From Salinigranum halophilum (GTDB taxonomy: Archaea > Halobacteriota > Halobacteria > Halobacteriales > Haloferacaceae): 64,000 bases of DNA. The translations under genes were made by a program, and so were the position numbers. Below are positions 1 to 64,000 of this stretch, piece after piece (within the stretch, counting starts at the first letter, position 1; the number at the start of each line of letters is the position of its first letter). The stretch is taken from contig NZ_SSNL01000008.1 of NCBI RefSeq assembly GCF_007004735.1, positions 1-64,000 of the forward strand. Direction: 5' to 3'. Under the pieces are notes generated by a model that saw nothing but the letters and a program-made list of their open reading frames with translations, did no database searches and had not been told where the DNA came from.

Positions 1-127
1 CCCCAAAACCCAGTCGGGGAAGGTCATCCGCCGCGCCATCTCCTCGATTTACCAGGGCGAAGAACTCGGCGATATGTCGAGTATCGAGAACCCCGCCGCG
101 CTCGACGAACTCAAAAACGCATCCTGA
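1..127 (+). CDS. Acyl/acetyl-CoA synthetase, C-terminal fragment (5' end outside window)
   Basis: Only the last 41 codons are present, read from base 2. They contain PKTQSGKVIRR, the A10 motif of the acyl-CoA synthetase (AMP-forming) family, whose lysine is needed for the adenylation step and is the usual regulatory acetylation site. Such enzymes activate acetate or other acids with ATP and CoA in the cytosol. The exact acid cannot be told from the tail. The stop lies 21 bases from the stop of a shortened, related protein on the other strand. Confidence 0.8.
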   Translation, partial: PKTQSGKVIRRAISSIYQGEELGDMSSIENPAALDELKNAS

Positions 128-148
128 CGGAGGGCGCTCGAAAGCCGG

Positions 149-877
149 TTACAGCGGAACGTCGTCGGCGCGACACACCCGTGGTTCGGGGACGGCGTCC
201 ACGCCGTGCCCGACGACGGCGACGTCCGACGACGACTCCTCGGTTGGCGCGACGACGGTCCCGCCGGCGAGAATCGGGGCGACGAGGCCGGCCGTGACCA
301 CGTGGGGCTGTGAGAGCGGGCCGCGGACGGCGACGCGACGCGTCTCGTCGAGGTCGAACGCGTCGACGACGGCGCGGGCCGCGTCGAGAACGTCCTCGTG
401 CGTGTACGTTCGAGAGCCCGTCGTGAGGAGCGGGTCCGTCGGGTCGACGTCCGTCGGGTGGACCGCGGGGTTCTCGCTCCACAGTTCCTTCTCCCAGTGG
501 AGCGTGGTCACCTGCGTGGGCGCACCCCCGTAGGTCGCGAGTTTCGTGCGCGGGCCGGGTGCGACACGCTCCTCGTCGGTGACGGGGAGCAAGAGGACAC
601 GAGGGGCGGCGTCGACGGCGTCCTCGTGGCCGGCGAACCGAGTCACTGCACCGAGTTGACCGGCCCCGTAGAACGCCCAGAGTGGGTGCGGGCCGACGGT
701 GCCGACCACGGCGACGGTCGCGCGCTCGCGGACCCCGAGATACCGGAGGACGTTCCCCGCCTTGTACGCGGTCGTACAGAGGTCGCGATACGAGATCGAG
801 CGGTCCGTCTCGGCCACGTGGAACGCGGGCCGGCCGCTTCGCCGCTCGCGGACGACGAGGTCTCCGAGGACGTGCAT
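149..877 (-). CDS. Shortened AMP-binding (acyl-CoA synthetase-like) protein
   Basis: The 242-residue product starts MHVLGDLVVRERR and resembles the N-terminal lobe of acyl-CoA synthetases (SYRDL...AGNVLRYLGV, VGPHPLWAFYGAGQLGAV). It is under half the usual length (about 500-650 residues). The expected Ser/Thr/Gly-rich ATP loop is reduced to PLLTTGSRTYTHEDV, and the C-terminal catalytic lobe is absent. I infer it is not a working ligase. It may bind an adenylate or CoA, partner a full-size synthetase, or be a decaying copy. The ATG at 877 was chosen because homology begins there; the frame runs open to 1021 with a less haloarchaeal composition. It faces an acyl-CoA synthetase end to end. Confidence 0.6.
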   Translation of the reverse strand: MHVLGDLVVRERRSGRPAFHVAETDRSISYRDLCTTAYKAGNVLRYLGVRERATVAVVGTVGPHPLWAFYGAGQLGAVTRFAGHEDAVDAAPRVLLLPVTDEERVAPGPRTKLATYGGAPTQVTTLHWEKELWSENPAVHPTDVDPTDPLLTTGSRTYTHEDVLDAARAVVDAFDLDETRRVAVRGPLSQPHVVTAGLVAPILAGGTVVAPTEESSSDVAVVGHGVDAVPEPRVCRADDVPL

Positions 878-979
878 GGGTCCTCTAACGGGTTCGCCGT
901 CAAAGGTCGAATGGTTCGAGACGCGGGGCCAGTGTGGGGCCGATGGAATCGGTCTCGGCCGACAACTACGCCAGTAGTG

Positions 980-1033
980 ACAATTGACGGCCGATAAACA
1001 TAATAATTGTTGGGGCCACACTAACCTGAGGTG
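980..1033 (+). promoter_or_regulatory. Promoter and ribosome binding site of the zinc dehydrogenase
   Basis: An AT-rich stretch (about 992-1010) contains TATA-like sequence and is flanked by a 6-base inverted pair, ACAATT (980-985) and AATTGT (1005-1010). GAGGTG at 1028-1033 sits 8 bases before the ATG at 1042 and is a good Shine-Dalgarno match, so this gene probably has a short leader. The region is shared with the divergent gene starting at 877. Confidence 0.45.
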
Positions 1034-1041
1034 TCAGAAGT

Positions 1042-2208
1042 ATGTCCATGAGAGCAGTCGTATACAAGGGACCGAAAGAGGTAGCCGTCGAGGAAGTAGA
1101 AGAGCCGGAGCTTCAGCATCCGAACGACGTCCTAATCGACATCACGACGTCGTGCATCTGTGGGTCGGACCTCCACATGTACGAGGGCCGAACCGCGGCA
1201 GAGGAAGGAATCGTCTTCGGACACGAGAACATGGGAATCGTCACCGAGGTCGGCGACGGCGTCTCCACGCTGGAGGAGGGCGACCGCGTCGTCGCTCCGT
1301 TCAACGTCGCGTGTGGGTTCTGCCAGAACTGTGAGAACGGCTACACCGGCTTCTGTACGAACGTCAACCCGGGCTTCGCCGGCGGTGCCTACGGCTACGT
1401 CGCCATGGGGCCGTACAAGGGGGGACAGGCCGAGAAACTCCGCATCCCGTATGCGGACTTCAACGCGCTCAAACTCCCCGACGGCGACGAACACGAGGAC
1501 GCGTTCGCACTCCTCGCCGACATCTTCCCGACAGGGTGGCACGGAACAGAGTTGGCGAACCTCCAGCCCGGCGAGAGCGTCGCCATCTTCGGTGCGGGTC
1601 CGGTCGGGCTGATGGCCGCCTACAGCGCGAAGATCAAGGGCGCGTCGAAGATTTACTCCGTCGACCGCGTCCCGAGCCGGCTCGAACTCGCAGAGGAACA
1701 CTGTGACGCCACCGCAATCAACTTCGAGGAGGGCGACCCGGTCGAGCAGATCATCGACGACCACGGGGGCGAGGTCGACAAGGGCGTCGACGCCGTCGGC
1801 TACCAGGCCATCGACCCTGAGACCGACCCCGGTTCGGACGCGTACGACCCGGCCCGCGAGAACCCGGCCGTCGTGCTGAACCAGCTTGTCCAGGTCGTCC
1901 GCCCCACGGGCGAACTCGGCATCCCCGGGCTGTACGTCCCCTCCGACCCCGGTGCCCCCGACGAGATGGCTGCGCAGGGTCGACTCGGCATCGACTTCGG
2001 GAAGCTGTTCGAGAAGGGACAGAAGCTCGGAACGGGCCAGTGTAACGTCAAGGAGTACAACCGCGAACTCCGCGACCTCATCATCGAAGGCCGCGCGGAC
2101 CCCTCGTGGGTGGTCTCCCACCGCGTCGGCCTCGACGAGGCCCCCGAGATGTACGACGCCTTCGACAAGCGCGAAGAGGGCGTCACGAAGGTCCTGCTCG
2201 AGCCGTAG
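1042..2208 (+). CDS. Zinc-dependent alcohol dehydrogenase, glutathione-independent formaldehyde dehydrogenase type
   Basis: This 388-residue medium-chain dehydrogenase oxidises an aldehyde or alcohol with NAD(P). The catalytic zinc region is CICGSDLHMYEGR and FGHE near residues 37-67. The four structural zinc cysteines lie in ACGFCQNCENGYTGFC, and the Rossmann motif is GAGPVGL. The long insert after the structural zinc site and the DKGVDAVGY stretch resemble the formaldehyde dehydrogenase/dismutase branch, which needs no glutathione. The length is normal. The substrate is inferred from family only; other short aldehydes or alcohols are possible. It appears to be a single-gene unit with a T-rich tract after the stop. 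Confidence 0.85.
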   Translation: MSMRAVVYKGPKEVAVEEVEEPELQHPNDVLIDITTSCICGSDLHMYEGRTAAEEGIVFGHENMGIVTEVGDGVSTLEEGDRVVAPFNVACGFCQNCENGYTGFCTNVNPGFAGGAYGYVAMGPYKGGQAEKLRIPYADFNALKLPDGDEHEDAFALLADIFPTGWHGTELANLQPGESVAIFGAGPVGLMAAYSAKIKGASKIYSVDRVPSRLELAEEHCDATAINFEEGDPVEQIIDDHGGEVDKGVDAVGYQAIDPETDPGSDAYDPARENPAVVLNQLVQVVRPTGELGIPGLYVPSDPGAPDEMAAQGRLGIDFGKLFEKGQKLGTGQCNVKEYNRELRDLIIEGRADPSWVVSHRVGLDEAPEMYDAFDKREEGVTKVLLEP

Positions 2209-2235
2209 GCGACGTCGCTCCACCAGCACACGTTC

Positions 2236-2240
2236 TTTTT
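2236..2240 (+). terminator. Possible T-tract terminator after the dehydrogenase
   Basis: A CTTTTT run 28 bases after the stop at 2208 fits archaeal intrinsic termination on oligo-T in the coding strand. No stem is needed in archaea. This is weak evidence on its own. Confidence 0.3.
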
Positions 2241-2408
2241 CGAGCCGCCTCACCCCACCGAGCCACACCTGTGGCCGGTAGTCGTGAACGCGTCGTGGCT
2301 ACGCTCGCGGAGTTCCGGGAGCGCTCGTCGGCTTGCGGCGCGCGCTCGAACGTCGTACTACGCCGTATCGGTCGCGGGTGTGTGTCCCTGTCGAGGGGGC
2401 CGGGTCGC

Positions 2409-2561
2409 TCAGGTGCGGAGCCAGACCGCTGGATGGTCGGCTCGGAGGTGGTCCTGGTAGTACTTCACCATCTTTGCGTACGAGTCCGTGATGGCCGTCC
2501 ACTCGCAGTGGTCACACTGTCCGGTGACCGCGGTTCGTCGCCGTGGGAGTCTAGAACACAT
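2409..2561 (-). CDS. Small CxxC protein, 50 residues, unknown function
   Basis: This short gene has an ATG at 2561 and a stop at 2409. It encodes a basic N-terminus followed by GQCDHCEW (Cys16, Cys19), then AKMVKYYQDHLRADHPAVWL. The pattern of one CxxC knuckle with later His residues in a YYxDHLR..HP..W helix looks like the small zinc-binding proteins common in haloarchaea. Two Cys plus two downstream His could form one zinc site. The gene is divergent from another tiny Cys protein at 2669. Conserved-looking sequence, not an experimental match, is the reason for calling it. A frame-shifted 67-residue reading over the same bases is unlikely to be real. Confidence 0.6.
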   Translation of the reverse strand: MCSRLPRRRTAVTGQCDHCEWTAITDSYAKMVKYYQDHLRADHPAVWLRT

Positions 2562-2668
2562 ACCACTTGTCATCCACTGCCACGTATCTACGTTCCGGGT
2601 CGGCTCTCATCTGTGAGAATTCGAAGTCGGCGGTAACGGTCTTGTGTGGCCCGCGCCAACAACGTCGT

Positions 2669-2836
2669 ATGTGCATGTACTGCACGTTCCGCGAGGACGG
2701 CTGGACGGCGCTGCTCGACTACGACGACACCTACCAGGAGGCCATCGCCGCTCAGCGGGCGCGCGAGACCAACTACGGCTTTTACGAGGAGTGGGACGAC
2801 CTGCGCGAGCAGGTCACGCCGGGAACGGGTCGGTAA
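2669..2836 (+). CDS. Small acidic protein with N-terminal MCMYC motif, unknown function
   Basis: The 55-residue product begins MCMYCTFREDGW and continues with a Tyr/Glu-rich helix (NYGFYEEWDDLREQ). The two cysteines (residues 2 and 5) at the extreme N-terminus could bind metal or form a redox pair. The frame opens 102 bases earlier, but the composition and CxxC favour the ATG at 2669. Its last 23 bases overlap the 3' end of the convergent COG0523 GTPase. I do not recognise a named family. Confidence 0.55.
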   Translation: MCMYCTFREDGWTALLDYDDTYQEAIAAQRARETNYGFYEEWDDLREQVTPGTGR

Positions 2837-3917
2837 CGCTCTCGAGCGACTCCGATTCTCGAACGAGACAGCCGTCGAGTTCCCGTCTGATGTCGGCTTC
2901 GTCCATGTCCGTCCCGATGAACACCAGTCGGGTCCGTCGATCGTCGTCCTCGTCCCACGTGCCGAGCGGGCCCGCCTGCACCGACGGGCCGGCCTGACTC
3001 AACCCCATCACCGTCTCCGGCCGCCCCGCGAGTTTGAAAAAGCCCTTCGCCCGTACGACGTCCCCGCGCCAGTCGTCGAGCCACGCGTCGAGGCGCTCGG
3101 GGTGGAACGGCTCGTCGGTCTCGTAGGTGAACGTCGACACGGCGTGTACGGCACCAGCGTGGTGGTGGTCGTGCTCCCCGTCGTGGGTATCCTCGCCCGC
3201 GAGGTGTCGCTTCCACCCGGTCGCGCGCTGGGCCTCCTCGAAGTCGAACAGTCCGGTGTCGAGGACGGCGTCGGTCGGCACGTCCGAGTACTCCGTCCGA
3301 TACAGCACCGCTCGGGGCTGCAGTTCGCGCACGACGGCCTCGACCTCCTCGAGCGCGTCCTCAGGGACGGTGTCACACTTGTTCAAGAGGAGGACGTCGC
3401 AGAACTCGACCTGGTCGACGAACACCTCCGAGAGCGACCGCCCTCCACCGGCGGAGTCCTCACGGTGGGTCGCGGCGTCGAACTCCTTCCAGAATCCGTA
3501 CGTGTCGACGACGGAGACCATCGTGTCGAGGCGGAACCGTTCGGTCGGGTCGATGTCGGCGTCGTCCGTCCCGCGCGTGAAGGTCTGCGCGATGGGGACG
3601 GGCTCTGAGACCCCCGACGCCTCGACGACCAGGTAGTCGAACGTGCGCTCGTCGGCGAGGCGCGTCACCTCGGACAGGAGGTCGCCCTGGAGTCCACAGC
3701 AGATACACCCGTTGGAGAGGTCGACGACGCCGGTGTCCTCGTTCTCTTCCTCGATGAGTTCGGCATCGATGTTCACGTCGCCGACGTCGTTGACGACGAC
3801 GGCGATGGTCCGGTCACCGGGGCTCCTCAGCAGTCGGTTGACGAGCGTCGTCTTGCCGGCACCGAGTGCGCCACTGAGGACCGTCACGGGGATTCTGTGG
3901 TCGGAGTCACCGGTCAT
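2814..3917 (-). CDS. COG0523 (CobW/YeiR/YjiA-type) GTP-dependent metal chaperone
   Basis: The product is a 367-residue cytosolic G3E-family GTPase, thought to hand zinc or another metal to client proteins. It has Walker A GALGAGKTT near residue 18, the metal-binding GCICC motif of the family, the NKCD base-recognition motif and a C-terminal CobW_C domain ending in FIGTDMDEADIRREL. Between the domains is a His-rich loop (HDGEHDHHH) typical of metal chaperones. An ATTATTG element about 28 bases before the ATG at 3917 suggests a leaderless start. Two tiny Cys proteins lie just downstream. Zinc is the most likely metal, but this is not proven by sequence. Confidence 0.88.
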   Translation of the reverse strand: MTGDSDHRIPVTVLSGALGAGKTTLVNRLLRSPGDRTIAVVVNDVGDVNIDAELIEEENEDTGVVDLSNGCICCGLQGDLLSEVTRLADERTFDYLVVEASGVSEPVPIAQTFTRGTDDADIDPTERFRLDTMVSVVDTYGFWKEFDAATHREDSAGGGRSLSEVFVDQVEFCDVLLLNKCDTVPEDALEEVEAVVRELQPRAVLYRTEYSDVPTDAVLDTGLFDFEEAQRATGWKRHLAGEDTHDGEHDHHHAGAVHAVSTFTYETDEPFHPERLDAWLDDWRGDVVRAKGFFKLAGRPETVMGLSQAGPSVQAGPLGTWDEDDDRRTRLVFIGTDMDEADIRRELDGCLVRESESLESVTDPFPA

Positions 3918-3973
3918 GGGGTGTGTTCACAGCCGAACGACAATAATGTCACCGTCCCTGAGGCTTTCGTCCC

Positions 3974-4294
3974 TCAGGGGGCGCCGACGACCACGAACGT
4001 ACTCTCGCGAGGGCCGTTCTCGATCTGTCGGGCCGCGTCGGGCGCGACGCGGACCGCGTCGCCGGGGTCCAACGCCACCTCGTCTCCGTCGACGTAGAGC
4101 GTCGCTTCGCCCGAGACGAGGTAGTACACCTCCTCGTGGTCGCCGTTGGCGTGGTCGTGTTCCTTACCGGTCCAGTTCGGCTCACAGTCGACCACACTGA
4201 ATCCGAGGTTCTCACAGCCGAGGGCGTCGCGGAGGAAGTACAGTCCGTCCGCGACCGGGTCGACGTCGCGGTAGTTGACCTTGGTGTAGGACAT
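3974..4294 (-). CDS. Single-domain cupin protein
   Basis: This 106-residue cupin has two recognisable metal motifs: KEHDHANGDHEEVYYLVSGE (His/His/Glu) and a second strand region, PGDAVRVAPDAARQI, that lacks a clear second-motif His. The fold is a small beta-barrel used by oxygenases, isomerases and sensors. The substrate is unknown. A TATA-like element (4321-4328) lies about 30 bases upstream of the ATG at 4294. It follows the COG0523 GTPase's promoter, so the two are separate units on the same strand. Confidence 0.8.
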   Translation of the reverse strand: MSYTKVNYRDVDPVADGLYFLRDALGCENLGFSVVDCEPNWTGKEHDHANGDHEEVYYLVSGEATLYVDGDEVALDPGDAVRVAPDAARQIENGPRESTFVVVGAP

Positions 4295-4407
4295 ACGCGA
4301 GAGACCAGACGGGCCGTGGGTAAGTATGTGCGGGGCGGGTCCGTCTCCAGTCGGTTATCGGACGGCAAACGAGACGTCGCCGACCAACGCCGACGCCCCG
4401 GGCGCAG

Positions 4408-5580
4408 TCAAAAGGAGTTCTTGATGCGCTCGAAGAAGCCTTCCTTGACGTCGACCTCGTCGCCGCCGGCCTCGGCGAACTTCTCGAGCGCCTTGCGCTG
4501 TTCCTTGTTGAGGTTGTCGGGCGTGACGACCTGGACCTGGACGTAGAGGTCGCCGTGGCGCTGTCGGCCGCGTCGACCCCGCTGTTGGAGCTTCGGCATC
4601 CCCTTGCGCTTCAGGCGGAACGTCTCGCCGCTCTGGGTACCCTCGGGGACGTCCATCTCGACGGTGCCGTCGAGCGTGGGTACCTCGACCGTCGTCCCGA
4701 AGACCGCCTGGGGGAACGAGAGCGCGTACTGGTGGAAGAGGTCGTCGCCGTCGCGCTCGAACTCCGGGTGTTCGCGGACGGCGACATCGATGAGCAGGTC
4801 GCCGTTCGGCCCGCCGTGTTCGCCGGGCGCACCCTCGCCGTTCATCCGGAGGGTCTGCCCGTCTCTGATGCCCGCGGGGATGTCGACGGTGAGTTCGGCC
4901 TCGCGCCGGACCTTCCCGGCACCACCGCACTCGGAACACTCCTCGGAGTAGAGTTCGCCCTCGCCCTCACAGCGTCGACAGGTCTGGGTCTGCTGGACGC
5001 GCCCGAACGGTGTCTGGCTCACCTGCGTGGTCTGTCCCTGCCCGTTACACTCCGGACAGGTACTGACGTCGGCGTCCGGGGGGTGGCCCGCGCCGTCACA
5101 CTCGTCACAGCGCTCGGGGCGCTGGATGGTGAACTGCTTCGAGACGCCCTCGTAGGCCTCTTCGAGGTCGAGCGTGATGCTCGTCCGGATGTTCTTGCCC
5201 TGACTGGGCCCGTTCTGTCGCCCACCGCCGCCGCCGAAGAACTGGTTGAAGATGTCCTCGAAGCCACCCATGCCGCCGGCGCCGCCACCCATGCCGCCGA
5301 ACGGGTCGCCACCGCCTCGGCCGCCAGCACCGCCGCCCATCCCGCCCTGCTTCTGGGCCTGCTGGAAGCGGTCGTGGCCGAGCTGGTCGTACATCTGGCG
5401 CTTCTCGTCGTCCGTGAGGACCTCCTTGGCCTTCTGGACCTTCTTGAACTTCTCCTCGGCGTCGGGGTCGTCGCTCACGTCGGGGTGGTACTCCGAGGCC
5501 TTCTTCCGGTAGGCTTTCTTGATTTCGTCTTCCGAGGCGTCACGCGACACCCCGAGTACGTCGTAGAAGTCCTCGCTCAT
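4408..5580 (-). CDS. dnaJ: Chaperone protein DnaJ (Hsp40)
   Basis: This 390-residue type-A DnaJ is the co-chaperone that delivers unfolded protein to DnaK and stimulates its ATPase. The J domain is at residues 1-70 with the essential HPD at 32-34. A Gly-rich linker follows (GGMGGGAGGRGGGD). Four zinc CxxCxGxG repeats come next (CDECDGAG, CPECNGQG, CRRCEGEG, CSECGGAG), then the C-terminal substrate-binding domains. The length is normal. It is the last gene of the minus-strand grpE-dnaK-(membrane protein)-dnaJ set, with its own upstream T-rich promoter-like stretch near 5610-5620. Confidence 0.97.
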   Translation of the reverse strand: MSEDFYDVLGVSRDASEDEIKKAYRKKASEYHPDVSDDPDAEEKFKKVQKAKEVLTDDEKRQMYDQLGHDRFQQAQKQGGMGGGAGGRGGGDPFGGMGGGAGGMGGFEDIFNQFFGGGGGRQNGPSQGKNIRTSITLDLEEAYEGVSKQFTIQRPERCDECDGAGHPPDADVSTCPECNGQGQTTQVSQTPFGRVQQTQTCRRCEGEGELYSEECSECGGAGKVRREAELTVDIPAGIRDGQTLRMNGEGAPGEHGGPNGDLLIDVAVREHPEFERDGDDLFHQYALSFPQAVFGTTVEVPTLDGTVEMDVPEGTQSGETFRLKRKGMPKLQQRGRRGRQRHGDLYVQVQVVTPDNLNKEQRKALEKFAEAGGDEVDVKEGFFERIKNSF

Positions 5581-5659
5581 CCGTTACTCGCTCATTCACG
5601 ACCGAACTACTTGAAAAACGCGCCTTTCGAACGAGCGACCCGTCGGGACACGGTCGCCC

Positions 5660-6019
5660 TCACGAGACGACCACAGCGAGGAGGTGGAGGCCACCGAGCG
5701 CCGATGCCCCGTAGATCCACAGCCCGGAGAACCACCCCGAGAACTCGACCAGCGGGTGGTCGCGCAGCGCCAGGTGGACGCCGCCGTGTGCGACCGCGAA
5801 GAGGTCGAGGCCAGTCTGGAATGCGGGCGCGGAGTAGAACGTGAAGACGACGGCGAAGAGCGGGACGTGGAGCGCCGTGAAGACGCGGTACCCGGTGTCG
5901 TCGTCGACGCCGAACGGGGAGAAGAAGAACCGCCACTCGTGGTTCCGGACCGCGTCGAGTTCGTGGACCGCGAGGAACGCGACGGTGAGCGCGAAGAGGA
6001 CGGGCGTCAGGGCGGCCAT
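5660..6019 (-). CDS. Small membrane protein, DUF6713-like
   Basis: The 119-residue product starts at the ATG at 6019 (MAALTPVLFALTVAFLAVHELDA). It has about four hydrophobic segments, and HELDAVRNHEWRFF after the first one. The 'HELDA...EWR' signature resembles the DUF6713 family of four-helix membrane proteins, from memory and without a search. The function is unknown. The gene sits between dnaK and dnaJ on the same strand, 75 bases after the dnaK stop, so it is probably read with them. An earlier in-frame start at 6088 would overlap dnaK and is unlikely. Confidence 0.7.
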   Translation of the reverse strand: MAALTPVLFALTVAFLAVHELDAVRNHEWRFFFSPFGVDDDTGYRVFTALHVPLFAVVFTFYSAPAFQTGLDLFAVAHGGVHLALRDHPLVEFSGWFSGLWIYGASALGGLHLLAVVVS

Positions 6020-6094
6020 ATGCTGACTACGACACCGGCGGCGGTAGCCCTTCGGTCTAGAACTCGTGTGTTCCTGGCGGGCAGACAAAGACGA

Positions 6095-8005
6095 CTATTC
6101 GTCGTCTTTGTCCACGTCCTCGAAGTCGGCGTCGACGTACTCGTCGTCGTCGCCTTCGGGACCAGCGCCGCCAGCGCCGCCCATACCACCCATACCGCCG
6201 GCACCGCCCATGCCCGCGCCACCGGCGGCCTGCTGCTGAGCCTGCTGTTCGTACATCTGTTTGCCGATCTCCTGGAGCGCCTCGGCGAGGTCCTCGACGG
6301 CGTCCTCGATCTCGTCGGTCGCCGCTTCGAGGTCGTCGGCCTCCTCGTTCTCGGCTAAGACCTCTTCGAGGTTCTCGACCTCCGCTTCGATGTCCTCGCG
6401 GAGGTCGTCGGAGACGCTGTCCTCGTTCTCTTCGAGGAGCGTCTCGGCGCGCTGGACGGTGCTCTCGGCCTCGTTGCGCGCCTCGACGAACTCGCGGCGG
6501 ACCTTGTCCTCCTCGGCGTGCTCCTCGGCCTCCTGCTGCATCTGGTCGATCTGTTCGTCGGAGAGGCCAGCACCGCCCTCGATGGTGATGTCCTCCTTGT
6601 TACCGGAGCCTTTGTCCTCGGCGGAGACGTTGACGATGCCGTTCTCGTCGATGTTGAACGACACCTCGATCTGCGGCGTCCCCGCGGGAGCCGGCGGGAT
6701 ACCCGTCAGCTGGAACTCCCCGAGCAGTTCGTTCTTGTTGGCGATTTCGCGCTCGCCCTGGAAGACCCGCACCTGGACGCGCGTCTGGCTGTCCGCGGCC
6801 GTGGTGAATATCTTCGACTCCTCGGTCGGGATGGTGGTGTTCTTGTCGATGAGCCGCTCGAAGAGCCCACCCTTCACCTCGATGCCGAGCGACAGCGGTG
6901 TGACGTCGAGGAGAACGATGTCGTCGACGTCGCCCGAGAGCACGCCGCCCTGGATGGCCGCGCCGAGCGCGACGGCCTCGTCGGGGTTGACGCTCTTTTT
7001 GGGTTCGACGCCGAGGAGGTCCTCGACCTTGTCGCGGACCTGCGGCATTCGAGTCGACCCGCCGACGAGGATGACCTCGTCGATGTCACCCTTGTCGTAG
7101 CCGGCGTCTTCGAGCGCCTGCTTCGTCGGGCCGACCGTGCGGTCGATGAGGTCCGTGGTGAGCGACTCGAACTTCGCCCGCGTGAGCTTCTGTTCGAGGT
7201 GGACCGGCCCCGAGTCGGTGGCCGTGATGAACGGGAGGTTGATGGTCGTCTCCTTTCGTGAGGAGAGTTCGATTTTGGCCTCCTCCGCGGCGTCCTTCAG
7301 CCGCTGGAGGGCCTGACGGTCCTCGCGGAGGTCGATGCCGTGGTCGTTCTTGAACTCCGTGGCGAGGTGGTCGATGACGGCTTCGTCCCAGTCGTCGCCG
7401 CCGAGCGAGTTGTCACCGTTCGTGGCGACGACCTCGTAGACGCCGCCGCCTAAATCGAGGATGGAGACGTCGAACGTGCCGCCGCCGAGGTCGTACACGA
7501 GGACGGTCTGGTCGGAGTCGTCGTCGAGGCCGTACGCCATCGACGCCGCAGTCGGCTCGTTGATGATGCGCTCGACTTCGAAGCCGGCGATCTCGCCGGC
7601 GTCCTTCGTGGCCTGGCGCTGGCGGTCGTTGAAGTACGCGGGGACCGTGATGACCGCCTTCTCGACGTCGTCGCCGAGGTACTCCTCGGCGTCGCGCTTG
7701 ATCTTCTGGAGAATCATCGCCGAGAGCTGTTCGGGCGTGTACTCGTCGTCGCCGATTTCGACGGTGTACCCCTCCTCACCCATGTGCCGCTTGATGGACC
7801 GAATCGTGCGGTCTGGGTTCTGGATGGCCTGGTTCTTGGCGGGTTTGCCGATGAGTCGTTCGCCGTCGTCGGAGAACGCGACGACGGAGGGTGTCGTGCG
7901 GTCCCCTTCGGCGTTCACGATGATCTCGGGGTCGCCACCTTCCATCACCGCGAAGGCGCTGTTGGTGGTACCGAGGTCGATACCGAGAATCTTGTTGCTC
8001 GCCAT
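6095..8005 (-). CDS. dnaK: Chaperone protein DnaK (Hsp70)
   Basis: This 636-residue Hsp70 is an ATP-driven chaperone that binds exposed hydrophobic peptides. The phosphate-binding motifs [13 protein letters not shown] and [11 protein letters not shown] are at the start and middle of the ATPase domain. The linker and peptide-binding domain follow ([13 protein letters not shown]). A helical lid then leads to a Gly/Met-rich and very acidic tail. The ATG at 8005 is preceded by AGGTGA at a 7-base spacing; the longer frame to 8074 is rejected because [12 protein letters not shown] is the normal family start. Partners GrpE and DnaJ flank it. Confidence 0.97.
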
Positions 8006-8012
8006 CTTGGGT

Positions 8013-8039
8013 TCACCTATCGGCTTGCGTCGGTTAAAG
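8013..8039 (-). promoter_or_regulatory. dnaK ribosome binding site and possible TATA element
   Basis: On the minus strand AGGTGA (8013-8018) lies 7 bases before the dnaK ATG and decides the start at 8005. TTTAACC (8033-8039) is TATA-like. If it were the promoter, transcription would begin around 8010, inside the ribosome binding site, so the real promoter for a transcript with a leader may be further upstream. Confidence 0.45.
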
Positions 8040-8225
8040 GTTACTAGATTCGACTCCCGAACAGTGCAGGCCATGTCGGCGCTGTCGTGCGTTTTTGTCG
8101 CTATCTGGTGGGAGGCGAGGCGAGGGACTTATCACGAACCGCCGACACCGAACCCGTTCCGCTGCCGCGACGTCGTCCGGCCAGTCGCCTCGTGTGGGCG
8201 AGCGAAGGGCGTGGTCGGCCCCCCA

Positions 8226-8241
8226 CGACTGACGTCAGTCG
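8226..8241. promoter_or_regulatory. Perfect 16-base palindrome between grpE and dnaK
   Basis: CGACTGACGTCAGTCG reads the same on both strands. It lies 43 bases after the grpE stop and about 220 bases before the dnaK start, in a 278-base gap. It could be an operator for a dimeric regulator or an RNA hairpin between the two genes. No T-tract follows on the minus strand that would mark it as a terminator. Confidence 0.5.
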
Positions 8242-8283
8242 AGGTGGCACCAGCTAGACACGTCGCGACCGGACCGTGGAGAG

Positions 8284-8946
8284 CTACTCCGCCGTGTCAG
8301 CGCCGCTGCTCACGGTGACCTGTGCGGGGCGGATGACCTTCTCGGCCATCTCGTAGCCCGGCTGGTAGAGGTCGACGACGGTTCCCGCGGGTTGCTCGGC
8401 GTCGACGCGGAGCATCACCTCGTGGCGGTGGGGGTCGACCTCGTCGCCCGGCTGTGGCTCGATGACGGTGACGTTCTCGCCTTCGAGGACCCGGTCGAGT
8501 TCGGTGAGCGTCGACTCGATTCCGGGACGGATGTCGGCCTCCTCGTCCTGGTCGAGCGCACGGACGAGGTTGTCCCGAACGGGGACGAGACGTTCGACGA
8601 GGTCTTCGGTCGCCCGCGCTTTGATCTGCTCTTGCTTCTTCTTCGTCCGCTTCTTGTAGTTCTGAAAGTCCGCCTGCTTCCGGGTCAGCTTCGACCGTGC
8701 GTCGTCCAGAGCGGCTTCGAGTTCGGCGACCCGTCCTTCGAGTGCCGCGACGTCCTCGGCGAGCGTCTCGTCCACCTCGGCGACCTCACTGGCGAGGCCA
8801 GTCTCCGTCGACGCCTCCGCGGTGGCGGCGTCAGCGTCGTCACCTGTCGACTCGTCGTCCGGGGCGGCCGTCTCGCCGTTGACTGCGGGCCCCGATTCGA
8901 CGTCCTCGGCGGCCGCGTCGGCGTCCATGTCGGCGTCGTCGCTCAT
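8284..8946 (-). CDS. grpE: Nucleotide exchange factor GrpE
   Basis: The 220-residue product releases ADP from DnaK. An Asp/Glu/Ala-rich N-terminal tail (about 50 residues) is followed by a long coiled coil (EVDETLAEDVAALEGRVAEL...KLTRKQADFQNYKKR) and the C-terminal beta domain ending EMAEKVIRPAQVTVS. QADFQNYKKR is the classic GrpE signature. CTTAAG at 8971-8976, about 27 bases upstream of the ATG at 8946, indicates a leaderless start. It is first in the minus-strand heat-shock cluster, separated from dnaK by a 278-base gap with a palindrome. Confidence 0.95.
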   Translation of the reverse strand: MSDDADMDADAAAEDVESGPAVNGETAAPDDESTGDDADAATAEASTETGLASEVAEVDETLAEDVAALEGRVAELEAALDDARSKLTRKQADFQNYKKRTKKKQEQIKARATEDLVERLVPVRDNLVRALDQDEEADIRPGIESTLTELDRVLEGENVTVIEPQPGDEVDPHRHEVMLRVDAEQPAGTVVDLYQPGYEMAEKVIRPAQVTVSSGADTAE

Positions 8947-9014
8947 GCCTGGACGAAGTGACCGACGAGGCTTAAGGCTGTAGAAACGTTCCGGCGCTCG
9001 GGCGCACCCGCTTG

Positions 9015-9752
9015 CTACTGGTACATCCCGAGCGGTCGCGCCTGCGTGCTCTCGTCGCCCGCCTCCTGCATCCGCTTCGCGAGGCGCTCCTTGGCGGCCC
9101 GAATCTCCTCTGCGCGGTCGACGAGGCTGTCCGTGCCGACCTCGAGGCCGGTCAGCGGTTCGATACCCTCTCTGATGAGAATCCGGGCGGCCTCGGGGTC
9201 GGGGAACCGCGGGTCCGACTCCACGACCAGACCGACGGCGGCCCGGCCGTGTTCGACGGCGTCGTTCAACAGGGCTCCTGTCGGACCCGAGACGAGTCCG
9301 GTCTCGTCCGGGGCGGTGATGTCGGCCGCTTCGAGTCGCTCGAGGCCGTCGCCGACGCCGACCCCGTACATCGCCGGCGGTGCGTCGGACTTCTCCCGGC
9401 CGATACCCGAGAGGTAGATGGGGAACACCCCGTCGTCGTCGAACCAGCCGCCGATACAGTCCGCGAACTCCTGGGCGGCCGCCGGCGAGATGGGGACGTC
9501 GCTCTGGAGGACGAGGAGGTTCCGTTCGGTGTCGGCGTACAGCCGGACGGGCGGGTGGAGGGTCGCGTCTCCCTCCTGGTAGACGGCCACCTTCGGGAGG
9601 GCATCGCAGTGGACGTTCGCGTAGTGAGTCATCGCGAACTCCTCGACGAGGTGGTCGGCCGCGATCTTCCCGACGAGTCCGACCCCGGGCAGACCCTCGA
9701 CCATCGTCGGCGCGTCCAGTTCGAGGGGTTCGAGTACGTCTACGTGTGCCAT
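9015..9752 (-). CDS. PAC2 family protein (proteasome assembly chaperone-like)
   Basis: This 245-residue member of the archaeal PAC2 (PbaB-type) family is implicated in proteasome assembly or protein binding. It starts MAHVDVLEPLELDAPTMVEG, with the family motif EGLPGVGLVGKIAADHL, and ends in a charged helix (RAEEIRAAKERLAKRM). The start at 9752 was chosen over the frame's opening at 9869 because a GTTAAC TATA-like element lies about 27 bases upstream. The precise role is inferred from family only. Confidence 0.88.
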   Translation of the reverse strand: MAHVDVLEPLELDAPTMVEGLPGVGLVGKIAADHLVEEFAMTHYANVHCDALPKVAVYQEGDATLHPPVRLYADTERNLLVLQSDVPISPAAAQEFADCIGGWFDDDGVFPIYLSGIGREKSDAPPAMYGVGVGDGLERLEAADITAPDETGLVSGPTGALLNDAVEHGRAAVGLVVESDPRFPDPEAARILIREGIEPLTGLEVGTDSLVDRAEEIRAAKERLAKRMQEAGDESTQARPLGMYQ

Positions 9753-9999
9753 GCCTGACGCTACACGCGGGAGTCGGTTAACGCTGCGGGCGGGTGAGCG
9801 GGACGCGTGCAGTGGGTATTCGTCTGAGTGAGTCCGCGGGGTCGTCGTCACGCGGGAGCCAGTGGACACAGCGACGCACCGTGCGGTCGCTGTCCCGCCG
9901 TTCGCCCGTCCCGCACCACCGCCACGGCATCGACGCTCACCGTCGTGGACGAGTGGACGCCCTCGCCTCGAACACCGCCTCGCTCGACAGCGACGACGC

Positions 10000-10006
10000 T
10001 TTTATC
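10000..10006 (+). promoter_or_regulatory. TATA element of the XPB helicase gene
   Basis: TTTTATC lies 24-30 bases ahead of the GTG at 10030. This spacing predicts transcription starting at the start codon (leaderless) and decides the GTG start over the open frame that begins at 9862. Confidence 0.6.
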
Positions 10007-10029
10007 CCTCGCCCGACTACGCTGGCGCA

Positions 10030-11370
10030 GTGACTACGCTCTCGTTCGAGGACGGCACCGTTCGCGTCGACGACCCACCCGCCGGTCTCTCGCTGCCCTT
10101 CCTCGAGACGGACCCGCGTTCGGGCACCGCTCGTGCCCCCGCGTTCCGCTACAGCGCCCTGCGGGACGTCCTCGACAGCCGCGACGACGTGTACGACGAC
10201 CACCTCGCGTCGTGGCCCGCGCTCTCGCTCTCGACGTCGTACGACCTCCGCGAGTACCAGCGCGACGCCCTCGACGCCTGGCGGCGCGCCGACCATCGGG
10301 GCGTGGTCGAACTCCCGACGGGCGCGGGCAAGACCGTCGTCGCCATCGCCGCGATGGTCACGCTGGACCTGCCGACGCTCGTCGTGGTGCCCACCATCGA
10401 CCTCCTGAATCAGTGGCGTCGTGAACTCGAGGCCGAGTTCGACGTCGAGGTCGGCCAGTTCGGCGGCGGACAGCAGCGCCAGGCACCCATCACGGTCTCG
10501 ACGTACGACTCGGCGTATCTCCGTGCGGACGAAATCGGCGACCAGTTCGGCCTCGTCGTCTTCGACGAGGTCCACCACCTGGGCGGCGAGGGGTACCAGG
10601 ACATCGCCCGGTTGCTCGCCGCGCCCGCCCGCCTCGGCCTGACGGCGACGTTCGAGCGACCCGACGGCGCACACGAGGCCGTCGAGCGACTCGTCGGCCC
10701 CCGGGTCTTCGCGCTCGACGTCGACGACCTCGCCGGCGAACACCTCGCCGACTACGACATCAAGCGCATCGAGGTGTCGCTCTCCGAGGCGGAGCGACGG
10801 CAGTACGACGAGGCCCAGGAGACGTTCGTCGACTACCTTCGAACTTCGAACCTCGACATGCGGTCGGGCGCGGACTACCAGAAACTCGTGATGCGGTCGG
10901 GGAACGACCCCCGCGCCCGTGAGGCCCTCCTCGCCAAACAACGCGCCCGCCGGGTGATGATGAACGCCGACGCCAAGGTCGACGCCCTCGCGGACATCCT
11001 CGACCGCCACCGCGACGACCGCGTCATCGTCTTCACCGCCCACACCGACCTCGTCTACCGTCTCTCCGAGCGGTTTCTCCTCCCCGCGGTCACGAACGAG
11101 ACCGGTGCTGGAGAGCGCCGCGAGATACTGGAGCGGTTCAGAGAGGGGACCTACTCGCGGGTGGTGACGGCGAACGTCCTCGACGAGGGGGTGGACGTCC
11201 CCGACGCGAACGTCGCGTGCGTCCTCTCGGGGTCGGGGTCGGAGCGCGAGTTCACACAGCGGCTGGGTCGTATCCTCCGCCCGAAGTCGGACGGGGGGCG
11301 GGCGCTCCTGTACGAGGTCGTCACCGAAGAGACCACGGAGGAGAACGTCGCCGCCCGGCGGAGAGGCTAG
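10030..11370 (+). CDS. rad25: XPB/Rad25-type DNA repair helicase
   Basis: This 446-residue superfamily 2 DNA helicase belongs to the archaeal XPB family, which opens DNA around lesions for nucleotide excision repair. From the GTG start: Walker A LPTGAGKT at 95-102, DEVHH (motif II) at 179-183, motif III LTATFER at about 204, and C-terminal motifs VIVFTAHTD and QRLGRILRP (motif VI, arginine finger). The N-terminal damage-recognition domain is short, as in archaeal XPB. The next gene encodes Bax1, its known nuclease partner, in the same direction. Confidence 0.92.
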   Translation: MTTLSFEDGTVRVDDPPAGLSLPFLETDPRSGTARAPAFRYSALRDVLDSRDDVYDDHLASWPALSLSTSYDLREYQRDALDAWRRADHRGVVELPTGAGKTVVAIAAMVTLDLPTLVVVPTIDLLNQWRRELEAEFDVEVGQFGGGQQRQAPITVSTYDSAYLRADEIGDQFGLVVFDEVHHLGGEGYQDIARLLAAPARLGLTATFERPDGAHEAVERLVGPRVFALDVDDLAGEHLADYDIKRIEVSLSEAERRQYDEAQETFVDYLRTSNLDMRSGADYQKLVMRSGNDPRAREALLAKQRARRVMMNADAKVDALADILDRHRDDRVIVFTAHTDLVYRLSERFLLPAVTNETGAGERREILERFREGTYSRVVTANVLDEGVDVPDANVACVLSGSGSEREFTQRLGRILRPKSDGGRALLYEVVTEETTEENVAARRRG

Positions 11371-11544
11371 TGGGCGACTACTAACTAGACCGACCGCTTC
11401 GGGCGGCGTCTCGTCGCCGAAATCACCGACGCCCGCGTCCCCTCGTCACGACTGCACAGCGGTCAGCGTGCGTCGGATTGTGCGTTTGCACCGGCCGGAG
11501 CGCAGTCCCACGACCTTTTGTCGCTCAGTCGCCTCGGTCGAGTC

Positions 11545-13089
11545 GTGCTCACGAAGGACCTCCTCCGCGTCTCCCGCCGGGGCGGCGGCTACCGTCCGCA
11601 GTTCGTCGACCGGGAGGAGCGACCGCTCGCCGCGGCGGTGCTCGGACGCTACCGCGACCACGTCGGCGAGACGCGCGCCGCACTGGATGCGGCGCTGGCG
11701 GAACTCGAACGCGAGGCCGACGACTTCAAACTCGTCCGGGGGTTCGCGGCGCTGCTCGACAGGGAGGCGACGTTCGAGACGCGCGCGCCAGTGCCGCCCG
11801 AGCGGGTGCGTCGAGCGGTGTTCGAGGCGAGCGAGGCGGTCGGTGTCGCCAGCGAGACCGAACGGACGCGGGCGCTCTCACAGGCGGCCGGGTCGCTCGG
11901 TCTCACTGTCGCGGCGGTCGACGAGTCGCTGTACGCCGACCGGGAGGTGAATCAGGTCATGACCCGGTTCGACTCGCCGTGGAGCCCCGACGACCTCGTC
12001 GACCGGTACAACCTCTCGCTCGCACAGACCGCCCTGTTCGACGCGACCGAGGTCCGGCTCCGGTCGTCGGACCCGAGGGCGCTCGTCTCGGCGGTCAAAC
12101 GGCTCCGGCTGATGTACGAGATTCGGAACGTGTCGGGCGAGCGGGAGGTCGTGGTCACCGGTCCGGACGCGCTCTTCCGCCGCACGCGACGGTACGGGAC
12201 GGCGTTCGCCCGGCTCCTCCGAACCGCCGCGAAGGCGTCGGAGTGGCGACTCGAGGCGACAATCGACGACCGCGGGACCGAGCGCGAACTCCGTCTCTCG
12301 GACGCCGACCTCACCCTCCCGGACGACGACCCGCTCGCCGAGCCGACGTTCGATAGCGGCGTCGAGGCGGACTTCGCCGCGCGGTTCGAGACGCTCGACC
12401 TCGACTGGGAGCTCACACGAGAGCCCGAGGCGCTGGCGACCGGGACTCGAGTGATGATCCCCGACTTCGCGTTCGACTACCGACCCGCGGGGTCGGCCGC
12501 TGAGGCGACCGAGTTCGATTCGAACGTCGAAGGCTTCCGCGTCTACTTCGAAATAATGGGTTTCTGGACGCCCGAGTACGTGTCGAAGAAACTCGCTCAA
12601 CTGGATGACGTCGAGGAGGTCGAACTCCTCGTCGCCGTCGACGAGTCGCTCGGCGTCGGCGAGGCGGTCGAAGCGCGGGACCACCGGGTGGTCTCGTACT
12701 CGGGTCGCGTCCGGGTAAAAGACGTCGTCGACGTGCTCCGGACGTACGAGTCCGACCTGGTCGCGGCGGCGGCAGCGTCGCTTCCGACCCGGCTCGCCCT
12801 CGATGACGACGCGGTGTCGCTGTCCACGCTCGCAGAGCGCCACGGCGTGAGCGAGGACGCGCTCGACGCCGTTTCGTTCCCCGAACACGAGCGCGTGGGC
12901 GGCACGCTCGTCCGCCCTGACGTACTCGAGCGCGTGCGCACGGAGGTCGAGGTCGGGATGTCGCTCGCGGACGTCGAGGACGTGCTGGCCGCCGTCGGAC
13001 TTGGAGACACCAGCGCCGTGCTCTCCCGACTGGGCTATCGCGTCGAGTGGGAGGGGCTCGGTGGCGGCGTCCTCCGGGAGAAGGCGTAG
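11545..13089 (+). CDS. bax1: Bax1 nuclease (DUF790), partner of XPB
   Basis: The 514-residue DUF790/Bax1 protein is the structure-specific nuclease that binds archaeal XPB. LTKDLLRVSR at the N-terminus is the family start. The nuclease-like region contains MIPDFAF (Asp), YFEIMGFWTPEYVSKK (Glu...Lys), matching the PD-(D/E)xK layout. The GTG at 11545 is preceded by a CCTTTTG TATA-like stretch about 28 bases upstream, giving a leaderless start; the frame is open 27 bases earlier. It lies 174 bases after the helicase and ends 8 bases from a convergent gene. Confidence 0.88.
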   Translation: MLTKDLLRVSRRGGGYRPQFVDREERPLAAAVLGRYRDHVGETRAALDAALAELEREADDFKLVRGFAALLDREATFETRAPVPPERVRRAVFEASEAVGVASETERTRALSQAAGSLGLTVAAVDESLYADREVNQVMTRFDSPWSPDDLVDRYNLSLAQTALFDATEVRLRSSDPRALVSAVKRLRLMYEIRNVSGEREVVVTGPDALFRRTRRYGTAFARLLRTAAKASEWRLEATIDDRGTERELRLSDADLTLPDDDPLAEPTFDSGVEADFAARFETLDLDWELTREPEALATGTRVMIPDFAFDYRPAGSAAEATEFDSNVEGFRVYFEIMGFWTPEYVSKKLAQLDDVEEVELLVAVDESLGVGEAVEARDHRVVSYSGRVRVKDVVDVLRTYESDLVAAAAASLPTRLALDDDAVSLSTLAERHGVSEDALDAVSFPEHERVGGTLVRPDVLERVRTEVEVGMSLADVEDVLAAVGLGDTSAVLSRLGYRVEWEGLGGGVLREKA

Positions 13090-13096
13090 CGACGGC

Positions 13097-13609
13097 TCAC
13101 TCCGGAAGCGACTCCTGAGTGCCTTTCGGCACCACCGACCGGAGTTCGCCGTGGAGATACAGCCCCACCCCGAGTGGCGCGCGCTCACCGGCGACCTCGC
13201 GGGTGGCGATGAGGTATCCCCAGTCGCCGTCCCAGTCGACCTCCTGGTCCTCGCCGGCGGCGAAGCGTTTCGCTTCCGCGGGCGAGAGGGCGACGACGTT
13301 CTTCGTCGCGAGGTGGCCGAACCGCTGGACTGCGACCGTCGTCGGCTTCCAGTGCTCCTGTCGCGTCCGCAGGAACGTCATCCCGAGCCCCTCGACGTTC
13401 GTGGGCGAGGGCGACTCGCCGGCGAACACCCACAGTTTCCCCGCGCCCTTCTCCCAGAACGAGAAGCCTTCGAACGTCTCGGGGGGGATCTCGAACCGTT
13501 CGGCCCACCAGTCGAGCACCTCCGCGCGCGAGGCGCGGCCGGGGACCTCGCGCTCGGTGGGGGTCGCGGGCAACCGGTCGAACCGCTGGCCGTCGTTCTC
13601 GCGGCTCAT
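13097..13609 (-). CDS. PUA-like RNA-binding protein (RsmF C-terminal type), partner of the methyltransferase
   Basis: The 170-residue product is related to the PUA-like C-terminal domain of RsmF/NOL1-type RNA methyltransferases (Methyltranf_PUA; DUF7122-like in haloarchaea, from memory). It contains VEGLGMTFLR, ALSPAEAKRFAAGEDQEVDWD and GVGLYLHGELRSVVPKG. Its ATG at 13609 overlaps the TGA of the upstream methyltransferase by ATGA, so the two are translationally coupled and probably form one functional enzyme. It has no catalytic residues and most likely positions the RNA. Confidence 0.78.
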   Translation of the reverse strand: MSRENDGQRFDRLPATPTEREVPGRASRAEVLDWWAERFEIPPETFEGFSFWEKGAGKLWVFAGESPSPTNVEGLGMTFLRTRQEHWKPTTVAVQRFGHLATKNVVALSPAEAKRFAAGEDQEVDWDGDWGYLIATREVAGERAPLGVGLYLHGELRSVVPKGTQESLPE

Positions 13610-14511
13610 CCCGTCACCTCCAGCTTCGCACAGAAGAAGCCGCCCGTGTCGTTCTGGTGGGGGTAGACGCGGTGGGCCTTCGCGACAGTGGGGTCGAACT
13701 CCTCGCCCTCCCACTCGGTGACGCCCGGCGACGTCTCCAGTCCGACGTCGAAGTCGACGAGGCGGCAGTCCTCCTCGCTGAGGACGTGGTCGAGGACGGC
13801 CTCGTTCTCCTCGGGCGCGAACGTGCAGGTCGAGTAGACGACGGTGCCGCCCTCGCGGGTGGCCTGGACCGCGCGCTTGAGAATTCCCTTCTGGATGCCG
13901 GCGACCTGGTGGACGTGGTCGAGCGTCCAGTCGTCGAGGGCGGTGGGGTTCTTGCGACACGTCCCCTCACAGGAACAGGGCGCGTCGACGATGGCGCGGT
14001 CGAACGACTCGAAGGCGAGCGGCTTGAGCGAGAAGTTCCGCGCGTCCTGGTTCGTGACGACGAGGTTCGTCACACCGAGACGCTCGGCGTTGTGCCGGAG
14101 CGCCGACAGTCGTCCGAGGTTGTTGTCGTTGCCGACGAGCGTTCCCTCGTCTCCCATCAGCGCCGCGAGTTGCGTCGTCTTCGACCCCGGTGCGGCGCAG
14201 GCGTCCCAGACTCGGTCGCCCGGCTGGGGGTCGAGGACGGTCGCAGGGAGTGCGGAGACCGCCTCCTGTCCGTGGACCCACCCGAGGAAGTACGGCCAGG
14301 TCCGTCCGGCTTTCCCCTCCAGTGTGAGCAGGTCGGGGTTCCAGTCGGTCGCTTCGTAGGCGATTCCCTCCTCGTCGAACGCGGCGCACACCCGGTCGCG
14401 GTCGGCCTTGATGGTGTTCACCCGGACCGCGTAGGGAAGCGGTCGCTCGCAGGCCTCGCGGAAGGCCTCGCGGCCGTCGACGAGCGGTTCGTAGCGGTCG
14501 AGCGGGTTCAC
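13606..14511 (-). CDS. RsmB/NOP2-family RNA (cytosine-5) methyltransferase
   Basis: This SAM-dependent methyltransferase acts on cytosine in tRNA or rRNA. From the chosen GTG at 14511 it has 301 residues: an RNA-binding N-terminal part (LPYAVRVNTIKADRDRV), then motif I DACAAPGSKTTQLA, motif IV DAPCSCEGTCRKN and motif VI YSTCTFAPEENE. The two cysteines in IV and VI are the release and nucleophile residues. The frame is open to 14616, so an earlier start is possible. The C-terminal PUA domain found in related single-chain enzymes is encoded by the next, overlapping gene. Confidence 0.9.
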   Translation of the reverse strand: MNPLDRYEPLVDGREAFREACERPLPYAVRVNTIKADRDRVCAAFDEEGIAYEATDWNPDLLTLEGKAGRTWPYFLGWVHGQEAVSALPATVLDPQPGDRVWDACAAPGSKTTQLAALMGDEGTLVGNDNNLGRLSALRHNAERLGVTNLVVTNQDARNFSLKPLAFESFDRAIVDAPCSCEGTCRKNPTALDDWTLDHVHQVAGIQKGILKRAVQATREGGTVVYSTCTFAPEENEAVLDHVLSEEDCRLVDFDVGLETSPGVTEWEGEEFDPTVAKAHRVYPHQNDTGGFFCAKLEVTG

Positions 14512-14693
14512 GTCGGGCTGCCCCCTCGTGGCGACGCGACGGACCGCCGAACGGCCGGAGTCATACGCCGGCTTCGACGGGTGTGCGTTTGTGGGTTTCG
14601 GAGTGGGTGAGTGCAACCGAGCCGCCCGTCCGCCCGCTCCCCCCTCCAGCGCAGAGGGAAACGACCAACAGGCCGGGCGTCGACAGTGACAGT

Positions 14694-14861
14694 ATGACCG
14701 ACACGAACGAGTCCGACGAGACGCCCGAAGCCGTCGCGGCGTTCATCGACGCCGCAGAGGACATCTACTACGAGTACAACGAGGGCTACCTGGACCCCGA
14801 CGCCGCGCTCTCGCGTCTCGGAGACCACGTCGCCGAACTCAGAGACACCTACGAGGACTGA
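14694..14861 (+). CDS. Small acidic helical protein, unknown function
   Basis: The 55-residue product begins MTDTNESDETPEAVAAFID and contains EDIYYEYNEGYLDPDAALSRL, an acidic helix-rich sequence without motifs I can name. The composition is typical of haloarchaeal proteins and codon third positions are G/C-rich, which supports coding. It is a single gene between convergent and divergent neighbours. ATG 14694 is chosen because the open frame before it is unlike haloarchaeal protein. Confidence 0.6.
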   Translation: MTDTNESDETPEAVAAFIDAAEDIYYEYNEGYLDPDAALSRLGDHVAELRDTYED

Positions 14862-14887
14862 GCCTCGACGGCCCGTCTCCGCATGAG

Positions 14888-15262
14888 CTACGACTCCGTC
14901 TCGGAAGCGGTCTCCGAGAGCGGCTCGATGCGGAAGACGTAGCCCGCGAAGACGTCGTCGAGACGGGCGGGGCCTTCCTCTGCGGTGTGTTCCCGACACA
15001 GGGCTGCCGTCGCTTCGACCGGGCCGTGACCGGTGTCCTCGAGGTATCGCTCGAGCACGAGGAAGGCCGCGGGTTCCTCACAGTCGCGCCGGTGACAGCG
15101 ACGGGGGCCCGTCGCCTGTGCTCGGTCTTCGACCGCGGGCTCACTCGGCGCGTCGGGCTCGGCTTCGTCTCGGCGCTGTCGGGCCTGCTCGATCTCCCGC
15201 TCGCGCTGTCGGCGCGCTTCGTTCCGCGCCTGTTCCTCTCGACCGCGCTTCGTGTCCGCCAT
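14888..15262 (-). CDS. Charged protein with a possible Cys/His zinc site, unknown function
   Basis: The 124-residue product has an N-terminal half that is a charged, likely coiled-coil stretch (ARNEARRQREREIEQARQRR). The C-terminal half holds CHRRDCEEPAAFLVLERYLE and, later, ALCREH, giving three Cys and several His able to bind one zinc. I do not recognise a named family. The ATG at 15262 has no strong leader signal. It is followed 27 bases later by the convergent stop of the small acidic gene. Confidence 0.6.
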   Translation of the reverse strand: MADTKRGREEQARNEARRQREREIEQARQRRDEAEPDAPSEPAVEDRAQATGPRRCHRRDCEEPAAFLVLERYLEDTGHGPVEATAALCREHTAEEGPARLDDVFAGYVFRIEPLSETASETES

Positions 15263-15327
15263 ACGTCATGACCTGCGTGAGAGTACATAACACTAGGGTC
15301 GGCGACCGGACGGCGGAACGCGACGGC

Positions 15328-16134
15328 TCAGTCGCCGATGAGGCCGCGGATGTGCTCGACGCGGTCGGCGAAGGCCGCGTCGGTCCGCACCCGGGGCCGT
15401 TCGAGCCCGACGGGGACGACCTCGCGGACGCGGCCGGGGTCGGCCGCCATCACGACGACGCGGTCGGCGAGCGTCACCGCCTCCTCGACGTCGTGGGTGA
15501 CGAACAGCACCGTCTTGCCCGTCTCGGCCCACACCTCGAGCAACTCCCCGTGGAGCATGTCACGGGTCTGGGCGTCGACGCTGCCGAACGGCTCGTCCAT
15601 GAGGAGGAGTTCGGGGTCGACCGCGAGCGCACGGGCGATGCCGACGCGCTGTTTCATCCCACCCGACAGCTCCTTCGGGTAGGCGTCGGCGAACCCCGAG
15701 AGCCCGACGAGGTCGATCATCTCGGCGACGCGTCGCTTCCGCTCGGCCCCGTCGACACCCTGTTCTTCGAGCCCGAACGCGACGTTCTCTCGCACCGTTC
15801 GCCACGGGAACAGACCGTACTCCTGAAACACCATCCCCCGGTCGGTGCCCGGGCCGGTGACCGGTTCGCCGTCGAGCAGTACGTCGCCGGTCGTGGGCGT
15901 CTCGAGCCCCGCGATGAGCCGGAAGAGTGTCGTCTTCCCGCAGCCCGACGGACCGACGAGACAGACGAACTCGCCGGTACCGACCGAGAAGTTCACGTCG
16001 GAGAGCGCCTGGACGGTCTGGCGGTCGGAGTCGTACCGTTTGCCGAGGCCGTCGACGACCACCTTCTCTCGCGCCCGTGCGGTCGTCGACGCGTCCGCAT
16101 CAGTGTCGTCGACGTCGGTCTTCGTATCGGTCAT
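15328..16134 (-). CDS. ABC importer ATPase, nitrate/sulfonate/taurine type
   Basis: This 268-residue NrtD/SsuB/TauB-type ATPase powers uptake. It has Walker A GPSGCGKTT, signature LSGGMKQR, Walker B LLLMDEPFGSVDAQTR and switch His FVTHDVEEAV. GLFPWRTVRENVAFGLE is the Q-loop neighbourhood seen in this family. It is the third gene of a minus-strand operon, 11 bases after the permease. The substrate cannot be assigned: nitrate, aliphatic sulfonates, taurine and thiamine precursors share this architecture. Confidence 0.9.
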   Translation of the reverse strand: MTDTKTDVDDTDADASTTARAREKVVVDGLGKRYDSDRQTVQALSDVNFSVGTGEFVCLVGPSGCGKTTLFRLIAGLETPTTGDVLLDGEPVTGPGTDRGMVFQEYGLFPWRTVRENVAFGLEEQGVDGAERKRRVAEMIDLVGLSGFADAYPKELSGGMKQRVGIARALAVDPELLLMDEPFGSVDAQTRDMLHGELLEVWAETGKTVLFVTHDVEEAVTLADRVVVMAADPGRVREVVPVGLERPRVRTDAAFADRVEHIRGLIGD

Positions 16135-16145
16135 CGGCTGTTCCT

Positions 16146-16985
16146 CTAGGCGCGCCACTCGAGAACCCTCCGTTCGACGTTCCGGAAGAGCCCGTCGCTC
16201 GCGAGGAAGACGACGCTGATGACGAGCATGTACGCGACGGAGACGTCCATCTGCAGGTTCTGTGCGGCGTTGATGATCTGGAAGCCCACGCCGGGCGCAC
16301 CGAACAGTTCGGCGGCGACGACGATCATCCAGCACTGACCGATGCTCGTCCGAATCCCGGTCATGAGAGAGGGCGACGCCGCCGGGACGACGACCTTCCG
16401 AATCATGCTGACGTCCGACTCGACACCGAGTGAGCTGGCGACCTCCTTGAGGTGCTGAGGGACGCCTTCGACCCCGGAGTAGGCGTTGTAGAAGTTGATC
16501 CAGAACGCCCCGATGCCGACGATGAACGCCGCGCCCCTGTGGTTGATGCCGATCCAGACGATGGCGAAGGCGATCCACGCCAGCGGCGGAATCGGTCTGA
16601 GGACCCGTGTGACGGGCGTCAGCGCGTCGTCGAGCGTCTCGTTCCAGCCCATCGCGATGCCGAGCGAGATACCGAGCGTCGACCCGACGACGAGGCCCGG
16701 GAGGTAGTGAAAGAGGCTCTGGACGAGTTTCGCGACCATCCGCGTCGCGGGGACCGTGACGCCGAACCCGAGCGAGAGCGTCTCCGCCGCCGTGAGTTCG
16801 GTCACGAACGCGCCGGCGACCGAAAGCGGCGTCGGGAGGAGGTACGCTTTCCCGATAGCGAGGGCGGCCGCCTGCCACGCGAGGAGGAACCCGAGGGTCC
16901 CGACGCCGCCGAGGACGAGTCGTCGAGCGTCGACGCTCTCGAACGAGGGGGTGGACTCCGTTTCGCTCGCGGTGTCGACTGCCAT
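16146..16985 (-). CDS. ABC importer permease, nitrate/sulfonate/taurine type
   Basis: The 279-residue membrane protein has about six hydrophobic segments and the inner-membrane permease motif (EVASSLGVESDVSMIRKVVVPAA region) that contacts the ATPase. After an acidic N-terminus the first membrane segment is LGGVGTLGFLLAWQAAALA. It starts 1 base after the stop of the binding protein gene and ends 11 bases before the ATPase gene, so all three are co-transcribed. Confidence 0.9.
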   Translation of the reverse strand: MAVDTASETESTPSFESVDARRLVLGGVGTLGFLLAWQAAALAIGKAYLLPTPLSVAGAFVTELTAAETLSLGFGVTVPATRMVAKLVQSLFHYLPGLVVGSTLGISLGIAMGWNETLDDALTPVTRVLRPIPPLAWIAFAIVWIGINHRGAAFIVGIGAFWINFYNAYSGVEGVPQHLKEVASSLGVESDVSMIRKVVVPAASPSLMTGIRTSIGQCWMIVVAAELFGAPGVGFQIINAAQNLQMDVSVAYMLVISVVFLASDGLFRNVERRVLEWRA

Positions 16986-16986
16986 C

Positions 16987-18051
16987 TCAGAGACTGTCGT
17001 AGACGCCGTAGTCGAACATGCTGTCGATGCTCAGCTCCGACTCCGTCTTGCCGAGGCGGGCGGCGTAGCGCGAGAAGATGCTCGCGCCGCCTTCGATCTC
17101 GTGGGGGTCCGTGATGAACGCCGACGCCCGCGACTCCATCGCCTGCCGCGCCGTCTCCACGGGCAGCGCCTCCTCGCCGATAACGGTCGAGGCGTGCTGG
17201 GCCGCCGTGTCAGGGTTCGACAGCGCGAAGTCGGTCGCGCGCTGGTGTTGGCGGACGAACGCCGTGGCGACCTCGGGGTGTTCCTCTCTGAGGCGGTCGT
17301 GCATCAGGGTCACCGCGGCCGGCTGTCCGGGCATGAAGTCGCCCGCCCAGGCGATAGGTGAGAAGGGCGCGTCGTTCGCCTCGACGACCGTCGGCACGGG
17401 CTCCATGATGGACGTCCCGTCGACCTTCTCCGAGAGGAGGGCCTGTCTGACCGGCCCGGCCCCGCCGAGGGCGGTGATTTCGACGTCCTCCTCGGGGTCG
17501 AGCCCGAGTTCTTCCTCGAGCCAGTACCGAAGCAGGATGTCGGGGACCGACCCCGGCGGGAACGTGCCGAACGTGAACGTGCGGCCCTTCTCCTCTTCGA
17601 AGACCGCGAAGGCGTCCGTGCCGTGTTCTTCCCACAGCCCCGCGAACTCGTCGGTCGCGAGAATCTGCATCGCGTCTCTGATGTTCGCGGCGGTGATCTT
17701 CGAGGGAATCCCCGTGTCCATCACGATCATCGCCGGGACGATGCCGAACATCATCACGTCGAAGTCGCCCTTCGCCGACGCCTGGACGATGGAGGGGCCG
17801 TCGGAGAACAGCTTCCCGGAGACGTCGACCGAGAGGTCGCCGAAGTAGCCTTCCTCCTCCATGACGAAGTACTGCATGTCGGGGTAGATGGGCATGTACG
17901 CGACCTGAATTTCCGAGAGACCACTGCCGCCAGCCCCACCCGTGACGGCCCCGGCACAGCCCGCGAGGGCTGCCGTGCCTGTCGCCCCTGCCGCGCCGAG
18001 GAACCGCCGTCTCGAAATCGCGGGTCCGTTCCCAGGCGTGTGTTCTGACAT
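16987..18051 (-). CDS. Tat-exported lipoprotein, substrate-binding subunit of the ABC importer
   Basis: The 354-residue NMT1/SsuA-like binding protein carries the twin-arginine signal SRRRFLGAAGATGTAALAGC, with a lipobox cysteine (LAGC) for anchoring outside the membrane. The mature part has VAYMPIYPDMQYFVMEEEGYF, typical of proteins that catch nitrate, sulfonates or thiamine precursors. The ATG at 18051 has a TATA-like TTATG about 26 bases upstream. It is first gene of the operon with the permease and ATPase. Confidence 0.88.
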   Translation of the reverse strand: MSEHTPGNGPAISRRRFLGAAGATGTAALAGCAGAVTGGAGGSGLSEIQVAYMPIYPDMQYFVMEEEGYFGDLSVDVSGKLFSDGPSIVQASAKGDFDVMMFGIVPAMIVMDTGIPSKITAANIRDAMQILATDEFAGLWEEHGTDAFAVFEEEKGRTFTFGTFPPGSVPDILLRYWLEEELGLDPEEDVEITALGGAGPVRQALLSEKVDGTSIMEPVPTVVEANDAPFSPIAWAGDFMPGQPAAVTLMHDRLREEHPEVATAFVRQHQRATDFALSNPDTAAQHASTVIGEEALPVETARQAMESRASAFITDPHEIEGGASIFSRYAARLGKTESELSIDSMFDYGVYDSL

Positions 18052-18366
18052 ACACCGTCGTACGGGACCGCCCCTTATGCCCCACTCGCAGGCGGTAAGA
18101 GTCATGCGGAGCCGTTTCGAAGGGTTACATACGGCTCTCGGCGATACCTACCGCTGGAGCGAAGTTGCAGCGCTATCTGCCGGGAATCACCGACGGCCGC
18201 ACCCGTCGTAGGAAACGGCAGATATTGCTGCTAATTGCCCGGGTTCGTCTCAGGACGCGGTGACGTCGACCGCCGTCGAGTATCGGTGTCTGGCGTCCCC
18301 ACCACACAGCCGGTGAGACGGAGACGGTTCGCAAAGAACTATCCGCTCTGCCGCACCGATGTGAGT
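18052..18366. promoter_or_regulatory. 315-base divergent promoter region, ABC operon / aminotransferase
   Basis: No convincing gene. On the minus strand a TATA-like GCATAAGG (18071-18078) sits about 26 bases before the lipoprotein ATG. On the plus strand ACTATCCG near 18338-18345 sits about 26 bases before the aminotransferase ATG. An AT-rich patch (GATATTGCTGCTAATT, about 18221-18236) lies between them and could hold an operator. I see no clear repeat. Confidence 0.45.
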
Positions 18367-19488
18367 ATGACCCACTTCTCAGACCGGGTGGAACGTATCT
18401 CCATCAGCGGCATCCGTGAGGTGTTCGAGGCGGCGGGCGAGGGTGCCATCAACCTCGGCCTCGGCCAGCCGGACTTCCCAGCGCCCGAGCACGCGCGACA
18501 GGCGGCCGCCGACGCCATCATGGCCGGCGAGGCCGACGCGTACACCGAGAACAAGGGGATGCTGTCGCTCCGCGAGGCCATCGCGGCGAAGCACGAACGC
18601 GACCAGGGTATCGACCGCTCGCCGGACGACATCGTCGTCACCGCCGGAGGGAGCGAGGCGCTCCACGTCGCGCTGGAGGCACACGTCAACGGCGGCGACG
18701 AGGTCGTCATCCCCGACCCCGGCTTCGTCTCGTACGACGCCCTGACGAAGCTGGCAGACGGCGAGCCGGTTCCCGTTCCCCTCCGCGACGACCTGACCAT
18801 CGACCCCGCACGGGTCGAGGACGCCATCACCGACGACACCGCCGCCTTCGTCGTCAACTCCCCCGGTAACCCGACAGGTGCCGTGTCGTCAGAGGAAGAC
18901 GTCCGCGAGTTCGCCCGCATCGCCGACGAACACGACGTCCTCTGTCTCTCCGACGAGGTGTACGAGTACACCGTCTTCGAGGGCGAACACCACTCCCCTG
19001 TCGAGTACGCCGAGTCGGACAACGTCGTCGTCGTCAACTCCGCCTCCAAGCTCTTCTCGATGACCGGCTGGCGCGTCGGCTGGGTCCACGCCTCGAGTGA
19101 GCGAATCGAGCGGATGGTCCGCGTCCACCAGTACGTCCAGGCCTGTGCCTCCGCGCCAGCGCAGTACGCCGCCGAGGCAGCCCTCACGGGCCCACAGGAA
19201 CTCGTCGACGAGATGACTGCCTCCTTCGAAGAGCGTCGTGACCTCCTCCTCGACGGCCTCGCCGACATCGGCCTCGAGTGTCCCACGCCGACGGGCGCGT
19301 TCTACGCGATGCCGAAAGTCCCCGAGGGGTTCGTCGACGCCTGCATCGAGCGCGGCGTCATCATCGTGCCCGGAGAAGCCTTCGGTTCACACGGGGCGGG
19401 CTACGCCCGCATCTCCTACGCCACGAACGTCGAGGAACTGACGGAGGCGCTCGACCGGATGGCCGCGGCGTACGACGCCGTACAGTAG
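18367..19488 (+). CDS. Class I/II PLP-dependent aminotransferase (AspC-like)
   Basis: The 373-residue fold-type I aminotransferase transfers amino groups between an amino acid and a 2-oxo acid. It has GLGQPDFPAP at the start, NSPGNPTGAV, CLSDEVYEY (Asp binding the pyridine nitrogen), NSASKLFSMTGWRVGW with the catalytic lysine in SASK, and the substrate-carboxylate arginine in GYARISYA near the end. The amino acid is unknown. ATG 18367 is chosen by the TATA spacing; the open frame starts 132 bases earlier. Confidence 0.92.
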   Translation: MTHFSDRVERISISGIREVFEAAGEGAINLGLGQPDFPAPEHARQAAADAIMAGEADAYTENKGMLSLREAIAAKHERDQGIDRSPDDIVVTAGGSEALHVALEAHVNGGDEVVIPDPGFVSYDALTKLADGEPVPVPLRDDLTIDPARVEDAITDDTAAFVVNSPGNPTGAVSSEEDVREFARIADEHDVLCLSDEVYEYTVFEGEHHSPVEYAESDNVVVVNSASKLFSMTGWRVGWVHASSERIERMVRVHQYVQACASAPAQYAAEAALTGPQELVDEMTASFEERRDLLLDGLADIGLECPTPTGAFYAMPKVPEGFVDACIERGVIIVPGEAFGSHGAGYARISYATNVEELTEALDRMAAAYDAVQ

Positions 19489-19620
19489 CCGGGTCACACG
19501 CTTCGGCGGCGTCCCCCTGCTCGCGAGGGAGTAATCAAAAGCAGTTTCTTCCGTGCCGTCCCTGAAACCCCTGTCCGTTGCTCGTGAGAGTTTTACTGTT
19601 CGGGATGAATCATCCGATGG

Positions 19621-20724
19621 ATGAGTATCAGCGTCTCGTTCCGGGGAGCCCACGACCTCGACATCTCCTGGAGCGAGGCGACGGGGGCGATAGGGGATTC
19701 GGTTACGGTGCTGCCCATCGTCGTCGCCCTCTCGGTACTCACCGACCTCTCGCTGTCGATGCTCCTCGTCTGGTTCGGCGTCTTCCAGATCGTCTGGGGG
19801 CTCTACTACGCGGTTCCCATCTCCGTCGAGCCGATGAAGGCGGTCGCCGCGCTCGTCATCGCGGGGTCGATTACGACCGGTGAACTCCTCGTCGCTGGCC
19901 TGTTGCTCAGCGCGGTGCTCGTCCTCATCGGCCTCACCGGCTCGCTCGGGCGGTTCGGCAGCATCATCGGCTCGCCGGTCGTCCGCGGGATCCAGTTCGG
20001 GGTCGCGCTCGTCCTGTTACGGACCGGCGTCGACCTGAGCGGCACAAACCTCACGCTGGCGGCGGTCGCGGGCGTGCTCGCGTTGGCCCTCGTCGTCCGC
20101 GGGTACTGGCAGGTGAGCGCGTTCGCCGTGTTGCTCGCCGGCGGGGTGGTCGCGGCGGGGTCGGTCGGCCTGCCGTCGCCGAGCCTCCCGTCGGCGAACG
20201 GGACGGTGCTGTTCGGCCTCGACGACCTCACCGTCCCGGCGCTCGAAGCGACGCTCGCCCAGTTGGCGATGACGCTCGGCAACGCCGCGCTGGCGACGGC
20301 CGTGCTCCTCGGGGACTACTTCGACCGAGACGTCTCGCCCGACGAACTCGCGACGAGCATGGGCGTCATGAACCTCGTCGCCATCCCGTTCGGAGCGATG
20401 CCGATGTGTCACGGCAGCGGCGGCGTCGCCGGCAAGTACGCCTTCGGGGCCCGGACGGCCGGGGCGAACGTCCTCCTCGGCCTCGGCTACCTCGTGGTGG
20501 CCGTCGTCGCGGTCGAACTCGTGGCGGCGTATCCGGTCTCGATGCTGGGTGCCATCCTGGTCCTGATCGCCCTCCAACTCGGTCGGACGAGCCTCGAGAA
20601 GGCGAGCGAGTACCCGCTGGTGGTCGGAATCGGTCTCTGCGGACTCCTGGTCGACCTCGGCGTGGCGTTCGTCGCCGGCATCGTCGCCTTCCACCTGCTC
20701 GAACGCCGGAACCGGGACGCGTGA
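19621..20724 (+). CDS. Putative sulfate/molybdate transporter (MOT1-like)
   Basis: The 367-residue polytopic membrane protein (about ten hydrophobic segments) resembles the MFS_MOT1/SulP-related transporters. It has FRGAHDLDISWSEATGAIGDS, PISVEPMKAVAALVIAG and GAMPMCHGSGGVAGKYAFGAR, the last two being hallmark motifs of the molybdate transporter branch. It likely brings an oxyanion (molybdate or sulfate) into the cell. A GTTTTACTG TATA-like stretch is about 28 bases before the ATG. Two other ATGs just upstream are out of frame. Confidence 0.82.
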   Translation: MSISVSFRGAHDLDISWSEATGAIGDSVTVLPIVVALSVLTDLSLSMLLVWFGVFQIVWGLYYAVPISVEPMKAVAALVIAGSITTGELLVAGLLLSAVLVLIGLTGSLGRFGSIIGSPVVRGIQFGVALVLLRTGVDLSGTNLTLAAVAGVLALALVVRGYWQVSAFAVLLAGGVVAAGSVGLPSPSLPSANGTVLFGLDDLTVPALEATLAQLAMTLGNAALATAVLLGDYFDRDVSPDELATSMGVMNLVAIPFGAMPMCHGSGGVAGKYAFGARTAGANVLLGLGYLVVAVVAVELVAAYPVSMLGAILVLIALQLGRTSLEKASEYPLVVGIGLCGLLVDLGVAFVAGIVAFHLLERRNRDA

Positions 20725-20786
20725 GACGTCGGTGGGTCGAGACAGCGTGCGGCGTCCGGCGTGTGGCGTGTGCCGCGTGGTGTGCG

Positions 20787-21962
20787 CTACGACGCCGTGC
20801 TCACGATTTTGATGACGTCGCCTTCTTCCAACTCGTACGACTCGCTGATGCGGCGGTTCGACCGCGCGTCGACGGCGTGGAGGTAGCCGTCGCCGATGTC
20901 GGAGTGGACGGCGTACGCGAGGTCCTTCGGCGTCGACCCCCGCGGGAGCAAGAAGGCGTCGGGCAGCGTCTCGCCCGTCCCGTCGGTCCACTTCGACTCG
21001 TTCTGCACCGGATACACCGTGATATGGTCGAGCAGGTCGTAGACGGCGGTGTCGATGGACCGCTGGACGCCCGTCCCACCGTGTTCACTCATGACCTCGC
21101 GGATCTGCTCTAACCCCGTCCGCTGGCCGTCGGTGAGGTCGCCGACGATCTGGAAGTCCTCGTCGCCGGGGTCGTAGTCGACGACGCCCGCCTCCGCACC
21201 CTTCCGGAGCGCGAGTTCGCCGTCGGCGGTCGCCGCCACCGAGAGGGTGTCGGTCTCGGAGATGCGCTGGAGGTTCTCGGCGGGTGCGATATCGGCTTTG
21301 TTCGCCACGAGGACGAGCGGTTTGGTGCGCTCGCGAATCTCGCGGGCGAGCGCCTCTCGGTTCTCGTCGGTCCACTGGATGGGGTCCGTCGGGTAGTCGA
21401 GCGTCCGGAGGGCGGCGGCGACGTCGTACTCGGACGCACCGAACCCGGTGAGCAGGTCGGCGAGCGCGTCGTCGATGTCGAAGTCGGGCGAGCGGGACTT
21501 CCGCTCGACCGACTCCCAGTTGCGGTCGATGATGCCGGTGAGCCACTGGTCCATCTCCTCTTTGATGAAGTCGATCTCCGCGAGGGGGTCGTACGTCCCG
21601 ACCTCGACGGGGTCGCCCTCCTCGTTCGTGCCGCCGGAGGCGTCGACGACGTTGAGGATGGCGTCGGCGTTGGTGAGTTCGTCGAGGAACTGGTTTCCCA
21701 ACCCTCGTCCCTCGTGCGCGCCGGGAACGAGTCCCGCGACGTCGACGAGTTCGACGGCGACGTACCGCTTGCCGTCCTCGCAGTTGCCACAGCGCTCCTC
21801 GCGGTCGAGACAGGGACAGCGCGTGCGGGCGTAAGTGATTCCCCGGTTGGCGTCGATGGTCGTGAAGGGGTAGTTGGCGACGGCGACGTCGGCCATCGTG
21901 GCCGCCTTGTAGAACGTGGACTTGCCCGCGTTGGGCTTGCCCGCGAGTGCGAGAGAGAGCAT
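20787..21962 (-). CDS. YchF/Obg-like translation-associated NTPase
   Basis: This 391-residue member of the Obg superfamily (archaeal YchF/NTPBP branch) is probably ribosome-associated. It has G1 AGKPNAGKST at the N-terminus, G3 DVAGLVPGAHEGRGLG, G4 VANKAD, and a C-terminal TGS domain (VYPVQNESKW...LPRGSTPKDLAYAVHSDIG). A Cys cluster sits after G2 (CPCLDREERCGNCEDG) and could bind zinc. The ATG at 21962 was chosen because MLSLALAGKPN is the family N-terminus; the frame is open 216 bases further. Confidence 0.92.
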   Translation of the reverse strand: MLSLALAGKPNAGKSTFYKAATMADVAVANYPFTTIDANRGITYARTRCPCLDREERCGNCEDGKRYVAVELVDVAGLVPGAHEGRGLGNQFLDELTNADAILNVVDASGGTNEEGDPVEVGTYDPLAEIDFIKEEMDQWLTGIIDRNWESVERKSRSPDFDIDDALADLLTGFGASEYDVAAALRTLDYPTDPIQWTDENREALAREIRERTKPLVLVANKADIAPAENLQRISETDTLSVAATADGELALRKGAEAGVVDYDPGDEDFQIVGDLTDGQRTGLEQIREVMSEHGGTGVQRSIDTAVYDLLDHITVYPVQNESKWTDGTGETLPDAFLLPRGSTPKDLAYAVHSDIGDGYLHAVDARSNRRISESYELEEGDVIKIVSTAS

Positions 21963-22011
21963 ATCTCCCCTCTCGCACGTGCGGGAAGAGTGCCTTTCGG
22001 TGGCGGTGTCG

Positions 22012-22989
22012 TTATCCGTCGCGCTCGTCGTCGTCGGGCGGTGCCTCCTCGACGACGCGCTCTGTGCCACCGCCGAACGGTCCCCACCCCCGTCGCCACG
22101 CGAGGGCACCGCCGAGGAGTCCGACGGGCGTCGCGAGCACGATGAGGTACGGGAGCACGTAGCCGAGGATGACGACACCGGCGCGCAGGGCGACGACGAC
22201 GCCGTTTACGGACTCGAGGAAGGCTCCGACGAAGCCGATGTCGTACCACTTCTCGTCGACGCCCAGGCGGTCGGGGCGCTCCTCTCTGATGTCGACGGTG
22301 ATCGTCGAGTACGCCACCTGCCGCTCGAGCGCCTGCTTGCGCGCCTCCAGCCGCTCGATTTCGGTCTGGACCTCCGAGAGTCGGCGTTCGACCTGCAGGA
22401 CGGCTTCCGTGTCGTTCGCCTGCTCGTACAGCGTCCGGAGGCGGTCGCGCTGGGCGCGGAGGTTGTTCAGCCGCGCCTCGATGTCGACCAGTTGCTCCGT
22501 GACGTCCTCGGTCGACGTCGAGGACTCGATGACCTCGCCCTCGGCCTGGACGTCACTGAACGTCTCCGCGAAGCGCTCGCTCGGAACCCGGAGGACGACG
22601 GTCCCGGTCAGATACGTCCGGTCGCCGACGCGCTGTTGTCGCTGGCGGGTGTCGGAGACGAACCCGCCGCGCGACTCGACCAGCTCGGTGAGGTTCGCTT
22701 CGGTGCGCTCGAAGTCCGTGACTTCCAGCGTCACGCGTCCGGTCCGGATGAGCGCGCGCGAGTCGATGGACTGCATCGACGAGGCCTCGCCGGACGACCC
22801 GCCCGACTGTGCGGCCATCGGGGTCCCTTCCGGCTGTGCCGTCGCTCCACGCTCGTACGCCGCATCACTGCTGACCGCCCCGCTGTCCCCGCCGCTTCTG
22901 CCGCCCTGTGCCGCCCCGCCACAGCCGGCGAGGACGGCCATGAGCGCGACCAGGACCGTCGCGACCGTTCGTGTTCGGCGTCGGTTCAT
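22012..22989 (-). CDS. Lipoprotein with DUF4349 domain and C-terminal membrane segment
   Basis: The 325-residue product has an N-terminal signal with lipobox (VLVALMAVLAGCGG), then a low-complexity Gly/Ser linker. A DUF4349-type domain follows (RTGRVTLEVTDFERTEANLTELVE) with a long coiled coil (NLRAQRDRLRTLYEQANDTEA). Near the C-terminus are hydrophobic segments (VVVALRAGVVILGYVLPYLI, TPVGLLGGALAW) and an acidic tail. It is anchored outside or across the membrane and its function is unknown. A T-tract around 23013-23018 may be its promoter or the terminator of the kinase gene. Confidence 0.85.
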   Translation of the reverse strand: MNRRRTRTVATVLVALMAVLAGCGGAAQGGRSGGDSGAVSSDAAYERGATAQPEGTPMAAQSGGSSGEASSMQSIDSRALIRTGRVTLEVTDFERTEANLTELVESRGGFVSDTRQRQQRVGDRTYLTGTVVLRVPSERFAETFSDVQAEGEVIESSTSTEDVTEQLVDIEARLNNLRAQRDRLRTLYEQANDTEAVLQVERRLSEVQTEIERLEARKQALERQVAYSTITVDIREERPDRLGVDEKWYDIGFVGAFLESVNGVVVALRAGVVILGYVLPYLIVLATPVGLLGGALAWRRGWGPFGGGTERVVEEAPPDDDERDG

Positions 22990-23070
22990 ACCCGAAGCGA
23001 CAACGGGGAGTCAAAAAACCCTTAGCTAGGGACAAAGGGGGGTTTCACTCATCGGTTCGCCCACTCGCGG

Positions 23071-24573
23071 TCAGTCGTCGGCTTCGGCGGGCGCGTGCTC
23101 GAGACCACGAATCTCGAACCGCGCACCACCGGACGCGCTCTCGGCGACGGCAGGCCTCCAGCCGTGCGCTTCGGCCACGCTTTCGACGATGTTGAGTCCG
23201 AGGCCGAGCCCCCCATCGCCCGTCGTGTACCCCCAGTCGAAGGCGCGCTCGCGCGCGGCGGGGTCGAGGCCCGGGCCGTCGTCGGCGACGGCGAAGCCCC
23301 GGTCGTCGTCCTCGAACCACTCGACGCGGACGGACACGCCCCCCTCGCTCGTGGACCCGGGTTCGACAGCGCCGGCAGCCGCTGGCGGACTGCTCGCCGA
23401 GCCGTGCTCGACCGCGTTCGCGAGGAGGTTCTCGAGCAGTCGCGCCAGCGCGCTCCGGTCCGCACGGACGAACACCTCGTCGTGCGGCCCCGTATCGATA
23501 CGGAGCGACGAACGGGGCGCGTCGATGCCCTCCCACACGCGACGTGCGGTGTCGGCGAGCGGCACGTTCTCGGGGTCGTCGACCAGTTCCGGCTGTCGGG
23601 CCAGCGTGAGGACGTTGTCGACGATCTCGTTCATCCGGCGACACGCCCGGCTGATACGGTCGGCGTTCTCCTCGACGACTTCGACGTCGCCGTCTCGAGC
23701 CGCCTCCCGGAGCAACACGAGCGACCCCTCGACGATGTTCAGCGGGTTCCGCAGGTCGTGGCTCACGAGGCTGGCGAAGCGGTCGAGGCGCTCGTTTTGC
23801 CGTTCGAGGCGCGCCTGTCGCTCGCGCGCTTCGGTGACGTCCTGGGTGAGTGCCATCCCGGCGACAATCGTGTCGCTCCGGTCGCGGACGGGGACCGTGT
23901 ACCCACGGAAGGTGTGGCCCTCGTAGGTGAACTCGAACGCGGAGTGCTCGCCGTCCAGTGCGGCGCGGTAGAGCGGGCCGTACCGGTCGACGTACGTGTC
24001 CGAGTGCGCGGCTTCGAACCGCGCCCCCTCAAGTCGGTCGCGGTCGAGTGGGAGGTCGTCGAACACCGTCCCGCCGACGACGAGGTACCGAAGCTCCCGG
24101 TCGTACAGTGCGACGGCCCCGTTCGGTAGGTTCTCCGCGAGCGTCCGGTAGCGGCGATCGACGCCGGAGTCGTGCGTTCGGTCGGGTCGGTCACGGTCGA
24201 GGGCGGCCTCGACGACGTCTCCGAGAGAGTCGCCCGCGGGACAGTAGCGAGTGACACCCGCGGCGACCGCCCGACTCGCCAGCCGTTCGCTCCCCGCGTC
24301 GCCGGGGGCGAGCACCGTCGCGACTCCGGGCGCGCGCTCGTCGACCCACTGGAGGAAGGCGAGGGCGTCGTCGGGGGCTGCTGCGTCCGCCGGTACGGCG
24401 CTCACGACGCAGTCTGGGGTCCACTGACTGGAATCGGCGGCGGCGAGGAGAGCGCGAGCGTCGGCGGCCGTCTCGACGTGCCTGACGTCGAACGCCGCCA
24501 GGCTGTCGTCGGCGACATCGGTGGGAGTCCCGACACACAGGACACGCGTGTGCGATTTCCCCCGTTCGTTCAT
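23071..24573 (-). CDS. PAS-domain sensor histidine kinase
   Basis: The 500-residue cytosolic kinase has three parts. Residues 1-150 look like a receiver-like domain (VLCVGTPTDVADDSLAAFDVRHVETA). A PAS domain follows (RTLAENLPNGAVALYDRELRYLVVG), then HisKA with FASLVSHDLRNPLNIVEGS, where the His is the phosphorylation site. The ATPase domain has the N box LLENLLANAVEHG, G1 DDGPGLD and G2 GDGGLGLGLNIVES. No membrane segment is seen. There is no response regulator next door, which is common for haloarchaeal orphan kinases. The signal is unknown. Confidence 0.9.
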   Translation of the reverse strand: MNERGKSHTRVLCVGTPTDVADDSLAAFDVRHVETAADARALLAAADSSQWTPDCVVSAVPADAAAPDDALAFLQWVDERAPGVATVLAPGDAGSERLASRAVAAGVTRYCPAGDSLGDVVEAALDRDRPDRTHDSGVDRRYRTLAENLPNGAVALYDRELRYLVVGGTVFDDLPLDRDRLEGARFEAAHSDTYVDRYGPLYRAALDGEHSAFEFTYEGHTFRGYTVPVRDRSDTIVAGMALTQDVTEARERQARLERQNERLDRFASLVSHDLRNPLNIVEGSLVLLREAARDGDVEVVEENADRISRACRRMNEIVDNVLTLARQPELVDDPENVPLADTARRVWEGIDAPRSSLRIDTGPHDEVFVRADRSALARLLENLLANAVEHGSASSPPAAAGAVEPGSTSEGGVSVRVEWFEDDDRGFAVADDGPGLDPAARERAFDWGYTTGDGGLGLGLNIVESVAEAHGWRPAVAESASGGARFEIRGLEHAPAEADD

Positions 24574-24652
24574 ACAGCAACGAGAGACAGTAGTGGTATA
24601 AAGATTGTCTGACACGTGTCGTGGACGAACGCGGTTCGAAGCCGGCGGACCC

Positions 24653-25510
24653 TCACTCCGCGTCGCGGGACGTGTCGTCGCGGCGGATACGCATCTCACC
24701 GCGGGCGCGCACGGTCCCGTCGACGGTCGCCCGTTCGTGGAGGTCGAGGTCACCGCAGGAGACGTCGCCGAGCACGCGCGCCCCCTCCTCGACGGTCACG
24801 TGGCCGCCGCGGGTCGTGACGTCGCCGTGGATTCTGGTCTCGGAGCCGACGGTGATGTCGCCTTTGGCGCGGAGGCTGCCGAAGACGTTGTTCTCCGCCC
24901 CCAGTTCGATGCGCTCGGCGCGGATGTTCCCGTGCAGGCGGCAGTCCGAGCCGACCTGCGCCGGGGTCGAGACGCGCCAGGCGTCGTCGGAGACGTCGGC
25001 ACCGCGGGGGATGACGAGCGGCGTCTGGCCGCCGTCCGACGAGAGCGCCTGCGCCATCTCGTCGGCGGCGTCCTTCTCGCCGATTCTGAGCAACTGCGAG
25101 AGCACGACGAAGTAAAAGACGAGTGTCGGCATCGGGTTGCGGATGACGATCCAGCCGCTCGCCTCGAACCCCTCGTCGATGTCGACGTCGTCGCCGATGT
25201 CGAGGTCGCCCGAGACCATCAACCGACCCTCGATGTGGACGCGCTCGCCGAGGTAGGCGTCCTCGCCGACGAGGACGTTCCCGGCGACCTGACACCAGAC
25301 GTCGAGTCGGCAGTCGCCGTCGGCCTCGATGTCGCCGCCGAACCGGACGCGTTCTCCCGCCATCACGTTCCGGCCGCGAACGCCGAACTCCACGGAACTC
25401 TGGCCGCCGACGAGCACGTCACGGTCGGTGACGAGGTCGTGCTCCTCGACGGTCGTCCCGTCGGGAATCTCCAGGGTGTCGAGCGGGTCCGTTCCGAGTG
25501 ACACGGGCAC
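24653..25510 (-). CDS. Bactofilin/halofilin-like beta-helix protein with a hydrophobic insert
   Basis: This 285-residue polymer-forming cytoskeletal (bactofilin-type) protein has two blocks of short repeats with regular Gly/Asp turns (VFGSLRAKGDITVGSETRIHG is typical), which fold as a right-handed beta-helix. Between the blocks, near residues 127-155, is MPTLVFYFVVLSQLLRIGEK, a hydrophobic stretch long enough to touch or cross the membrane. Bactofilins and halofilins help set cell shape. The start is a GTG at 25510, supported by a TATA element at 25534-25543; the ATG at 25520 is out of frame. Confidence 0.75.
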   Translation of the reverse strand: MPVSLGTDPLDTLEIPDGTTVEEHDLVTDRDVLVGGQSSVEFGVRGRNVMAGERVRFGGDIEADGDCRLDVWCQVAGNVLVGEDAYLGERVHIEGRLMVSGDLDIGDDVDIDEGFEASGWIVIRNPMPTLVFYFVVLSQLLRIGEKDAADEMAQALSSDGGQTPLVIPRGADVSDDAWRVSTPAQVGSDCRLHGNIRAERIELGAENNVFGSLRAKGDITVGSETRIHGDVTTRGGHVTVEEGARVLGDVSCGDLDLHERATVDGTVRARGEMRIRRDDTSRDAE

Positions 25511-25533
25511 AGACGTTCATGGTACGTCGCTGG

Positions 25534-25543
25534 TAATATACTC
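25534..25543 (-). promoter_or_regulatory. TATA element of the bactofilin-like gene
   Basis: AGTATATTAC on the minus strand, centred about 28 bases before the GTG at 25510, predicts leaderless transcription and decides that start. Confidence 0.55.
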
Positions 25544-25783
25544 TCGTGCGACGCGCGTCTGACGGAGTCGCTGGGGACCCCGGAGTCGGACGTTGTGAGC
25601 GGTGTGTTCGGCTTCGCCCGTGGCCGTTCGCGGCCGTATCGGTTGCTGTGACTCGGGCCGGCGGCGACGGGACCGGGGAGACACCGGCGACGCACGGCTC
25701 ACACGGGGCGTCCGGACGGAGACCGAGCCGCGAGCCATCACGCCCCTCGGACGAGTTATCCCTCACACCGGCTTCGAGAGCGT

Positions 25784-27019
25784 ATGGACTCCGATTCGGG
25801 CGAGACCACGGTCCCGTGGGGCGACCCGCAGTTCCGCGTCGTCGTCGCCAGCACCCTCGCCGGCGTGCTCGGCGTCACGCTGGTCACACCCATCGTGCCC
25901 CTCCTGCCCGCCGTCCTCGGCGTCACCGACAGTACCGCGAGCCTCCTCATCACGGCGTACACCCTCCCGGGCGTGTTCTTCTCGCCCGTCGCTGGCGTGC
26001 TCGCCGACCGTCACGGCCGCCGGCGCGTGCTCGTCTGGTCGCTCCTCTGTTTCAGCCTCGGCGGCGTCGCGGTCCTCCTCGCCGGGGAGTTCACGACGGT
26101 GCTCCTCCTCAGGGCCGTCCAGGGGATGGGGGCGAGCGGCCTCTTCGCCGTCGCGGTCACCCTCATCGGCGATACCTACGAGGGCGTCCAGCGGAACGCG
26201 GCGCTGGGCGCGAACGGTGCGGCCATCTCCGTCGGCGCGGCCGTCTACCCGCTCTTCGGTGGCGCCATCGCGACGCTGGGGTGGAAGGCCCCCTTCGCCG
26301 TCTACGCCGTCGGGTCGCTCGTCGCGCTGTGGGCGCTCCGCGCCGTCGAGGACGTCCCCGTCGAGAACCCCGCGGGCGGGTTGGCGTACGTCCGCGGCGC
26401 GCTACACGCGCTCCCGGTCGGTGCGGCAGTGAGCCTCTACGGGACGGCCATCGTCACGTTCGTCCTCCTCTTCGGCGGCGTGTTCACGGCCATCCCGTTC
26501 CTGCTCGCGCGCGCATTCACGGGACCGGTGACCGTCGGCGGGGTGTCGCTCGCGCCGTCGGCGCTCATCGGCGTCGTCCTCACCACGAACGCGCTCACGA
26601 CGGCCGTCGTCGCCTCCCGGAGCGGTCCGCTCGCGGCTCGCTACACGAACCGGGAACTCCTCGTCTTCGGGCTCGCCGCGTACGGACTCGGCCTCGTCGT
26701 CGGCTGGGCCGGCGGGACGCCGGCGTGGCTGACGCTCGGCGTCCTCGTCGTCGGCGCGGGCCAGGGGCTCATCCTCCCGCCGCTCGACGCGAGCGTCAGC
26801 GACCTCGCACCCAGACGATACCGTGCCGGGTCGCTGAGCCTCCGGACGAGCGCCGCGTGGCTCGGCACGACCATCGGTCCCGTGCTGTTCACGACGCTCG
26901 CGACGGTCACGGGGTATCGGCTGTTGCTGCTCGGGGGCGGACTGGGGGCGTTCGCCGTCGCCGGCGTGCTCTCGCGGACGGGTCCCTCGCGGTGCGTCGG
27001 GCCGGTCGACGCCGACTAA
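25784..27019 (+). CDS. MFS transporter, unknown substrate
   Basis: The 411-residue major facilitator has about twelve hydrophobic segments. The MFS motif A between segments 2 and 3 is GVLADRHGRRRV, and the N-terminus begins WGDPQFRVVVASTLAGVLG. It resembles drug:proton antiporters, where FLLARAFTGPVTVGG-like loops vary. A GAGTTATCC TATA-like element lies about 27 bases before ATG 25784. It is a single-gene unit divergent from the bactofilin-like gene. The exported compound is unknown. Confidence 0.87.
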   Translation: MDSDSGETTVPWGDPQFRVVVASTLAGVLGVTLVTPIVPLLPAVLGVTDSTASLLITAYTLPGVFFSPVAGVLADRHGRRRVLVWSLLCFSLGGVAVLLAGEFTTVLLLRAVQGMGASGLFAVAVTLIGDTYEGVQRNAALGANGAAISVGAAVYPLFGGAIATLGWKAPFAVYAVGSLVALWALRAVEDVPVENPAGGLAYVRGALHALPVGAAVSLYGTAIVTFVLLFGGVFTAIPFLLARAFTGPVTVGGVSLAPSALIGVVLTTNALTTAVVASRSGPLAARYTNRELLVFGLAAYGLGLVVGWAGGTPAWLTLGVLVVGAGQGLILPPLDASVSDLAPRRYRAGSLSLRTSAAWLGTTIGPVLFTTLATVTGYRLLLLGGGLGAFAVAGVLSRTGPSRCVGPVDAD

Positions 27020-27071
27020 TTCGTCGAGCCAGGGCCGTGTGCTTATATACTCCCGAGGGAAAGCTCCCCCC

Positions 27072-27278
27072 ATGACTGCGCTCTCGTTCGACGAACACGG
27101 TGTCGACGTCGTCTACCAGGGAACCGACTTCCGTCTCGAGCGGGAACTCATCGAGGAGGCCACCGGGAAGTCCTACCCGAACGTGACCGACCACGAGGTG
27201 CTGAAAATCGTCGAGAAGAACCCCGCGCTCTCGGGCGAGCCGCGACGCATCCAGGACATCCTGCGGACGGAAGCCTGA
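27072..27278 (+). CDS. Small DUF5800-like protein
   Basis: The 68-residue product MTALSFDEHGVDVVYQGTDF... with ATGKSYPNVTDHEVLKIVEK and ALSGEPRRIQDIL looks like the DUF5800 family of haloarchaea (recalled, not searched). The function is unknown. The TATA element CTTATATACT (about 27041-27050) is 26 bases before the ATG, so the start at 27072 is leaderless and firm. Confidence 0.78.
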   Translation: MTALSFDEHGVDVVYQGTDFRLERELIEEATGKSYPNVTDHEVLKIVEKNPALSGEPRRIQDILRTEA

Positions 27279-27377
27279 CGCGGTCGGTCGCGTCGGCCAC
27301 ACTGGTTCTCTGCACCCCCGGCGCGGACGGATGGGTGCCTCTCGTGTCGTCTTCGGGTCTCGTGACTCGTCCGCGAA

Positions 27378-28103
27378 TCAGGCCGACCGACTCGACGCGC
27401 CCGACCCGTTCGAAGAGAGCTGTCGCAGGCGCTCCTCCGCGGCGACCCGGACGATGGAGCCGGCGATTTCGGCCCCACCCGACAGCGGGTCGAGCGTCGT
27501 CTCGCCGCGGCGTTCGCTGTAGTCGATTTCGAGTTCTTTCACGCGGTACCCGCGCATCACGGGCCGCAGGAGGAGTTCGGCGGAGAGGCCGGTGTTCTCC
27601 GTCCACGTCACCTCGTCGATGACCGCCTTCCGGTAGGCGCGCATCCCGGTCGTCGTGTCGTGAAGGCGGCGGCCGACGAGCAGCGAGGCACCGAGGGCGA
27701 ACGCCTGGTTGCCGAGGCGGTTGAACATCGGCATCGTCTTCGCGCCCTTCGACAGCCGGTCGCCGGAGACGACGTCGTACCCCTCGTTGATGGCGTCGAG
27801 GAAGTCCGGGAGACGCTCCATGGGGTACGTGTCGTCACAGTCGGTGGTGACGACGACCGGCCGGTCGGGCGCGAGGACCGCCTCGCGGACCGCGACGCCG
27901 TACCCCTGTGGCTCCTGTTCGATGACGCGCGCGCCGTGGTCGCGGGCGACGGCCGCCGTTCGGTCCGAGGAGCCGTCGACGCAGACGACCGCCGCCCGGC
28001 CGTCGGTCACTCGGTCGATGTCGGTGAGTACGTGTTCGATGGCTTCTTCCTCGTTGTACGTCCCCATGACGACGGCGACGTCGTCGAAGGTGTACGTGGT
28101 CAT
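27378..28103 (-). CDS. Family 2 glycosyltransferase, dolichol-phosphate sugar synthase type
   Basis: This 241-residue GT2 enzyme has VVMGTYNEEEAIEHVL, CVDGSSDRT and TTDCDDTYPME (the DxD-like metal site), and GYDVVSGDRLSKGAK. The C-terminal GYRVKELEIDYSERRGETTL is typical of dolichyl-phosphate mannose/glucose synthases that load sugars on a lipid carrier for protein glycosylation. No membrane segments are seen. The ATG at 28103 is preferred over an in-frame GTG two codons earlier. Confidence 0.85.
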   Translation of the reverse strand: MTTYTFDDVAVVMGTYNEEEAIEHVLTDIDRVTDGRAAVVCVDGSSDRTAAVARDHGARVIEQEPQGYGVAVREAVLAPDRPVVVTTDCDDTYPMERLPDFLDAINEGYDVVSGDRLSKGAKTMPMFNRLGNQAFALGASLLVGRRLHDTTTGMRAYRKAVIDEVTWTENTGLSAELLLRPVMRGYRVKELEIDYSERRGETTLDPLSGGAEIAGSIVRVAAEERLRQLSSNGSGASSRSA

Positions 28104-28148
28104 TACCACCTGGTTGTGGACGGGGTGATTTGAACTTTTAGGTTTGCC

Positions 28149-28155
28149 AAAAAAA
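28149..28155 (-). terminator. T7 tract, probable terminator of the membrane-tail gene
   Basis: Seven A's on the plus strand (T7 on the minus strand) about 100 bases after the minus-strand stop at 28254 and 46 bases before the next start, suitable for archaeal oligo-T termination. Confidence 0.4.
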
Positions 28156-28253
28156 TGTGTGTTTGAGTGATACGACGCTGGAGCGCACCCGTCTGGGTCT
28201 CGCTCGGCGTCGAATCGGCGGAGCCGTCCTCACTCCGTCGTGCCCGGGGCGTC

Positions 28254-28958
28254 TCACTCGACGCCGACCGGTGAGGGCTCGGCCCGAGACCGTCGCCGCC
28301 AGTAGCGATACCCGACGACGGCGAGGGCGATGCCGACGAGTACGAGCGGACGAAGCGAGCCGAGTCGTCCGGGACGACCCGCCCGAGCCGCGTCGCGCCA
28401 CTCGACCGCTCGGGCGTCGACGTACGCGTCGATGGAGTCGTCGTCGACCACCTCGAAGGAAGCCGACCCGGCGAACTCGAACGGAGCCAAGAGTGACTCG
28501 AGGACGTCGACGAAGCGCTCGGCGTCCGCGCGCGACGCCCACTCGTACAGTTCGAGGAACGCCCCCGGACGCTCGCCGGCGAGCCACAGTTTCCGCCGGA
28601 AGCCGGGCATCCCCACGAAGAAGGGCGTGGCGACGTTCGCAAGGGGGTCGAAGAGGACGTCACGGACCGTCTCGCCGACGTCCCGGCCGGTCACCTGCAT
28701 CGCGAAGACCAGGACGACGCGCTCCGGCGCGTCGTCGTCGTTCCCCACGAGCGCAGTCTCGCGATAGACGACGAAGGCGTCGCTGTCCGGCCCTTCGAGG
28801 ATGTCGCCGAGCCGACCCTGGGGGAACCGGACGCTGCCGTCGAGCACGAGTCTGACGGAACGAAGCGCCGCGCGACAGAGCGTGAGGGCGTGTGGCGTCA
28901 TGATGTGCCGACGGCCGAGACCGGCTCTCTCTCTCGTCGGCCCGACCATCGTCCCCAT
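28254..28958 (-). CDS. Unknown protein with C-terminal membrane anchor
   Basis: The 234-residue product ends in one hydrophobic segment followed by arginines (LRPLVLVGIALAVVGYRYWRRRSR), so it is tail-anchored. The soluble part has RVVLVFAMQVTGRDVGETV, GFRRKLWLAGERPGAFLELYEW and ADAERFVDVLESLLAPF; the latter resembles ferredoxin-like monooxygenase or dimeric alpha-beta barrel folds, but this is a guess. ATG 28958 is chosen because a TATA-like TTATGTTATG (28973-28986) lies about 27 bases upstream; a GTG at 28973 is also in frame. Confidence 0.65.
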   Translation of the reverse strand: MGTMVGPTRERAGLGRRHIMTPHALTLCRAALRSVRLVLDGSVRFPQGRLGDILEGPDSDAFVVYRETALVGNDDDAPERVVLVFAMQVTGRDVGETVRDVLFDPLANVATPFFVGMPGFRRKLWLAGERPGAFLELYEWASRADAERFVDVLESLLAPFEFAGSASFEVVDDDSIDAYVDARAVEWRDAARAGRPGRLGSLRPLVLVGIALAVVGYRYWRRRSRAEPSPVGVE

Positions 28959-29074
28959 GCTATTCGTCGACACATAACATAACAGTTGTCATGGTGGCTC
29001 GCGCGTCACCGCTCGTCTGCGGGTAACACCTAATATCGCGTTCGTCGATTGACGTGTAGGGTGGCAGAGAGCCC

Positions 29075-29947
29075 ATGGGACAACACGTTCGGCTGTGGCT
29101 GTCGGAACTGTGGGAGTGGGTCGAGGCCCTACTCGCCGGGAAGTCGACCCCGGACGAGTCGGAGCTGGACTTCCACGTCGCGGTGACCGCCCGGGCGGTC
29201 GTCGACGCGGTCGTTCCGGAGACGCCCGAACTCGGCGACGAACTCGGCGCAGTGGCCGTCCCGGGTGGACTCGCCATCGGGATGGAGACGTTCCTCGTCA
29301 CCTTCGTCGACGGCCTCTTTCAGTTCGGCTTCCCGCACGTCGGCACCCGGGGGAACCTCCCGCTGGCGGTACCGATGGCGGAGGTGCTCGACGTCGCGGC
29401 CGACGCCCTCGTCGCGCGCGGCGACAACGAGTCCGAACCCGACGTCGAGCGGGCGGTCGCACTCTTCGACGCCGGCGACACGTCCCCACGACGCGTGAGA
29501 CGGAACGCCGGGGCGTTCGCGACGCTGTCGCGGCGTGACCGTCTGCGCGCGCTCGGCCTCCTCGACGAGTTCGAACTCCGGGTCTCGCCGTTCGGTCACG
29601 GCCTGTTCGAGTTCGACGCCGGCCTCGTCGGCCAGCTCGTCGTCGGGTTCGCGGAGATGATCTACTACAGCGAGTGGGACGGGTACGACGACTTCTCGCT
29701 CCCGCCGAGCGAACGAACCCACCCGAACGACCCCGCGGCCGTCCAGGGCTGGCGACAGACCGGCTATCCGGGCGTCGCCGACGGTTACGCCGCGCTCCGT
29801 GGCTACGTCGGTGCCGACGACAGCCCCCTCGGCGCGGGCGAGACCTGGACGACCCTCGACGAGCGGGTTGACGTCGTCCGCGAGTCGGGCACCTTCCGGG
29901 AGAACGAGTACGACACGACGGGCTACGAGGAGCCCTACCCGGAGTGA
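29075..29947 (+). CDS. Gluconate 2-dehydrogenase subunit 3-like partner of a GMC oxidoreductase
   Basis: The 290-residue product has FHVAVTARAVVDAVVPETPELGDELGA, the helix pattern of Gluconate_2-dh3 family subunits, and EFDAGLVGQLVVGFAEMIYYSEWDGYDD before a Tyr-rich C-terminus. Such small subunits accompany GMC flavoproteins. The stop is 7 bases before the GMC gene, so the two form an operon. An AGGGTGG ribosome-binding site at about 29058 precedes the ATG. No export signal is seen, unlike many bacterial relatives. Confidence 0.68.
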   Translation: MGQHVRLWLSELWEWVEALLAGKSTPDESELDFHVAVTARAVVDAVVPETPELGDELGAVAVPGGLAIGMETFLVTFVDGLFQFGFPHVGTRGNLPLAVPMAEVLDVAADALVARGDNESEPDVERAVALFDAGDTSPRRVRRNAGAFATLSRRDRLRALGLLDEFELRVSPFGHGLFEFDAGLVGQLVVGFAEMIYYSEWDGYDDFSLPPSERTHPNDPAAVQGWRQTGYPGVADGYAALRGYVGADDSPLGAGETWTTLDERVDVVRESGTFRENEYDTTGYEEPYPE

Positions 29948-29954
29948 CCCGACG

Positions 29955-31664
29955 ATGGTCGCTTCACACTACGACGCCGTCGTCGTCGGCGCGGGAGGAG
30001 ACGGGCCCGTTGCCGCCTGGAAACTCGCCGAGGCGGGTCGGTCGGTGCTCCTCGTCGAAGCCGGCCCGTTCTACGGGAACGAGCGGTGGCCGAAGCCGAA
30101 CGAGTCCCCGGGTGCGGAGTCGTCGTCGAGCGTCGACGACCTCAGCGGGGCGTTGCTCGACGAACAGTTCACCACGCGCGAGCTGGAAATGATTCGGAAG
30201 CTCGTCTTCGGTCCGGCCGACCACGAGCGGGGCTTCTGGCTCCGGAAGTTCCCGGGCGACGGTGCCATCTTACAGTGTGCGGGCGTCGGCGGGACGACCC
30301 TCCACTACACCGGCTGCCACCCGCGTGCGTACCCCGCCTCCGTCGACGAACAGCCGCACTGGCCCATCGACTACGCCGACCTGATTCCCTACTACCAGGA
30401 AGTAGAGGCGATGTGCGAGGTGACGCCCGCGCCCGTCACGGCGAAAGAGGAGCTGTTCTTCCGCGGGGCGGCCGCCGCCGGCTGGGACCTCCTCGACGGG
30501 TTGAACGTCACCGAACCGGGCTACCGCCCCCAGCCGAACGCCATCCGCCAGCCGGACCCGCGGCTCCACGTCGACGCGGGGTACGGCGGCGACTTCAGCT
30601 ACCCCGACGTCGAAGGCGACACCCTCGCGCTCGGGAGCATCGCGGGGCATCCCTTCCCACGTGGCGCACCGTACGAGGAGAAGGCAAAGCGCGCGAGCAA
30701 CATCAGCTTCGTCCCCGCGGCGCTCCGGACGGGCACCGTGACCGTCCGGCCGAACGCGTTCGTCACGGCCATCGAGACCGACTCGGCCGGTATCGACCAC
30801 CCGACCGCGACCGGCGTTCGGTTCCGGGATACGTGGTCGGGCCGGGTCGAGACGGTGCGAAGCGAGGTGGTCGTCCTCGCTGCCGGTGCCATCGAGACAC
30901 CCCGGCTGTGGCTGAACGCCGACCTCCCGAGGAACGAGTGGGTCGGCCGCGGGATGACCATCCACTTCGGCGACAACGTGATGGGACTGTGGGACGCCGC
31001 CGACCTCGAGTCGCGAATCGGGCAGGACACCATCGACCAGTTCCAGGGCCAAGACATCGCGGCCCGGTTCGACTATCCGGGCCTCGGGATGCTCCAGACG
31101 GTCGGGACCGCGCCCGGAATCGGTGCCATCCTGGGGTTCGGCTCGAGCGCGTCGGGCTTCGCCTTCCAGAACGACCCGGCCGATGCGCCCTGGGACACCG
31201 TCGGTCGACTGGCGGGAGCGGAGCTCAAACGACTGCTCTCGGGCTATCGGCGGATGCTGCAGGTGCTCGTAGTGAGCGACGACCGTCCGCACCGGCGCAA
31301 CGGCGTCACCGTCGCTCCCGGCATCGAGGACGAACACGGCCCCATCCCCCTCGTGAACTACGAGCCGAGCGCCGGAGACAGACAGCGACGCGACCGACTC
31401 GCCGAAATCGCCGCGGAGATCCTCCGAGAAGCGGGTGCCACACACGTCCACCGCTCGGACTCGCCGCCGACCGCGCTACACGTCCACAGCACGATGGCGA
31501 TGGGGAAGGTCGTCGACGAGGCCTGCGAGGCGTTCGACGTCGACCGACTCTTCGTCGCCGACCACTCGGCGCTGGCAAACGGCGTGGGCGGTGCGAACCC
31601 GACGAACACCGGGCAGGCACTGGCCGCCCGGACCGCGGAACGGATACTCGAACGCTACTTCTGA
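29955..31664 (+). CDS. GMC-family flavin-dependent oxidoreductase
   Basis: This 569-residue FAD enzyme oxidises an alcohol or sugar. The dinucleotide fold YDAVVVGAGGDGPVAAWKLAEAG is at the N-terminus. AGVGGTTLHYTGCHPRAYP is the FAD-covering loop and VVLAAGAIETPRLWL is the GMC signature 2. The C-terminal STMAMGKVVDEACEAF...LFVADHSALANGVGGANPTNT carries the catalytic His/Asn region. The partner subunit is encoded immediately upstream. The substrate is unknown; related enzymes act on gluconate, glucose or choline-like alcohols. Confidence 0.88.
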   Translation: MVASHYDAVVVGAGGDGPVAAWKLAEAGRSVLLVEAGPFYGNERWPKPNESPGAESSSSVDDLSGALLDEQFTTRELEMIRKLVFGPADHERGFWLRKFPGDGAILQCAGVGGTTLHYTGCHPRAYPASVDEQPHWPIDYADLIPYYQEVEAMCEVTPAPVTAKEELFFRGAAAAGWDLLDGLNVTEPGYRPQPNAIRQPDPRLHVDAGYGGDFSYPDVEGDTLALGSIAGHPFPRGAPYEEKAKRASNISFVPAALRTGTVTVRPNAFVTAIETDSAGIDHPTATGVRFRDTWSGRVETVRSEVVVLAAGAIETPRLWLNADLPRNEWVGRGMTIHFGDNVMGLWDAADLESRIGQDTIDQFQGQDIAARFDYPGLGMLQTVGTAPGIGAILGFGSSASGFAFQNDPADAPWDTVGRLAGAELKRLLSGYRRMLQVLVVSDDRPHRRNGVTVAPGIEDEHGPIPLVNYEPSAGDRQRRDRLAEIAAEILREAGATHVHRSDSPPTALHVHSTMAMGKVVDEACEAFDVDRLFVADHSALANGVGGANPTNTGQALAARTAERILERYF

Positions 31665-31682
31665 GCCGCCTCACCGACCGAC

Positions 31683-32030
31683 TCAGCTCAGTCCGCGGTC
31701 GTCGGGGCTGTCCTCGAGCGCCTTCGCGCGGTCGACGAGGTAGTCCATGAGGTCCCGGGCGGCGTCGCCGACGGTGTCGAGGTCGTCGGCCGACTGCCCG
31801 CTGACCCGGACCGAGAGGTCGTAGAGGTCGAGTTCGACCGTCGGAACCGTCTCGTCACCGTTGTCGCCGTTTCCCTCCTCGGCGTGTGCCGGCGGGGTCG
31901 TGTTCTCGATGCTTCCGTGTCGCTCCTCGTCGGGTTCGTCGACGGCGACGGACTCCGCGTCGGTCGTCGACTCGGCGTCCTCGGCGTCCGTGTCGTCGTC
32001 AGCCGCCTCGTCCGTGCGTTCGAGCGTCAT
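31683..32030 (-). CDS. Acidic haloarchaeal protein, unknown function
   Basis: The 115-residue product has a first half that is Asp/Glu/Thr-rich disorder (DEAADDDTDAEDAESTTDAE). The second half carries VPTVELDLYDLSVRVSGQSA and a helix ARDLMDYLVDRAKAL. The ATG at 32030 follows a shorter, less plausible in-frame opening. It overlaps nothing and lies 30 bases from the next minus-strand gene. No motif is known to me. Confidence 0.65.
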   Translation of the reverse strand: MTLERTDEAADDDTDAEDAESTTDAESVAVDEPDEERHGSIENTTPPAHAEEGNGDNGDETVPTVELDLYDLSVRVSGQSADDLDTVGDAARDLMDYLVDRAKALEDSPDDRGLS

Positions 32031-32060
32031 ACCGCTCCCCTCCGGCGGACGGCACAAAAA

Positions 32061-32816
32061 TCACTCGCCTGGCCGCGCGCCGAACGCCCGTTCGTCGAGC
32101 CGCGTCGTGACCTGCTCTGCGAGCGACTCCAGGTTCACCGTGTCCTCGCGGTTGTACGAAACGAGCGTGTCGAGCGCCTCGCTGTCACCGCGTTCGTACT
32201 CCCGCCAGAGCCGGACGGCGTCGCGCCCCGACAAGTCCGGGCGGTCGCGCTCGATGCCGACCTCCTTCTCGACCGTCTTCAACCCGCCCGTGAGACCGGC
32301 CGACCGGCAGGCGTACATGAGGTCCAGGTGCGGGTAGTCGAGGTCGACGTCGAAGGACGTCTCGAGGAACGGGACGTCGAACCGAGCCCCGTTGAACGTC
32401 ACGAGCAGCCCCGCGTCGGCGAACGTCTCCTCGAGCGCTCCGGCGGTGAGGGTGTCCCCGTTCACGAGCGTCGTCGTCTCGCCGTCCCGATAGACCGAGA
32501 CCGTGGTCACGGTGTCGCGGTGGTGGTCGAGGCCGGTCGTCTCGATGTCCAAGAAGCAGGCGTCGTCGCGGAAGGTCTCGTAGAGCCGCCACCGCTCGTT
32601 GTCCGGGAACGTCCGGGCGAAGTACGCCGAATCGCGCTCGCGGAGGCGTGGCCGCGCCTCGTCGATGAACGCCTCGATGCGCTCGGCCGTCGTCGGGCCG
32701 ACGCCGTCGACGTCAGCGTGGAAGTCGTCCCACTCGCGGACGCCGCAGTCCCACAGTCGCCGCTCCGTCGTTTCCCCCACTCCGCGAACCGGGATGAAGG
32801 AGTTCTCGACGCGCAT
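32061..32816 (-). CDS. RNase H-like DEDD exonuclease with helix-hairpin-helix (YprB-like)
   Basis: The 251-residue product has an N-terminal helix-hairpin-helix (VRGVGETTERRLWDCG, VDGVGPTTAERIEAFID) that should bind DNA or RNA without sequence preference. A 3'-5' exonuclease-like domain follows with DIETTGLD (Exo I), TFNGARFDVPFLE (Exo II) and SYNREDTVNLESLAEQV (Exo III), giving the four acidic metal ligands. It is likely a nuclease of repair or RNA processing. ATG 32816 chosen (MRVENSFIPV). Confidence 0.82.
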   Translation of the reverse strand: MRVENSFIPVRGVGETTERRLWDCGVREWDDFHADVDGVGPTTAERIEAFIDEARPRLRERDSAYFARTFPDNERWRLYETFRDDACFLDIETTGLDHHRDTVTTVSVYRDGETTTLVNGDTLTAGALEETFADAGLLVTFNGARFDVPFLETSFDVDLDYPHLDLMYACRSAGLTGGLKTVEKEVGIERDRPDLSGRDAVRLWREYERGDSEALDTLVSYNREDTVNLESLAEQVTTRLDERAFGARPGE

Positions 32817-32947
32817 GCGTCGAGGAGAGTGACGGACGGGCCTAAACCTCTCGCTCGCCGACGACGAGTCGTCACAGCGGGTCCCGCGCAGGCTCGCCAC
32901 CGACGCAGAACCCAACGTTTTTTCACCGATGGCGTGAGCCTCGACCC

Positions 32948-34126
32948 GTGTCCACGGCCCGCCTCACGGAGCGGGGGACCTGGCTCCTCGTCGTCTGCTG
33001 GTTCGTCGCCGTCGACGCCGTCGGACTCCAGCTCCGTGGCCCGCTGTTGTCCTCGCTCGAAGCCGAGTTCGGCGCGTCTCCCGCCCTCCTGGGTCTCGTC
33101 GCGCCCGCCGGGACCGTCGGGTTCGTCGTCGCCCTGCTCGCGATGGGCTCTGTCGCCGGACGCGTCGACATCGCACGAACGATGCGGTTCGGCGTGGTCG
33201 CAGTCGCCGTCTGCGTCGCCGTCCTCGCGTTCGTCCCCTCCTTTCTCGTCTACCTCGGCGTGTTGGTGCTGCGCGGAGTCGCGACCGGGGCGTTCCGCGC
33301 CCTCGACCGTCCGCTGCTGAGTCATCTCTACCCCGACGCCCGCGGGCGCGTGTTCAACCTCTACGACTTCGCGTGGGCGGTGGGTGCGACCCTCGGTCCG
33401 GTCCTCGTCGTCGCCGCGCTCGCCATCGGCTCCTGGCGCCTCGCGTACGGGGTCCTCGCACTCGGCTTCGTCCCGGTCGCGGTTGCACTCTGGCGGCTCG
33501 ACTTCCCCGAACTCTCTGGCGTCGAGCGGCCGCTCAGGCTCGAAGACGTCCGCCGCGTCCTGGGTCGAACCGAGGTCGTCGGGGCATCTGTCGCGCTGTT
33601 CGTCAGCGGTGGCGTCGAAGGCGGGCTGTTCACCTGGCTCCCGTACTACGCCCGGACCGTCCTCCCGCCGTCGACGGCGAATCTCACGCTGTCGGTGTTC
33701 GTCCTCGGTTACATCCCCGGCCGCCTCGTCTACAGCCGGATCACCGAACGCGTCGGCTACCTCCCGCTCGTCATCACGCTCTCTGTCGGCGGGGCGGGCG
33801 TCCTCGCGGCCGTGTTGACGCTCACGGGGACCCCCCTTCTGGTGGCCGTGTTCCTCCTCGGCGTCCTGTGGTCCGGGGTGTTCCCGACGCTCGCCGCCTA
33901 CGCCATGTCCGCGGTGCCCTCTTACGGCGGGCCGGTGAACGCGGTGACGACCGGGGCGGGCTACTTCGGCCTCGCGGTCTTTCCGCCGCTGATGGGCGTC
34001 GTGCTCGAACGGAGCGGGGTCGAAGCCGCACTCTCGGTCCTGCCGGTGCTGGCGGCGGCGACCGGGCTGTGTCTCGTCGCGACGTTCCTCGCCGTGCGTC
34101 GTCGGGGCCACGCTGCCCCGGTGTGA
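32948..34126 (+). CDS. MFS transporter, unknown substrate
   Basis: The 392-residue protein has twelve predicted membrane segments and starts with GTG at 32948, with a T6 TATA-like stretch (about 32919-32924) roughly 26 bases upstream. It has the short periplasmic/cytoplasmic loops of a facilitator, and GATLGPVLVVAALAIGSWRLAYG in the middle. MFS motif A is weak. It is convergent with nothing nearby. The substrate is unknown. Confidence 0.82.
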   Translation: MSTARLTERGTWLLVVCWFVAVDAVGLQLRGPLLSSLEAEFGASPALLGLVAPAGTVGFVVALLAMGSVAGRVDIARTMRFGVVAVAVCVAVLAFVPSFLVYLGVLVLRGVATGAFRALDRPLLSHLYPDARGRVFNLYDFAWAVGATLGPVLVVAALAIGSWRLAYGVLALGFVPVAVALWRLDFPELSGVERPLRLEDVRRVLGRTEVVGASVALFVSGGVEGGLFTWLPYYARTVLPPSTANLTLSVFVLGYIPGRLVYSRITERVGYLPLVITLSVGGAGVLAAVLTLTGTPLLVAVFLLGVLWSGVFPTLAAYAMSAVPSYGGPVNAVTTGAGYFGLAVFPPLMGVVLERSGVEAALSVLPVLAAATGLCLVATFLAVRRRGHAAPV

Positions 34127-34172
34127 CGACCGGAACCCGGGGGTTATGGTTCGAGCGTCCCTCCCCTCTCGT

Positions 34173-34865
34173 ATGTGTGGTCGTTACACCCTGTTCACCC
34201 CGCAGGCCCGGCTCGAAGAGCGGTTCGACGCCTCCTTCGCTCGCGACGTCGCGCCACGCTACAACTGCGCCCCCGGACAGGAGTTGCCGGTCCTCACCGG
34301 TGGCACCCCCGACGAGTTCGGATTCAAGACGTGGGGGTTGATCCCCTCGTGGGCGGACGACGACTCGACGTCGTTCATCAACGCCCGCGCGGAGACGGTG
34401 CGAGAGAAGCGGAGCTTCGCCGAACCGTTCGAGTCGCGACGGTGTCTGGTCCCCGCCGACGGCTTCTACGAGTGGGTCGACCGGGGCGGGACGAAACAGC
34501 CCTACCGAGTCGCCTACGAGGACGACAGGCCGTTCGCGATGGCGGGGCTCTGGGAGCGGTGGACCCCGCCGACACGACAGACCGGGCTCGGCGAGTTCGG
34601 CACCAGTGGGTCGGGGGAGACCGAACCCATCGAGACCTTCACCGTCGTGACGACAGCGCCGAACGGGGTCGTCGCCGACCTCCACCACCGGATGGCCGTC
34701 GTCCTCGCCCCCGACGAGGAGGAGACGTGGCTCCACGGCGACGAGGCGGAGGCGTTCGAGCTTCTCGACCCCGCACCCGACGAGGGGTGGGAGGCGTACC
34801 CCGTGTCGACGGCGGTGAACAGCCCGGCGAACGACGCTCCCGAGCTCGTCGAGGCCGTCGAGTAA
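34173..34865 (+). CDS. SRAP/HMCES-YedK type abasic-site protein
   Basis: The 230-residue product begins MCGRYTLFTPQARLEERFD. Cys2 forms the covalent DNA-protein crosslink with an abasic site in single-stranded DNA, shielding it at replication. Other family marks are RYNCAPGQELPVL, FINARAETVREK, FYEWVDRGGTKQPY (Glu) and HHRMAVVL (His). ATG 34173 is chosen because Met1 must be removed to leave Cys2 first; the open frame begins 27 bases earlier. Confidence 0.93.
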   Translation: MCGRYTLFTPQARLEERFDASFARDVAPRYNCAPGQELPVLTGGTPDEFGFKTWGLIPSWADDDSTSFINARAETVREKRSFAEPFESRRCLVPADGFYEWVDRGGTKQPYRVAYEDDRPFAMAGLWERWTPPTRQTGLGEFGTSGSGETEPIETFTVVTTAPNGVVADLHHRMAVVLAPDEEETWLHGDEAEAFELLDPAPDEGWEAYPVSTAVNSPANDAPELVEAVE

Positions 34866-34885
34866 TCGCGGCTGCGCCCCGTGCT

Positions 34886-35512
34886 TCAGCCGGTGTAGGT
34901 GAGCGACCCGAGCACGTCGGCGACCGTCTCTCTCACCGGGCCGGTGTACACGTCCTCGTGGACGAGCACAACCAGCCGCAGAATCCACGGGCCGGCGAGC
35001 GTGACGACGGTCGCCCCGCGGACCGGGGTGTCGGCGAGGGTGTACTCGACGACGCGACCCGGTCTGTCGTCGGGGAGCGTCACCGCCCGCGTCGACCGCA
35101 CCGCGTGGTCGGCCTGGGAGAGTCGTCTGACTGTCTCCGTCTCGGCCGCGGCGACGTCGTCGTACGCGGTGTTGAGACTCCCCCACGCGCGGAGGGTTCC
35201 CAGCACCCGACCGTCGGGCGTCTCGTACTCGAACGAGACGATAGCGTCGTCGGCTGCCGACCGCTCCTGCCAGTTGGCCGGGTGTACGAAGGAGAACCCC
35301 GCCGCCTCGTAGGTGACGAGCCGGGCCGGTTCGATTCGCCGCTCCACCGTCGGTGCGGTCGCGACCGGGGGTGTCGACGGTGCGGTCGGCGGCGTCGAGA
35401 CCGGCGTCTCGAGTTCGCCGGGCTCGTTCGCGACGGGCGGAGTCGGTTCGCGGGTGAGACACCCACTCAGCGCGAGGAACGCGAGGAACGCCCGACGGTC
35501 GAGGCTCTGCAT
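34886..35512 (-). CDS. Tat-type lipoprotein, unknown function
   Basis: The 208-residue product has a signal SLDRRAFLAFLALSGC with twin Arg and lipobox Cys, then a Pro/Thr-rich linker (TPPTAPSTPPVATAP). The globular domain has RLVTYEAAGFSFVHPANWQE and ends in PWILRLVVLVHEDVYTGPVRE, similar to PsbP/DUF1795-like lipoproteins that respond to stress, but this is only a resemblance. ATG 35512 places the signal at the N-terminus. Confidence 0.75.
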   Translation of the reverse strand: MQSLDRRAFLAFLALSGCLTREPTPPVANEPGELETPVSTPPTAPSTPPVATAPTVERRIEPARLVTYEAAGFSFVHPANWQERSAADDAIVSFEYETPDGRVLGTLRAWGSLNTAYDDVAAAETETVRRLSQADHAVRSTRAVTLPDDRPGRVVEYTLADTPVRGATVVTLAGPWILRLVVLVHEDVYTGPVRETVADVLGSLTYTG

Positions 35513-35862
35513 CTGCCCGGGTACAGCACAGCCGACGATATAGCTCTTCAGTCGTGTCGGCGGGTCGTTCGGTGTCGGACCGAACGTGGCGGTTCCGGAC
35601 GGTGGGCGCACACTGCTCGAACAGGTCGACTCCGAGCAGTGCCGGGTCGTGTCGTGGCCGAAACGAGTATCCGACGGATCCGAGCGCGTCGCCGATTCTG
35701 TATAGCGAGATGTGATTTACTTGTTCCGGGCGCGACGGCTCCGGCATCGGTATCTGTCGGAACGCGCCGGACGGAATCGGTGGACGACCCCACCAGAGGG
35801 TATCTCACACGTCTCACGGTGGTCGACGCTCGGGTGTCCACGTCGTCTCGACCCGCACAGGG
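35513..35862. other. 350-base intergenic stretch, no confident gene
   Basis: It carries the promoter of the lipoprotein gene (TATA-like ATATAG near 35538-35544 on the plus strand, CTATAT on the minus). A minus-strand frame from about 35747 reads YSFRPRHDPALLGVDLFEQ and could be a decayed fragment, but its third-position GC is lower than that of real genes here, so I do not call it. Confidence 0.4.
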
Positions 35863-37245
35863 CTATCGCACCCGGTCGCGTGACGCGAGCGGGTGTACAG
35901 ACGCGTCGACGACGCGCTTTGCGGCGAGTACTCCGAGCAGGAGTGCGCCCCACACCCCCGGCTGGAAGCCCGAGACGACGACGTCGGCCACCGTTGCATC
36001 GAGGCCGGGTACAGCAGCCGACCGGAACGGCACGACGGGAGGGAGATACTCGACGGCCAGTCTGAGGCCGAACGAGTGGCTGTGGAGGAGAAACACCGCG
36101 AGGAGTGGGAGCCACGGTCGTCCGTCCACCGCGAACTCGACCTGGAGCATCACCACGACGGCGGGGACGAGCGCCGTCAGGTAGTAGCTGTACGCCTGTG
36201 GAGCGAGCAACGGCATCGTCGCGACCCCGAGTGCGAAGACCACACGGTCCGCATCTGTGGATGCGGCCGCGAGCGCGAGCCCCACGACGACGAGACTCCC
36301 GACGATTCGGAGGAGAAGCGAGACCGGCGCGAGCGCGTAGAGCGGCCTGTAGTACGGTGCCATCCACAGCAGCGGGCTCCGGACCTGGCCGGATTTGCCC
36401 CACTGGAGGACGTCGAGGTAGTCGACGTGCGGCTCAACTCCGAACACCGCGAGGGAGAGACCGAACAGAGTGACGCCAGCGCCGAGTGCACCGAGGAAGC
36501 GACGTCGGTCGGTTAGGAGATGCGCGCCGATGGGGGCGTAGACGAGCTTGACGACGCCGACGAGGCCCGTACACGCGCCGCTCACGTAGCCGGGAGTACT
36601 CCTGGGTCGTTCCGCGGAGAGCAAGCCGACGAGCGAGAGTGTAACGAGGCCGCCCAGAAACGCCGAGATTTGCCCCTGTTTCACCGAGAACAACAGCGGG
36701 TGAAAGCCCACGAGCGCCCACAGGAGGAGGGCGCGTTCCCAGAGGCGGAGACTGTAGCCGAACTGGCGGACCAGGAGCTGGAGGCTCCCCCAGAAGAACA
36801 GTACCGAACAGACCTCCCACGCGGCCGCCCCGGTGTCGAACGGGAGCTGGGTGAACGGCCAGACGACGAGGAGGAAGACGGGTGGGTACAGATACGTGCC
36901 GCTGTAGCCACCCTCCTCGTTCCGGACGTAGAGCGACTCACCGGCCCGCCACCTGTCGAGCGCCCCGGTGTACGCGCCGAAGTCCCAGAACCCGAACGGG
37001 GCGGCGACGCCGGCGAACCGTAACACCCCGTCGACGAAGGGGTGGAGAAGCAAGACGACCGCGAGTCCGAGCGCAGCCACCACGAAGCGCGGCCAGTCCA
37101 TCGCGTGGGCACCGAGTCGCTGGAGGAGCGACGGACTCCGCTCGTGGGACTCCCGGAACGGGACGTCGGTCGCTCGTGCGACCTCGAGCCCGGCTCCGGC
37201 GAGCAGGAGGAGCGCGGTGAGCCAGCCGACGACCGCGACGAACAT
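35863..37245 (-). CDS. GT87/DUF2029-type membrane glycosyltransferase
   Basis: The 460-residue protein has about eleven hydrophobic segments and resembles GT87 mannosyltransferases (DUF2029) that use polyprenyl-phosphate sugars on the outer face. FGAYTGALDRWRAGESLYVRNEEGGYSGTYLYPP is the conserved first outer loop (the Asp and Tyr in it), followed by GVVKLVYAPIGAHLLTDRR. ATG 37245 is chosen by the first hydrophobic segment (MFVAVVGWLTALLLLAGA). A palindrome lies just upstream. The acceptor is unknown. Confidence 0.8.
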   Translation of the reverse strand: MFVAVVGWLTALLLLAGAGLEVARATDVPFRESHERSPSLLQRLGAHAMDWPRFVVAALGLAVVLLLHPFVDGVLRFAGVAAPFGFWDFGAYTGALDRWRAGESLYVRNEEGGYSGTYLYPPVFLLVVWPFTQLPFDTGAAAWEVCSVLFFWGSLQLLVRQFGYSLRLWERALLLWALVGFHPLLFSVKQGQISAFLGGLVTLSLVGLLSAERPRSTPGYVSGACTGLVGVVKLVYAPIGAHLLTDRRRFLGALGAGVTLFGLSLAVFGVEPHVDYLDVLQWGKSGQVRSPLLWMAPYYRPLYALAPVSLLLRIVGSLVVVGLALAAASTDADRVVFALGVATMPLLAPQAYSYYLTALVPAVVVMLQVEFAVDGRPWLPLLAVFLLHSHSFGLRLAVEYLPPVVPFRSAAVPGLDATVADVVVSGFQPGVWGALLLGVLAAKRVVDASVHPLASRDRVR

Positions 37246-37272
37246 GCCATCGGGATGTCGGTCTCCGGACCC

Positions 37273-37299
37273 GACAGGTTTGTGGAGACACAAACTGTC
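37273..37299. promoter_or_regulatory. Near-palindrome upstream of the GT87 gene
   Basis: GTTTGTG (37278-37284) and CACAAAC (37289-37295) pair around a GAGA loop, extended by GACA/TGTC with one bulged G. It sits 28-54 bases before the minus-strand ATG at 37245, where a regulator dimer or RNA hairpin could act. Confidence 0.45.
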
Positions 37300-37337
37300 G
37301 TTTGACCGTTCGGTCGTCGCCAGATCGGTGTTTTGTA

Positions 37338-37473
37338 ATCACCGAAACGAACGTCACGCCGAGTGCAGAGTTATGGCCGATAGCACACAATAAACAAGCT
37401 TATCACCGAACTAAACACTAAAGATGGTGGGATTGTGGACTCACAAACAGTGATAAGATACTTTATCGCCGAA
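37338..37473. repeat. Three copies of ATCRCCGAA at 63-64-base spacing in AT-rich DNA
   Basis: ATCACCGAA at 37338-37346 and 37402-37410, and ATCGCCGAA at 37465-37473; the last two share a preceding CTT(T). An inverted TTATCAC copy is at 37450-37457 (CTTATCAC/GTGATAAG pair with 37399-37406). Spacing equals about six helical turns. The block lies in front of the RHH regulator and recombinase and may be the binding or crossover sites of these proteins. Confidence 0.5.
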
Positions 37474-37514
37474 TCAGAGGTAGATTGATAATCACTCGCT
37501 GTGAGCGTCGAACC

Positions 37515-37925
37515 GTGACAGACACCGCCGACGACGAGCGGACACGCGTACAGACGTACGTCCCGGCGTATCAAAAATCCGTCTGGCAGGAACACGCCGA
37601 GGAACTGGGAATGACACAGAGCGAGTTCGTCCGGACGATGGTCCAGGCGGGCCGACGGGGATTCCTCCCGAAGAGCCGCGAAACCACTCAGGGCACCGAC
37701 AACTCTGGAGGGGCTTCTTCGACAGCTAACCCCGGGGGTACAGGCGTCGAAGAGACGGTCGTGGCGATCCTCTCGGCGGAGGGTGCGCTCGGTTGGGACC
37801 AGCTCCTCACGCGGCTCACCGCGGACGTGGAAGACCAGCTCGACGACGCACTCGCCGACCTTCAGGACGCGAATCGACTCCGATACAGCGGCCGCGACGG
37901 AGGCTACGTGCTGACCGATGAGTGA
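37515..37925 (+). CDS. Ribbon-helix-helix plus winged-helix regulator (DUF5805-like)
   Basis: The 136-residue product has an N-terminal RHH-like stretch, RVQTYVPAYQKSVWQEHAEE and GMTQSEFVRTMVQAGRRG. A Ser/Thr/Gly linker follows, then a C-terminal winged-helix-like part (VEETVVAILSAEGALGWDQL...ANRLRYSGRDGGYVLTDE). It resembles haloarchaeal DUF5805 proteins (memory). The start is GTG 37515, with AT-rich TTGATAATC 27 bases upstream. Its last 8 bases overlap the recombinase start (ATGAGTGA), so the two are coupled. It likely controls or assists the recombinase. Confidence 0.75.
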   Translation: MTDTADDERTRVQTYVPAYQKSVWQEHAEELGMTQSEFVRTMVQAGRRGFLPKSRETTQGTDNSGGASSTANPGGTGVEETVVAILSAEGALGWDQLLTRLTADVEDQLDDALADLQDANRLRYSGRDGGYVLTDE

Positions 37926-38940
37926 AACGACAGCGGACCAGCCGGTGGAGTACTTCCTCCAGGACATGGAGTACTACGGTCGTTCGGACCGCACGCGGGC
38001 CGCATACCGTCGAGTGCTCGAGGACTTCGCGTCGTTTCTCGACTCGCGGTCGACCGGGTTCGACGAGGCGACGAACCGCGACTGCATGGCGTGGATTCAC
38101 CGCCAGCGGGGCCAGTCGGCCGAGAGCACCGTCGCCACGTACGCGGCGTACCTCCACCGCTTCTACACGTATATGAACTCCGTCGACGCCTTTGAGTCGA
38201 ACCCGATGACGCTGGTGATGGAGGAACTCGACGAGCGCATCGAGACGAACCCGACACGGCGTGACCTCTCGGTCCGGGAGATGCGGGCGTTCGTGGGTGA
38301 GATCACCCATCCGCTCGACCGTGCCATCGTCGTGACACTGTTGAAAACGGGGATGCGTGTCGGAGAGCTCTGTAACCTGGATGTGCGTGACCTGCGACTC
38401 CCGGAGAGTCCAGCAGCGGCGGAGTACGACCTCTCTGGCCGCCCACAACTGGAGGGGAGAGGAGCCTCGCTGTTCGTCTCCGCGGCTCCGACCCGTGGGC
38501 AGGTCACCCACGGCGAGCGTCGGACGGACTCAAACAAGCGCAAGCGGTCGACGGTCATCCCTGTCGACGACGAACTCGCGGCGGTCCTCACGGAGTGGCT
38601 CGCCGTCCGGCCGGACGCTCACTCCCCCGCGGACCCGCTGTTCGTGCGAACGCGCGACCACTGGGGGAGTCGGCTCTCCGCGAAGGCGGCCCGTCGGGTG
38701 GTCGTCAACCACGCCGAGAACGCGGGGTGGCACCGGACCGGCGGCGGCAGCGACGAGAACGTCACACCCCACTACTTCCGGCACTTCTTCACCACCCACA
38801 TGCGCGACAGAACCGGGGACCGCGGCATCGTGAAGTACCTCCGCGGCGACGTCGCCGGCGACATCATCGACACGTACACCCACAACTGGGGCAACCGCGT
38901 GCGGGAGACGTACGAACAGCACGTGTACTCGCTCTGCTGA
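37918..38940 (+). CDS. Tyrosine recombinase/integrase
   Basis: The 340-residue product has an N-terminal SAM-like core-binding domain (residues 10-105) and a C-terminal catalytic domain. Arg147 is in TGMRVGEL, Lys207/209 lie in NKRKRSTVIPV, and HYFRH gives His285 and Arg288. Tyr320 in DTYTH is the probable nucleophile. The usual LGH box reads LRGD, so the second catalytic His/Trp is not obvious. It breaks and rejoins DNA at specific sites. No tRNA gene or obvious att duplication is seen beside it. Confidence 0.9.
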   Translation: MSETTADQPVEYFLQDMEYYGRSDRTRAAYRRVLEDFASFLDSRSTGFDEATNRDCMAWIHRQRGQSAESTVATYAAYLHRFYTYMNSVDAFESNPMTLVMEELDERIETNPTRRDLSVREMRAFVGEITHPLDRAIVVTLLKTGMRVGELCNLDVRDLRLPESPAAAEYDLSGRPQLEGRGASLFVSAAPTRGQVTHGERRTDSNKRKRSTVIPVDDELAAVLTEWLAVRPDAHSPADPLFVRTRDHWGSRLSAKAARRVVVNHAENAGWHRTGGGSDENVTPHYFRHFFTTHMRDRTGDRGIVKYLRGDVAGDIIDTYTHNWGNRVRETYEQHVYSLC

Positions 38941-39201
38941 CTGTCGACGCCTGCAGAGAACCCGCCTGTTCCGGTGTTCCGGCCGTCATCGACACAATTG
39001 CGTCGTTCTCGTCCGGACAGAACTCTGTCCGTTGGCCGACCCATAAATCATATACTGCTATACAAAATAGGAGCGTGGTGCGCCGGGAGGCCGTCGCTCA
39101 CGAACGGTCGAAATAGACCGCGTGAGCGCCGCTCTGGCGGTATCGGTGACACGCGGTCGAGAGAAGACCGGGTCCGGGGACCCGCGGACGGTGGCTTCGA
39201 C
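38941..39201. other. 261-base intergenic stretch between recombinase and biotin carrier genes
   Basis: No gene seen. An AT-rich segment near 39042-39069 contains TATAC twice (TATACTGCTATAC) and could be a promoter or recombination site. A GGGTCC/GGACCC hairpin with a 2-base loop at 39170-39183 sits just after the minus-strand stop at 39202 and may help end that transcript. Confidence 0.4.
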
Positions 39202-39450
39202 TCAGTCGTCGACTTCGAGCGTGATGAGGTCGGCACCCGCCTCGATTTCGGACTCGTTGTCGGCGTGGACCTCGGTGACGACGCCGTCCTTCTCGCTCGT
39301 GACGTCGTAGAAGTTCTTCATCACGCCGACCAGGGCGACGACGTCGCCGGCGGAGACGGCGTCACCCACCTCGACGAACGGCGGGTCTTCTGGGTCTGGG
39401 CTACGGTAGAACACGCCCGGCATCGGGGCTTCGATGGTGAATGTCGTCAT
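39202..39450 (-). CDS. accB: Minimal biotin carboxyl carrier protein
   Basis: The 82-residue biotin/lipoyl domain has no leader or linker. VGVMKNFYDV around Lys45 is the biotinylation site (Met-Lys). The first strand has APMPGVFYRSPDP and the second half EVHADNESEIEAGADLITLE. Most acetyl-CoA carboxylase carriers are near 150 residues with a Pro/Ala linker; this short type is the one clustered with pxp genes in bacteria. It shuttles carboxybiotin from the biotin carboxylase (41636) to PxpB/PxpC. The gap of 79 bases to pxpC is small enough for one operon. Confidence 0.88.
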   Translation of the reverse strand: MTTFTIEAPMPGVFYRSPDPEDPPFVEVGDAVSAGDVVALVGVMKNFYDVTSEKDGVVTEVHADNESEIEAGADLITLEVDD

Positions 39451-39529
39451 AGTTGGGGGACGGTCTGAGTGTCCGTGTCGGGAGACTGTACAGTGGTCGC
39501 GGGCATAAACGTTGCTTCGATGGTCGAAC

Positions 39530-40492
39530 TCACGCGAACGACTCCCGGACCTCCTCGAGGAGGGCCTGTTCTTCCTGGCGAGCGTCGAGCGCCTCGTCGA
39601 CCGTGACGGACTCGAAGTAGACCTCCTCGTGCGTCCGACGCTGGCCGAGGAGGTTCCGGTCGGAACTCACCACGGTGCCGACCGTCGCGTAGCCGCCGCC
39701 GGTGACAGCGTCGCGCATCAGGACAATCGGGAGCGTCGACACCTGGATGGAGCCGACGGGGTAGCCCAGGTCGACTACGTTCGAGGGATCGGTGCCGGCA
39801 CCGAACGGCTGTTCACGCGGTTCGAACTCGATGTCGACGCCGTTGAGTCGGTAGCCGACGCGGTCGGCATCGGCGTCGACCGTCCACGGTTCGCTGCAGA
39901 GTTCCTCCCGACTCTCGTCGGTGAGCCGGTAGTCACACAGCCCGAGGACGACGCGAATCGGTTCACTGTCGTCGTACGAAGGGATGGCGTTCCTCGGGGC
40001 TCGTCGCCCGGCCAACCCGCCAGTGTCGGCATCACCGACTGCGAGGGTGTCGCCTTCTTCCAGCGGCCGCCCCTCGTGGCCGCCGATGCCGACCAGCGTG
40101 TACGTCGACCGACTCCCCATCACGGGCGCGACGTCGACGCCGCCGGCGACGGCGAGGTACGTCCGCGCGCCCTCGGTCGCGAACTGCATCGAGAGTTCGT
40201 CGCCGGCCGAGACGTCGACCGACTCCCACATCGGAACCGGTTCCCCCGCGAGTTCGCCGGCCATCGTCGCCCCCGCGAGCGCGATGACGGTGTCCTCCTC
40301 GAAGCGGAGGTCACACCCCTTGTAGGTCATCTCCAGCGTGGCGTGTCCGGTGTCGTTGCCGACGAGGTAGTTCGCCACCGCGTGTGAGTACTGGTCCATC
40401 GCGCCCGAGGGTGGCATCCCGATGTGGTAGTGGCCGAAGCGTCCGTCGTCTTGGACCGTCGTCGAGAGCCCGCCGTCGAGGACGTGAATCAT
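39530..40492 (-). CDS. pxpC: 5-oxoprolinase/biotin-dependent carboxyltransferase subunit PxpC (KipA family)
   Basis: The 320-residue AHS2/KipA-family protein begins VLDGGLSTTVQDDGRFGHYHIG, the canonical family start, with MPPSGAMDQYSHAVANYLVGN next. With PxpA and PxpB it opens 5-oxoproline to glutamate using ATP. The same fold forms half of the carboxyltransferase domain of urea carboxylase. The TAATG arrangement with pxpB (1-base overlap at 40492) shows coupling. A biotin carrier gene follows. Confidence 0.93.
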   Translation of the reverse strand: MIHVLDGGLSTTVQDDGRFGHYHIGMPPSGAMDQYSHAVANYLVGNDTGHATLEMTYKGCDLRFEEDTVIALAGATMAGELAGEPVPMWESVDVSAGDELSMQFATEGARTYLAVAGGVDVAPVMGSRSTYTLVGIGGHEGRPLEEGDTLAVGDADTGGLAGRRAPRNAIPSYDDSEPIRVVLGLCDYRLTDESREELCSEPWTVDADADRVGYRLNGVDIEFEPREQPFGAGTDPSNVVDLGYPVGSIQVSTLPIVLMRDAVTGGGYATVGTVVSSDRNLLGQRRTHEEVYFESVTVDEALDARQEEQALLEEVRESFA

Positions 40493-41394
40493 TAGTACAG
40501 CACCTCCACCAACCGCTCGTTGTACCCATCGGGGTCCGCGAAGAACTCCTCGGGCGAGAACGCCACCTCCTCCATCGTGTAGCGGTAGCTCCCGTCTTCG
40601 ACCCCTTCGCGAATCGCGTCGTACTCCTCACGGTCGATCTGCCTGAAGTTCAGGATGTCACCGGGGTTCGGGAGGACCATCGACTCCTCGAAGTCGGCCA
40701 GTTCCTGATCGACGTCGAGCACCTCGACGGGCGTTCGTCCGTAGAGTTGGTACCCGCCGGCACCCTGAACGGGGTAGATGGCGGTGAACGCCCCGCCGAA
40801 GCCGACGGCCCGCGAGGGGGTGTCAGTCCGCGGCTGGACGTACTTCGGCACCTCGATTTGCCGGCTCTCGGGCACCATCTGGAAACACCACGGTAATCCG
40901 GGGACGAAGCCGACCATCGTCACCATGTGTGGGGCACCGGCATGGGCGTCGATGAAGTCCTGGGCAGTCTCGTAGCCGTTGATGCGCGCCGAGTACTCCA
41001 GGTCCGTGGCGTCGGGGTCCTGGTGGTTGTCACGGAAGCGCATCAGCGTCTCGTGGGTCCACTCGTCCTGGTAGAGGACGGGAACGTCGATGACGCGCGT
41101 GTCCCACTCGTACTCGGAGAGGTCGGTCTCGGCCGCGATCTGTTTCAGTTCGTCGACGAGGGCTGTCGGAGCAATCTCGTCGGGGTCGAAGTGCAAGAGG
41201 TACGAGGCGTTGGCCGGGCAAATCTCGTCGACGCCCGGGATGTCGCGCTCGCGAATCTGCTGGGTGATGGCCATCGCCTGGAAGTTGGCGTCGAAGCTCA
41301 TCTCTTCGGAGAGTTCGACGAACACGTAGTCGTCCGCGCCGTGTTCGTACCGTGGTTCGGGGAGTTCCGTCGGTGTGATGCGTTCTGCGGACAT
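40492..41394 (-). CDS. pxpB: 5-oxoprolinase subunit PxpB (KipI/AHS1 family)
   Basis: The 300-residue product has GFVPGLPWCFQMVPESRQIEVPK then GGAFTAIYPVQGAGGYQLYGRTP, the AHS1/KipI signature. It is longer at the N-terminus than typical KipI (about 220-240 residues), with an extra segment containing MRFRDNHQDPDATDL. It forms a complex with PxpC. The same domain is the second half of urea carboxylase's carboxyltransferase. AATTATA at 41424-41430 is its likely TATA element. It is divergent from the biotin carboxylase gene. Confidence 0.9.
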   Translation of the reverse strand: MSAERITPTELPEPRYEHGADDYVFVELSEEMSFDANFQAMAITQQIRERDIPGVDEICPANASYLLHFDPDEIAPTALVDELKQIAAETDLSEYEWDTRVIDVPVLYQDEWTHETLMRFRDNHQDPDATDLEYSARINGYETAQDFIDAHAGAPHMVTMVGFVPGLPWCFQMVPESRQIEVPKYVQPRTDTPSRAVGFGGAFTAIYPVQGAGGYQLYGRTPVEVLDVDQELADFEESMVLPNPGDILNFRQIDREEYDAIREGVEDGSYRYTMEEVAFSPEEFFADPDGYNERLVEVLY

Positions 41395-41635
41395 CGGTTA
41401 TAGTCGAATGTCAACAGGTACCGAATTATAGGTGACGGTCACCTCGGCGTGTGCGTGTGCACTCGCGTGCGGGCGCTCGGTGAGCGAGACGAGGCGCGTG
41501 CGTCTCTGTCGCCGCTCACCAGACGACCGTCACGCTCGAGACGCCTGCCGCTCGACGCCGCGGCCCGCTCACCACGACGCGACTCGTCGCCGTCGACCCC
41601 CAGGGTATATATCGATGGTCGGTATACCGAGCGGC
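41395..41635. promoter_or_regulatory. Divergent promoter between pxpB and the biotin carboxylase gene
   Basis: On the minus strand the TATA-like element at 41424-41430 drives pxpB. On the plus strand TATATAT at 41606-41612 lies 27 bases (centre) before ATG 41636 and decides that start rather than the earlier in-frame ATG 41615. Divergent arrangement suggests joint control of the carboxylase parts. Confidence 0.55.
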
Positions 41636-43000
41636 ATGTTCGAGCGCGTCCTCGTTGCCAACCGAGGAGAGATCGCCATCCGTGTCATCAACGCGTGCCA
41701 CGAGTTGGGTATCGAAGCCGTCGCGGTGTACAGCGACGCCGACGAGACGGCGAAACACGTCAGACACGCCGACCACGCGGCCCACGTCGGCGGGTCGATG
41801 GCGTCGAAGAGCTACCTCGATATGGACGCGCTCATCGAGGCCGCACACGAGACCGACGCCGACGCGGTCCACCCCGGCTACGGCTTCCTCGCCGAGAACG
41901 CCGCCTTCGCCCGGCGAGTCGTCGACGAGGGCCTCACGTGGGTCGGTCCTGCCGCGGACGTCATGGAGCAACTGGGCGAGAAGACGAAGTCACGCAAGGT
42001 GATGCAGGCCGCCGGCGTCCCTATCGTTCCTGGGACAACGGACCCCGTGACCGAGGCTTCGGAAGTCGAAGCGTTCGCCGAGGAGCACGGGTACCCCATC
42101 GCCATCAAGGCCGACGGGGGTGGGGGCGGTCGGGGCCTGAAGGTCGTCACCGAGGAGGACTCGATTCCCGACGCGCTTCAGGCGGCCAAACGGGAGGGTG
42201 AGGCGTACTTCGACAACCCCGACGTCTACGTCGAGAAGTTCCTCGAGAACCCTCGTCACATCGAGGTGCAGGTCATCGCCGATTCTCACGGGAACGTCCG
42301 CCACCTGTACGAGCGCGACTGCTCCCTCCAGCGACGGCAGCAGAAAGTTCTGGAAGAGACGCCCTCGCCCTCGCTCACGCCCGAACTGCGGGAGGAACTC
42401 TGTGAGTCCGCGAGACACGGGATGGCAGAAGCCGACTACACCAACGCCGGGACGGTGGAGTTCCTGTACGAAGACGGCCAGTTCTACTTCCTCGAGGTCA
42501 ACACCAGAATCCAGGTCGAACATCCCCTCTCGGAGATCACGACTGGTATCGACCTCGTGGCGTGGCAACTGCGTGTGGCTGCCGGGGAGGAGTTCGATTT
42601 CTCTCAGGAGAGCGTCGAGCCCCGCGGTGCGGCGATGGAGTTCCGTATCAACGCCGAGGACGCCGCCAACGACTTCGCTCCGCGACCCGGGGAGCTAGCG
42701 CGGTACCGTCCCCCGAGAGGAATCGGCGTCCGCGTCGACGACGGCGTCGACGAAGGGGACAAGATATCTCCCTTCTACGACTCGCTCGTCGGGAAGTTCA
42801 TCGTGCACGCCGAGGACCGCGAGTCGGTCGTCCGCCGGGCGAAGCGCGCCCTCCGCGAGGCCGACATCGAGGGCGTCCCGACCACGATTCCGTTCCACCA
42901 GACGATGCTCGACGACGAGCGCTTCCAGGCGAACGAGCACACGACGAAGTTCATCGACGAGGAGTTCGACCTCTCGACGGTGCCCGAGTGGGAGGCCTAG
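41636..43000 (+). CDS. accC: Biotin carboxylase subunit
   Basis: The 454-residue ATP-grasp enzyme carboxylates biotin on the carrier. It starts [33 protein letters not shown] lies in the N-terminal domain, and [14 protein letters not shown] is the Gly-rich ATP loop. [21 protein letters not shown] follows, and the catalytic [16 protein letters not shown] has Arg/Glu. Size equals stand-alone AccC. Its place among pxp genes and the small carrier suggests it serves this complex rather than fatty acid synthesis, though acyl-CoA carboxylase use cannot be excluded. Confidence 0.93.
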
Positions 43001-43758
43001 ACCAGTTCGTCGAGGCCGACGAGTTCGATACCGTACTCGTCGACCGCGTCGTGGACCGCCTCCAACAACTCGACGGCGTTCGGCCCGTCGCCGTGGATAC
43101 AGATGCTCTCGGCCGGGACCTCGATGGTCTCGCCGGAGGCCGTCTCGACCTCGCCCTCGGTGGCGATAGAGACGAACCGCTCGACCACCTCCTCGGGGGG
43201 CTTTGGGTCCATCTGCTTCTCGACGATGAGGCTGCGGTCTTCGCGGTAGAGGATGTCGACGTACCCCTCGAAGACGGCTCTGAGGTCGTCGAACTCCTGT
43301 GCCACCTCGTAGATGTGCATGTCCGTCGCGAGGTAGATGAGTTCAGGGTCGACTTCGAGGATTCCCTCCATCACCGCCCGCGCGTGCTCTTCGCTCTGTG
43401 AGAGCATCGAGTACATCGCCCCGTGCGGCTTGACGTGCTGGACGCGCGTCCCGTGTCGGCGGGCGAAGGCGTCGAGCGCACCCAGCTGGTAGACGACGTA
43501 GTCGCGGACTTCCGCGGGCGTCGCGTCCATCGTCCGCCGCCCGAATCCCATCATGTCCGGCAGGCCGGGGTGGACGCCGATACCGACGCCGTGGTCGGCC
43601 GCGAGTTCGACCGTCTCACTCATCACGTGCGGGTCGCCGGCGTGAAAGCCGCCCGCGATGTTCGCCGAGGTGATGTACGGCATCACCTCGCCGTCTCGAC
43701 CCATCGTGTAGTTCCCGAAGCTCTCGCCCATATCGCAGTTGATGTCGATTCGCGCCAT
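42997..43758 (-). CDS. pxpA: 5-oxoprolinase subunit PxpA (LamB/YcsF family)
   Basis: The 253-residue product begins [18 protein letters not shown], with [15 protein letters not shown] (usual form ANIACGFHAGDP, so the Cys is Gly here), [15 protein letters not shown], and [13 protein letters not shown] then [14 protein letters not shown], matching the LamB/YcsF signature. It completes the PxpABC complex. Its stop shares CTAG with the convergent biotin carboxylase stop. GGTTAAT at 43783-43789 is 27 bases before the ATG (leaderless). Confidence 0.95.
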
Positions 43759-43866
43759 ACGTCATCGATTGACAGGATACGGATTAACCGTTTTGCTCGG
43801 TCGCAGTCGATTCACCGGCGGCAGTCGCGAAGAGACCTGGAAACGAACTGCCACCAGAGCCAAACC

Positions 43867-43874
43867 TATTTTAT
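43867..43874 (+). promoter_or_regulatory. TATA element of the first class-III aminotransferase
   Basis: TATTTTAT centred about 26 bases before ATG 43897, predicting a leaderless transcript and fixing the start in a frame that is open from 43423. Confidence 0.6.
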
Positions 43875-43896
43875 CACGCTCTTCGACGTGTCGGGT

Positions 43897-45315
43897 ATGA
43901 CTGCAGGACCACCGATCGAAGACGTGCACTTCGCGGACGCGCCACAGATGAACACCTCGATTCCGGGACCGAAGTCGAAGAAGTTGCTGGAGCGACAGCG
44001 CGAGGTCGATACGAGTGCGGTGTCCTACCCACGAAGTGTCCCCATCGCCCTCGACGAGGGGCGCGGGGCGACGCTCCGCGACGTCGACGGGAACGTCTTC
44101 CTCGACTTCTTCGCCGGAATCGGCGTCCTCAACGTGGGTCACTCGAACCCGCACGTCCTCGACGCCGTGAACGCCCAGACCGAGAAACTCGTCCACACCA
44201 TCGACTTTCCGACGGAGGCGCGAATCGAGTTCATCGAGCGGCTGAACGACATCGCCCCGAGCGGGCTGAAGGACCACAACAAGGTCGTCTTCGGCGGGCC
44301 GAGCGGCTCGGACGCCATCGAGGGCTCTATCAAACTCGCCAAGCACAACACGGGGCGGAACGCCATGATGGCGTTCGAGGGGTCGTACCACGGCGGCACC
44401 GCCGGCGCGCTGACACTCACCGGCGGCCGAAAGTACAAACAGGGGTACGACCCACTCCTGCCCGACGTCCGGCACGTCCCTTACCCGTACCCGTTGCGCG
44501 AGCGGGGTAACGCCGACACGGAGAACGCGCGGGCGGTCTGTCCGGCCCCGAACTGCTGTGGCGACCTCTCTTGCGGCCGAGCGCTCGAACGCGTCCAGGC
44601 GGCCGTCGAGGACCCGTACGCCGGCCAGGAGAAACCGGCGGCCATCTGGGTCGAGCCCATCCAGGGCGAGGGCGGCGTCGTCGTCCCGCCGGCGGGGTTC
44701 TTACAGGGGCTGCGCGACATCGCCGACGACAACGACGTGATGCTCATCTTCGACGAGATTCAGTCCGGCTTCGGCCGGACGGGCGAGTGGTGGGCCGCGG
44801 AGTGGCACGGCGTCGCTCCCGACGCGATGACGATGGCGAAGGGCATCGGCGGTGCCGGCCTCCCGCTCGGCGCGATGATGTACCACGAGGACTACGACAC
44901 CTGGGGTCCCGGCGGACACATCGGGACGTTCAGAGGGAACATCCCCGCGATGCGCGGCGGCATCGCCGCCATCGACTACATCGAGTCGCACGGGCTCCTC
45001 GACCACGCCGTCGAACTGGGTGAGTACATCCGCGGACGCCTCAGAGAGGCCGACAACGACCACCTCGCCGAGGTTCGCGGCCAGGGCTGTTTCATCGGCG
45101 CGGAGTTCGTCGACGGCGAAGGGAAGCCCTCGAAGGAGGCCAAGGGGATGGTCAAGGACATCCAGACGTACTGTTACGAGCGCGGCGTCCTCGTGTGGAC
45201 CGCCGGCCGACAGGGGACGGTGCTCAGGCTCCTCCCGTCGCTCGTCATGACCCACGAACAGGCCGAACGCGGCCTCGACATCATCGTCGAGGCCATCGAG
45301 GCGCAGGTCGACTGA
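43897..45315 (+). CDS. Class-III aminotransferase with a cysteine-rich insert
   Basis: This 472-residue PLP enzyme acts on omega-amino acids. The PLP pocket has GPSGSDAIEGSIKLA, SYHGGT, IFDEIQSGFGRTG (Asp286) and MTMAKGIGGAGLPLGAM with Lys315 as the Schiff-base lysine. Residues 215-226 hold CPAPNCCGDLSC, four cysteines not found in most relatives, possibly a metal or disulfide site. The likely substrate is an omega-amino acid released by the neighbouring amide hydrolases. It is the first plus-strand gene of the run to 52.7 kb. Confidence 0.9.
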   Translation: MTAGPPIEDVHFADAPQMNTSIPGPKSKKLLERQREVDTSAVSYPRSVPIALDEGRGATLRDVDGNVFLDFFAGIGVLNVGHSNPHVLDAVNAQTEKLVHTIDFPTEARIEFIERLNDIAPSGLKDHNKVVFGGPSGSDAIEGSIKLAKHNTGRNAMMAFEGSYHGGTAGALTLTGGRKYKQGYDPLLPDVRHVPYPYPLRERGNADTENARAVCPAPNCCGDLSCGRALERVQAAVEDPYAGQEKPAAIWVEPIQGEGGVVVPPAGFLQGLRDIADDNDVMLIFDEIQSGFGRTGEWWAAEWHGVAPDAMTMAKGIGGAGLPLGAMMYHEDYDTWGPGGHIGTFRGNIPAMRGGIAAIDYIESHGLLDHAVELGEYIRGRLREADNDHLAEVRGQGCFIGAEFVDGEGKPSKEAKGMVKDIQTYCYERGVLVWTAGRQGTVLRLLPSLVMTHEQAERGLDIIVEAIEAQVD

Positions 45316-45389
45316 CACGCCTCGACGTGTCGGCACCGAAGAGTGCCGCGGAAGATTAATCTCGGCCTCCCCCGAACCACCCACATACG

Positions 45390-46739
45390 ATGGCCACCGA
45401 CGACCAAGAGACCATAGAGACAGCCGACGGACTGAACGACGTCGAACGGATGGACAAAGAGTACGTCTTCGGGACGTGGTCGTACCAGAGCGAAGTGAGC
45501 CCGACCGAGATTGCGGGTGGGGACGGCGTCTACTTCACCGACGCGCGCGGCAACCGCCGCCTCGACTTCTCGGCGCAGTTGATGTGCTCGAACCTCGGTC
45601 ACTCGGCCGACCGCGTCGCGGACGCGATGGCCGAGCAGGCGCGGACGGGCGCGTACTTCGCCCCGTCGCTCACGACGGAGAACCGCGCGCAGTTGGGCAA
45701 ACTGCTCGCCGAGGTCACGCCGGGGAACCTCTCGAAGACGTTCTTCTCCACCTCGGGGACCGAAGCCGTCGAGGCCGCGATCAAGATCGCCCGACTCGTC
45801 ACGGGGAAGCACAAGATCATGTCGCGGTACCGCTCGTACCACGGCGCGACCTACGGCTCGATCTCCGTCACCGGTGACCCCCGACGGCTGATGGCCGAAC
45901 CCGGCCTCCCGGGGATGATCAAAGCGCCCGACCCGTACGCGTACGGGTCCACGCTGGACCCGATGGAGAGCCTCGAGTACATCGACGAGATGCTCATGCT
46001 CGAGGGCGACACCGTCGCCGCGGTGCTGGTCGAACCCGTCGTCGGCTCGAACGGCATCCTCGTGCCCCCGAAGGAGTACCTCCCCCGCCTGAAAGAGATC
46101 GCCCACGACCACGGCGCACTCCTCATCTGTGACGAGGTGATGGCCGGCTTCGGGCGGTGTGGCGAGTGGTTCGGCTCCGACGTCTTCGACGTCACGCCCG
46201 ACATCATGACGATGGCGAAGGGGCTGACGGGCGCGTACGCGCCGCTCGGCGCGACGGTCGTCACCGACGAGATCGCCGCGCACTTCGAGGACAACATGTT
46301 CTGTCACGGCCACACCTACGCCGGCCACCCGGTGGCTGTCGCGGCCGGTCGCGCGGCGGTCGAGACGTACATCGACGACGACCTCATCCCGCACGCCCGC
46401 GAAATGGGCGAGTATCTGGGTGCGGAACTGGAGAAGGTCGCGGCCGACCACCCGAGCGTCGGCGAGGTGAGAGGTGTCGGCCTGTTCAGAGGCGTGGAAC
46501 TCACGAGAAAGGAGGGCGAGCGGGTCCCCTTCGGCGAGCGCAAAGACAAGATTTCGATGGGGAAGACGGTCGTCGACGAAGTGTCGGGTCACGCCTGGTC
46601 GAACGGCATGCACCTCGCGAACATGATAAACACGCTCATCATCGCACCGCCAGTCGTCATCGACGAGGACGAAGTCGACGAGGCGGTCGCCATCCTCGAC
46701 GAGGCGCTGCGCGTGTCGGACGACGCGATGGAGCACTAA
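45390..46739 (+). CDS. Class-III aminotransferase (taurine/beta-alanine-pyruvate type)
   Basis: The 449-residue PLP enzyme has SGTEAVEAAIKIAR, SYHGATYGSISVTGDPRR, LICDEVMAGFGRCGEW (Asp248) and MTMAKGLTGAYAPLGA with Lys277 as the PLP lysine. The pattern CHGHTYAGHPVAVAAG and a final acidic tail are as in beta-alanine/taurine:pyruvate aminotransferases. Beta-alanine is the end product of dihydropyrimidine breakdown, which would fit the dihydropyrimidinase-like enzyme nearby. It follows the other aminotransferase by 74 bases with its own GATTAATC promoter-like element. Confidence 0.9.
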   Translation: MATDDQETIETADGLNDVERMDKEYVFGTWSYQSEVSPTEIAGGDGVYFTDARGNRRLDFSAQLMCSNLGHSADRVADAMAEQARTGAYFAPSLTTENRAQLGKLLAEVTPGNLSKTFFSTSGTEAVEAAIKIARLVTGKHKIMSRYRSYHGATYGSISVTGDPRRLMAEPGLPGMIKAPDPYAYGSTLDPMESLEYIDEMLMLEGDTVAAVLVEPVVGSNGILVPPKEYLPRLKEIAHDHGALLICDEVMAGFGRCGEWFGSDVFDVTPDIMTMAKGLTGAYAPLGATVVTDEIAAHFEDNMFCHGHTYAGHPVAVAAGRAAVETYIDDDLIPHAREMGEYLGAELEKVAADHPSVGEVRGVGLFRGVELTRKEGERVPFGERKDKISMGKTVVDEVSGHAWSNGMHLANMINTLIIAPPVVIDEDEVDEAVAILDEALRVSDDAMEH

Positions 46740-46764
46740 GGCGGGTCCGCGCTACCGACGCACG

Positions 46765-46773
46765 TTTTTATAT
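46765..46773 (+). promoter_or_regulatory. TATA element upstream of the amidase leader ORF
   Basis: TTTTTATAT, 28 bases (centre) before an ATG at 46797. The mRNA would start at or just before that ATG rather than at the amidase GTG 95 bases further on. Confidence 0.55.
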
Positions 46774-46796
46774 GACTCGCCGGTGACCGAGAGCGT

Positions 46797-46895
46797 ATGC
46801 GCCGCCCGTCCCAGCCACGGCACCCGAGCGTCACCACCGCAGTTGCAGCGCCCGCCCACGCCGGCGGCGACCATCGAACGAGGGGTGTCTCGTGA
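46797..46895 (+). CDS. Possible leaderless upstream ORF coupled to the amidase
   Basis: A 32-residue reading frame starts at the ATG placed 28 bases after a TATA element and ends with TGA (46893-46895) that overlaps the amidase GTG (46892) as GTGA. The peptide (MRRPSQPRHPSV...) is basic, unlike haloarchaeal protein, so it may be a non-functional leader read to couple amidase translation. A GAGGGGTG ribosome site at 46880-46887 also precedes the amidase start. It could be spurious. Confidence 0.35.
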   Translation: MRRPSQPRHPSVTTAVAAPAHAGGDHRTRGVS

Positions 46896-48349
46896 CCGAC
46901 GCGACTGCTGCGACCGACGCCGACCGGGAACTCATGCGCGAGCAGGCCGCTCGGCTCCACCTCGACGTGCCGGACCAGGTGCGAGCGGAGATTCTCGCTG
47001 ACGCGCTCGGCTCGGCTCCCGACGAGCGGCCACCGACACGGACGGGCGACGACCGCGGCCACCGGGCCGACGACGACCACAACGCCCTTCTCGCCGTCTA
47101 CGACGAGCCGCGCGTCGAATCCGGCCACGGGACCCTCGTCGGTATCACCGTCGCCCTGAAGGACAACCTCGCCGTCGCCGACCTCGAGATGACCTGCGGC
47201 TCCGGGGCCTACTCGGTAGTCCCCTCGTTCGACGCGACGGTCGTCGAGCGCCTCTTAGAGGAGGGCGCGGGCGTCGTCGGGAAGGCGAACATGGAACCCT
47301 TCGCGATGGGTCCGACGGGGGAGTTCTCCGATTTCGGCCACGTGGAGAACCCGCTGAATGCGGCACTCGTCGCCGGCGGGTCGTCCAGCGGGAGCGGGGC
47401 GGCCGTCGCCGCCGGAACCGTCGACGTCGCCCTCGGGACGGACACCGGCGGGAGCGTCCGCATCCCCGCCGCCTGCTGTGGTATCGTCGGGGTGAAACCC
47501 TCGCACACGCTCGTCCCTCGCTACGGTTTCGTCGACTTCGCCCCCTCGCTCGACACCATCGGCCCGCTCGCGCGCGACGTCGAGACGGCCGCGACGGTGC
47601 TGGAGGCCATCGCCGGTCCGGACCGCCGCGACCCGACGACGTCGAGCGCGCGCGAGGCGGGAACGCTCACCGACGGGCTCGACGACGCCGACGGGCTCCG
47701 GGTCGGGTTGCCGTCGACGCCGTTCTCGCGCGCCACGGACGCGGCGGCTGGGGCGGTCCGCGCGGTGGCGACACGGCTCGAGGCGGTCGGTGTCGAGGTC
47801 GTCGACGTCCCGCTCGACCTCGCGGAGATGGAGACGGCGTACCTCACCGTCGGCTCGGCGGAGTTCGTCTGGCTGCTCGAACAGGACGGCGTCGTCCGCG
47901 GCCACGGGTCGGGCTACAACGAGGAGCTCCGGGCCGCGTTCCGAGCGGCGCGCGAGCGGGGCCTCGGCGAACACGTCGCACGCCGAATCCTCCCGCCGGC
48001 GTTCCTCGACGCGCGCAGTGCGGGTCGGACGTACGCTCGCGCGCGACGGGAGGGAATCGCCTTCGAAGAGCGCCTCGACGAGACGTTTTCGAGGGTCGAC
48101 GCGCTCGTGATGCCGACACTCCGCGACCGCGTCCCGGCGGTGGGCGAGACGACGACGCGCGCGGACTTCCTCCCCATCATCGGCAACACCGCGCCGTTCA
48201 ACATCGCCGGCACCCCCGCCGTGACTCTCCCGGTGACCGAGCGGTCGGGCGTGCCGGTGAGCGCGCAGGTCGTCGCCCCGCGGTTCGAAGACAGTGTCGC
48301 GCTCCGTGTCGCGCGGGCGCTGGAGCGCGTGGCGACGTCGACAGCGTAG
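46892..48349 (+). CDS. Amidase-signature family hydrolase
   Basis: The 485-residue enzyme carries the Ser-cisSer-Lys triad of the amidase signature family. VALKDNLAV gives Lys90, GGSSSGSGAAVAAG gives the cis-Ser near 165, and LGTDTGGSVRIPAACCG gives nucleophile Ser188. It hydrolyses an amide. Relatives include allophanate hydrolase, indoleacetamide hydrolase and GatA, but the size and lack of a GatA C-terminal pattern point to a free amidase. As allophanate hydrolase would be the partner of a urea carboxylase, that role is a possibility here, not shown by sequence. Confidence 0.88.
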   Translation: MTDATAATDADRELMREQAARLHLDVPDQVRAEILADALGSAPDERPPTRTGDDRGHRADDDHNALLAVYDEPRVESGHGTLVGITVALKDNLAVADLEMTCGSGAYSVVPSFDATVVERLLEEGAGVVGKANMEPFAMGPTGEFSDFGHVENPLNAALVAGGSSSGSGAAVAAGTVDVALGTDTGGSVRIPAACCGIVGVKPSHTLVPRYGFVDFAPSLDTIGPLARDVETAATVLEAIAGPDRRDPTTSSAREAGTLTDGLDDADGLRVGLPSTPFSRATDAAAGAVRAVATRLEAVGVEVVDVPLDLAEMETAYLTVGSAEFVWLLEQDGVVRGHGSGYNEELRAAFRAARERGLGEHVARRILPPAFLDARSAGRTYARARREGIAFEERLDETFSRVDALVMPTLRDRVPAVGETTTRADFLPIIGNTAPFNIAGTPAVTLPVTERSGVPVSAQVVAPRFEDSVALRVARALERVATSTA

Positions 48350-48451
48350 TCGACCCCGCGTGGCCCGCATCGCGCGGGTGGGGAGCCGCCTCTCAGGCCC
48401 CCGGTCCGGGCGTCAAGATTTATACCCTCGTTTGGAGTTGTCACACACGAT

Positions 48452-49831
48452 ATGACGGTAGACACAGTCATCACTGGCGGGACGCTCGTCACCGCGACAG
48501 ACATGTTCGAGGGCTCACTCGCGTTCGACGACGGAAAGATCGTCGCCGTCGGAAGCGAGGCGTCGATGCCCGACGCACACGAGACGGTCGACGCGAGCGG
48601 GTTGCTCGTGATGCCCGGGATGATCGACCCGCACGTCCACATCGAGGACCACTTCTCGATCGACACCTACGAGACGGGGACCGCCGCCGCCGCCCTGGGC
48701 GGCATCACGACGTACATCGACTTCGCCTGGCAACACTGGGTCGGCGAGCTGAGCAACTACGACGAGGAGGGGACGTTGATGGACGGCCTCGAGGAGAAGC
48801 AACGGAAGGGTGAACAGGCGCTCATCGACTACAGCGTCCACGCCGCCATCACCCGCGAGGACCCCGCGGTACTGGACGAACTGGAGACGCTGGTCGACGA
48901 GGGCGTGACGTCGTTCAAGCTCTTCACCGCCTACGAGATCGGCCTCGGCTACGGCTTCATGAACCGCGTCCTCGAACGCATCGCCGACCTCGACGCCGTC
49001 GGGGTGTTCCACACCGAGGACGCCTCGGTCACGGACGAACTCACCGAGCTGTTCATCGAGGAGGGGAAAGGTGACCCGACGTGGTATCCGCAGTCTCGCC
49101 CCGACTACGCCGAGGCGATGGCCGCGAACGACGCCGCCCGGATGGCCCAGGAGGCGGGCGCGAAGTACTACGGTATCCACACGAGCTGCCGGAAGGCGGC
49201 GGACGAACTCGCGAGCTTCCGCGGCGACGGCTCACTCCTCCGCGCCGAGACCTGCACGCACTACCTCGTCTGCGACGACTCCATCTACGAGGACATCGGC
49301 TGTCAGGCGATGATCGCCCCACCGATTCGAAAGCCCGACGACAACGAGGCGATGTTCGAACATCTCAGACACGGAACGCTCGACGTGGTCTCCACCGACC
49401 ACTGCGGCTACTCGCTGGAGTCGAAGCAGGTCGACAACTGGTGGGAGTCGACCTTCGGCGCGAACGGCCTCCAAGGGAGCCTCCCCATCGTCCACGACGA
49501 GGCCGTCGGCAGGCGCGGCTTCTCGTACCCCTGGCTCGTCCGCGTCATGAGCACCAACGTCGCGCAGATATTCGGCATGCCGACGAAAGGGACACTCGAC
49601 CCCGGGACCGACGCCGACGTGGTCCTCTTCGACCCGGACGAGACCTACACCATCACGGCGGCCGACAACGCCTCGAAGGCGGACTTCTCCATCTACGAGG
49701 GTCGCGAGGTGACGGGGAAGGTGAAGCAGACGTTCGTCCGCGGCCACCTCGTGGCGGACGACGGCGAAATCGTCGCCGACCCCGGCACCGGCCAGTTCGT
49801 CGCGCGCGAACTGCCCGACTGGAGCATCTGA
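48452..49831 (+). CDS. Dihydropyrimidinase/hydantoinase-like amidohydrolase
   Basis: The 459-residue cyclic amidohydrolase has DPHVHIEDHF (the HxH metal pair), TSFKLFTAYEIGLGY (the carboxylated Lys position), GVFHTEDASV (His), GIHTSC (His) and STDHCGYS (Asp), which are the binuclear zinc ligands. The amidohydrolase fold starts TVDTVITGGTLVTATD. It hydrolyses a six- or five-membered cyclic ureide (dihydropyrimidine, hydantoin, allantoin type). ATTTATAC at 48418-48425 is the likely TATA element 30 bases before ATG 48452. Confidence 0.9.
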   Translation: MTVDTVITGGTLVTATDMFEGSLAFDDGKIVAVGSEASMPDAHETVDASGLLVMPGMIDPHVHIEDHFSIDTYETGTAAAALGGITTYIDFAWQHWVGELSNYDEEGTLMDGLEEKQRKGEQALIDYSVHAAITREDPAVLDELETLVDEGVTSFKLFTAYEIGLGYGFMNRVLERIADLDAVGVFHTEDASVTDELTELFIEEGKGDPTWYPQSRPDYAEAMAANDAARMAQEAGAKYYGIHTSCRKAADELASFRGDGSLLRAETCTHYLVCDDSIYEDIGCQAMIAPPIRKPDDNEAMFEHLRHGTLDVVSTDHCGYSLESKQVDNWWESTFGANGLQGSLPIVHDEAVGRRGFSYPWLVRVMSTNVAQIFGMPTKGTLDPGTDADVVLFDPDETYTITAADNASKADFSIYEGREVTGKVKQTFVRGHLVADDGEIVADPGTGQFVARELPDWSI

Positions 49832-49910
49832 GTCGACGCCCGAGCGGGGTTCGTCCGGAGAAATCCCACGTTTCGTCACTCCCGTGCCGACGCTCGCCGT
49901 GGGAGACAAC

Positions 49911-49918
49911 CTTTTACA
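49911..49918 (+). promoter_or_regulatory. TATA element of the chaperonin-like gene
   Basis: CTTTTACA, 28 bases (centre) before the ATG at 49942, supports that ATG over the frame's opening at 49081, which is the shadow of the hydantoinase gene. Confidence 0.5.
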
Positions 49919-49941
49919 CCCGAACGTACAGGATATGTGTA

Positions 49942-51714
49942 ATGAGCAGCGTACACGAGGCGTCCCAACCCACCGCGGACGACGCCGACCCACCGGCTCC
50001 CCGCTTCCCCCACGCCAACTGCGTCGCCGTCGACGTCCTCGCTGGCGTTCTCTCGACGGCCTTCGGACCGCTGTCGAGCGACAAGCTCGTCGTGAATCAG
50101 CTCGCGAGCGAGACCGAACCACAGAACCGGGGTGACGTTCCCGCCGACGACCTGGTCGTCACGAGCGACGGCGCGACCCTGCTCGAAGAGCTCCCGGTCA
50201 CGCACCCTATCGCACCCATCGTCCGCCGCGTCCTCGGGCCGGAGCGACCCGGCGACACCGACGTCGTCGGCCAGGACATCCCCGACGGCGTGACCTCGAC
50301 CGTCGTGCTCCTCTCGGCGCTGCTCGACGAGGCGGTCGACCTCGTCGACCGCGGTGTCCACCCCCACGACGTCCGCGCGGGCTACGCGGTCGGCCTCGAC
50401 GCGGCGCTCGCGACACTCGACGCCGAGACGCGGCTCCTCTCGTCGTTCCCCGACGAACGAGCGGTCGAAGAACAGGTCGCCCGCGCTGCGGCGACCGGGA
50501 ACGATGTCGGCGGTCTCGCGGCGCGGTGGGCGTCGACCGTCGTCGACGCGGTCGACCTCGTCGCACGTCCCACCGAGGAGACGTTCGTCGTGCGCACGCT
50601 CAGCACCGGAGCCATCGGCGCGTCGCGGATCGTCGAGGGAGCCGTCCTCAACCGGAACGGTCGCGCGAACGACCAGATGCCTCGGGCGGTGACTGACGCG
50701 ACAGTGCTCCTGCTCGACGGACACGACACGGGGGGGTTGAAAGACCCCGAGTGGGACGAACGAGCGACGCTCGACCTCCGCACGTCGAGTTTCGACGACG
50801 TCGAGGACCTCTACGCCGAGCGCCGGAGGCGCATCGTCGACTCCTACCGCACCCTCGGCGTCGACGTCGTCGTCTGCCGCCTCGGCATCACGCCCCCGTT
50901 CCAGAAACTGCTCGCGGAGGCCGGCATCATGGGCATCAGAAGCGTGAACCGTCTCGACATGCGCCAACTCGCCCGCGCGACCGGCGCGAGCCTCGTCCGC
51001 AACCCCGAAGACGTCGCTCCGACGGACCTCGGGCGCGCGGGACGCGTCGAAGAGGTCCGGGGTGACCCCCGTCGGGGCCGCCGAAAGAACACCGTCATGA
51101 CCGTCTTCGACGAGTGTCCGACCCCCGGTTCCGTGGCCGTCGTCCTCAACGGCGTCTCGGGGCACGTCGCGACGCAGGCGACGACCGAGGTCCGCAAGAT
51201 GGCCGCGGCCGTCGCCGCCGCCCGCGGGGAGGGCAGCCACCGACCGGGCGTCGTCCCCGGTGCGGGTGCCGTCGAGATGGAGCTGGCACGGGCGGTCCGC
51301 GCCCGCGCGACGGGTCTCTCGACGAAGGCACAGCTCGCGGTCGAGGGGATGGCCGACGCCTTCGAGACGGTGGTGGCGACGCTCGCGCGGAACGCCGGTG
51401 CCGACCCCATCGACGCCGTCGCGGACCTCCGGATGGCACACGCCGCCGGCTCCCTCGACGCCGGATTCCTCCTGCCGGAACAGACCGTCGAGAGCGCGAC
51501 CGAAGCCGGCGTCTTCGACCCCGTCGCCTACAAGCGCCGGGGCATCGTGGCGGCGTTCGAGGTTGCGGACCTCGTACTCCGCGTCGACGACGCCATCGAC
51601 GCCACCTTCTCCGACGAGCCGCTCGGCCCCGACGACGTCATCTACGACGACCGTGCGGAGAACCACCTCGACTGGCTCGACGAGAACCCCGGCACCCGCT
51701 GGGACCAGCCGTAA
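49942..51714 (+). CDS. Divergent group II chaperonin (thermosome-like) paralogue
   Basis: The 590-residue product matches the thermosome domain by domain: STAFGPLSSDKLVVN, VVTSDGATLLEELPVTHPIA, PDGVTSTVVLLSALL, VHPHDVRAGYAVGLDAAL, then apical STGAIGASRIVEGAVL and AGIMGIRSVNRLDMRQLARA, and C-terminal VVPGAGAVEMELARAV, GLSTKAQLAVEGMADAFE, AGADPIDAVADLRMAHAAG. The catalytic Asp normally in the HDAL box is not found: the region reads TEVRKMAAAV. The Gly-Gly-Met tail of normal subunits is absent. It may fold or assemble neighbours, or act without full ATP turnover. It lies inside the amide catabolic cluster. Confidence 0.85.
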   Translation: MSSVHEASQPTADDADPPAPRFPHANCVAVDVLAGVLSTAFGPLSSDKLVVNQLASETEPQNRGDVPADDLVVTSDGATLLEELPVTHPIAPIVRRVLGPERPGDTDVVGQDIPDGVTSTVVLLSALLDEAVDLVDRGVHPHDVRAGYAVGLDAALATLDAETRLLSSFPDERAVEEQVARAAATGNDVGGLAARWASTVVDAVDLVARPTEETFVVRTLSTGAIGASRIVEGAVLNRNGRANDQMPRAVTDATVLLLDGHDTGGLKDPEWDERATLDLRTSSFDDVEDLYAERRRRIVDSYRTLGVDVVVCRLGITPPFQKLLAEAGIMGIRSVNRLDMRQLARATGASLVRNPEDVAPTDLGRAGRVEEVRGDPRRGRRKNTVMTVFDECPTPGSVAVVLNGVSGHVATQATTEVRKMAAAVAAARGEGSHRPGVVPGAGAVEMELARAVRARATGLSTKAQLAVEGMADAFETVVATLARNAGADPIDAVADLRMAHAAGSLDAGFLLPEQTVESATEAGVFDPVAYKRRGIVAAFEVADLVLRVDDAIDATFSDEPLGPDDVIYDDRAENHLDWLDENPGTRWDQP

Positions 51715-51836
51715 GACGCGGGACCCACCGTCGAGTGTCTCTCTCTGCCATCGACAGCTGCGCCCGGTGAGCGGGTCGAACTGTACACGTTCTGCCAGCA
51801 ACAGTTAAGCCGAACCGGGGTGAGAGTCACGTGCTA

Positions 51837-52685
51837 ATGGCGCAAGCTACCGTCTGTCTATCGTACGATTTCGACGCAGTATCGACGTGGCTCTGGTCGT
51901 ATGACTCGTGGGACGAGCCCACGCGGCACTCCCGCGGGGTGTTCGGTGCGGAAGTCGGCGCACCGCGACTGCTCGACCTCCACGACAAGTACGACGTCCC
52001 CGCGACGTGGTTCGTCCCCGGCCACACCATCGAGAGCTTCCCCGAGATCTGTGGCGAGGTGTGGGACCGCGGCGGCGACATCCAACACCACGGCTGGAGC
52101 CACACCGGCCCGGCGACGTTCGAGTCCGAGGAGGACGAGCGCGCCGACGTCGAACGCGCCGTCGACAACATCGTCGACCTCACCGGGCGGAAGCCGACCG
52201 GCTATCGTTCCCCGGCGTGGGACTTCTCGTCGCACACCCTCGACATCCTCGCCGACATCGGCATCCGGTGGGAGTCGTCGAAGATGGCCTCGGACTTCAC
52301 CCCACACTACGTCTACGGTGGCTGGGAGGCCCCGCCGGACGGCCCCTACGTGCGCGGCGAACCGACGGACATCGTCGAACTCCCCGTCTCGTGGCAGCGC
52401 GACGACTGGCCGCCGTTCACCTTCACCTGGGCACGCCCACACCGGATGGGCTACGTCTCTGAGGACTCCATCTTCCGCCGCTGGTACGACCAGTTCGACT
52501 GGATGTACGAGAACGTCGACGACGGCGTCTTCATCCTCACGATGCACCCGCAGGTGATTGGACAGGCCCACCGCATCATGCGCCTCGAGGCGCTCATCCA
52601 GCACATGTCGACGAAGCCTGGCGTCGAGTTCAAACTGATGGACACCGTCGCCGAGGAGTGGCGCGAGGCCAACCCGCCGGCGTAG
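51837..52685 (+). CDS. Polysaccharide deacetylase-fold hydrolase, PuuE-like
   Basis: The 282-residue NodB-fold enzyme has CLSYDFDAVSTWLWS (metal Asp), DIQHHGWSHTGPATF (metal His pair), YRSPAWDFSSHTL and a final HPQVIGQAHRIMRL. This set is shared with PuuE-type allantoinases and similar cyclic amide hydrolases, not with chitin or peptidoglycan deacetylases, which have signal peptides this lacks. It therefore probably opens a ureide ring or removes a group from nitrogen. GTG 51831 is an alternative start two codons upstream of ATG 51837. Confidence 0.83.
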   Translation: MAQATVCLSYDFDAVSTWLWSYDSWDEPTRHSRGVFGAEVGAPRLLDLHDKYDVPATWFVPGHTIESFPEICGEVWDRGGDIQHHGWSHTGPATFESEEDERADVERAVDNIVDLTGRKPTGYRSPAWDFSSHTLDILADIGIRWESSKMASDFTPHYVYGGWEAPPDGPYVRGEPTDIVELPVSWQRDDWPPFTFTWARPHRMGYVSEDSIFRRWYDQFDWMYENVDDGVFILTMHPQVIGQAHRIMRLEALIQHMSTKPGVEFKLMDTVAEEWREANPPA

Positions 52686-52712
52686 GCGGCCCGGGACGCA
52701 GGAACGGTTTGG

Positions 52713-52718
52713 TTTTTT
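52713..52718 (+). terminator. T6 tract after the deacetylase-fold gene
   Basis: TTTTTT 28 bases after the stop at 52685 and 6 bases before the convergent stop at 52724, suited to archaeal oligo-T termination. Confidence 0.45.
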
Positions 52719-52723
52719 GCGGC

Positions 52724-54079
52724 TCAGACGCAGAGCGAGGCGAGCAGGTCACGGACGCTCTCGCACTTGCGGAGCGCGCGGAGGTCGGCGAACGCGTCCG
52801 CCGCCGCCGGGCGGTCGAGGACGAACGTCGCACACTCGAGGAACTTCTCGCGGAGTTCGGACTCCGAGAGCGGGTTCGCGGGCGTCCCCGGGGGCGCTGC
52901 CAACTCGGCTTCGTATCGTTCGCCGTCGACCGTCTCGACGGCCACCCGCGCGTGATTCGACTTGTACGCGAGAGAGTCGTCGACGACGAACGTCGCCCGC
53001 TCGCGGACGTGCTGGACCGCCGGGTCGGCGAGCGCCTCCGAGTCGAACGCGTCCAGCCCGACACGGTCGAAGACGAGCGCGGCCGCGAGGGCGTACTCCA
53101 TCGAGAACTTCGCTTCGAGTCCGGTCTCGGGGTCGGCGTGGACGAGTGCGTCGCTCGCGCCACGCGACGTCGTCGCCTCGACGCGTTCGACGTCGTCAGG
53201 AGCCAGCCCGTGGTCGTCGGCGAGTTGCGACGCGAGCGCGATGCTCGTGTGCGTGAAGTAGCAGCACGGGTACGCCTTGATGCTGATACCCGTCTCTTCG
53301 AGTCGCCACGGGTCGCCCGGTGGGTCGGCGACGTGCGCTGCGCCCTCGGCGTAGCGGTCCCAGAAGCCGCGGTCGCCGCTGATGGCCGTCTCGTCGGCGG
53401 TGAAGCCGTCCCGCGCGAGGAGGGCCGCCGTCACGCCGGACCGCCCAGCGAGTCCCGCGTGCAGTGGCTTGGTCATCGTCCCGAAGTTACGCTTCAGTCC
53501 CGAGGGCATCGAAGCCGCGATGGTGAGTGCTCGCGCGGTCGCTCTCTCGTCGAGGTCGAGGAGCGACGCGGCCGCCGCGGTCGCGCCGAAGGTGCCGAAC
53601 GTCGCCGTCGGATGCCACCCCTGTTCGTAGTGCGTCGGCGAGACGGGTTCGGCGACGTAACACTCCGCCTCGAAGCCGGCGGCGAAGGCGGTGACGAGGT
53701 CTGCTCCCGTCGCGTCGACGTACTCGCCGACAGCCAGCGCGGGGGCGACGAGAGGCACGCTCGGGTGACCGTCCATCGCCCACGAGAGGTCGTCGTAGTC
53801 GAGGGCGTGCCCGGCAGTCCCGTTCGCGAGGACGGCGTCGGTGAGCGACGCCGTCTCGCCGGTGCCGAGCACCGTCGTCTCGCCGGTCCCGACGCTCGTC
53901 GCGAACACGGCCGCTCGTGTGCCCGCGTCGGCGACGCTTCCCGCGAGCGTCACCCCGACCGTGTCGACGAACGCGCGTTCGATGGTGGTGCGCGCGGCGT
54001 CTGGGACGTCGTCGTACGTCAATCGAGCGACGAACGCCGCCAGCGTGGCCTCCGGACGGTCCCCGTCAGCAGGTGTCAT
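52724..54079 (-). CDS. MmgE/PrpD family protein
   Basis: The 451-residue MmgE/PrpD-fold enzyme belongs to a family that includes 2-methylcitrate dehydratase, aconitate decarboxylase and iminodisuccinate lyase. It has GHALDYDDLSWAMDGHPSVP, the family's active-site segment (Asp/His), GWHPTATFGTFGATAAAASL and MTKPLHAGLAGRSG. The reaction is probably an elimination or isomerisation on an acid from the cluster. ATG 54079 has TTTATTCC at 54103-54110, 27 bases upstream (leaderless). It converges with the deacetylase-fold gene. Confidence 0.9.
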   Translation of the reverse strand: MTPADGDRPEATLAAFVARLTYDDVPDAARTTIERAFVDTVGVTLAGSVADAGTRAAVFATSVGTGETTVLGTGETASLTDAVLANGTAGHALDYDDLSWAMDGHPSVPLVAPALAVGEYVDATGADLVTAFAAGFEAECYVAEPVSPTHYEQGWHPTATFGTFGATAAAASLLDLDERATARALTIAASMPSGLKRNFGTMTKPLHAGLAGRSGVTAALLARDGFTADETAISGDRGFWDRYAEGAAHVADPPGDPWRLEETGISIKAYPCCYFTHTSIALASQLADDHGLAPDDVERVEATTSRGASDALVHADPETGLEAKFSMEYALAAALVFDRVGLDAFDSEALADPAVQHVRERATFVVDDSLAYKSNHARVAVETVDGERYEAELAAPPGTPANPLSESELREKFLECATFVLDRPAAADAFADLRALRKCESVRDLLASLCV

Positions 54080-54301
54080 GGACAGGCGTTCGAGAGCGGA
54101 CGGAATAAACACGTCTGTCGTGGGGTGTCGAAAGAGCAGGACCGGGTGTGGTGCGAGGGGGGGGAACGCACGCACACCCCGTCGCCCGTGAGGTGAGCTC
54201 TGGTGGGGAGTGGGGGGCTGTCGGCACGGGATATGCGAACAGCGTGGGAGAGTCACCTCGTGCTCGCCCGGGTCAACGGGGTCATCGCGGGGGGAGGCGG
54301 C

Positions 54302-56131
54302 TCAGTCGCCGCGGCGGTCGGCCGTGGCCTCGGTGTCGAGGCCGCCGTCGACGATGACGACGTCGTACGCCTCGAGCGCCATCTCCTCGGTCAGGAGGCC
54401 GTCGAGGTAGTCCTCGTACACCTGGTCGGCCGAGCGTTCGTGTGGGTCGCCGTACCCGCCACCGCTGGCGGTCTTGATGAGGACGCGGTCACCTTCGGCG
54501 AACTTGTAGCCCGACTCCTTCGAGTTGAGGTCGATGACGTCGCCGTCGGCGGTGATGTGTTTCAGGTCACCGTGCGTCCCGTCCGTGCCTCCAAACAAGC
54601 CGTGTGGCTTATAAGTGTTTCCGTCACCTTCCATCGTCATCACGGCGTCGGTCAGGAACTGCGACTCGCGGACGATACCGATACCGCCGCGGTGGTGGCC
54701 CGCGCCGTGGCCGTCCTCGCGGAGCGCGTACTGTTCGACCCGCATCGGGTGGGAGAGTTCGATGTCCTCGACCGGGCGGTTCTTCGTGTTGTGGACGAGC
54801 GCGTCCACCGCGTCGAGGCCGTCCGCACCCGGTCGCCCGCCGTACGACCCCTCGTTCACCTCCAGGTAGACCCAGTACTCGCCCGCGTCGTTCGTCCCGC
54901 CGTAGGAGACGAAGTACACCTGCCCGCAGGTGCCGGCACAGACCTTGTCCGGAATGGCTTCCGAGAGCGCCTCGATGATGAGGTCGGACATCTTGTCGAC
55001 CTGATTGATGCGGGCGAACGCCGACGTCGGCGGCGTCGGGTTGAACATACAGCCGGGCCGGGCCTTCGGGTGAACGGGCGCGAACGTCCCGGAGTTCTGC
55101 GGGAGATACTCGTCGCGGACGAAGGTGTCCATCAGGATGGAGCGGATGGTGAAGTAGATGCAGACGTCCGTCGAGCCGTGGAACGGGATGTTGTACCCCG
55201 TCGGCGTCTGGTCCGCGGACTTGGACATGTCGACCGTGATGTCCGAGCCGTCGACGGTGACCTCGGCGGCGATTTTCAGGCGCTCGCCCCGGTTGCGACC
55301 GTCGTCGTCGAGGTGGTCCTCGGCGTAGTAGGTGCCGTCGGGGATCTTCCGGATCTCCTTTCGCAAGAGCGCCTCGGCGTAGTCCATCAGCGCCTCGCCG
55401 GTGTGTTGAATCTCGTCGAGACCGTACTTCTCCACGAGCGCGAGGTAGCGGTCCTTCCCGACGTTGCACGAGGAGACCTGCGCCTGCAGGTCGCCGATGA
55501 CCTCTCTCGGAGTGCGGACGTTGTCGCGGATGAAGTTCCAGATCTCCTCGACCCGTTCACCCTCGGAGTACACCTTCGTCGCGCGGAAGAGGCTCCCCTC
55601 GGCGTACATGTCTTCGAGGTCGACCGCGAGGCCGGGCGTGGCAGAGCCGATATCGAGGTGGTGAGCCGTGTTGGCCGCCCACGCGATGTGTTCGCCCTCG
55701 TAGAAGACGGGGACGGCGACGGCGATGTCGGGTGAGTGGCTCGCCCCGTAGTGGGGGTGGTTGTGAATGAACACGTCGCCCTCGTTGATGGCTTCCTCAC
55801 GAGAGATGCCGCGCTCTTCGAACGTGTCGTACATCCCCTGGAGGTAGCCGATGAGCGAGCCGACGTGCATCGGCGTCGAGTCCGACTCACAGAGTTCGCG
55901 GCAGTCGGTCGTGAAGATGCCCGCGCCCATGTCCTCGGACTCGCGGATAATCGAGGAGTACGACGAGCGGATGAGCTTGTAGGCCATCTCCTGGGCGATG
56001 GTGTCGAGTTCGCCGCCGATGACCTGCATGGTCACCGGGTCGATGTCGCGCTCACGGAGGACGTCCGCGGCGGTGGTTTCTCGCTCGTCGTTCGCGTCGG
56101 TGTCGGTGGTGTCGGTCGTGTCTGAGCTCAT
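54302..56131 (-). CDS. hyuB: N-methylhydantoinase B / oxoprolinase beta subunit (HyuB)
   Basis: The 609-residue subunit of the ATP-dependent N-methylhydantoinase/5-oxoprolinase type has the start DIDPVTMQVIGGELDTIAQEMAY, GDVFIHNHPHYGASHSPDIAV, CFYE-type metal region HGAGHHRGGIGIVRE and LIKTASGGGYGDPHERS near the end. Together with HyuA it opens a cyclic amide using ATP. ATG 56131 overlaps the TGA of hyuA (ATGA), so the pair is co-translated. It has an acidic tail at both ends. Confidence 0.93.
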   Translation of the reverse strand: MSSDTTDTTDTDANDERETTAADVLRERDIDPVTMQVIGGELDTIAQEMAYKLIRSSYSSIIRESEDMGAGIFTTDCRELCESDSTPMHVGSLIGYLQGMYDTFEERGISREEAINEGDVFIHNHPHYGASHSPDIAVAVPVFYEGEHIAWAANTAHHLDIGSATPGLAVDLEDMYAEGSLFRATKVYSEGERVEEIWNFIRDNVRTPREVIGDLQAQVSSCNVGKDRYLALVEKYGLDEIQHTGEALMDYAEALLRKEIRKIPDGTYYAEDHLDDDGRNRGERLKIAAEVTVDGSDITVDMSKSADQTPTGYNIPFHGSTDVCIYFTIRSILMDTFVRDEYLPQNSGTFAPVHPKARPGCMFNPTPPTSAFARINQVDKMSDLIIEALSEAIPDKVCAGTCGQVYFVSYGGTNDAGEYWVYLEVNEGSYGGRPGADGLDAVDALVHNTKNRPVEDIELSHPMRVEQYALREDGHGAGHHRGGIGIVRESQFLTDAVMTMEGDGNTYKPHGLFGGTDGTHGDLKHITADGDVIDLNSKESGYKFAEGDRVLIKTASGGGYGDPHERSADQVYEDYLDGLLTEEMALEAYDVVIVDGGLDTEATADRRGD

Positions 56132-58227
56132 GGTTCGAACCTCAGTTCGATGCCGCCGTTGTCGACAACCGTGGCCGTCCACCCCGGGTGGACGACGACG
56201 GTGCTGTCGAACTCGTCGATGACGGCGGGGCCGGTGACGACGTTCCCCCGCTTCAGCAGGTCGCGGTCGTACCGCGTGACCATCACCGATTCGGGAGCGA
56301 GGGACGTCCCGAAGACGACGCGCGACTCGGTCGTCGCGGCGTCGGAGGCGTCCTCGTCGCCGGCGGCGACCTCGCGTGGGGTGTAGGATTCGATCTCGCC
56401 CACGGCCGTCACGCGGAGGTTGAGCAGTTCGACCGGGTCGGCCTCGAAGTAGTGGCCGTACTCGGCTTCGTGCTTCCGTTCGAACTGCTGTCTGACGCGT
56501 TGATGCCAATCGCCGTCGGTTCCCTCGAAGGGGACGTTCAGCTCGTACCCCTGGCCCTCGTACAGGCAGTCGACGGTCCGTTCGAACCGCCAGCGCGACT
56601 CGTCGACCTCGTCGCGGGTGAGCTGTTCTCTGCCCCTCGCTTCGAGGCGGTCGAACGTCTCGTCGATGTACCCGCCGTCGACGGTTTCCAGTCGCTGGCT
56701 CACCGTCTGCTGGACGTCGTACTTGACGTTGCCGGTGAGGAGCCCACGTGCGGAGGCGATACCGGGAGCCGGCGGGACGATGACGGTGTCGACTTCCAGT
56801 TCCTCGGCGATGCTCGCGGCGTGCATCGGGCCGGCCCCGCCGAACGCAACGATGGTGTACTCGCGGGGGTCGTAGCCGCGCTGGACGGTCTGTTCGCGGA
56901 TGGCTCGGTACATGTTCGTGTTCGCCACTTCGAGCGTCGCGAGCGCGGCGCGCTCGACCGCCTCGAACCGCTCCTGGTCGGTGGCGTCCACCAGCTTCGA
57001 CTGGATGGCCTGGTGGGAGCGTTCGGGGTCGAGGTCGAGGTCGCCGCCGAGGAAGGAGTCGGGGTCGATTCGCCCCAACACGACCTGGGCGTCGGTCGTC
57101 GTCGGCTGGTCGTTGCCACGGCCGTAGCAGGCCGGCCCGGGGTCAGCCCCGGCGCTCTTCGGGCCGACGTTGAACCCCATCGCCCCGTCGAACCAGGCGA
57201 TGGAGCCGCCGCCGGCCCCGATGGTCTCGATGTCGAGCATCGGGACGATGGTCGGGTAGCCGCCGACGGTGCTGTCGCGCGGGTCGCGTTCGAGGACTCG
57301 CCCCGGAAGGACCGAGATGTCCGCCGACGTCCCGCCCATGTCGAGGGCGATGAGGTTCGAGCGGTCGAGGGCGTTCCCTTCGAACTGCGCGGAGAGCACC
57401 CCGGCCGCGGGGCCGGAGACGAGCGTCGTGACGGGGCGTCGGGCGACGTTGCGAACGCTCGCCATCCCGCCGTTCGACTGCATGATGAGCACCTCCGCGT
57501 CGCAGCCCGCCTCAGCGAGTCGCTCCTGCAGGCGGGTGAGGTACGTCGCCATCACGGGCTCGAGTCGGGCGTTGATGGCCGTCGTCGTGAAGCGCTCGAA
57601 CTCGCGGAACTGCGAGACGACCTCGTGGGAAGTCGAGACGCGCACGTCGGGGTACGCCGTCGCGATGAGTTCGCGGGTACGCGCTTCGTGTGTCGGGTCG
57701 AGGTACGAGTGGAGGTAACAGACGGCGATGGACTCGACGCCCGCGTCGACCAGTTCGGCCGTGCGGTCGAGCACCTCGTCCTCGTCGAGCGGGGTGACCA
57801 CGTCTCCGGGCGGATAGATGCGCTCTGTCACCTCCTTCCGGTGGCGACGCTTGACCACGGGGTTCTCCTGCCACGGGATGGTCTGCTGGAGCGAGAAACT
57901 GTGCGGTTTCCGGTGGCGGCCGATGTGGAGCACGTCGCGGAAGCCCTTGGTCGTCAGCAGCCCCGTCTCTGCGCCCTCGTGTTCGATGAGCGCGTTCGTC
58001 GCGACCGTCGTGCCGTGGAGGACCTGCCCGACCTCGCTGGGGTCGACGCCCGCGAGCGCACAGAGTTCGACGATGCCCGTCACCGTCGACTCCGAGGGGT
58101 CCGCCGTCGACGGCGTCTTGTGACTGTACTCCCCCTCGTCCGACACGAGGATGAGGTCGGTGTTCGTCCCGCCGACGTCGACACCGACCCGGATGCGAGG
58201 CTGCCGCCGAGTGCTGTGGCTTCCCAT
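56128..58227 (-). CDS. hyuA: N-methylhydantoinase A / oxoprolinase alpha subunit (HyuA)
   Basis: The 699-residue ATP-binding subunit has an actin/Hsp70-like ATPase fold. IRVGVDVGGTNTDLILV is the phosphate loop, GTTVATNALIEHEGA follows, and NLIALDMGGTSADISVL is the second phosphate motif; FGGAGPMHAASIAEEL is further on. With HyuB it hydrolyses hydantoin, N-methylhydantoin or 5-oxoproline rings. TATA-like CTATAAC at 58254-58260 lies about 30 bases before ATG 58227. It is the first gene of the minus-strand pair. Confidence 0.94.
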   Translation of the reverse strand: MGSHSTRRQPRIRVGVDVGGTNTDLILVSDEGEYSHKTPSTADPSESTVTGIVELCALAGVDPSEVGQVLHGTTVATNALIEHEGAETGLLTTKGFRDVLHIGRHRKPHSFSLQQTIPWQENPVVKRRHRKEVTERIYPPGDVVTPLDEDEVLDRTAELVDAGVESIAVCYLHSYLDPTHEARTRELIATAYPDVRVSTSHEVVSQFREFERFTTTAINARLEPVMATYLTRLQERLAEAGCDAEVLIMQSNGGMASVRNVARRPVTTLVSGPAAGVLSAQFEGNALDRSNLIALDMGGTSADISVLPGRVLERDPRDSTVGGYPTIVPMLDIETIGAGGGSIAWFDGAMGFNVGPKSAGADPGPACYGRGNDQPTTTDAQVVLGRIDPDSFLGGDLDLDPERSHQAIQSKLVDATDQERFEAVERAALATLEVANTNMYRAIREQTVQRGYDPREYTIVAFGGAGPMHAASIAEELEVDTVIVPPAPGIASARGLLTGNVKYDVQQTVSQRLETVDGGYIDETFDRLEARGREQLTRDEVDESRWRFERTVDCLYEGQGYELNVPFEGTDGDWHQRVRQQFERKHEAEYGHYFEADPVELLNLRVTAVGEIESYTPREVAAGDEDASDAATTESRVVFGTSLAPESVMVTRYDRDLLKRGNVVTGPAVIDEFDSTVVVHPGWTATVVDNGGIELRFEP

Positions 58228-58327
58228 ACCTATGTCCAGAGTCGACAGTCGCCGTTATAGCCGTTTCCCTCGGGCCACCAGTCACGCGCGGGGGAAGGTT
58301 GAACCGGTGCGCCGTCGTCGACGGTGT

Positions 58328-58966
58328 ATGCCCGACACACCCCGCGACCCGCCCACTGACGGCACGACCGACGCCGAAGACGCGGCCGGTGCCGAGTCCG
58401 AAACCGCGACGACGCGGTCGCTCGCCGCCGCCGCACCGGGCGAGTCGGTGACGGCCGAGCGACTCGGCGTGCGACTCGTCCCCGAGGGAACCCCCGCACG
58501 GCTCCGAGAGGTCCTCGCGCCCGACGAGACACCGCAGTACCTCCTCGAGGGTGTCATGGCCGACCGGGTGGCGGCGGACGGCACGGTCCGCCGTCGGATG
58601 GCGTGTTCTGGTGGGAGCGTGCTCACTCTCGTCACCGACCGGGCGGTCCACCTCGTCGTCCAGTACCGCGACCGACTCGACGTCGACACCCTGCCGCTTG
58701 CGACCGTCGGCGGCCCGACGGTCCGGCGCGCGGGCGGGGAGACGCGACTGGCGTTCGACGCTGGCGACGAGCGGTATCGGGTGTATCCGAGTGCGACTCC
58801 AGGGACGGAGACGGACGCGGCGGCGGCGTACCTCGACGGGCAGGACACGGTGGATGCGGGCGACAACGACCCCGTCTCGACGCTCGAACGACTCGCGGGA
58901 CTGTACGAGCGCGGCTTGCTCACCGAGGAGGAGTTCGCGGCGGCGAAGCGCGACCTGCTCGAGTGA
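58328..58966 (+). CDS. SHOCT-domain protein, unknown function
   Basis: The 212-residue product has an acidic, Ala/Thr-rich N-terminus (about 50 residues). A middle part resembles a bacterial PH-like beta domain (YLLEGVMADRVAADGTVRRR...VLTLVTDRAVHLVVQYRDRL). The C-terminal SHOCT motif is DPVSTLERLAGLYERGLLTE plus EFAAAKRDLLE. SHOCT is an oligomerisation helix hairpin. It is likely a soluble oligomer and its role is unknown. Confidence 0.75.
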   Translation: MPDTPRDPPTDGTTDAEDAAGAESETATTRSLAAAAPGESVTAERLGVRLVPEGTPARLREVLAPDETPQYLLEGVMADRVAADGTVRRRMACSGGSVLTLVTDRAVHLVVQYRDRLDVDTLPLATVGGPTVRRAGGETRLAFDAGDERYRVYPSATPGTETDAAAAYLDGQDTVDAGDNDPVSTLERLAGLYERGLLTEEEFAAAKRDLLE

Positions 58967-59009
58967 CCGCCTCCCACATTTATCAGGCGCCTCCGCGTCT
59001 CGACGCTCG

Positions 59010-59492
59010 ATGACGAGCGAGACTCACGTCGTCGAACTGACGAGCGAGGCGCAGTGGCGCGAGATTCACCCCGTGATGAGCCAACTCCGGCCGCTGGACG
59101 TCGAGACGTTCCTCGACCGACTGCGCGTGATGGCCGGCGAGGGCTACCGACTGTTCGGCCTGTACGAGGGCGACCAGGGTGGGGCGAGAGCGGGGACAGA
59201 CGACCTCCTCGCACTCGCGGGCGTCCGCCTTTCGACCACGCTGTATCACGGCCGCCACGCGTGGGTGTACGACCTGGTGACCCGCGAGGACCGCCGGTCG
59301 GAGGGCCACGGGGCCGACCTGTTGGCGTTCGTCGAGGGGTGGGCCCGCGACCACGACTGCACCGTCGTCGAACTCGCCTCCGGCCTCTGGCGTGACGACG
59401 CCCACCGCTTCTACGAGGACCACGTCGACTACGACCGGTACTGTTACACGTTCAAGACGGACCTCGTGGACGAGGGCGACGAGGCGGCGTGA
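59010..59492 (+). CDS. GNAT-family N-acetyltransferase
   Basis: The 160-residue acetyl-CoA-dependent transferase has the central strand AWVYDLVTREDRRSEGHGADLL, whose (R/Q)xxGxGxxL-like loop for CoA reads RRSEGHGADLL. The last strand has AHRFYEDHVDYDRYCYTF. The acceptor is unknown. ATTTATC at 58978-58984 is 29 bases before ATG 59010. It is independent of the SHOCT gene, 43 bases away. Confidence 0.85.
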   Translation: MTSETHVVELTSEAQWREIHPVMSQLRPLDVETFLDRLRVMAGEGYRLFGLYEGDQGGARAGTDDLLALAGVRLSTTLYHGRHAWVYDLVTREDRRSEGHGADLLAFVEGWARDHDCTVVELASGLWRDDAHRFYEDHVDYDRYCYTFKTDLVDEGDEAA

Positions 59493-59609
59493 GGTGAGTC
59501 GCGCTCGTCTCGACGGCCGCGCGGACGGGACCGCTCACCGAGTCACACGCTGGTCCGTTCGGAGAACCGGCGCACAGAGTTATATCACACTTGCTCGAAC
59601 TGAGAGGCG

Positions 59610-60044
59610 ATGATCGAGCGCGTACTGATCGCTGTCGGAGAGGAACGGATGCACGTCGAGGAGATTACCGAACACGCGGTGGAGATCGCGAGCGCGCTGG
59701 GTGCGGCCGTGACCCTCCTCCAGGTGTACTCCGAGTCGGAGTTCGACGACATCCTCGACGGGATGGAGTACGAGTCGGCCGACCCGACCCACATCGCGAA
59801 ACGAAACAGCGTCGTGCGGGACGCGGCGAGCCTCGTCCGGGCGGCGGCGGTCGACCTCGACGTGGTGGGGAAGGTCGGCGTGCCCGCCGAGGAGGTGGCG
59901 GACTACGTGAGCGACCACGACATCGACCACGTGTTCATCGGCGGGCGGAAGCGCCGACCCACCGGAAAGGCGCTGTTGGGGAGTACGAGCCAGGACATCC
60001 TGCTCGCGCTCGACGTCCCCTGTACGGTGTTCCAACTCGGCTGA
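59610..60044 (+). CDS. Universal stress protein A family
   Basis: The 144-residue UspA domain begins IERVLIAVGEERMHVEEITEH and has the ATP-binding loop GGRKRRPTGKALLGSTSQDILL (G-2x-G-9x-G-S/T). AGTTATATC at 59579-59587, about 27 bases before ATG 59610, makes it leaderless. It is read alone and lies 110 bases before the two ABC ATPases. Confidence 0.9.
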   Translation: MIERVLIAVGEERMHVEEITEHAVEIASALGAAVTLLQVYSESEFDDILDGMEYESADPTHIAKRNSVVRDAASLVRAAAVDLDVVGKVGVPAEEVADYVSDHDIDHVFIGGRKRRPTGKALLGSTSQDILLALDVPCTVFQLG

Positions 60045-60154
60045 GGCGCTACGCGTGGGATTCGTCTCCGGTACCCCCAGAGATGTGTCGAGTTGACACG
60101 TCTCGTGGTACCGCTCCCCAAAACGTTAACACCGCCGTTATCCTTCACAGCAGC

Positions 60155-61309
60155 ATGAGCGTCGCTCGCGAAGTAGAACGTATCATCTCTGTGACTTCAC
60201 TGGAGAAGTCATTCTCGAACGAACAGGTGCTCAGAGGCATCGACTTCTCGGTGGAAGACGGCGAGTTCTGCGTCGTCGTCGGTCCCTCCGGGTCGGGGAA
60301 GTCGACGCTGTTGAAGTGCATCGCCGGCCTCGTCGAGTTCGACCGCGGTTCCATCTCTCTCGGCGGGCGGGACGTCGGAGAACTCTCGGTCCCCGACAGA
60401 GACCTCGGGTTCGTCTTCCAGGACTTCGAGGAACGGCTCTTCCCGCACATGACCGTCGCCGAGAACGTCGCGTTCGGACTCCGACAGGCGGGCGTGAGCG
60501 AGGCCGAAATCGAGACGAAGACCGACGACATGCTCGAACTGCTCGCCATCTCGGAGACGCGCGACAGCCTCCCAGCCGAACTCTCGGGGGGGCAACAGCA
60601 GCGGGTCGAACTCGCCCGGCAACTCGTCCGCGAGTGCGACGTGATGCTGCTCGACGACCCCCTCGCCGACCTCGACTACAAGCTACAGAAGCGGATGGAA
60701 CTGGAGATGCGGCAGATCCACGAGGAGCTGGGGAGCACGTTCGTCTACGTCACCCACAACCAGGACCAGGCGCTGAAGCTCGCGGACAAGCTCGTCGTCG
60801 TCAACCAGGGGCTCATCGAGCAGGTCGGCACCCCCGACGAGGTGTACGCAGAGCCCGCGACGGCGTTCGTCGGCCGGTTCGTCGGCGACTCGAACCCGCT
60901 GTTGGGAACCGTCACCGCCGTCGACGGCGACACGTTGACCGTCGAGACGCCGGTGGGGTCGGTGGTGGCGGCCACCCGCGACGACGGCGTCGAACCGGGG
61001 GCGGAGGTCGTCGTGCTCGTCCGGCCCGAGTCGGTCCGACTCGGGGACGCGGCCGACGGCTGTGACAACACGTTCGCCGGCGACGTCGCCGGCCGCACCT
61101 ACACGGGCGAGGTGACGGAGTTCACCGTCTCGCTCGACACCCGGGGCGAGACGGACGTCGAGGACTTCCAGTCCGTCACGAGCGGGAACGTCCCGATGGA
61201 GACAGTGCAGTCGCGGACCTCGGTCGGGTGGAACGCCGACGAGGGCGTGGCGTACGCGAAGCTGAGCGTGAGCGACACCGCGACCGTCGACGACCTGATG
61301 GAGGTGTGA
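60155..61309 (+). CDS. ABC transporter ATPase, first of a tandem pair (degenerate catalytic glutamate)
   Basis: The 384-residue PotA/MalK-type ATPase has Walker A GPSGSGKST, signature LSGGQQQRVELAR, Walker B VMLLDDPLADLD, switch His YVTHNQDQA and a C-terminal TOBE-like domain (VRPESVRLGD). The catalytic residue after Walker B is Asp (LLDDP) where the family has Glu (LLDEP), so ATP hydrolysis at this site is likely reduced. The next gene, 1 base away, encodes a canonical partner; the two probably form a heterodimer with one strong site. Confidence 0.9.
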   Translation: MSVAREVERIISVTSLEKSFSNEQVLRGIDFSVEDGEFCVVVGPSGSGKSTLLKCIAGLVEFDRGSISLGGRDVGELSVPDRDLGFVFQDFEERLFPHMTVAENVAFGLRQAGVSEAEIETKTDDMLELLAISETRDSLPAELSGGQQQRVELARQLVRECDVMLLDDPLADLDYKLQKRMELEMRQIHEELGSTFVYVTHNQDQALKLADKLVVVNQGLIEQVGTPDEVYAEPATAFVGRFVGDSNPLLGTVTAVDGDTLTVETPVGSVVAATRDDGVEPGAEVVVLVRPESVRLGDAADGCDNTFAGDVAGRTYTGEVTEFTVSLDTRGETDVEDFQSVTSGNVPMETVQSRTSVGWNADEGVAYAKLSVSDTATVDDLMEV

Positions 61310-61310
61310 G

Positions 61311-62510
61311 ATGTCGGACTCAGACCTCACCCGGCGGCCCCCAGAGACTGACGCCGACACCGACCGGAACGACGTCCTTCGCGTGGAGGGGCTCACGAAG
61401 ATCTACCCCGACGGGACCCTCGCCGTCGACGACATCGACTTCGCGATCAAGGAGGGCGACTTCTGTGTCATCATCGGCCCCTCCGGCTGTGGGAAGTCGA
61501 CGACACTCCACTCGCTCGTCGGGAAGATTCCGCCCACCGAGGGTGCGGTCATCCTCGACGGCGTCGACATCACCGACACCCCGACGTACCAGCGCGACAT
61601 CGGGCTCGTCTTCCAGGACTTCCAGCTGTTTCCCCACCTGAACGTCGAGGAGAACATCACCTACGGCCTGAAGCGGATGAACGCGCCGCAGGACGTCGTC
61701 GACGAGCGGCTGTCGAACGTGCTGGAGATGATGCAACTGGACGAACTCCGCAAGCGCGCGCCGCGGGAACTGTCCGCCGGGCAGAAACAGCGGGTCGCGC
61801 TGGCGCGGAGTCTCGTACTCGAACCCAAACTCCTCCTCTTAGACGAGCCGCTGGGTGACATGGACTACAAGCTCCAGAAGCGGATGGAGCGGGAACTGCT
61901 TCGCATCCACCGTGAACTCGGCACCACGTTCGTCTACGTGACGCACGACCAGACGCAGGCGATGCGGCTGGCCGACCAGATCATCGTGATGAACGGCGGG
62001 AAGGTCGAACACTCCGGACCCGTCGAGGAGGTGTACAACCGCCCGAAGACCGCGTTCGTGGCGACGTTCGTCGGTGACTCGAACCTCTTCTTCGGCGAGC
62101 TCGTGAGTGTGAGCGACGACGGCGAGACGGCGGCGATGGAGACGGGACTGGGGACGTTCACCGTCAGTACGGCGAACCTCGTCTCCGAGCCACGAGACGT
62201 CGTGGGTGACCGGATGCCGTTCGCCGTGCGGCCGCAGTATCTCCGCCTCGTCGACCCGGGCGAGACGGACAACGCCATCGACTGTGACGTCGAGGACGTC
62301 CTCTACCAGTCGGGCACGGGGACGCAGGTCATCCTCTCCGCGACGGACGCCGACGGGAGCACCGTCGAGCTCCAGCTCAAGTCCGAGGACCGACTGACGG
62401 TCGACAGCGAGGCGGTCACCGTCGGCTGGGACCCCGAACACACCATCCTGCTCGAACGGCCGAGCGTGGTGGAGGGCATCGACCTCGAGAAGGACATCCT
62501 CGGGCAGTAA
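61311..62510 (+). CDS. ABC transporter ATPase, second of a tandem pair
   Basis: The 399-residue PotA/MalK-type ATPase has GPSGCGKSTT (Walker A), LLLLDEPLGDMDYKLQKRM (Walker B with Glu), YVTHDQTQA (switch His) and a TOBE domain (MPFAVRPQYLRLVD). Its signature is LSAGQKQR instead of LSGGQ. With the previous gene it likely forms a heterodimer in which the sites differ. No permease or binding protein is adjacent; these may lie beyond 64 kb or elsewhere. DYKLQKRME is identical in both genes, pointing to duplication. Confidence 0.9.
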   Translation: MSDSDLTRRPPETDADTDRNDVLRVEGLTKIYPDGTLAVDDIDFAIKEGDFCVIIGPSGCGKSTTLHSLVGKIPPTEGAVILDGVDITDTPTYQRDIGLVFQDFQLFPHLNVEENITYGLKRMNAPQDVVDERLSNVLEMMQLDELRKRAPRELSAGQKQRVALARSLVLEPKLLLLDEPLGDMDYKLQKRMERELLRIHRELGTTFVYVTHDQTQAMRLADQIIVMNGGKVEHSGPVEEVYNRPKTAFVATFVGDSNLFFGELVSVSDDGETAAMETGLGTFTVSTANLVSEPRDVVGDRMPFAVRPQYLRLVDPGETDNAIDCDVEDVLYQSGTGTQVILSATDADGSTVELQLKSEDRLTVDSEAVTVGWDPEHTILLERPSVVEGIDLEKDILGQ

Positions 62511-62777
62511 CGCGAGCACCCGACCGTCTCTTTCGGGTTCGCCGTCGGTTTGAGCGCGGGGACAGCCCCCACCGCGTGAGACGAAGCCGTCGACTAGCGT
62601 GCCGCGTAGCGTGACACGAATACCGCGCGGTGCCCGGGCGCGGTGGACCGTCGCCTCTCCCAGTCGATTCGTCCCCCTTCGCACGTCTTCACCTGCATTC
62701 GCAGACCGACGGCGATAGACGATACGCCAAACGGAACCACGCAAAGAGTTATTGCATCGATACGAGACGCTCTGAGT

Positions 62778-64000
62778 ATGAACCTGACACTCGACCGCGA
62801 GCGGTTCGTTTCGACGATGAAAGCGCAGGCCGAAATCGGCGGCACCGACGGCGGCGGCCTCCACCGTCTCACCCTCTCCGATGACGACAAGGAGATTCGC
62901 GACTGGTTCGCCGAGCAGATGGATGCGGAGGGCCTCGACACCCGCGTCGACACCTTCGGCAACATGTTCGGGCGGCGGGCGGGGACCGACCCCGACGCGA
63001 AGCCGGTGATGATCGGCTCGCACCTCGACTCCCAACCCTACGGCGGCATCTACGACGGTGCCCTCGGCGTCATCGCGGCGCTGGAGTTCGTCCGAACGCT
63101 GAACGACGAGGGAATCGAGACCACCCACCCCATCGAAGTCGTCAACTGGACCAACGAGGAAGGCTCGCGGTTCCAGCCGGCGATGCAGGGCAGCGGCGTC
63201 TGGGCGGGCGTCCTCGACATCGAAGCGGAGTACGCCAAGACCGACGCCGATGGCGCGGTGTTCGAAGACGAGTTGGAGCGAATCGGGTACAAGGGCGACG
63301 AGCCCTGCGAACCTCCCGAGGCGTACGAGGCGTACTTCGAACTCCACGTCGAGCAGGGGCCGTACCTCGAAGAGAACGAGAAGGAGGTCGGTGTCGTCAC
63401 GGGTGTCGTCGGCTTCACGTGGGGTGCCATCACCTTCTACGGCGACGCCGACCACTCGGGCCCGACGCCGATGCACTACCGGAAGGACGCCCTCGTCGCG
63501 GCCGCGGACGTCATCACCCAGATTCGCCGGATTCCCTCGACGCTCGGCGAGCGCACCGTCGGTACCACTGGATACGTGGACGTCAAGCCCAACTCCATCA
63601 ACATCATCCCGGACGAGGTGACGTTCACGTGGGGCTTCCGCGACCCCGAGGAGGAGATCATCGAAGAGGCCCGGAGTCGGGTCCTGCAGGAGGCCGAGTG
63701 GGCCGCCGAGCGCGAGGGTATCGAGTGGGAGTTCGAAGACCGGATGCGCGTCTCGCCGGTGCACTTCGCCGACCGAACCGTCGACGCCGTCCAGACCGCT
63801 GCGGACGACCTCGGCTACGACAGCATGCGCATCTTCAGCGGCGCGGGCCACGACGCGTCGTACATGGACCGCATCTGCGACACCGCGATGGTGTTCGCCG
63901 TCAGCGAGAACGGTAAGAGCCACAACGAGGACGAGTACACCTCGTGGGACGACTGCTACACGGCGGCGCAGACCATCGCCAACGCCGCCCTGACAATCGC
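62778..64000 (+). CDS. hyuC: Zn-dependent N-carbamoyl amino acid/allantoate hydrolase, M20 family (3' end outside window)
   Basis: The first 407 codons are present and the frame is open at the window end. It is a metal hydrolase of the HyuC/AllC/PydC type: IGSHLDSQPYGGIYDGALGV (metal His and Asp), NWTNEEGSRFQPAMQGSG (Glu metal/catalytic), ELHVEQGPYLEE (His), DHSGPTPMHYRKDALVAAA, and FSGAGHDASYMDRI (His). It releases ammonia, CO2 and an amino acid from N-carbamoyl compounds, the product of the hydantoinase-type enzymes nearby. GAGTTATTG at 62744-62752 is its likely TATA element. Confidence 0.92.
   Translation, partial: MNLTLDRERFVSTMKAQAEIGGTDGGGLHRLTLSDDDKEIRDWFAEQMDAEGLDTRVDTFGNMFGRRAGTDPDAKPVMIGSHLDSQPYGGIYDGALGVIAALEFVRTLNDEGIETTHPIEVVNWTNEEGSRFQPAMQGSGVWAGVLDIEAEYAKTDADGAVFEDELERIGYKGDEPCEPPEAYEAYFELHVEQGPYLEENEKEVGVVTGVVGFTWGAITFYGDADHSGPTPMHYRKDALVAAADVITQIRRIPSTLGERTVGTTGYVDVKPNSINIIPDEVTFTWGFRDPEEEIIEEARSRVLQEAEWAAEREGIEWEFEDRMRVSPVHFADRTVDAVQTAADDLGYDSMRIFSGAGHDASYMDRICDTAMVFAVSENGKSHNEDEYTSWDDCYTAAQTIANAALTI

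Follow-up and report, generated by a model that had tools for sequence, protein, structure and literature searches.

A haloarchaeal group II chaperonin paralogue that has very likely lost ATP hydrolysis and is co-inherited with one PotABCD-type ABC importer

Group II chaperonins are generally viewed as all-purpose folding machines powered by ATP. The window analyzed here, a 64,000-nucleotide stretch from Salinigranum halophilum, encodes a conserved paralogue of these proteins that has very likely lost the ability to hydrolyze ATP and that, across the genomes compared, is inherited together with a single PotABCD-type ABC importer. The reading given a slight preference here is that this protein is a client-dedicated, non-hydrolyzing subunit for the assembly of that one importer.

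The gene begins with an ATG, encodes a protein of 590 amino acids, and is preceded by a promoter-like element:

49942..51714, + strand: gene for a predicted ATPase-defective group II chaperonin homologue (PF00118, PDB relatives, Foldseek, dN/dS)
49912..49917, + strand: TATA-like TTTTAC, ~28 bases 5′ of the ATG (read from the sequence)

The TTTTAC element would fit the chaperonin gene having its own leaderless haloarchaeal transcript. By homology the protein is a member of the group II chaperonin superfamily, and the original prediction of a chaperonin from end to end is well supported, with residues 33–554 matching positions 1–488 of the 490 in the Pfam Cpn60_TCP1 profile (PF00118; E 9.5e-93). 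Its top-scoring sequence relatives in the PDB are group II chaperonins, and Foldseek returned Mm-cpn and thermosomes first (TM 0.70–0.73 by query) with a structure model of pLDDT 72 and pTM 0.70 that is poor over residues 1–117 and falls below a pLDDT of 50 at residues 38–92 and 95–117, the region of Asp76 and Asp115. The curated NCBIfam thermosome cut-offs were missed by far (277.6 of 671.1 bits for TIGR02339, 285 of 450 for NF041082, and 265.8 of 400 for NF041083), and the protein was not classed as a thermosome subunit, since the catalytic Asp, the GDGTT motif, and the sensor Lys were each looked for and found to be missing.

The changes at the ATP site, together with several others and one retained residue, are distributed along the protein as follows:

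50107..50148, + strand: equatorial stem-loop insert of ~14 residues (56–69), lacking in ordinary thermosomes (alignment)
50167..50169, + strand: Asp76 of the DGAT motif, kept in all members (two alignments)
50248..50271, + strand: conserved 8-residue insert PGDTDVVG (residues 103–110), directly before the P-loop (alignment)
50281..50292, + strand: altered P-loop PDGV (residues 114–117) for GDGT, with Asp115 and Gly116 retained (alignment)
50494..50505, + strand: TGND (residues 185–188), replacing TGKG of the nucleotide-sensing loop in all members (alignment)
51193..51198, + strand: Arg418-Lys419, replacing (E/D/N)-Asp of the intermediate domain (alignment)
51235..51246, + strand: 4-residue insert (residues 432–435) before the nucleotide-binding VVPGAGA (alignment)
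51610..51711, + strand: C-terminal tail (residues 557–590) in place of the GGM repeats, with Y568 and an acidic YDE.AE.H partly conserved (alignment)

In alignments that include PDB chaperonins and ordinary thermosomes from the same genome and its relatives, Lys419 (in TEVRKMAA) pairs gaplessly with the catalytic Asp of haloarchaeal and outgroup thermosomes (RAIEDSLG, RAINDAID); therefore, no shifted gap conceals an Asp, and an alignment restoring the residue in that way was ruled out. The original prediction had noted that the Asp of the HDAL segment was missing, that a short insert stood before VVPGAGA, and that the Gly-Gly-Met tail was absent, and each of these observations held up. Unnoticed at that stage were the PDGVT and TGND sequences and the inserts before the P-loop and in the stem loop. 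Among the orthologues described below, the catalytic position is Lys everywhere except in two Halarchaeum members, which have Gln. The GDGTT of the P-loop, which reads PDGVT here, is (P/Y/F/T)DG(V/I) across the family, the phosphate-sensing Lys of TGKG is Asn in every orthologue, and P103, G104, T106, and G110 are invariant within the pre-P-loop insert in two family alignments. The family retains Asp76, Asp115 with Gly116, the greater part of the GGGA segment, the C-terminal LR(V/I)DD segment, and the complete layout of three domains. Mm-cpn carrying the D386A change still binds ATP but does not hydrolyze it (PMC5019054); the GDGTTT of the P-loop and the Lys of the nucleotide-sensing loop contact the phosphates (PMC5635000). 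Given these known roles of the lost residues, it is very likely that ATP hydrolysis has been lost; residual nucleotide binding is possible, and rings might form less readily with the P-loop and stem loop altered.

Eight further orthologues, with 63 to 40% identity and clear of other chaperonins, were found among 292 haloarchaeal genomes. Below these come other chaperonins, most of them ordinary thermosomes, which reach no more than 39% identity and roughly half the weakest orthologue's bit score. GTDB species genomes, when scanned, yielded 11 loci, all of them haloarchaeal, and annotated plasmids added orthologues from Haladaptatus, Halarchaeum, Natronorubrum, Haloarcula litorea, and Halobellus limi. 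The distribution is accessory, patchy, and often plasmid-borne, and the host genome keeps three ordinary CCT genes. Some 20 haloarchaeal orthologues repeat the same changes, with the reading frame intact in ~20 species or strains. In the tree, the 17 family rows form a single clade (support 100/100, stem of 0.88 changes per column) that lies within the haloarchaeal chaperonin radiation yet outside CCT1, 2, and 3; the absence of any clustering with CCT1–3 agrees with the original prediction, and an identity as an ordinary CCT subunit was rejected. Values of dN/dS are 0.09–0.16 among close orthologue pairs (0.38 for the window and Halobium, a distant pair for which the value is unreliable), and these substitution rates place the family under purifying selection. 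The sharing of the changes by ~20 orthologues, the 100/100 clade, and a dN/dS of ~0.1 together argue against both an alignment slip and a decaying gene. Within the family, moreover, the equatorial domain is conserved no better than the apical domain (0.50 vs 0.48; 0.76–0.80 vs 0.66 in ordinary CCT1/2-like subunits), as would follow if the sequence were freed from the constraint of ATP turnover.

The evidence for a dedicated role comes from the company that the gene keeps. The importer consists of two ATPases (PotA1 and PotA2), two permeases, and one binding protein, and in the window its ATPase genes are found as follows:

59591..61309, + strand: PotA1, one of the two importer ATPases; its Walker B is DDP and its Q-loop has a 2-residue insert (homologous part starting near 60.15 kb)
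61311..62510, + strand: PotA2, the other importer ATPase, with DEP as Walker B and LSAGQ as signature (gene labelling and alignment)

Importer genes are present in all 22 chaperonin loci compared, a set in which Natronorubrum bangense was entered twice and some strains are alike, and the full set is found wherever the sequence compared extends far enough. Many loci have the two permease genes immediately on either side of the chaperonin gene, which is on the other strand; in two genomes (G259 and G125) a permease lies ~20 kb off, and over the 22 loci the gene order around the chaperonin breaks up between lineages. A PotB orthologue of at least 61% identity occurs in exactly the nine of 292 genomes that carry the chaperonin, which span three family groups and are not independent samples, and in none of the other 283, where the next best match is 38%. 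Pairwise distances for the chaperonin likewise track those for the importer, with r of 0.96 for PotA1, 0.92 for PotA2, and 0.83–0.92 for the rest (permutation p 0.001). The comparison of genomes thus demonstrates strict co-inheritance of the chaperonin with one importer, and this constant association suggests specialization for a single transporter rather than general folding. The linkage points to the cluster without naming the client inside it, and it counts against an importer client that in the window genome the PotA1 and PotA2 genes lie 9–11 kb from the chaperonin, with a hydantoinase and a deacetylase gene adjoining it. The importer itself scores against the PotA, PotB, and PotC spermidine/putrescine models, below their curated cut-offs. 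In all loci PotA1 has DDP, the 2-residue Q-loop insert, and LSGGQ, and PotA2 has DEP and LSAGQ; from these unequal motifs, one regular and one degenerate ATP site are predicted in the heterodimer. Asymmetric ATP sites of this sort are known mainly from ABC exporters.

On the preferred reading, the chaperonin would capture and pair the soluble ATPases PotA1 and PotA2, which would have to heterodimerize and not homodimerize. Alone it would be unable to run a fold-and-release ATP cycle, and it would most likely act as a client-recognition or holding subunit within mixed rings in which the ATP would be hydrolyzed by the cell's ordinary CCT subunits. It is also conceivable that Lys419 neutralizes Asp76 and Asp115 in the emptied Mg-ATP site, fixing the subunit in one state, although the structure model is of low confidence there. 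CCT complexes with one ATPase-dead subunit have been assembled and characterized (PMC5413064), and P-loop changes influence which thermosome subunits co-assemble (PMC5983026). The most serious competitor, judged to be rather unlikely, dispenses with the ring altogether and sees the protein as a scaffold, holdase, or regulator that would act on the importer or on enzymes of the cluster as a single subunit or small oligomer. The stem-loop and P-loop inserts and the lost P-loop residues fall in regions involved in ring assembly (PMC5983026) and the GGM tail is gone, as such a protein might be expected to show, but the LR(V/I)DD segment and the three-domain layout have been retained.

Other genes of the window encode catabolic enzymes, whose linkage to the chaperonin is looser than that of the importer:

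48452..49831, + strand: dihydropyrimidinase/hydantoinase-like gene, upstream of the chaperonin gene and a partner in some loci only
51837..52685, + strand: polysaccharide-deacetylase/PuuE-like gene, downstream and a frequent but non-constant partner
54302..56122, − strand: HyuB/caprolactamase-beta-like gene (gene labelling)
56128..58227, − strand: HyuA/caprolactamase-alpha-like gene, a partner in many but not all loci

The original prediction had described the two immediate neighbors correctly and had proposed a dedicated or pseudo-ATPase chaperonin for amide hydrolases; the residues for ATP hydrolysis are indeed gone, but the dedication to amide hydrolases has fared less well. That the chaperonin serves HyuA/HyuB, the hydantoinase, or the amidase is now considered doubtful, and clearly more so than the ring-free proposal. 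It draws on the position of the window gene directly between hydantoinase and deacetylase and on the presence of a HyuA orthologue of at least 63% identity in eight of the nine chaperonin-bearing genomes, the ninth having a relative of 49%. Against it, the presence of HyuA/HyuB, hydantoinase, amidase, deacetylase, and asparaginase varies among the 22 loci, and for HyuA/HyuB at least seven loci have neither gene in the vicinity of the chaperonin (two in Halarchaeum and one each in a Natronomonas MAG, Halorussus salinisoli, Haladaptatus halobius, Haloarcula litorea, and genome G271), several of which have the importer and no other hydantoinase. Furthermore, genome G137 has a HyuA orthologue of 63% and no chaperonin orthologue. 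Amide hydrolases were thus unsupported as a constant partner, as was the deacetylase, relatives of which occur in 44 genomes and which does not neighbor the chaperonin in the Halobellus loci, Haloarcula litorea, or the Natronomonas MAG. A second, more distant HyuA/HyuB pair is found just past the importer genes in this genome (contig C7, 71.4–73.6 kb; L044).

Far less probable still is an ATPase that remains active by means of other residues. The retention of Asp76 and Asp115, two acidic residues of the pocket, and the invariance of most of the GGGA segment would suit such an enzyme, but the catalytic Asp, the P-loop Thr, and the sensor Lys have all been lost together, and the Asp change alone is enough to abolish hydrolysis by Mm-cpn (PMC5019054). 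Finally, a decaying duplicate hitch-hiking with a mobile catabolic cluster would account for the patchy, often plasmid-borne distribution but was rejected as hardly credible on the dN/dS of ~0.1, alongside the intact frames and the invariance of the new motifs.

Other divergent chaperonins of haloarchaea are also found beside importers. A second case in the same genome (contig C3, L069:5402-13079) comprises an operon of potA, a binding protein gene, potB, and potC and then two adjacent divergent chaperonins, all on one strand; the two proteins, of 551 and 526 amino acids, have Ala and Thr, respectively, in place of the catalytic Asp, and genome G003 possesses a 43% orthologue of the first that likewise adjoins a Pot-type importer (L099). 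Tandem divergent pairs in opposite orientation occur in 11 of the 292 genomes and usually adjoin a UgpC-type sugar importer; in these pairs (L063, L064, L100-L110), one subunit usually keeps the catalytic Asp and has lost the sensor Lys, and its partner is without both the catalytic Asp and the Asp of DGAT. Further divergent chaperonins adjoin UgpC-type or dipeptide-type importers or lie directly 3′ of a formamidase gene. A third divergent type (L065:8932-10548, L066:8218-9864, and L022), whose tail is GGYPWA(V/I)(G/S)H or a variant of it instead of GGM, directly follows fmdA in two of its three loci (Haloarcula marismortui and Natronomonas pharaonis). On a plasmid of Halorussus vallis (L074:8920-10539), two dipeptide-type ABC operons flank a chaperonin whose catalytic motifs are intact, and a chaperonin gene in several pieces (G034:C13:673-2471) is probably a pseudogene. 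In three sets of these divergent chaperonins, 12 of 13, 2 of 2, and 5 of 8 loci have an importer gene within 6 kb, as compared with none of 20 for ordinary thermosomes. Taking the thermosomes as the sole background would overstate the contrast, since plasmids hold more ABC genes: a count by hand over four arbitrary plasmid stretches of 50 kb placed ~37% of positions within 6 kb of an ABC gene and ~10 of 176 genes directly adjacent to one. All divergent chaperonins group together in the tree (87/97), a result not trusted because of the long branches. It is therefore only tentatively suggested, at slightly less than even chances, that haloarchaea possess a class of chaperonin paralogues, present in several lineages and each serving one ABC importer or catabolic cluster, that would be client-dedicated and partly non-ATPase and would include non-hydrolyzing single genes and tandem pairs in which one member usually has the catalytic Asp and the other does not. 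Such a general importer-linked class is less certain than the window family, which has its own, stronger evidence.

Compared with the thermosome and CCT (PF00118), the protein shares the full-length fold, the apical, intermediate, and equatorial domains, DGAT, GGGA, and the C-terminal LRIDD, and it differs in lacking the catalytic Asp, GDGTT, TGKG, and the GGM tail and in its three added inserts. Group III chaperonins, the bacterial thermosome-like proteins, resemble it in their built-in lid and group II-like fold; in them the catalytic Asp pair and GDGTTT are intact and the nucleotide-sensing loop is shortened (PMC5635000), whereas here the sensing loop is of group II length and the catalytic Asp and GDGTTT have been lost, and by alignment at these three features the protein does not belong with group III. 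The vertebrate MKKS, BBS10, and BBS12 are likewise divergent group II paralogues that are not general folding subunits, and the GDGT motif is altered in MKKS and BBS12 (PMC2846930). Unlike these, the haloarchaeal protein is prokaryotic, of separate origin within the haloarchaea, and linked to an ABC importer, and that importer in turn differs from the PotABCD importers of spermidine and putrescine in having two unequal ATPase genes and, as proposed, a dedicated chaperonin. To our knowledge, vertebrates provide the only known examples of dedicated chaperonin-like proteins whose ATP site is not intact. A search of the open-licence literature, the coverage of which is incomplete, returned no paper on transporter- or hydantoinase-linked chaperonins of this kind in haloarchaea. 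As the gene is carried by culturable haloarchaea, the proposal is open to experiment. If it is true, the family would show what a chaperonin subunit does without hydrolysis, and it would raise the questions of whether a specialized subunit can re-target rings and how heterodimeric ABC ATPases find the right partner.
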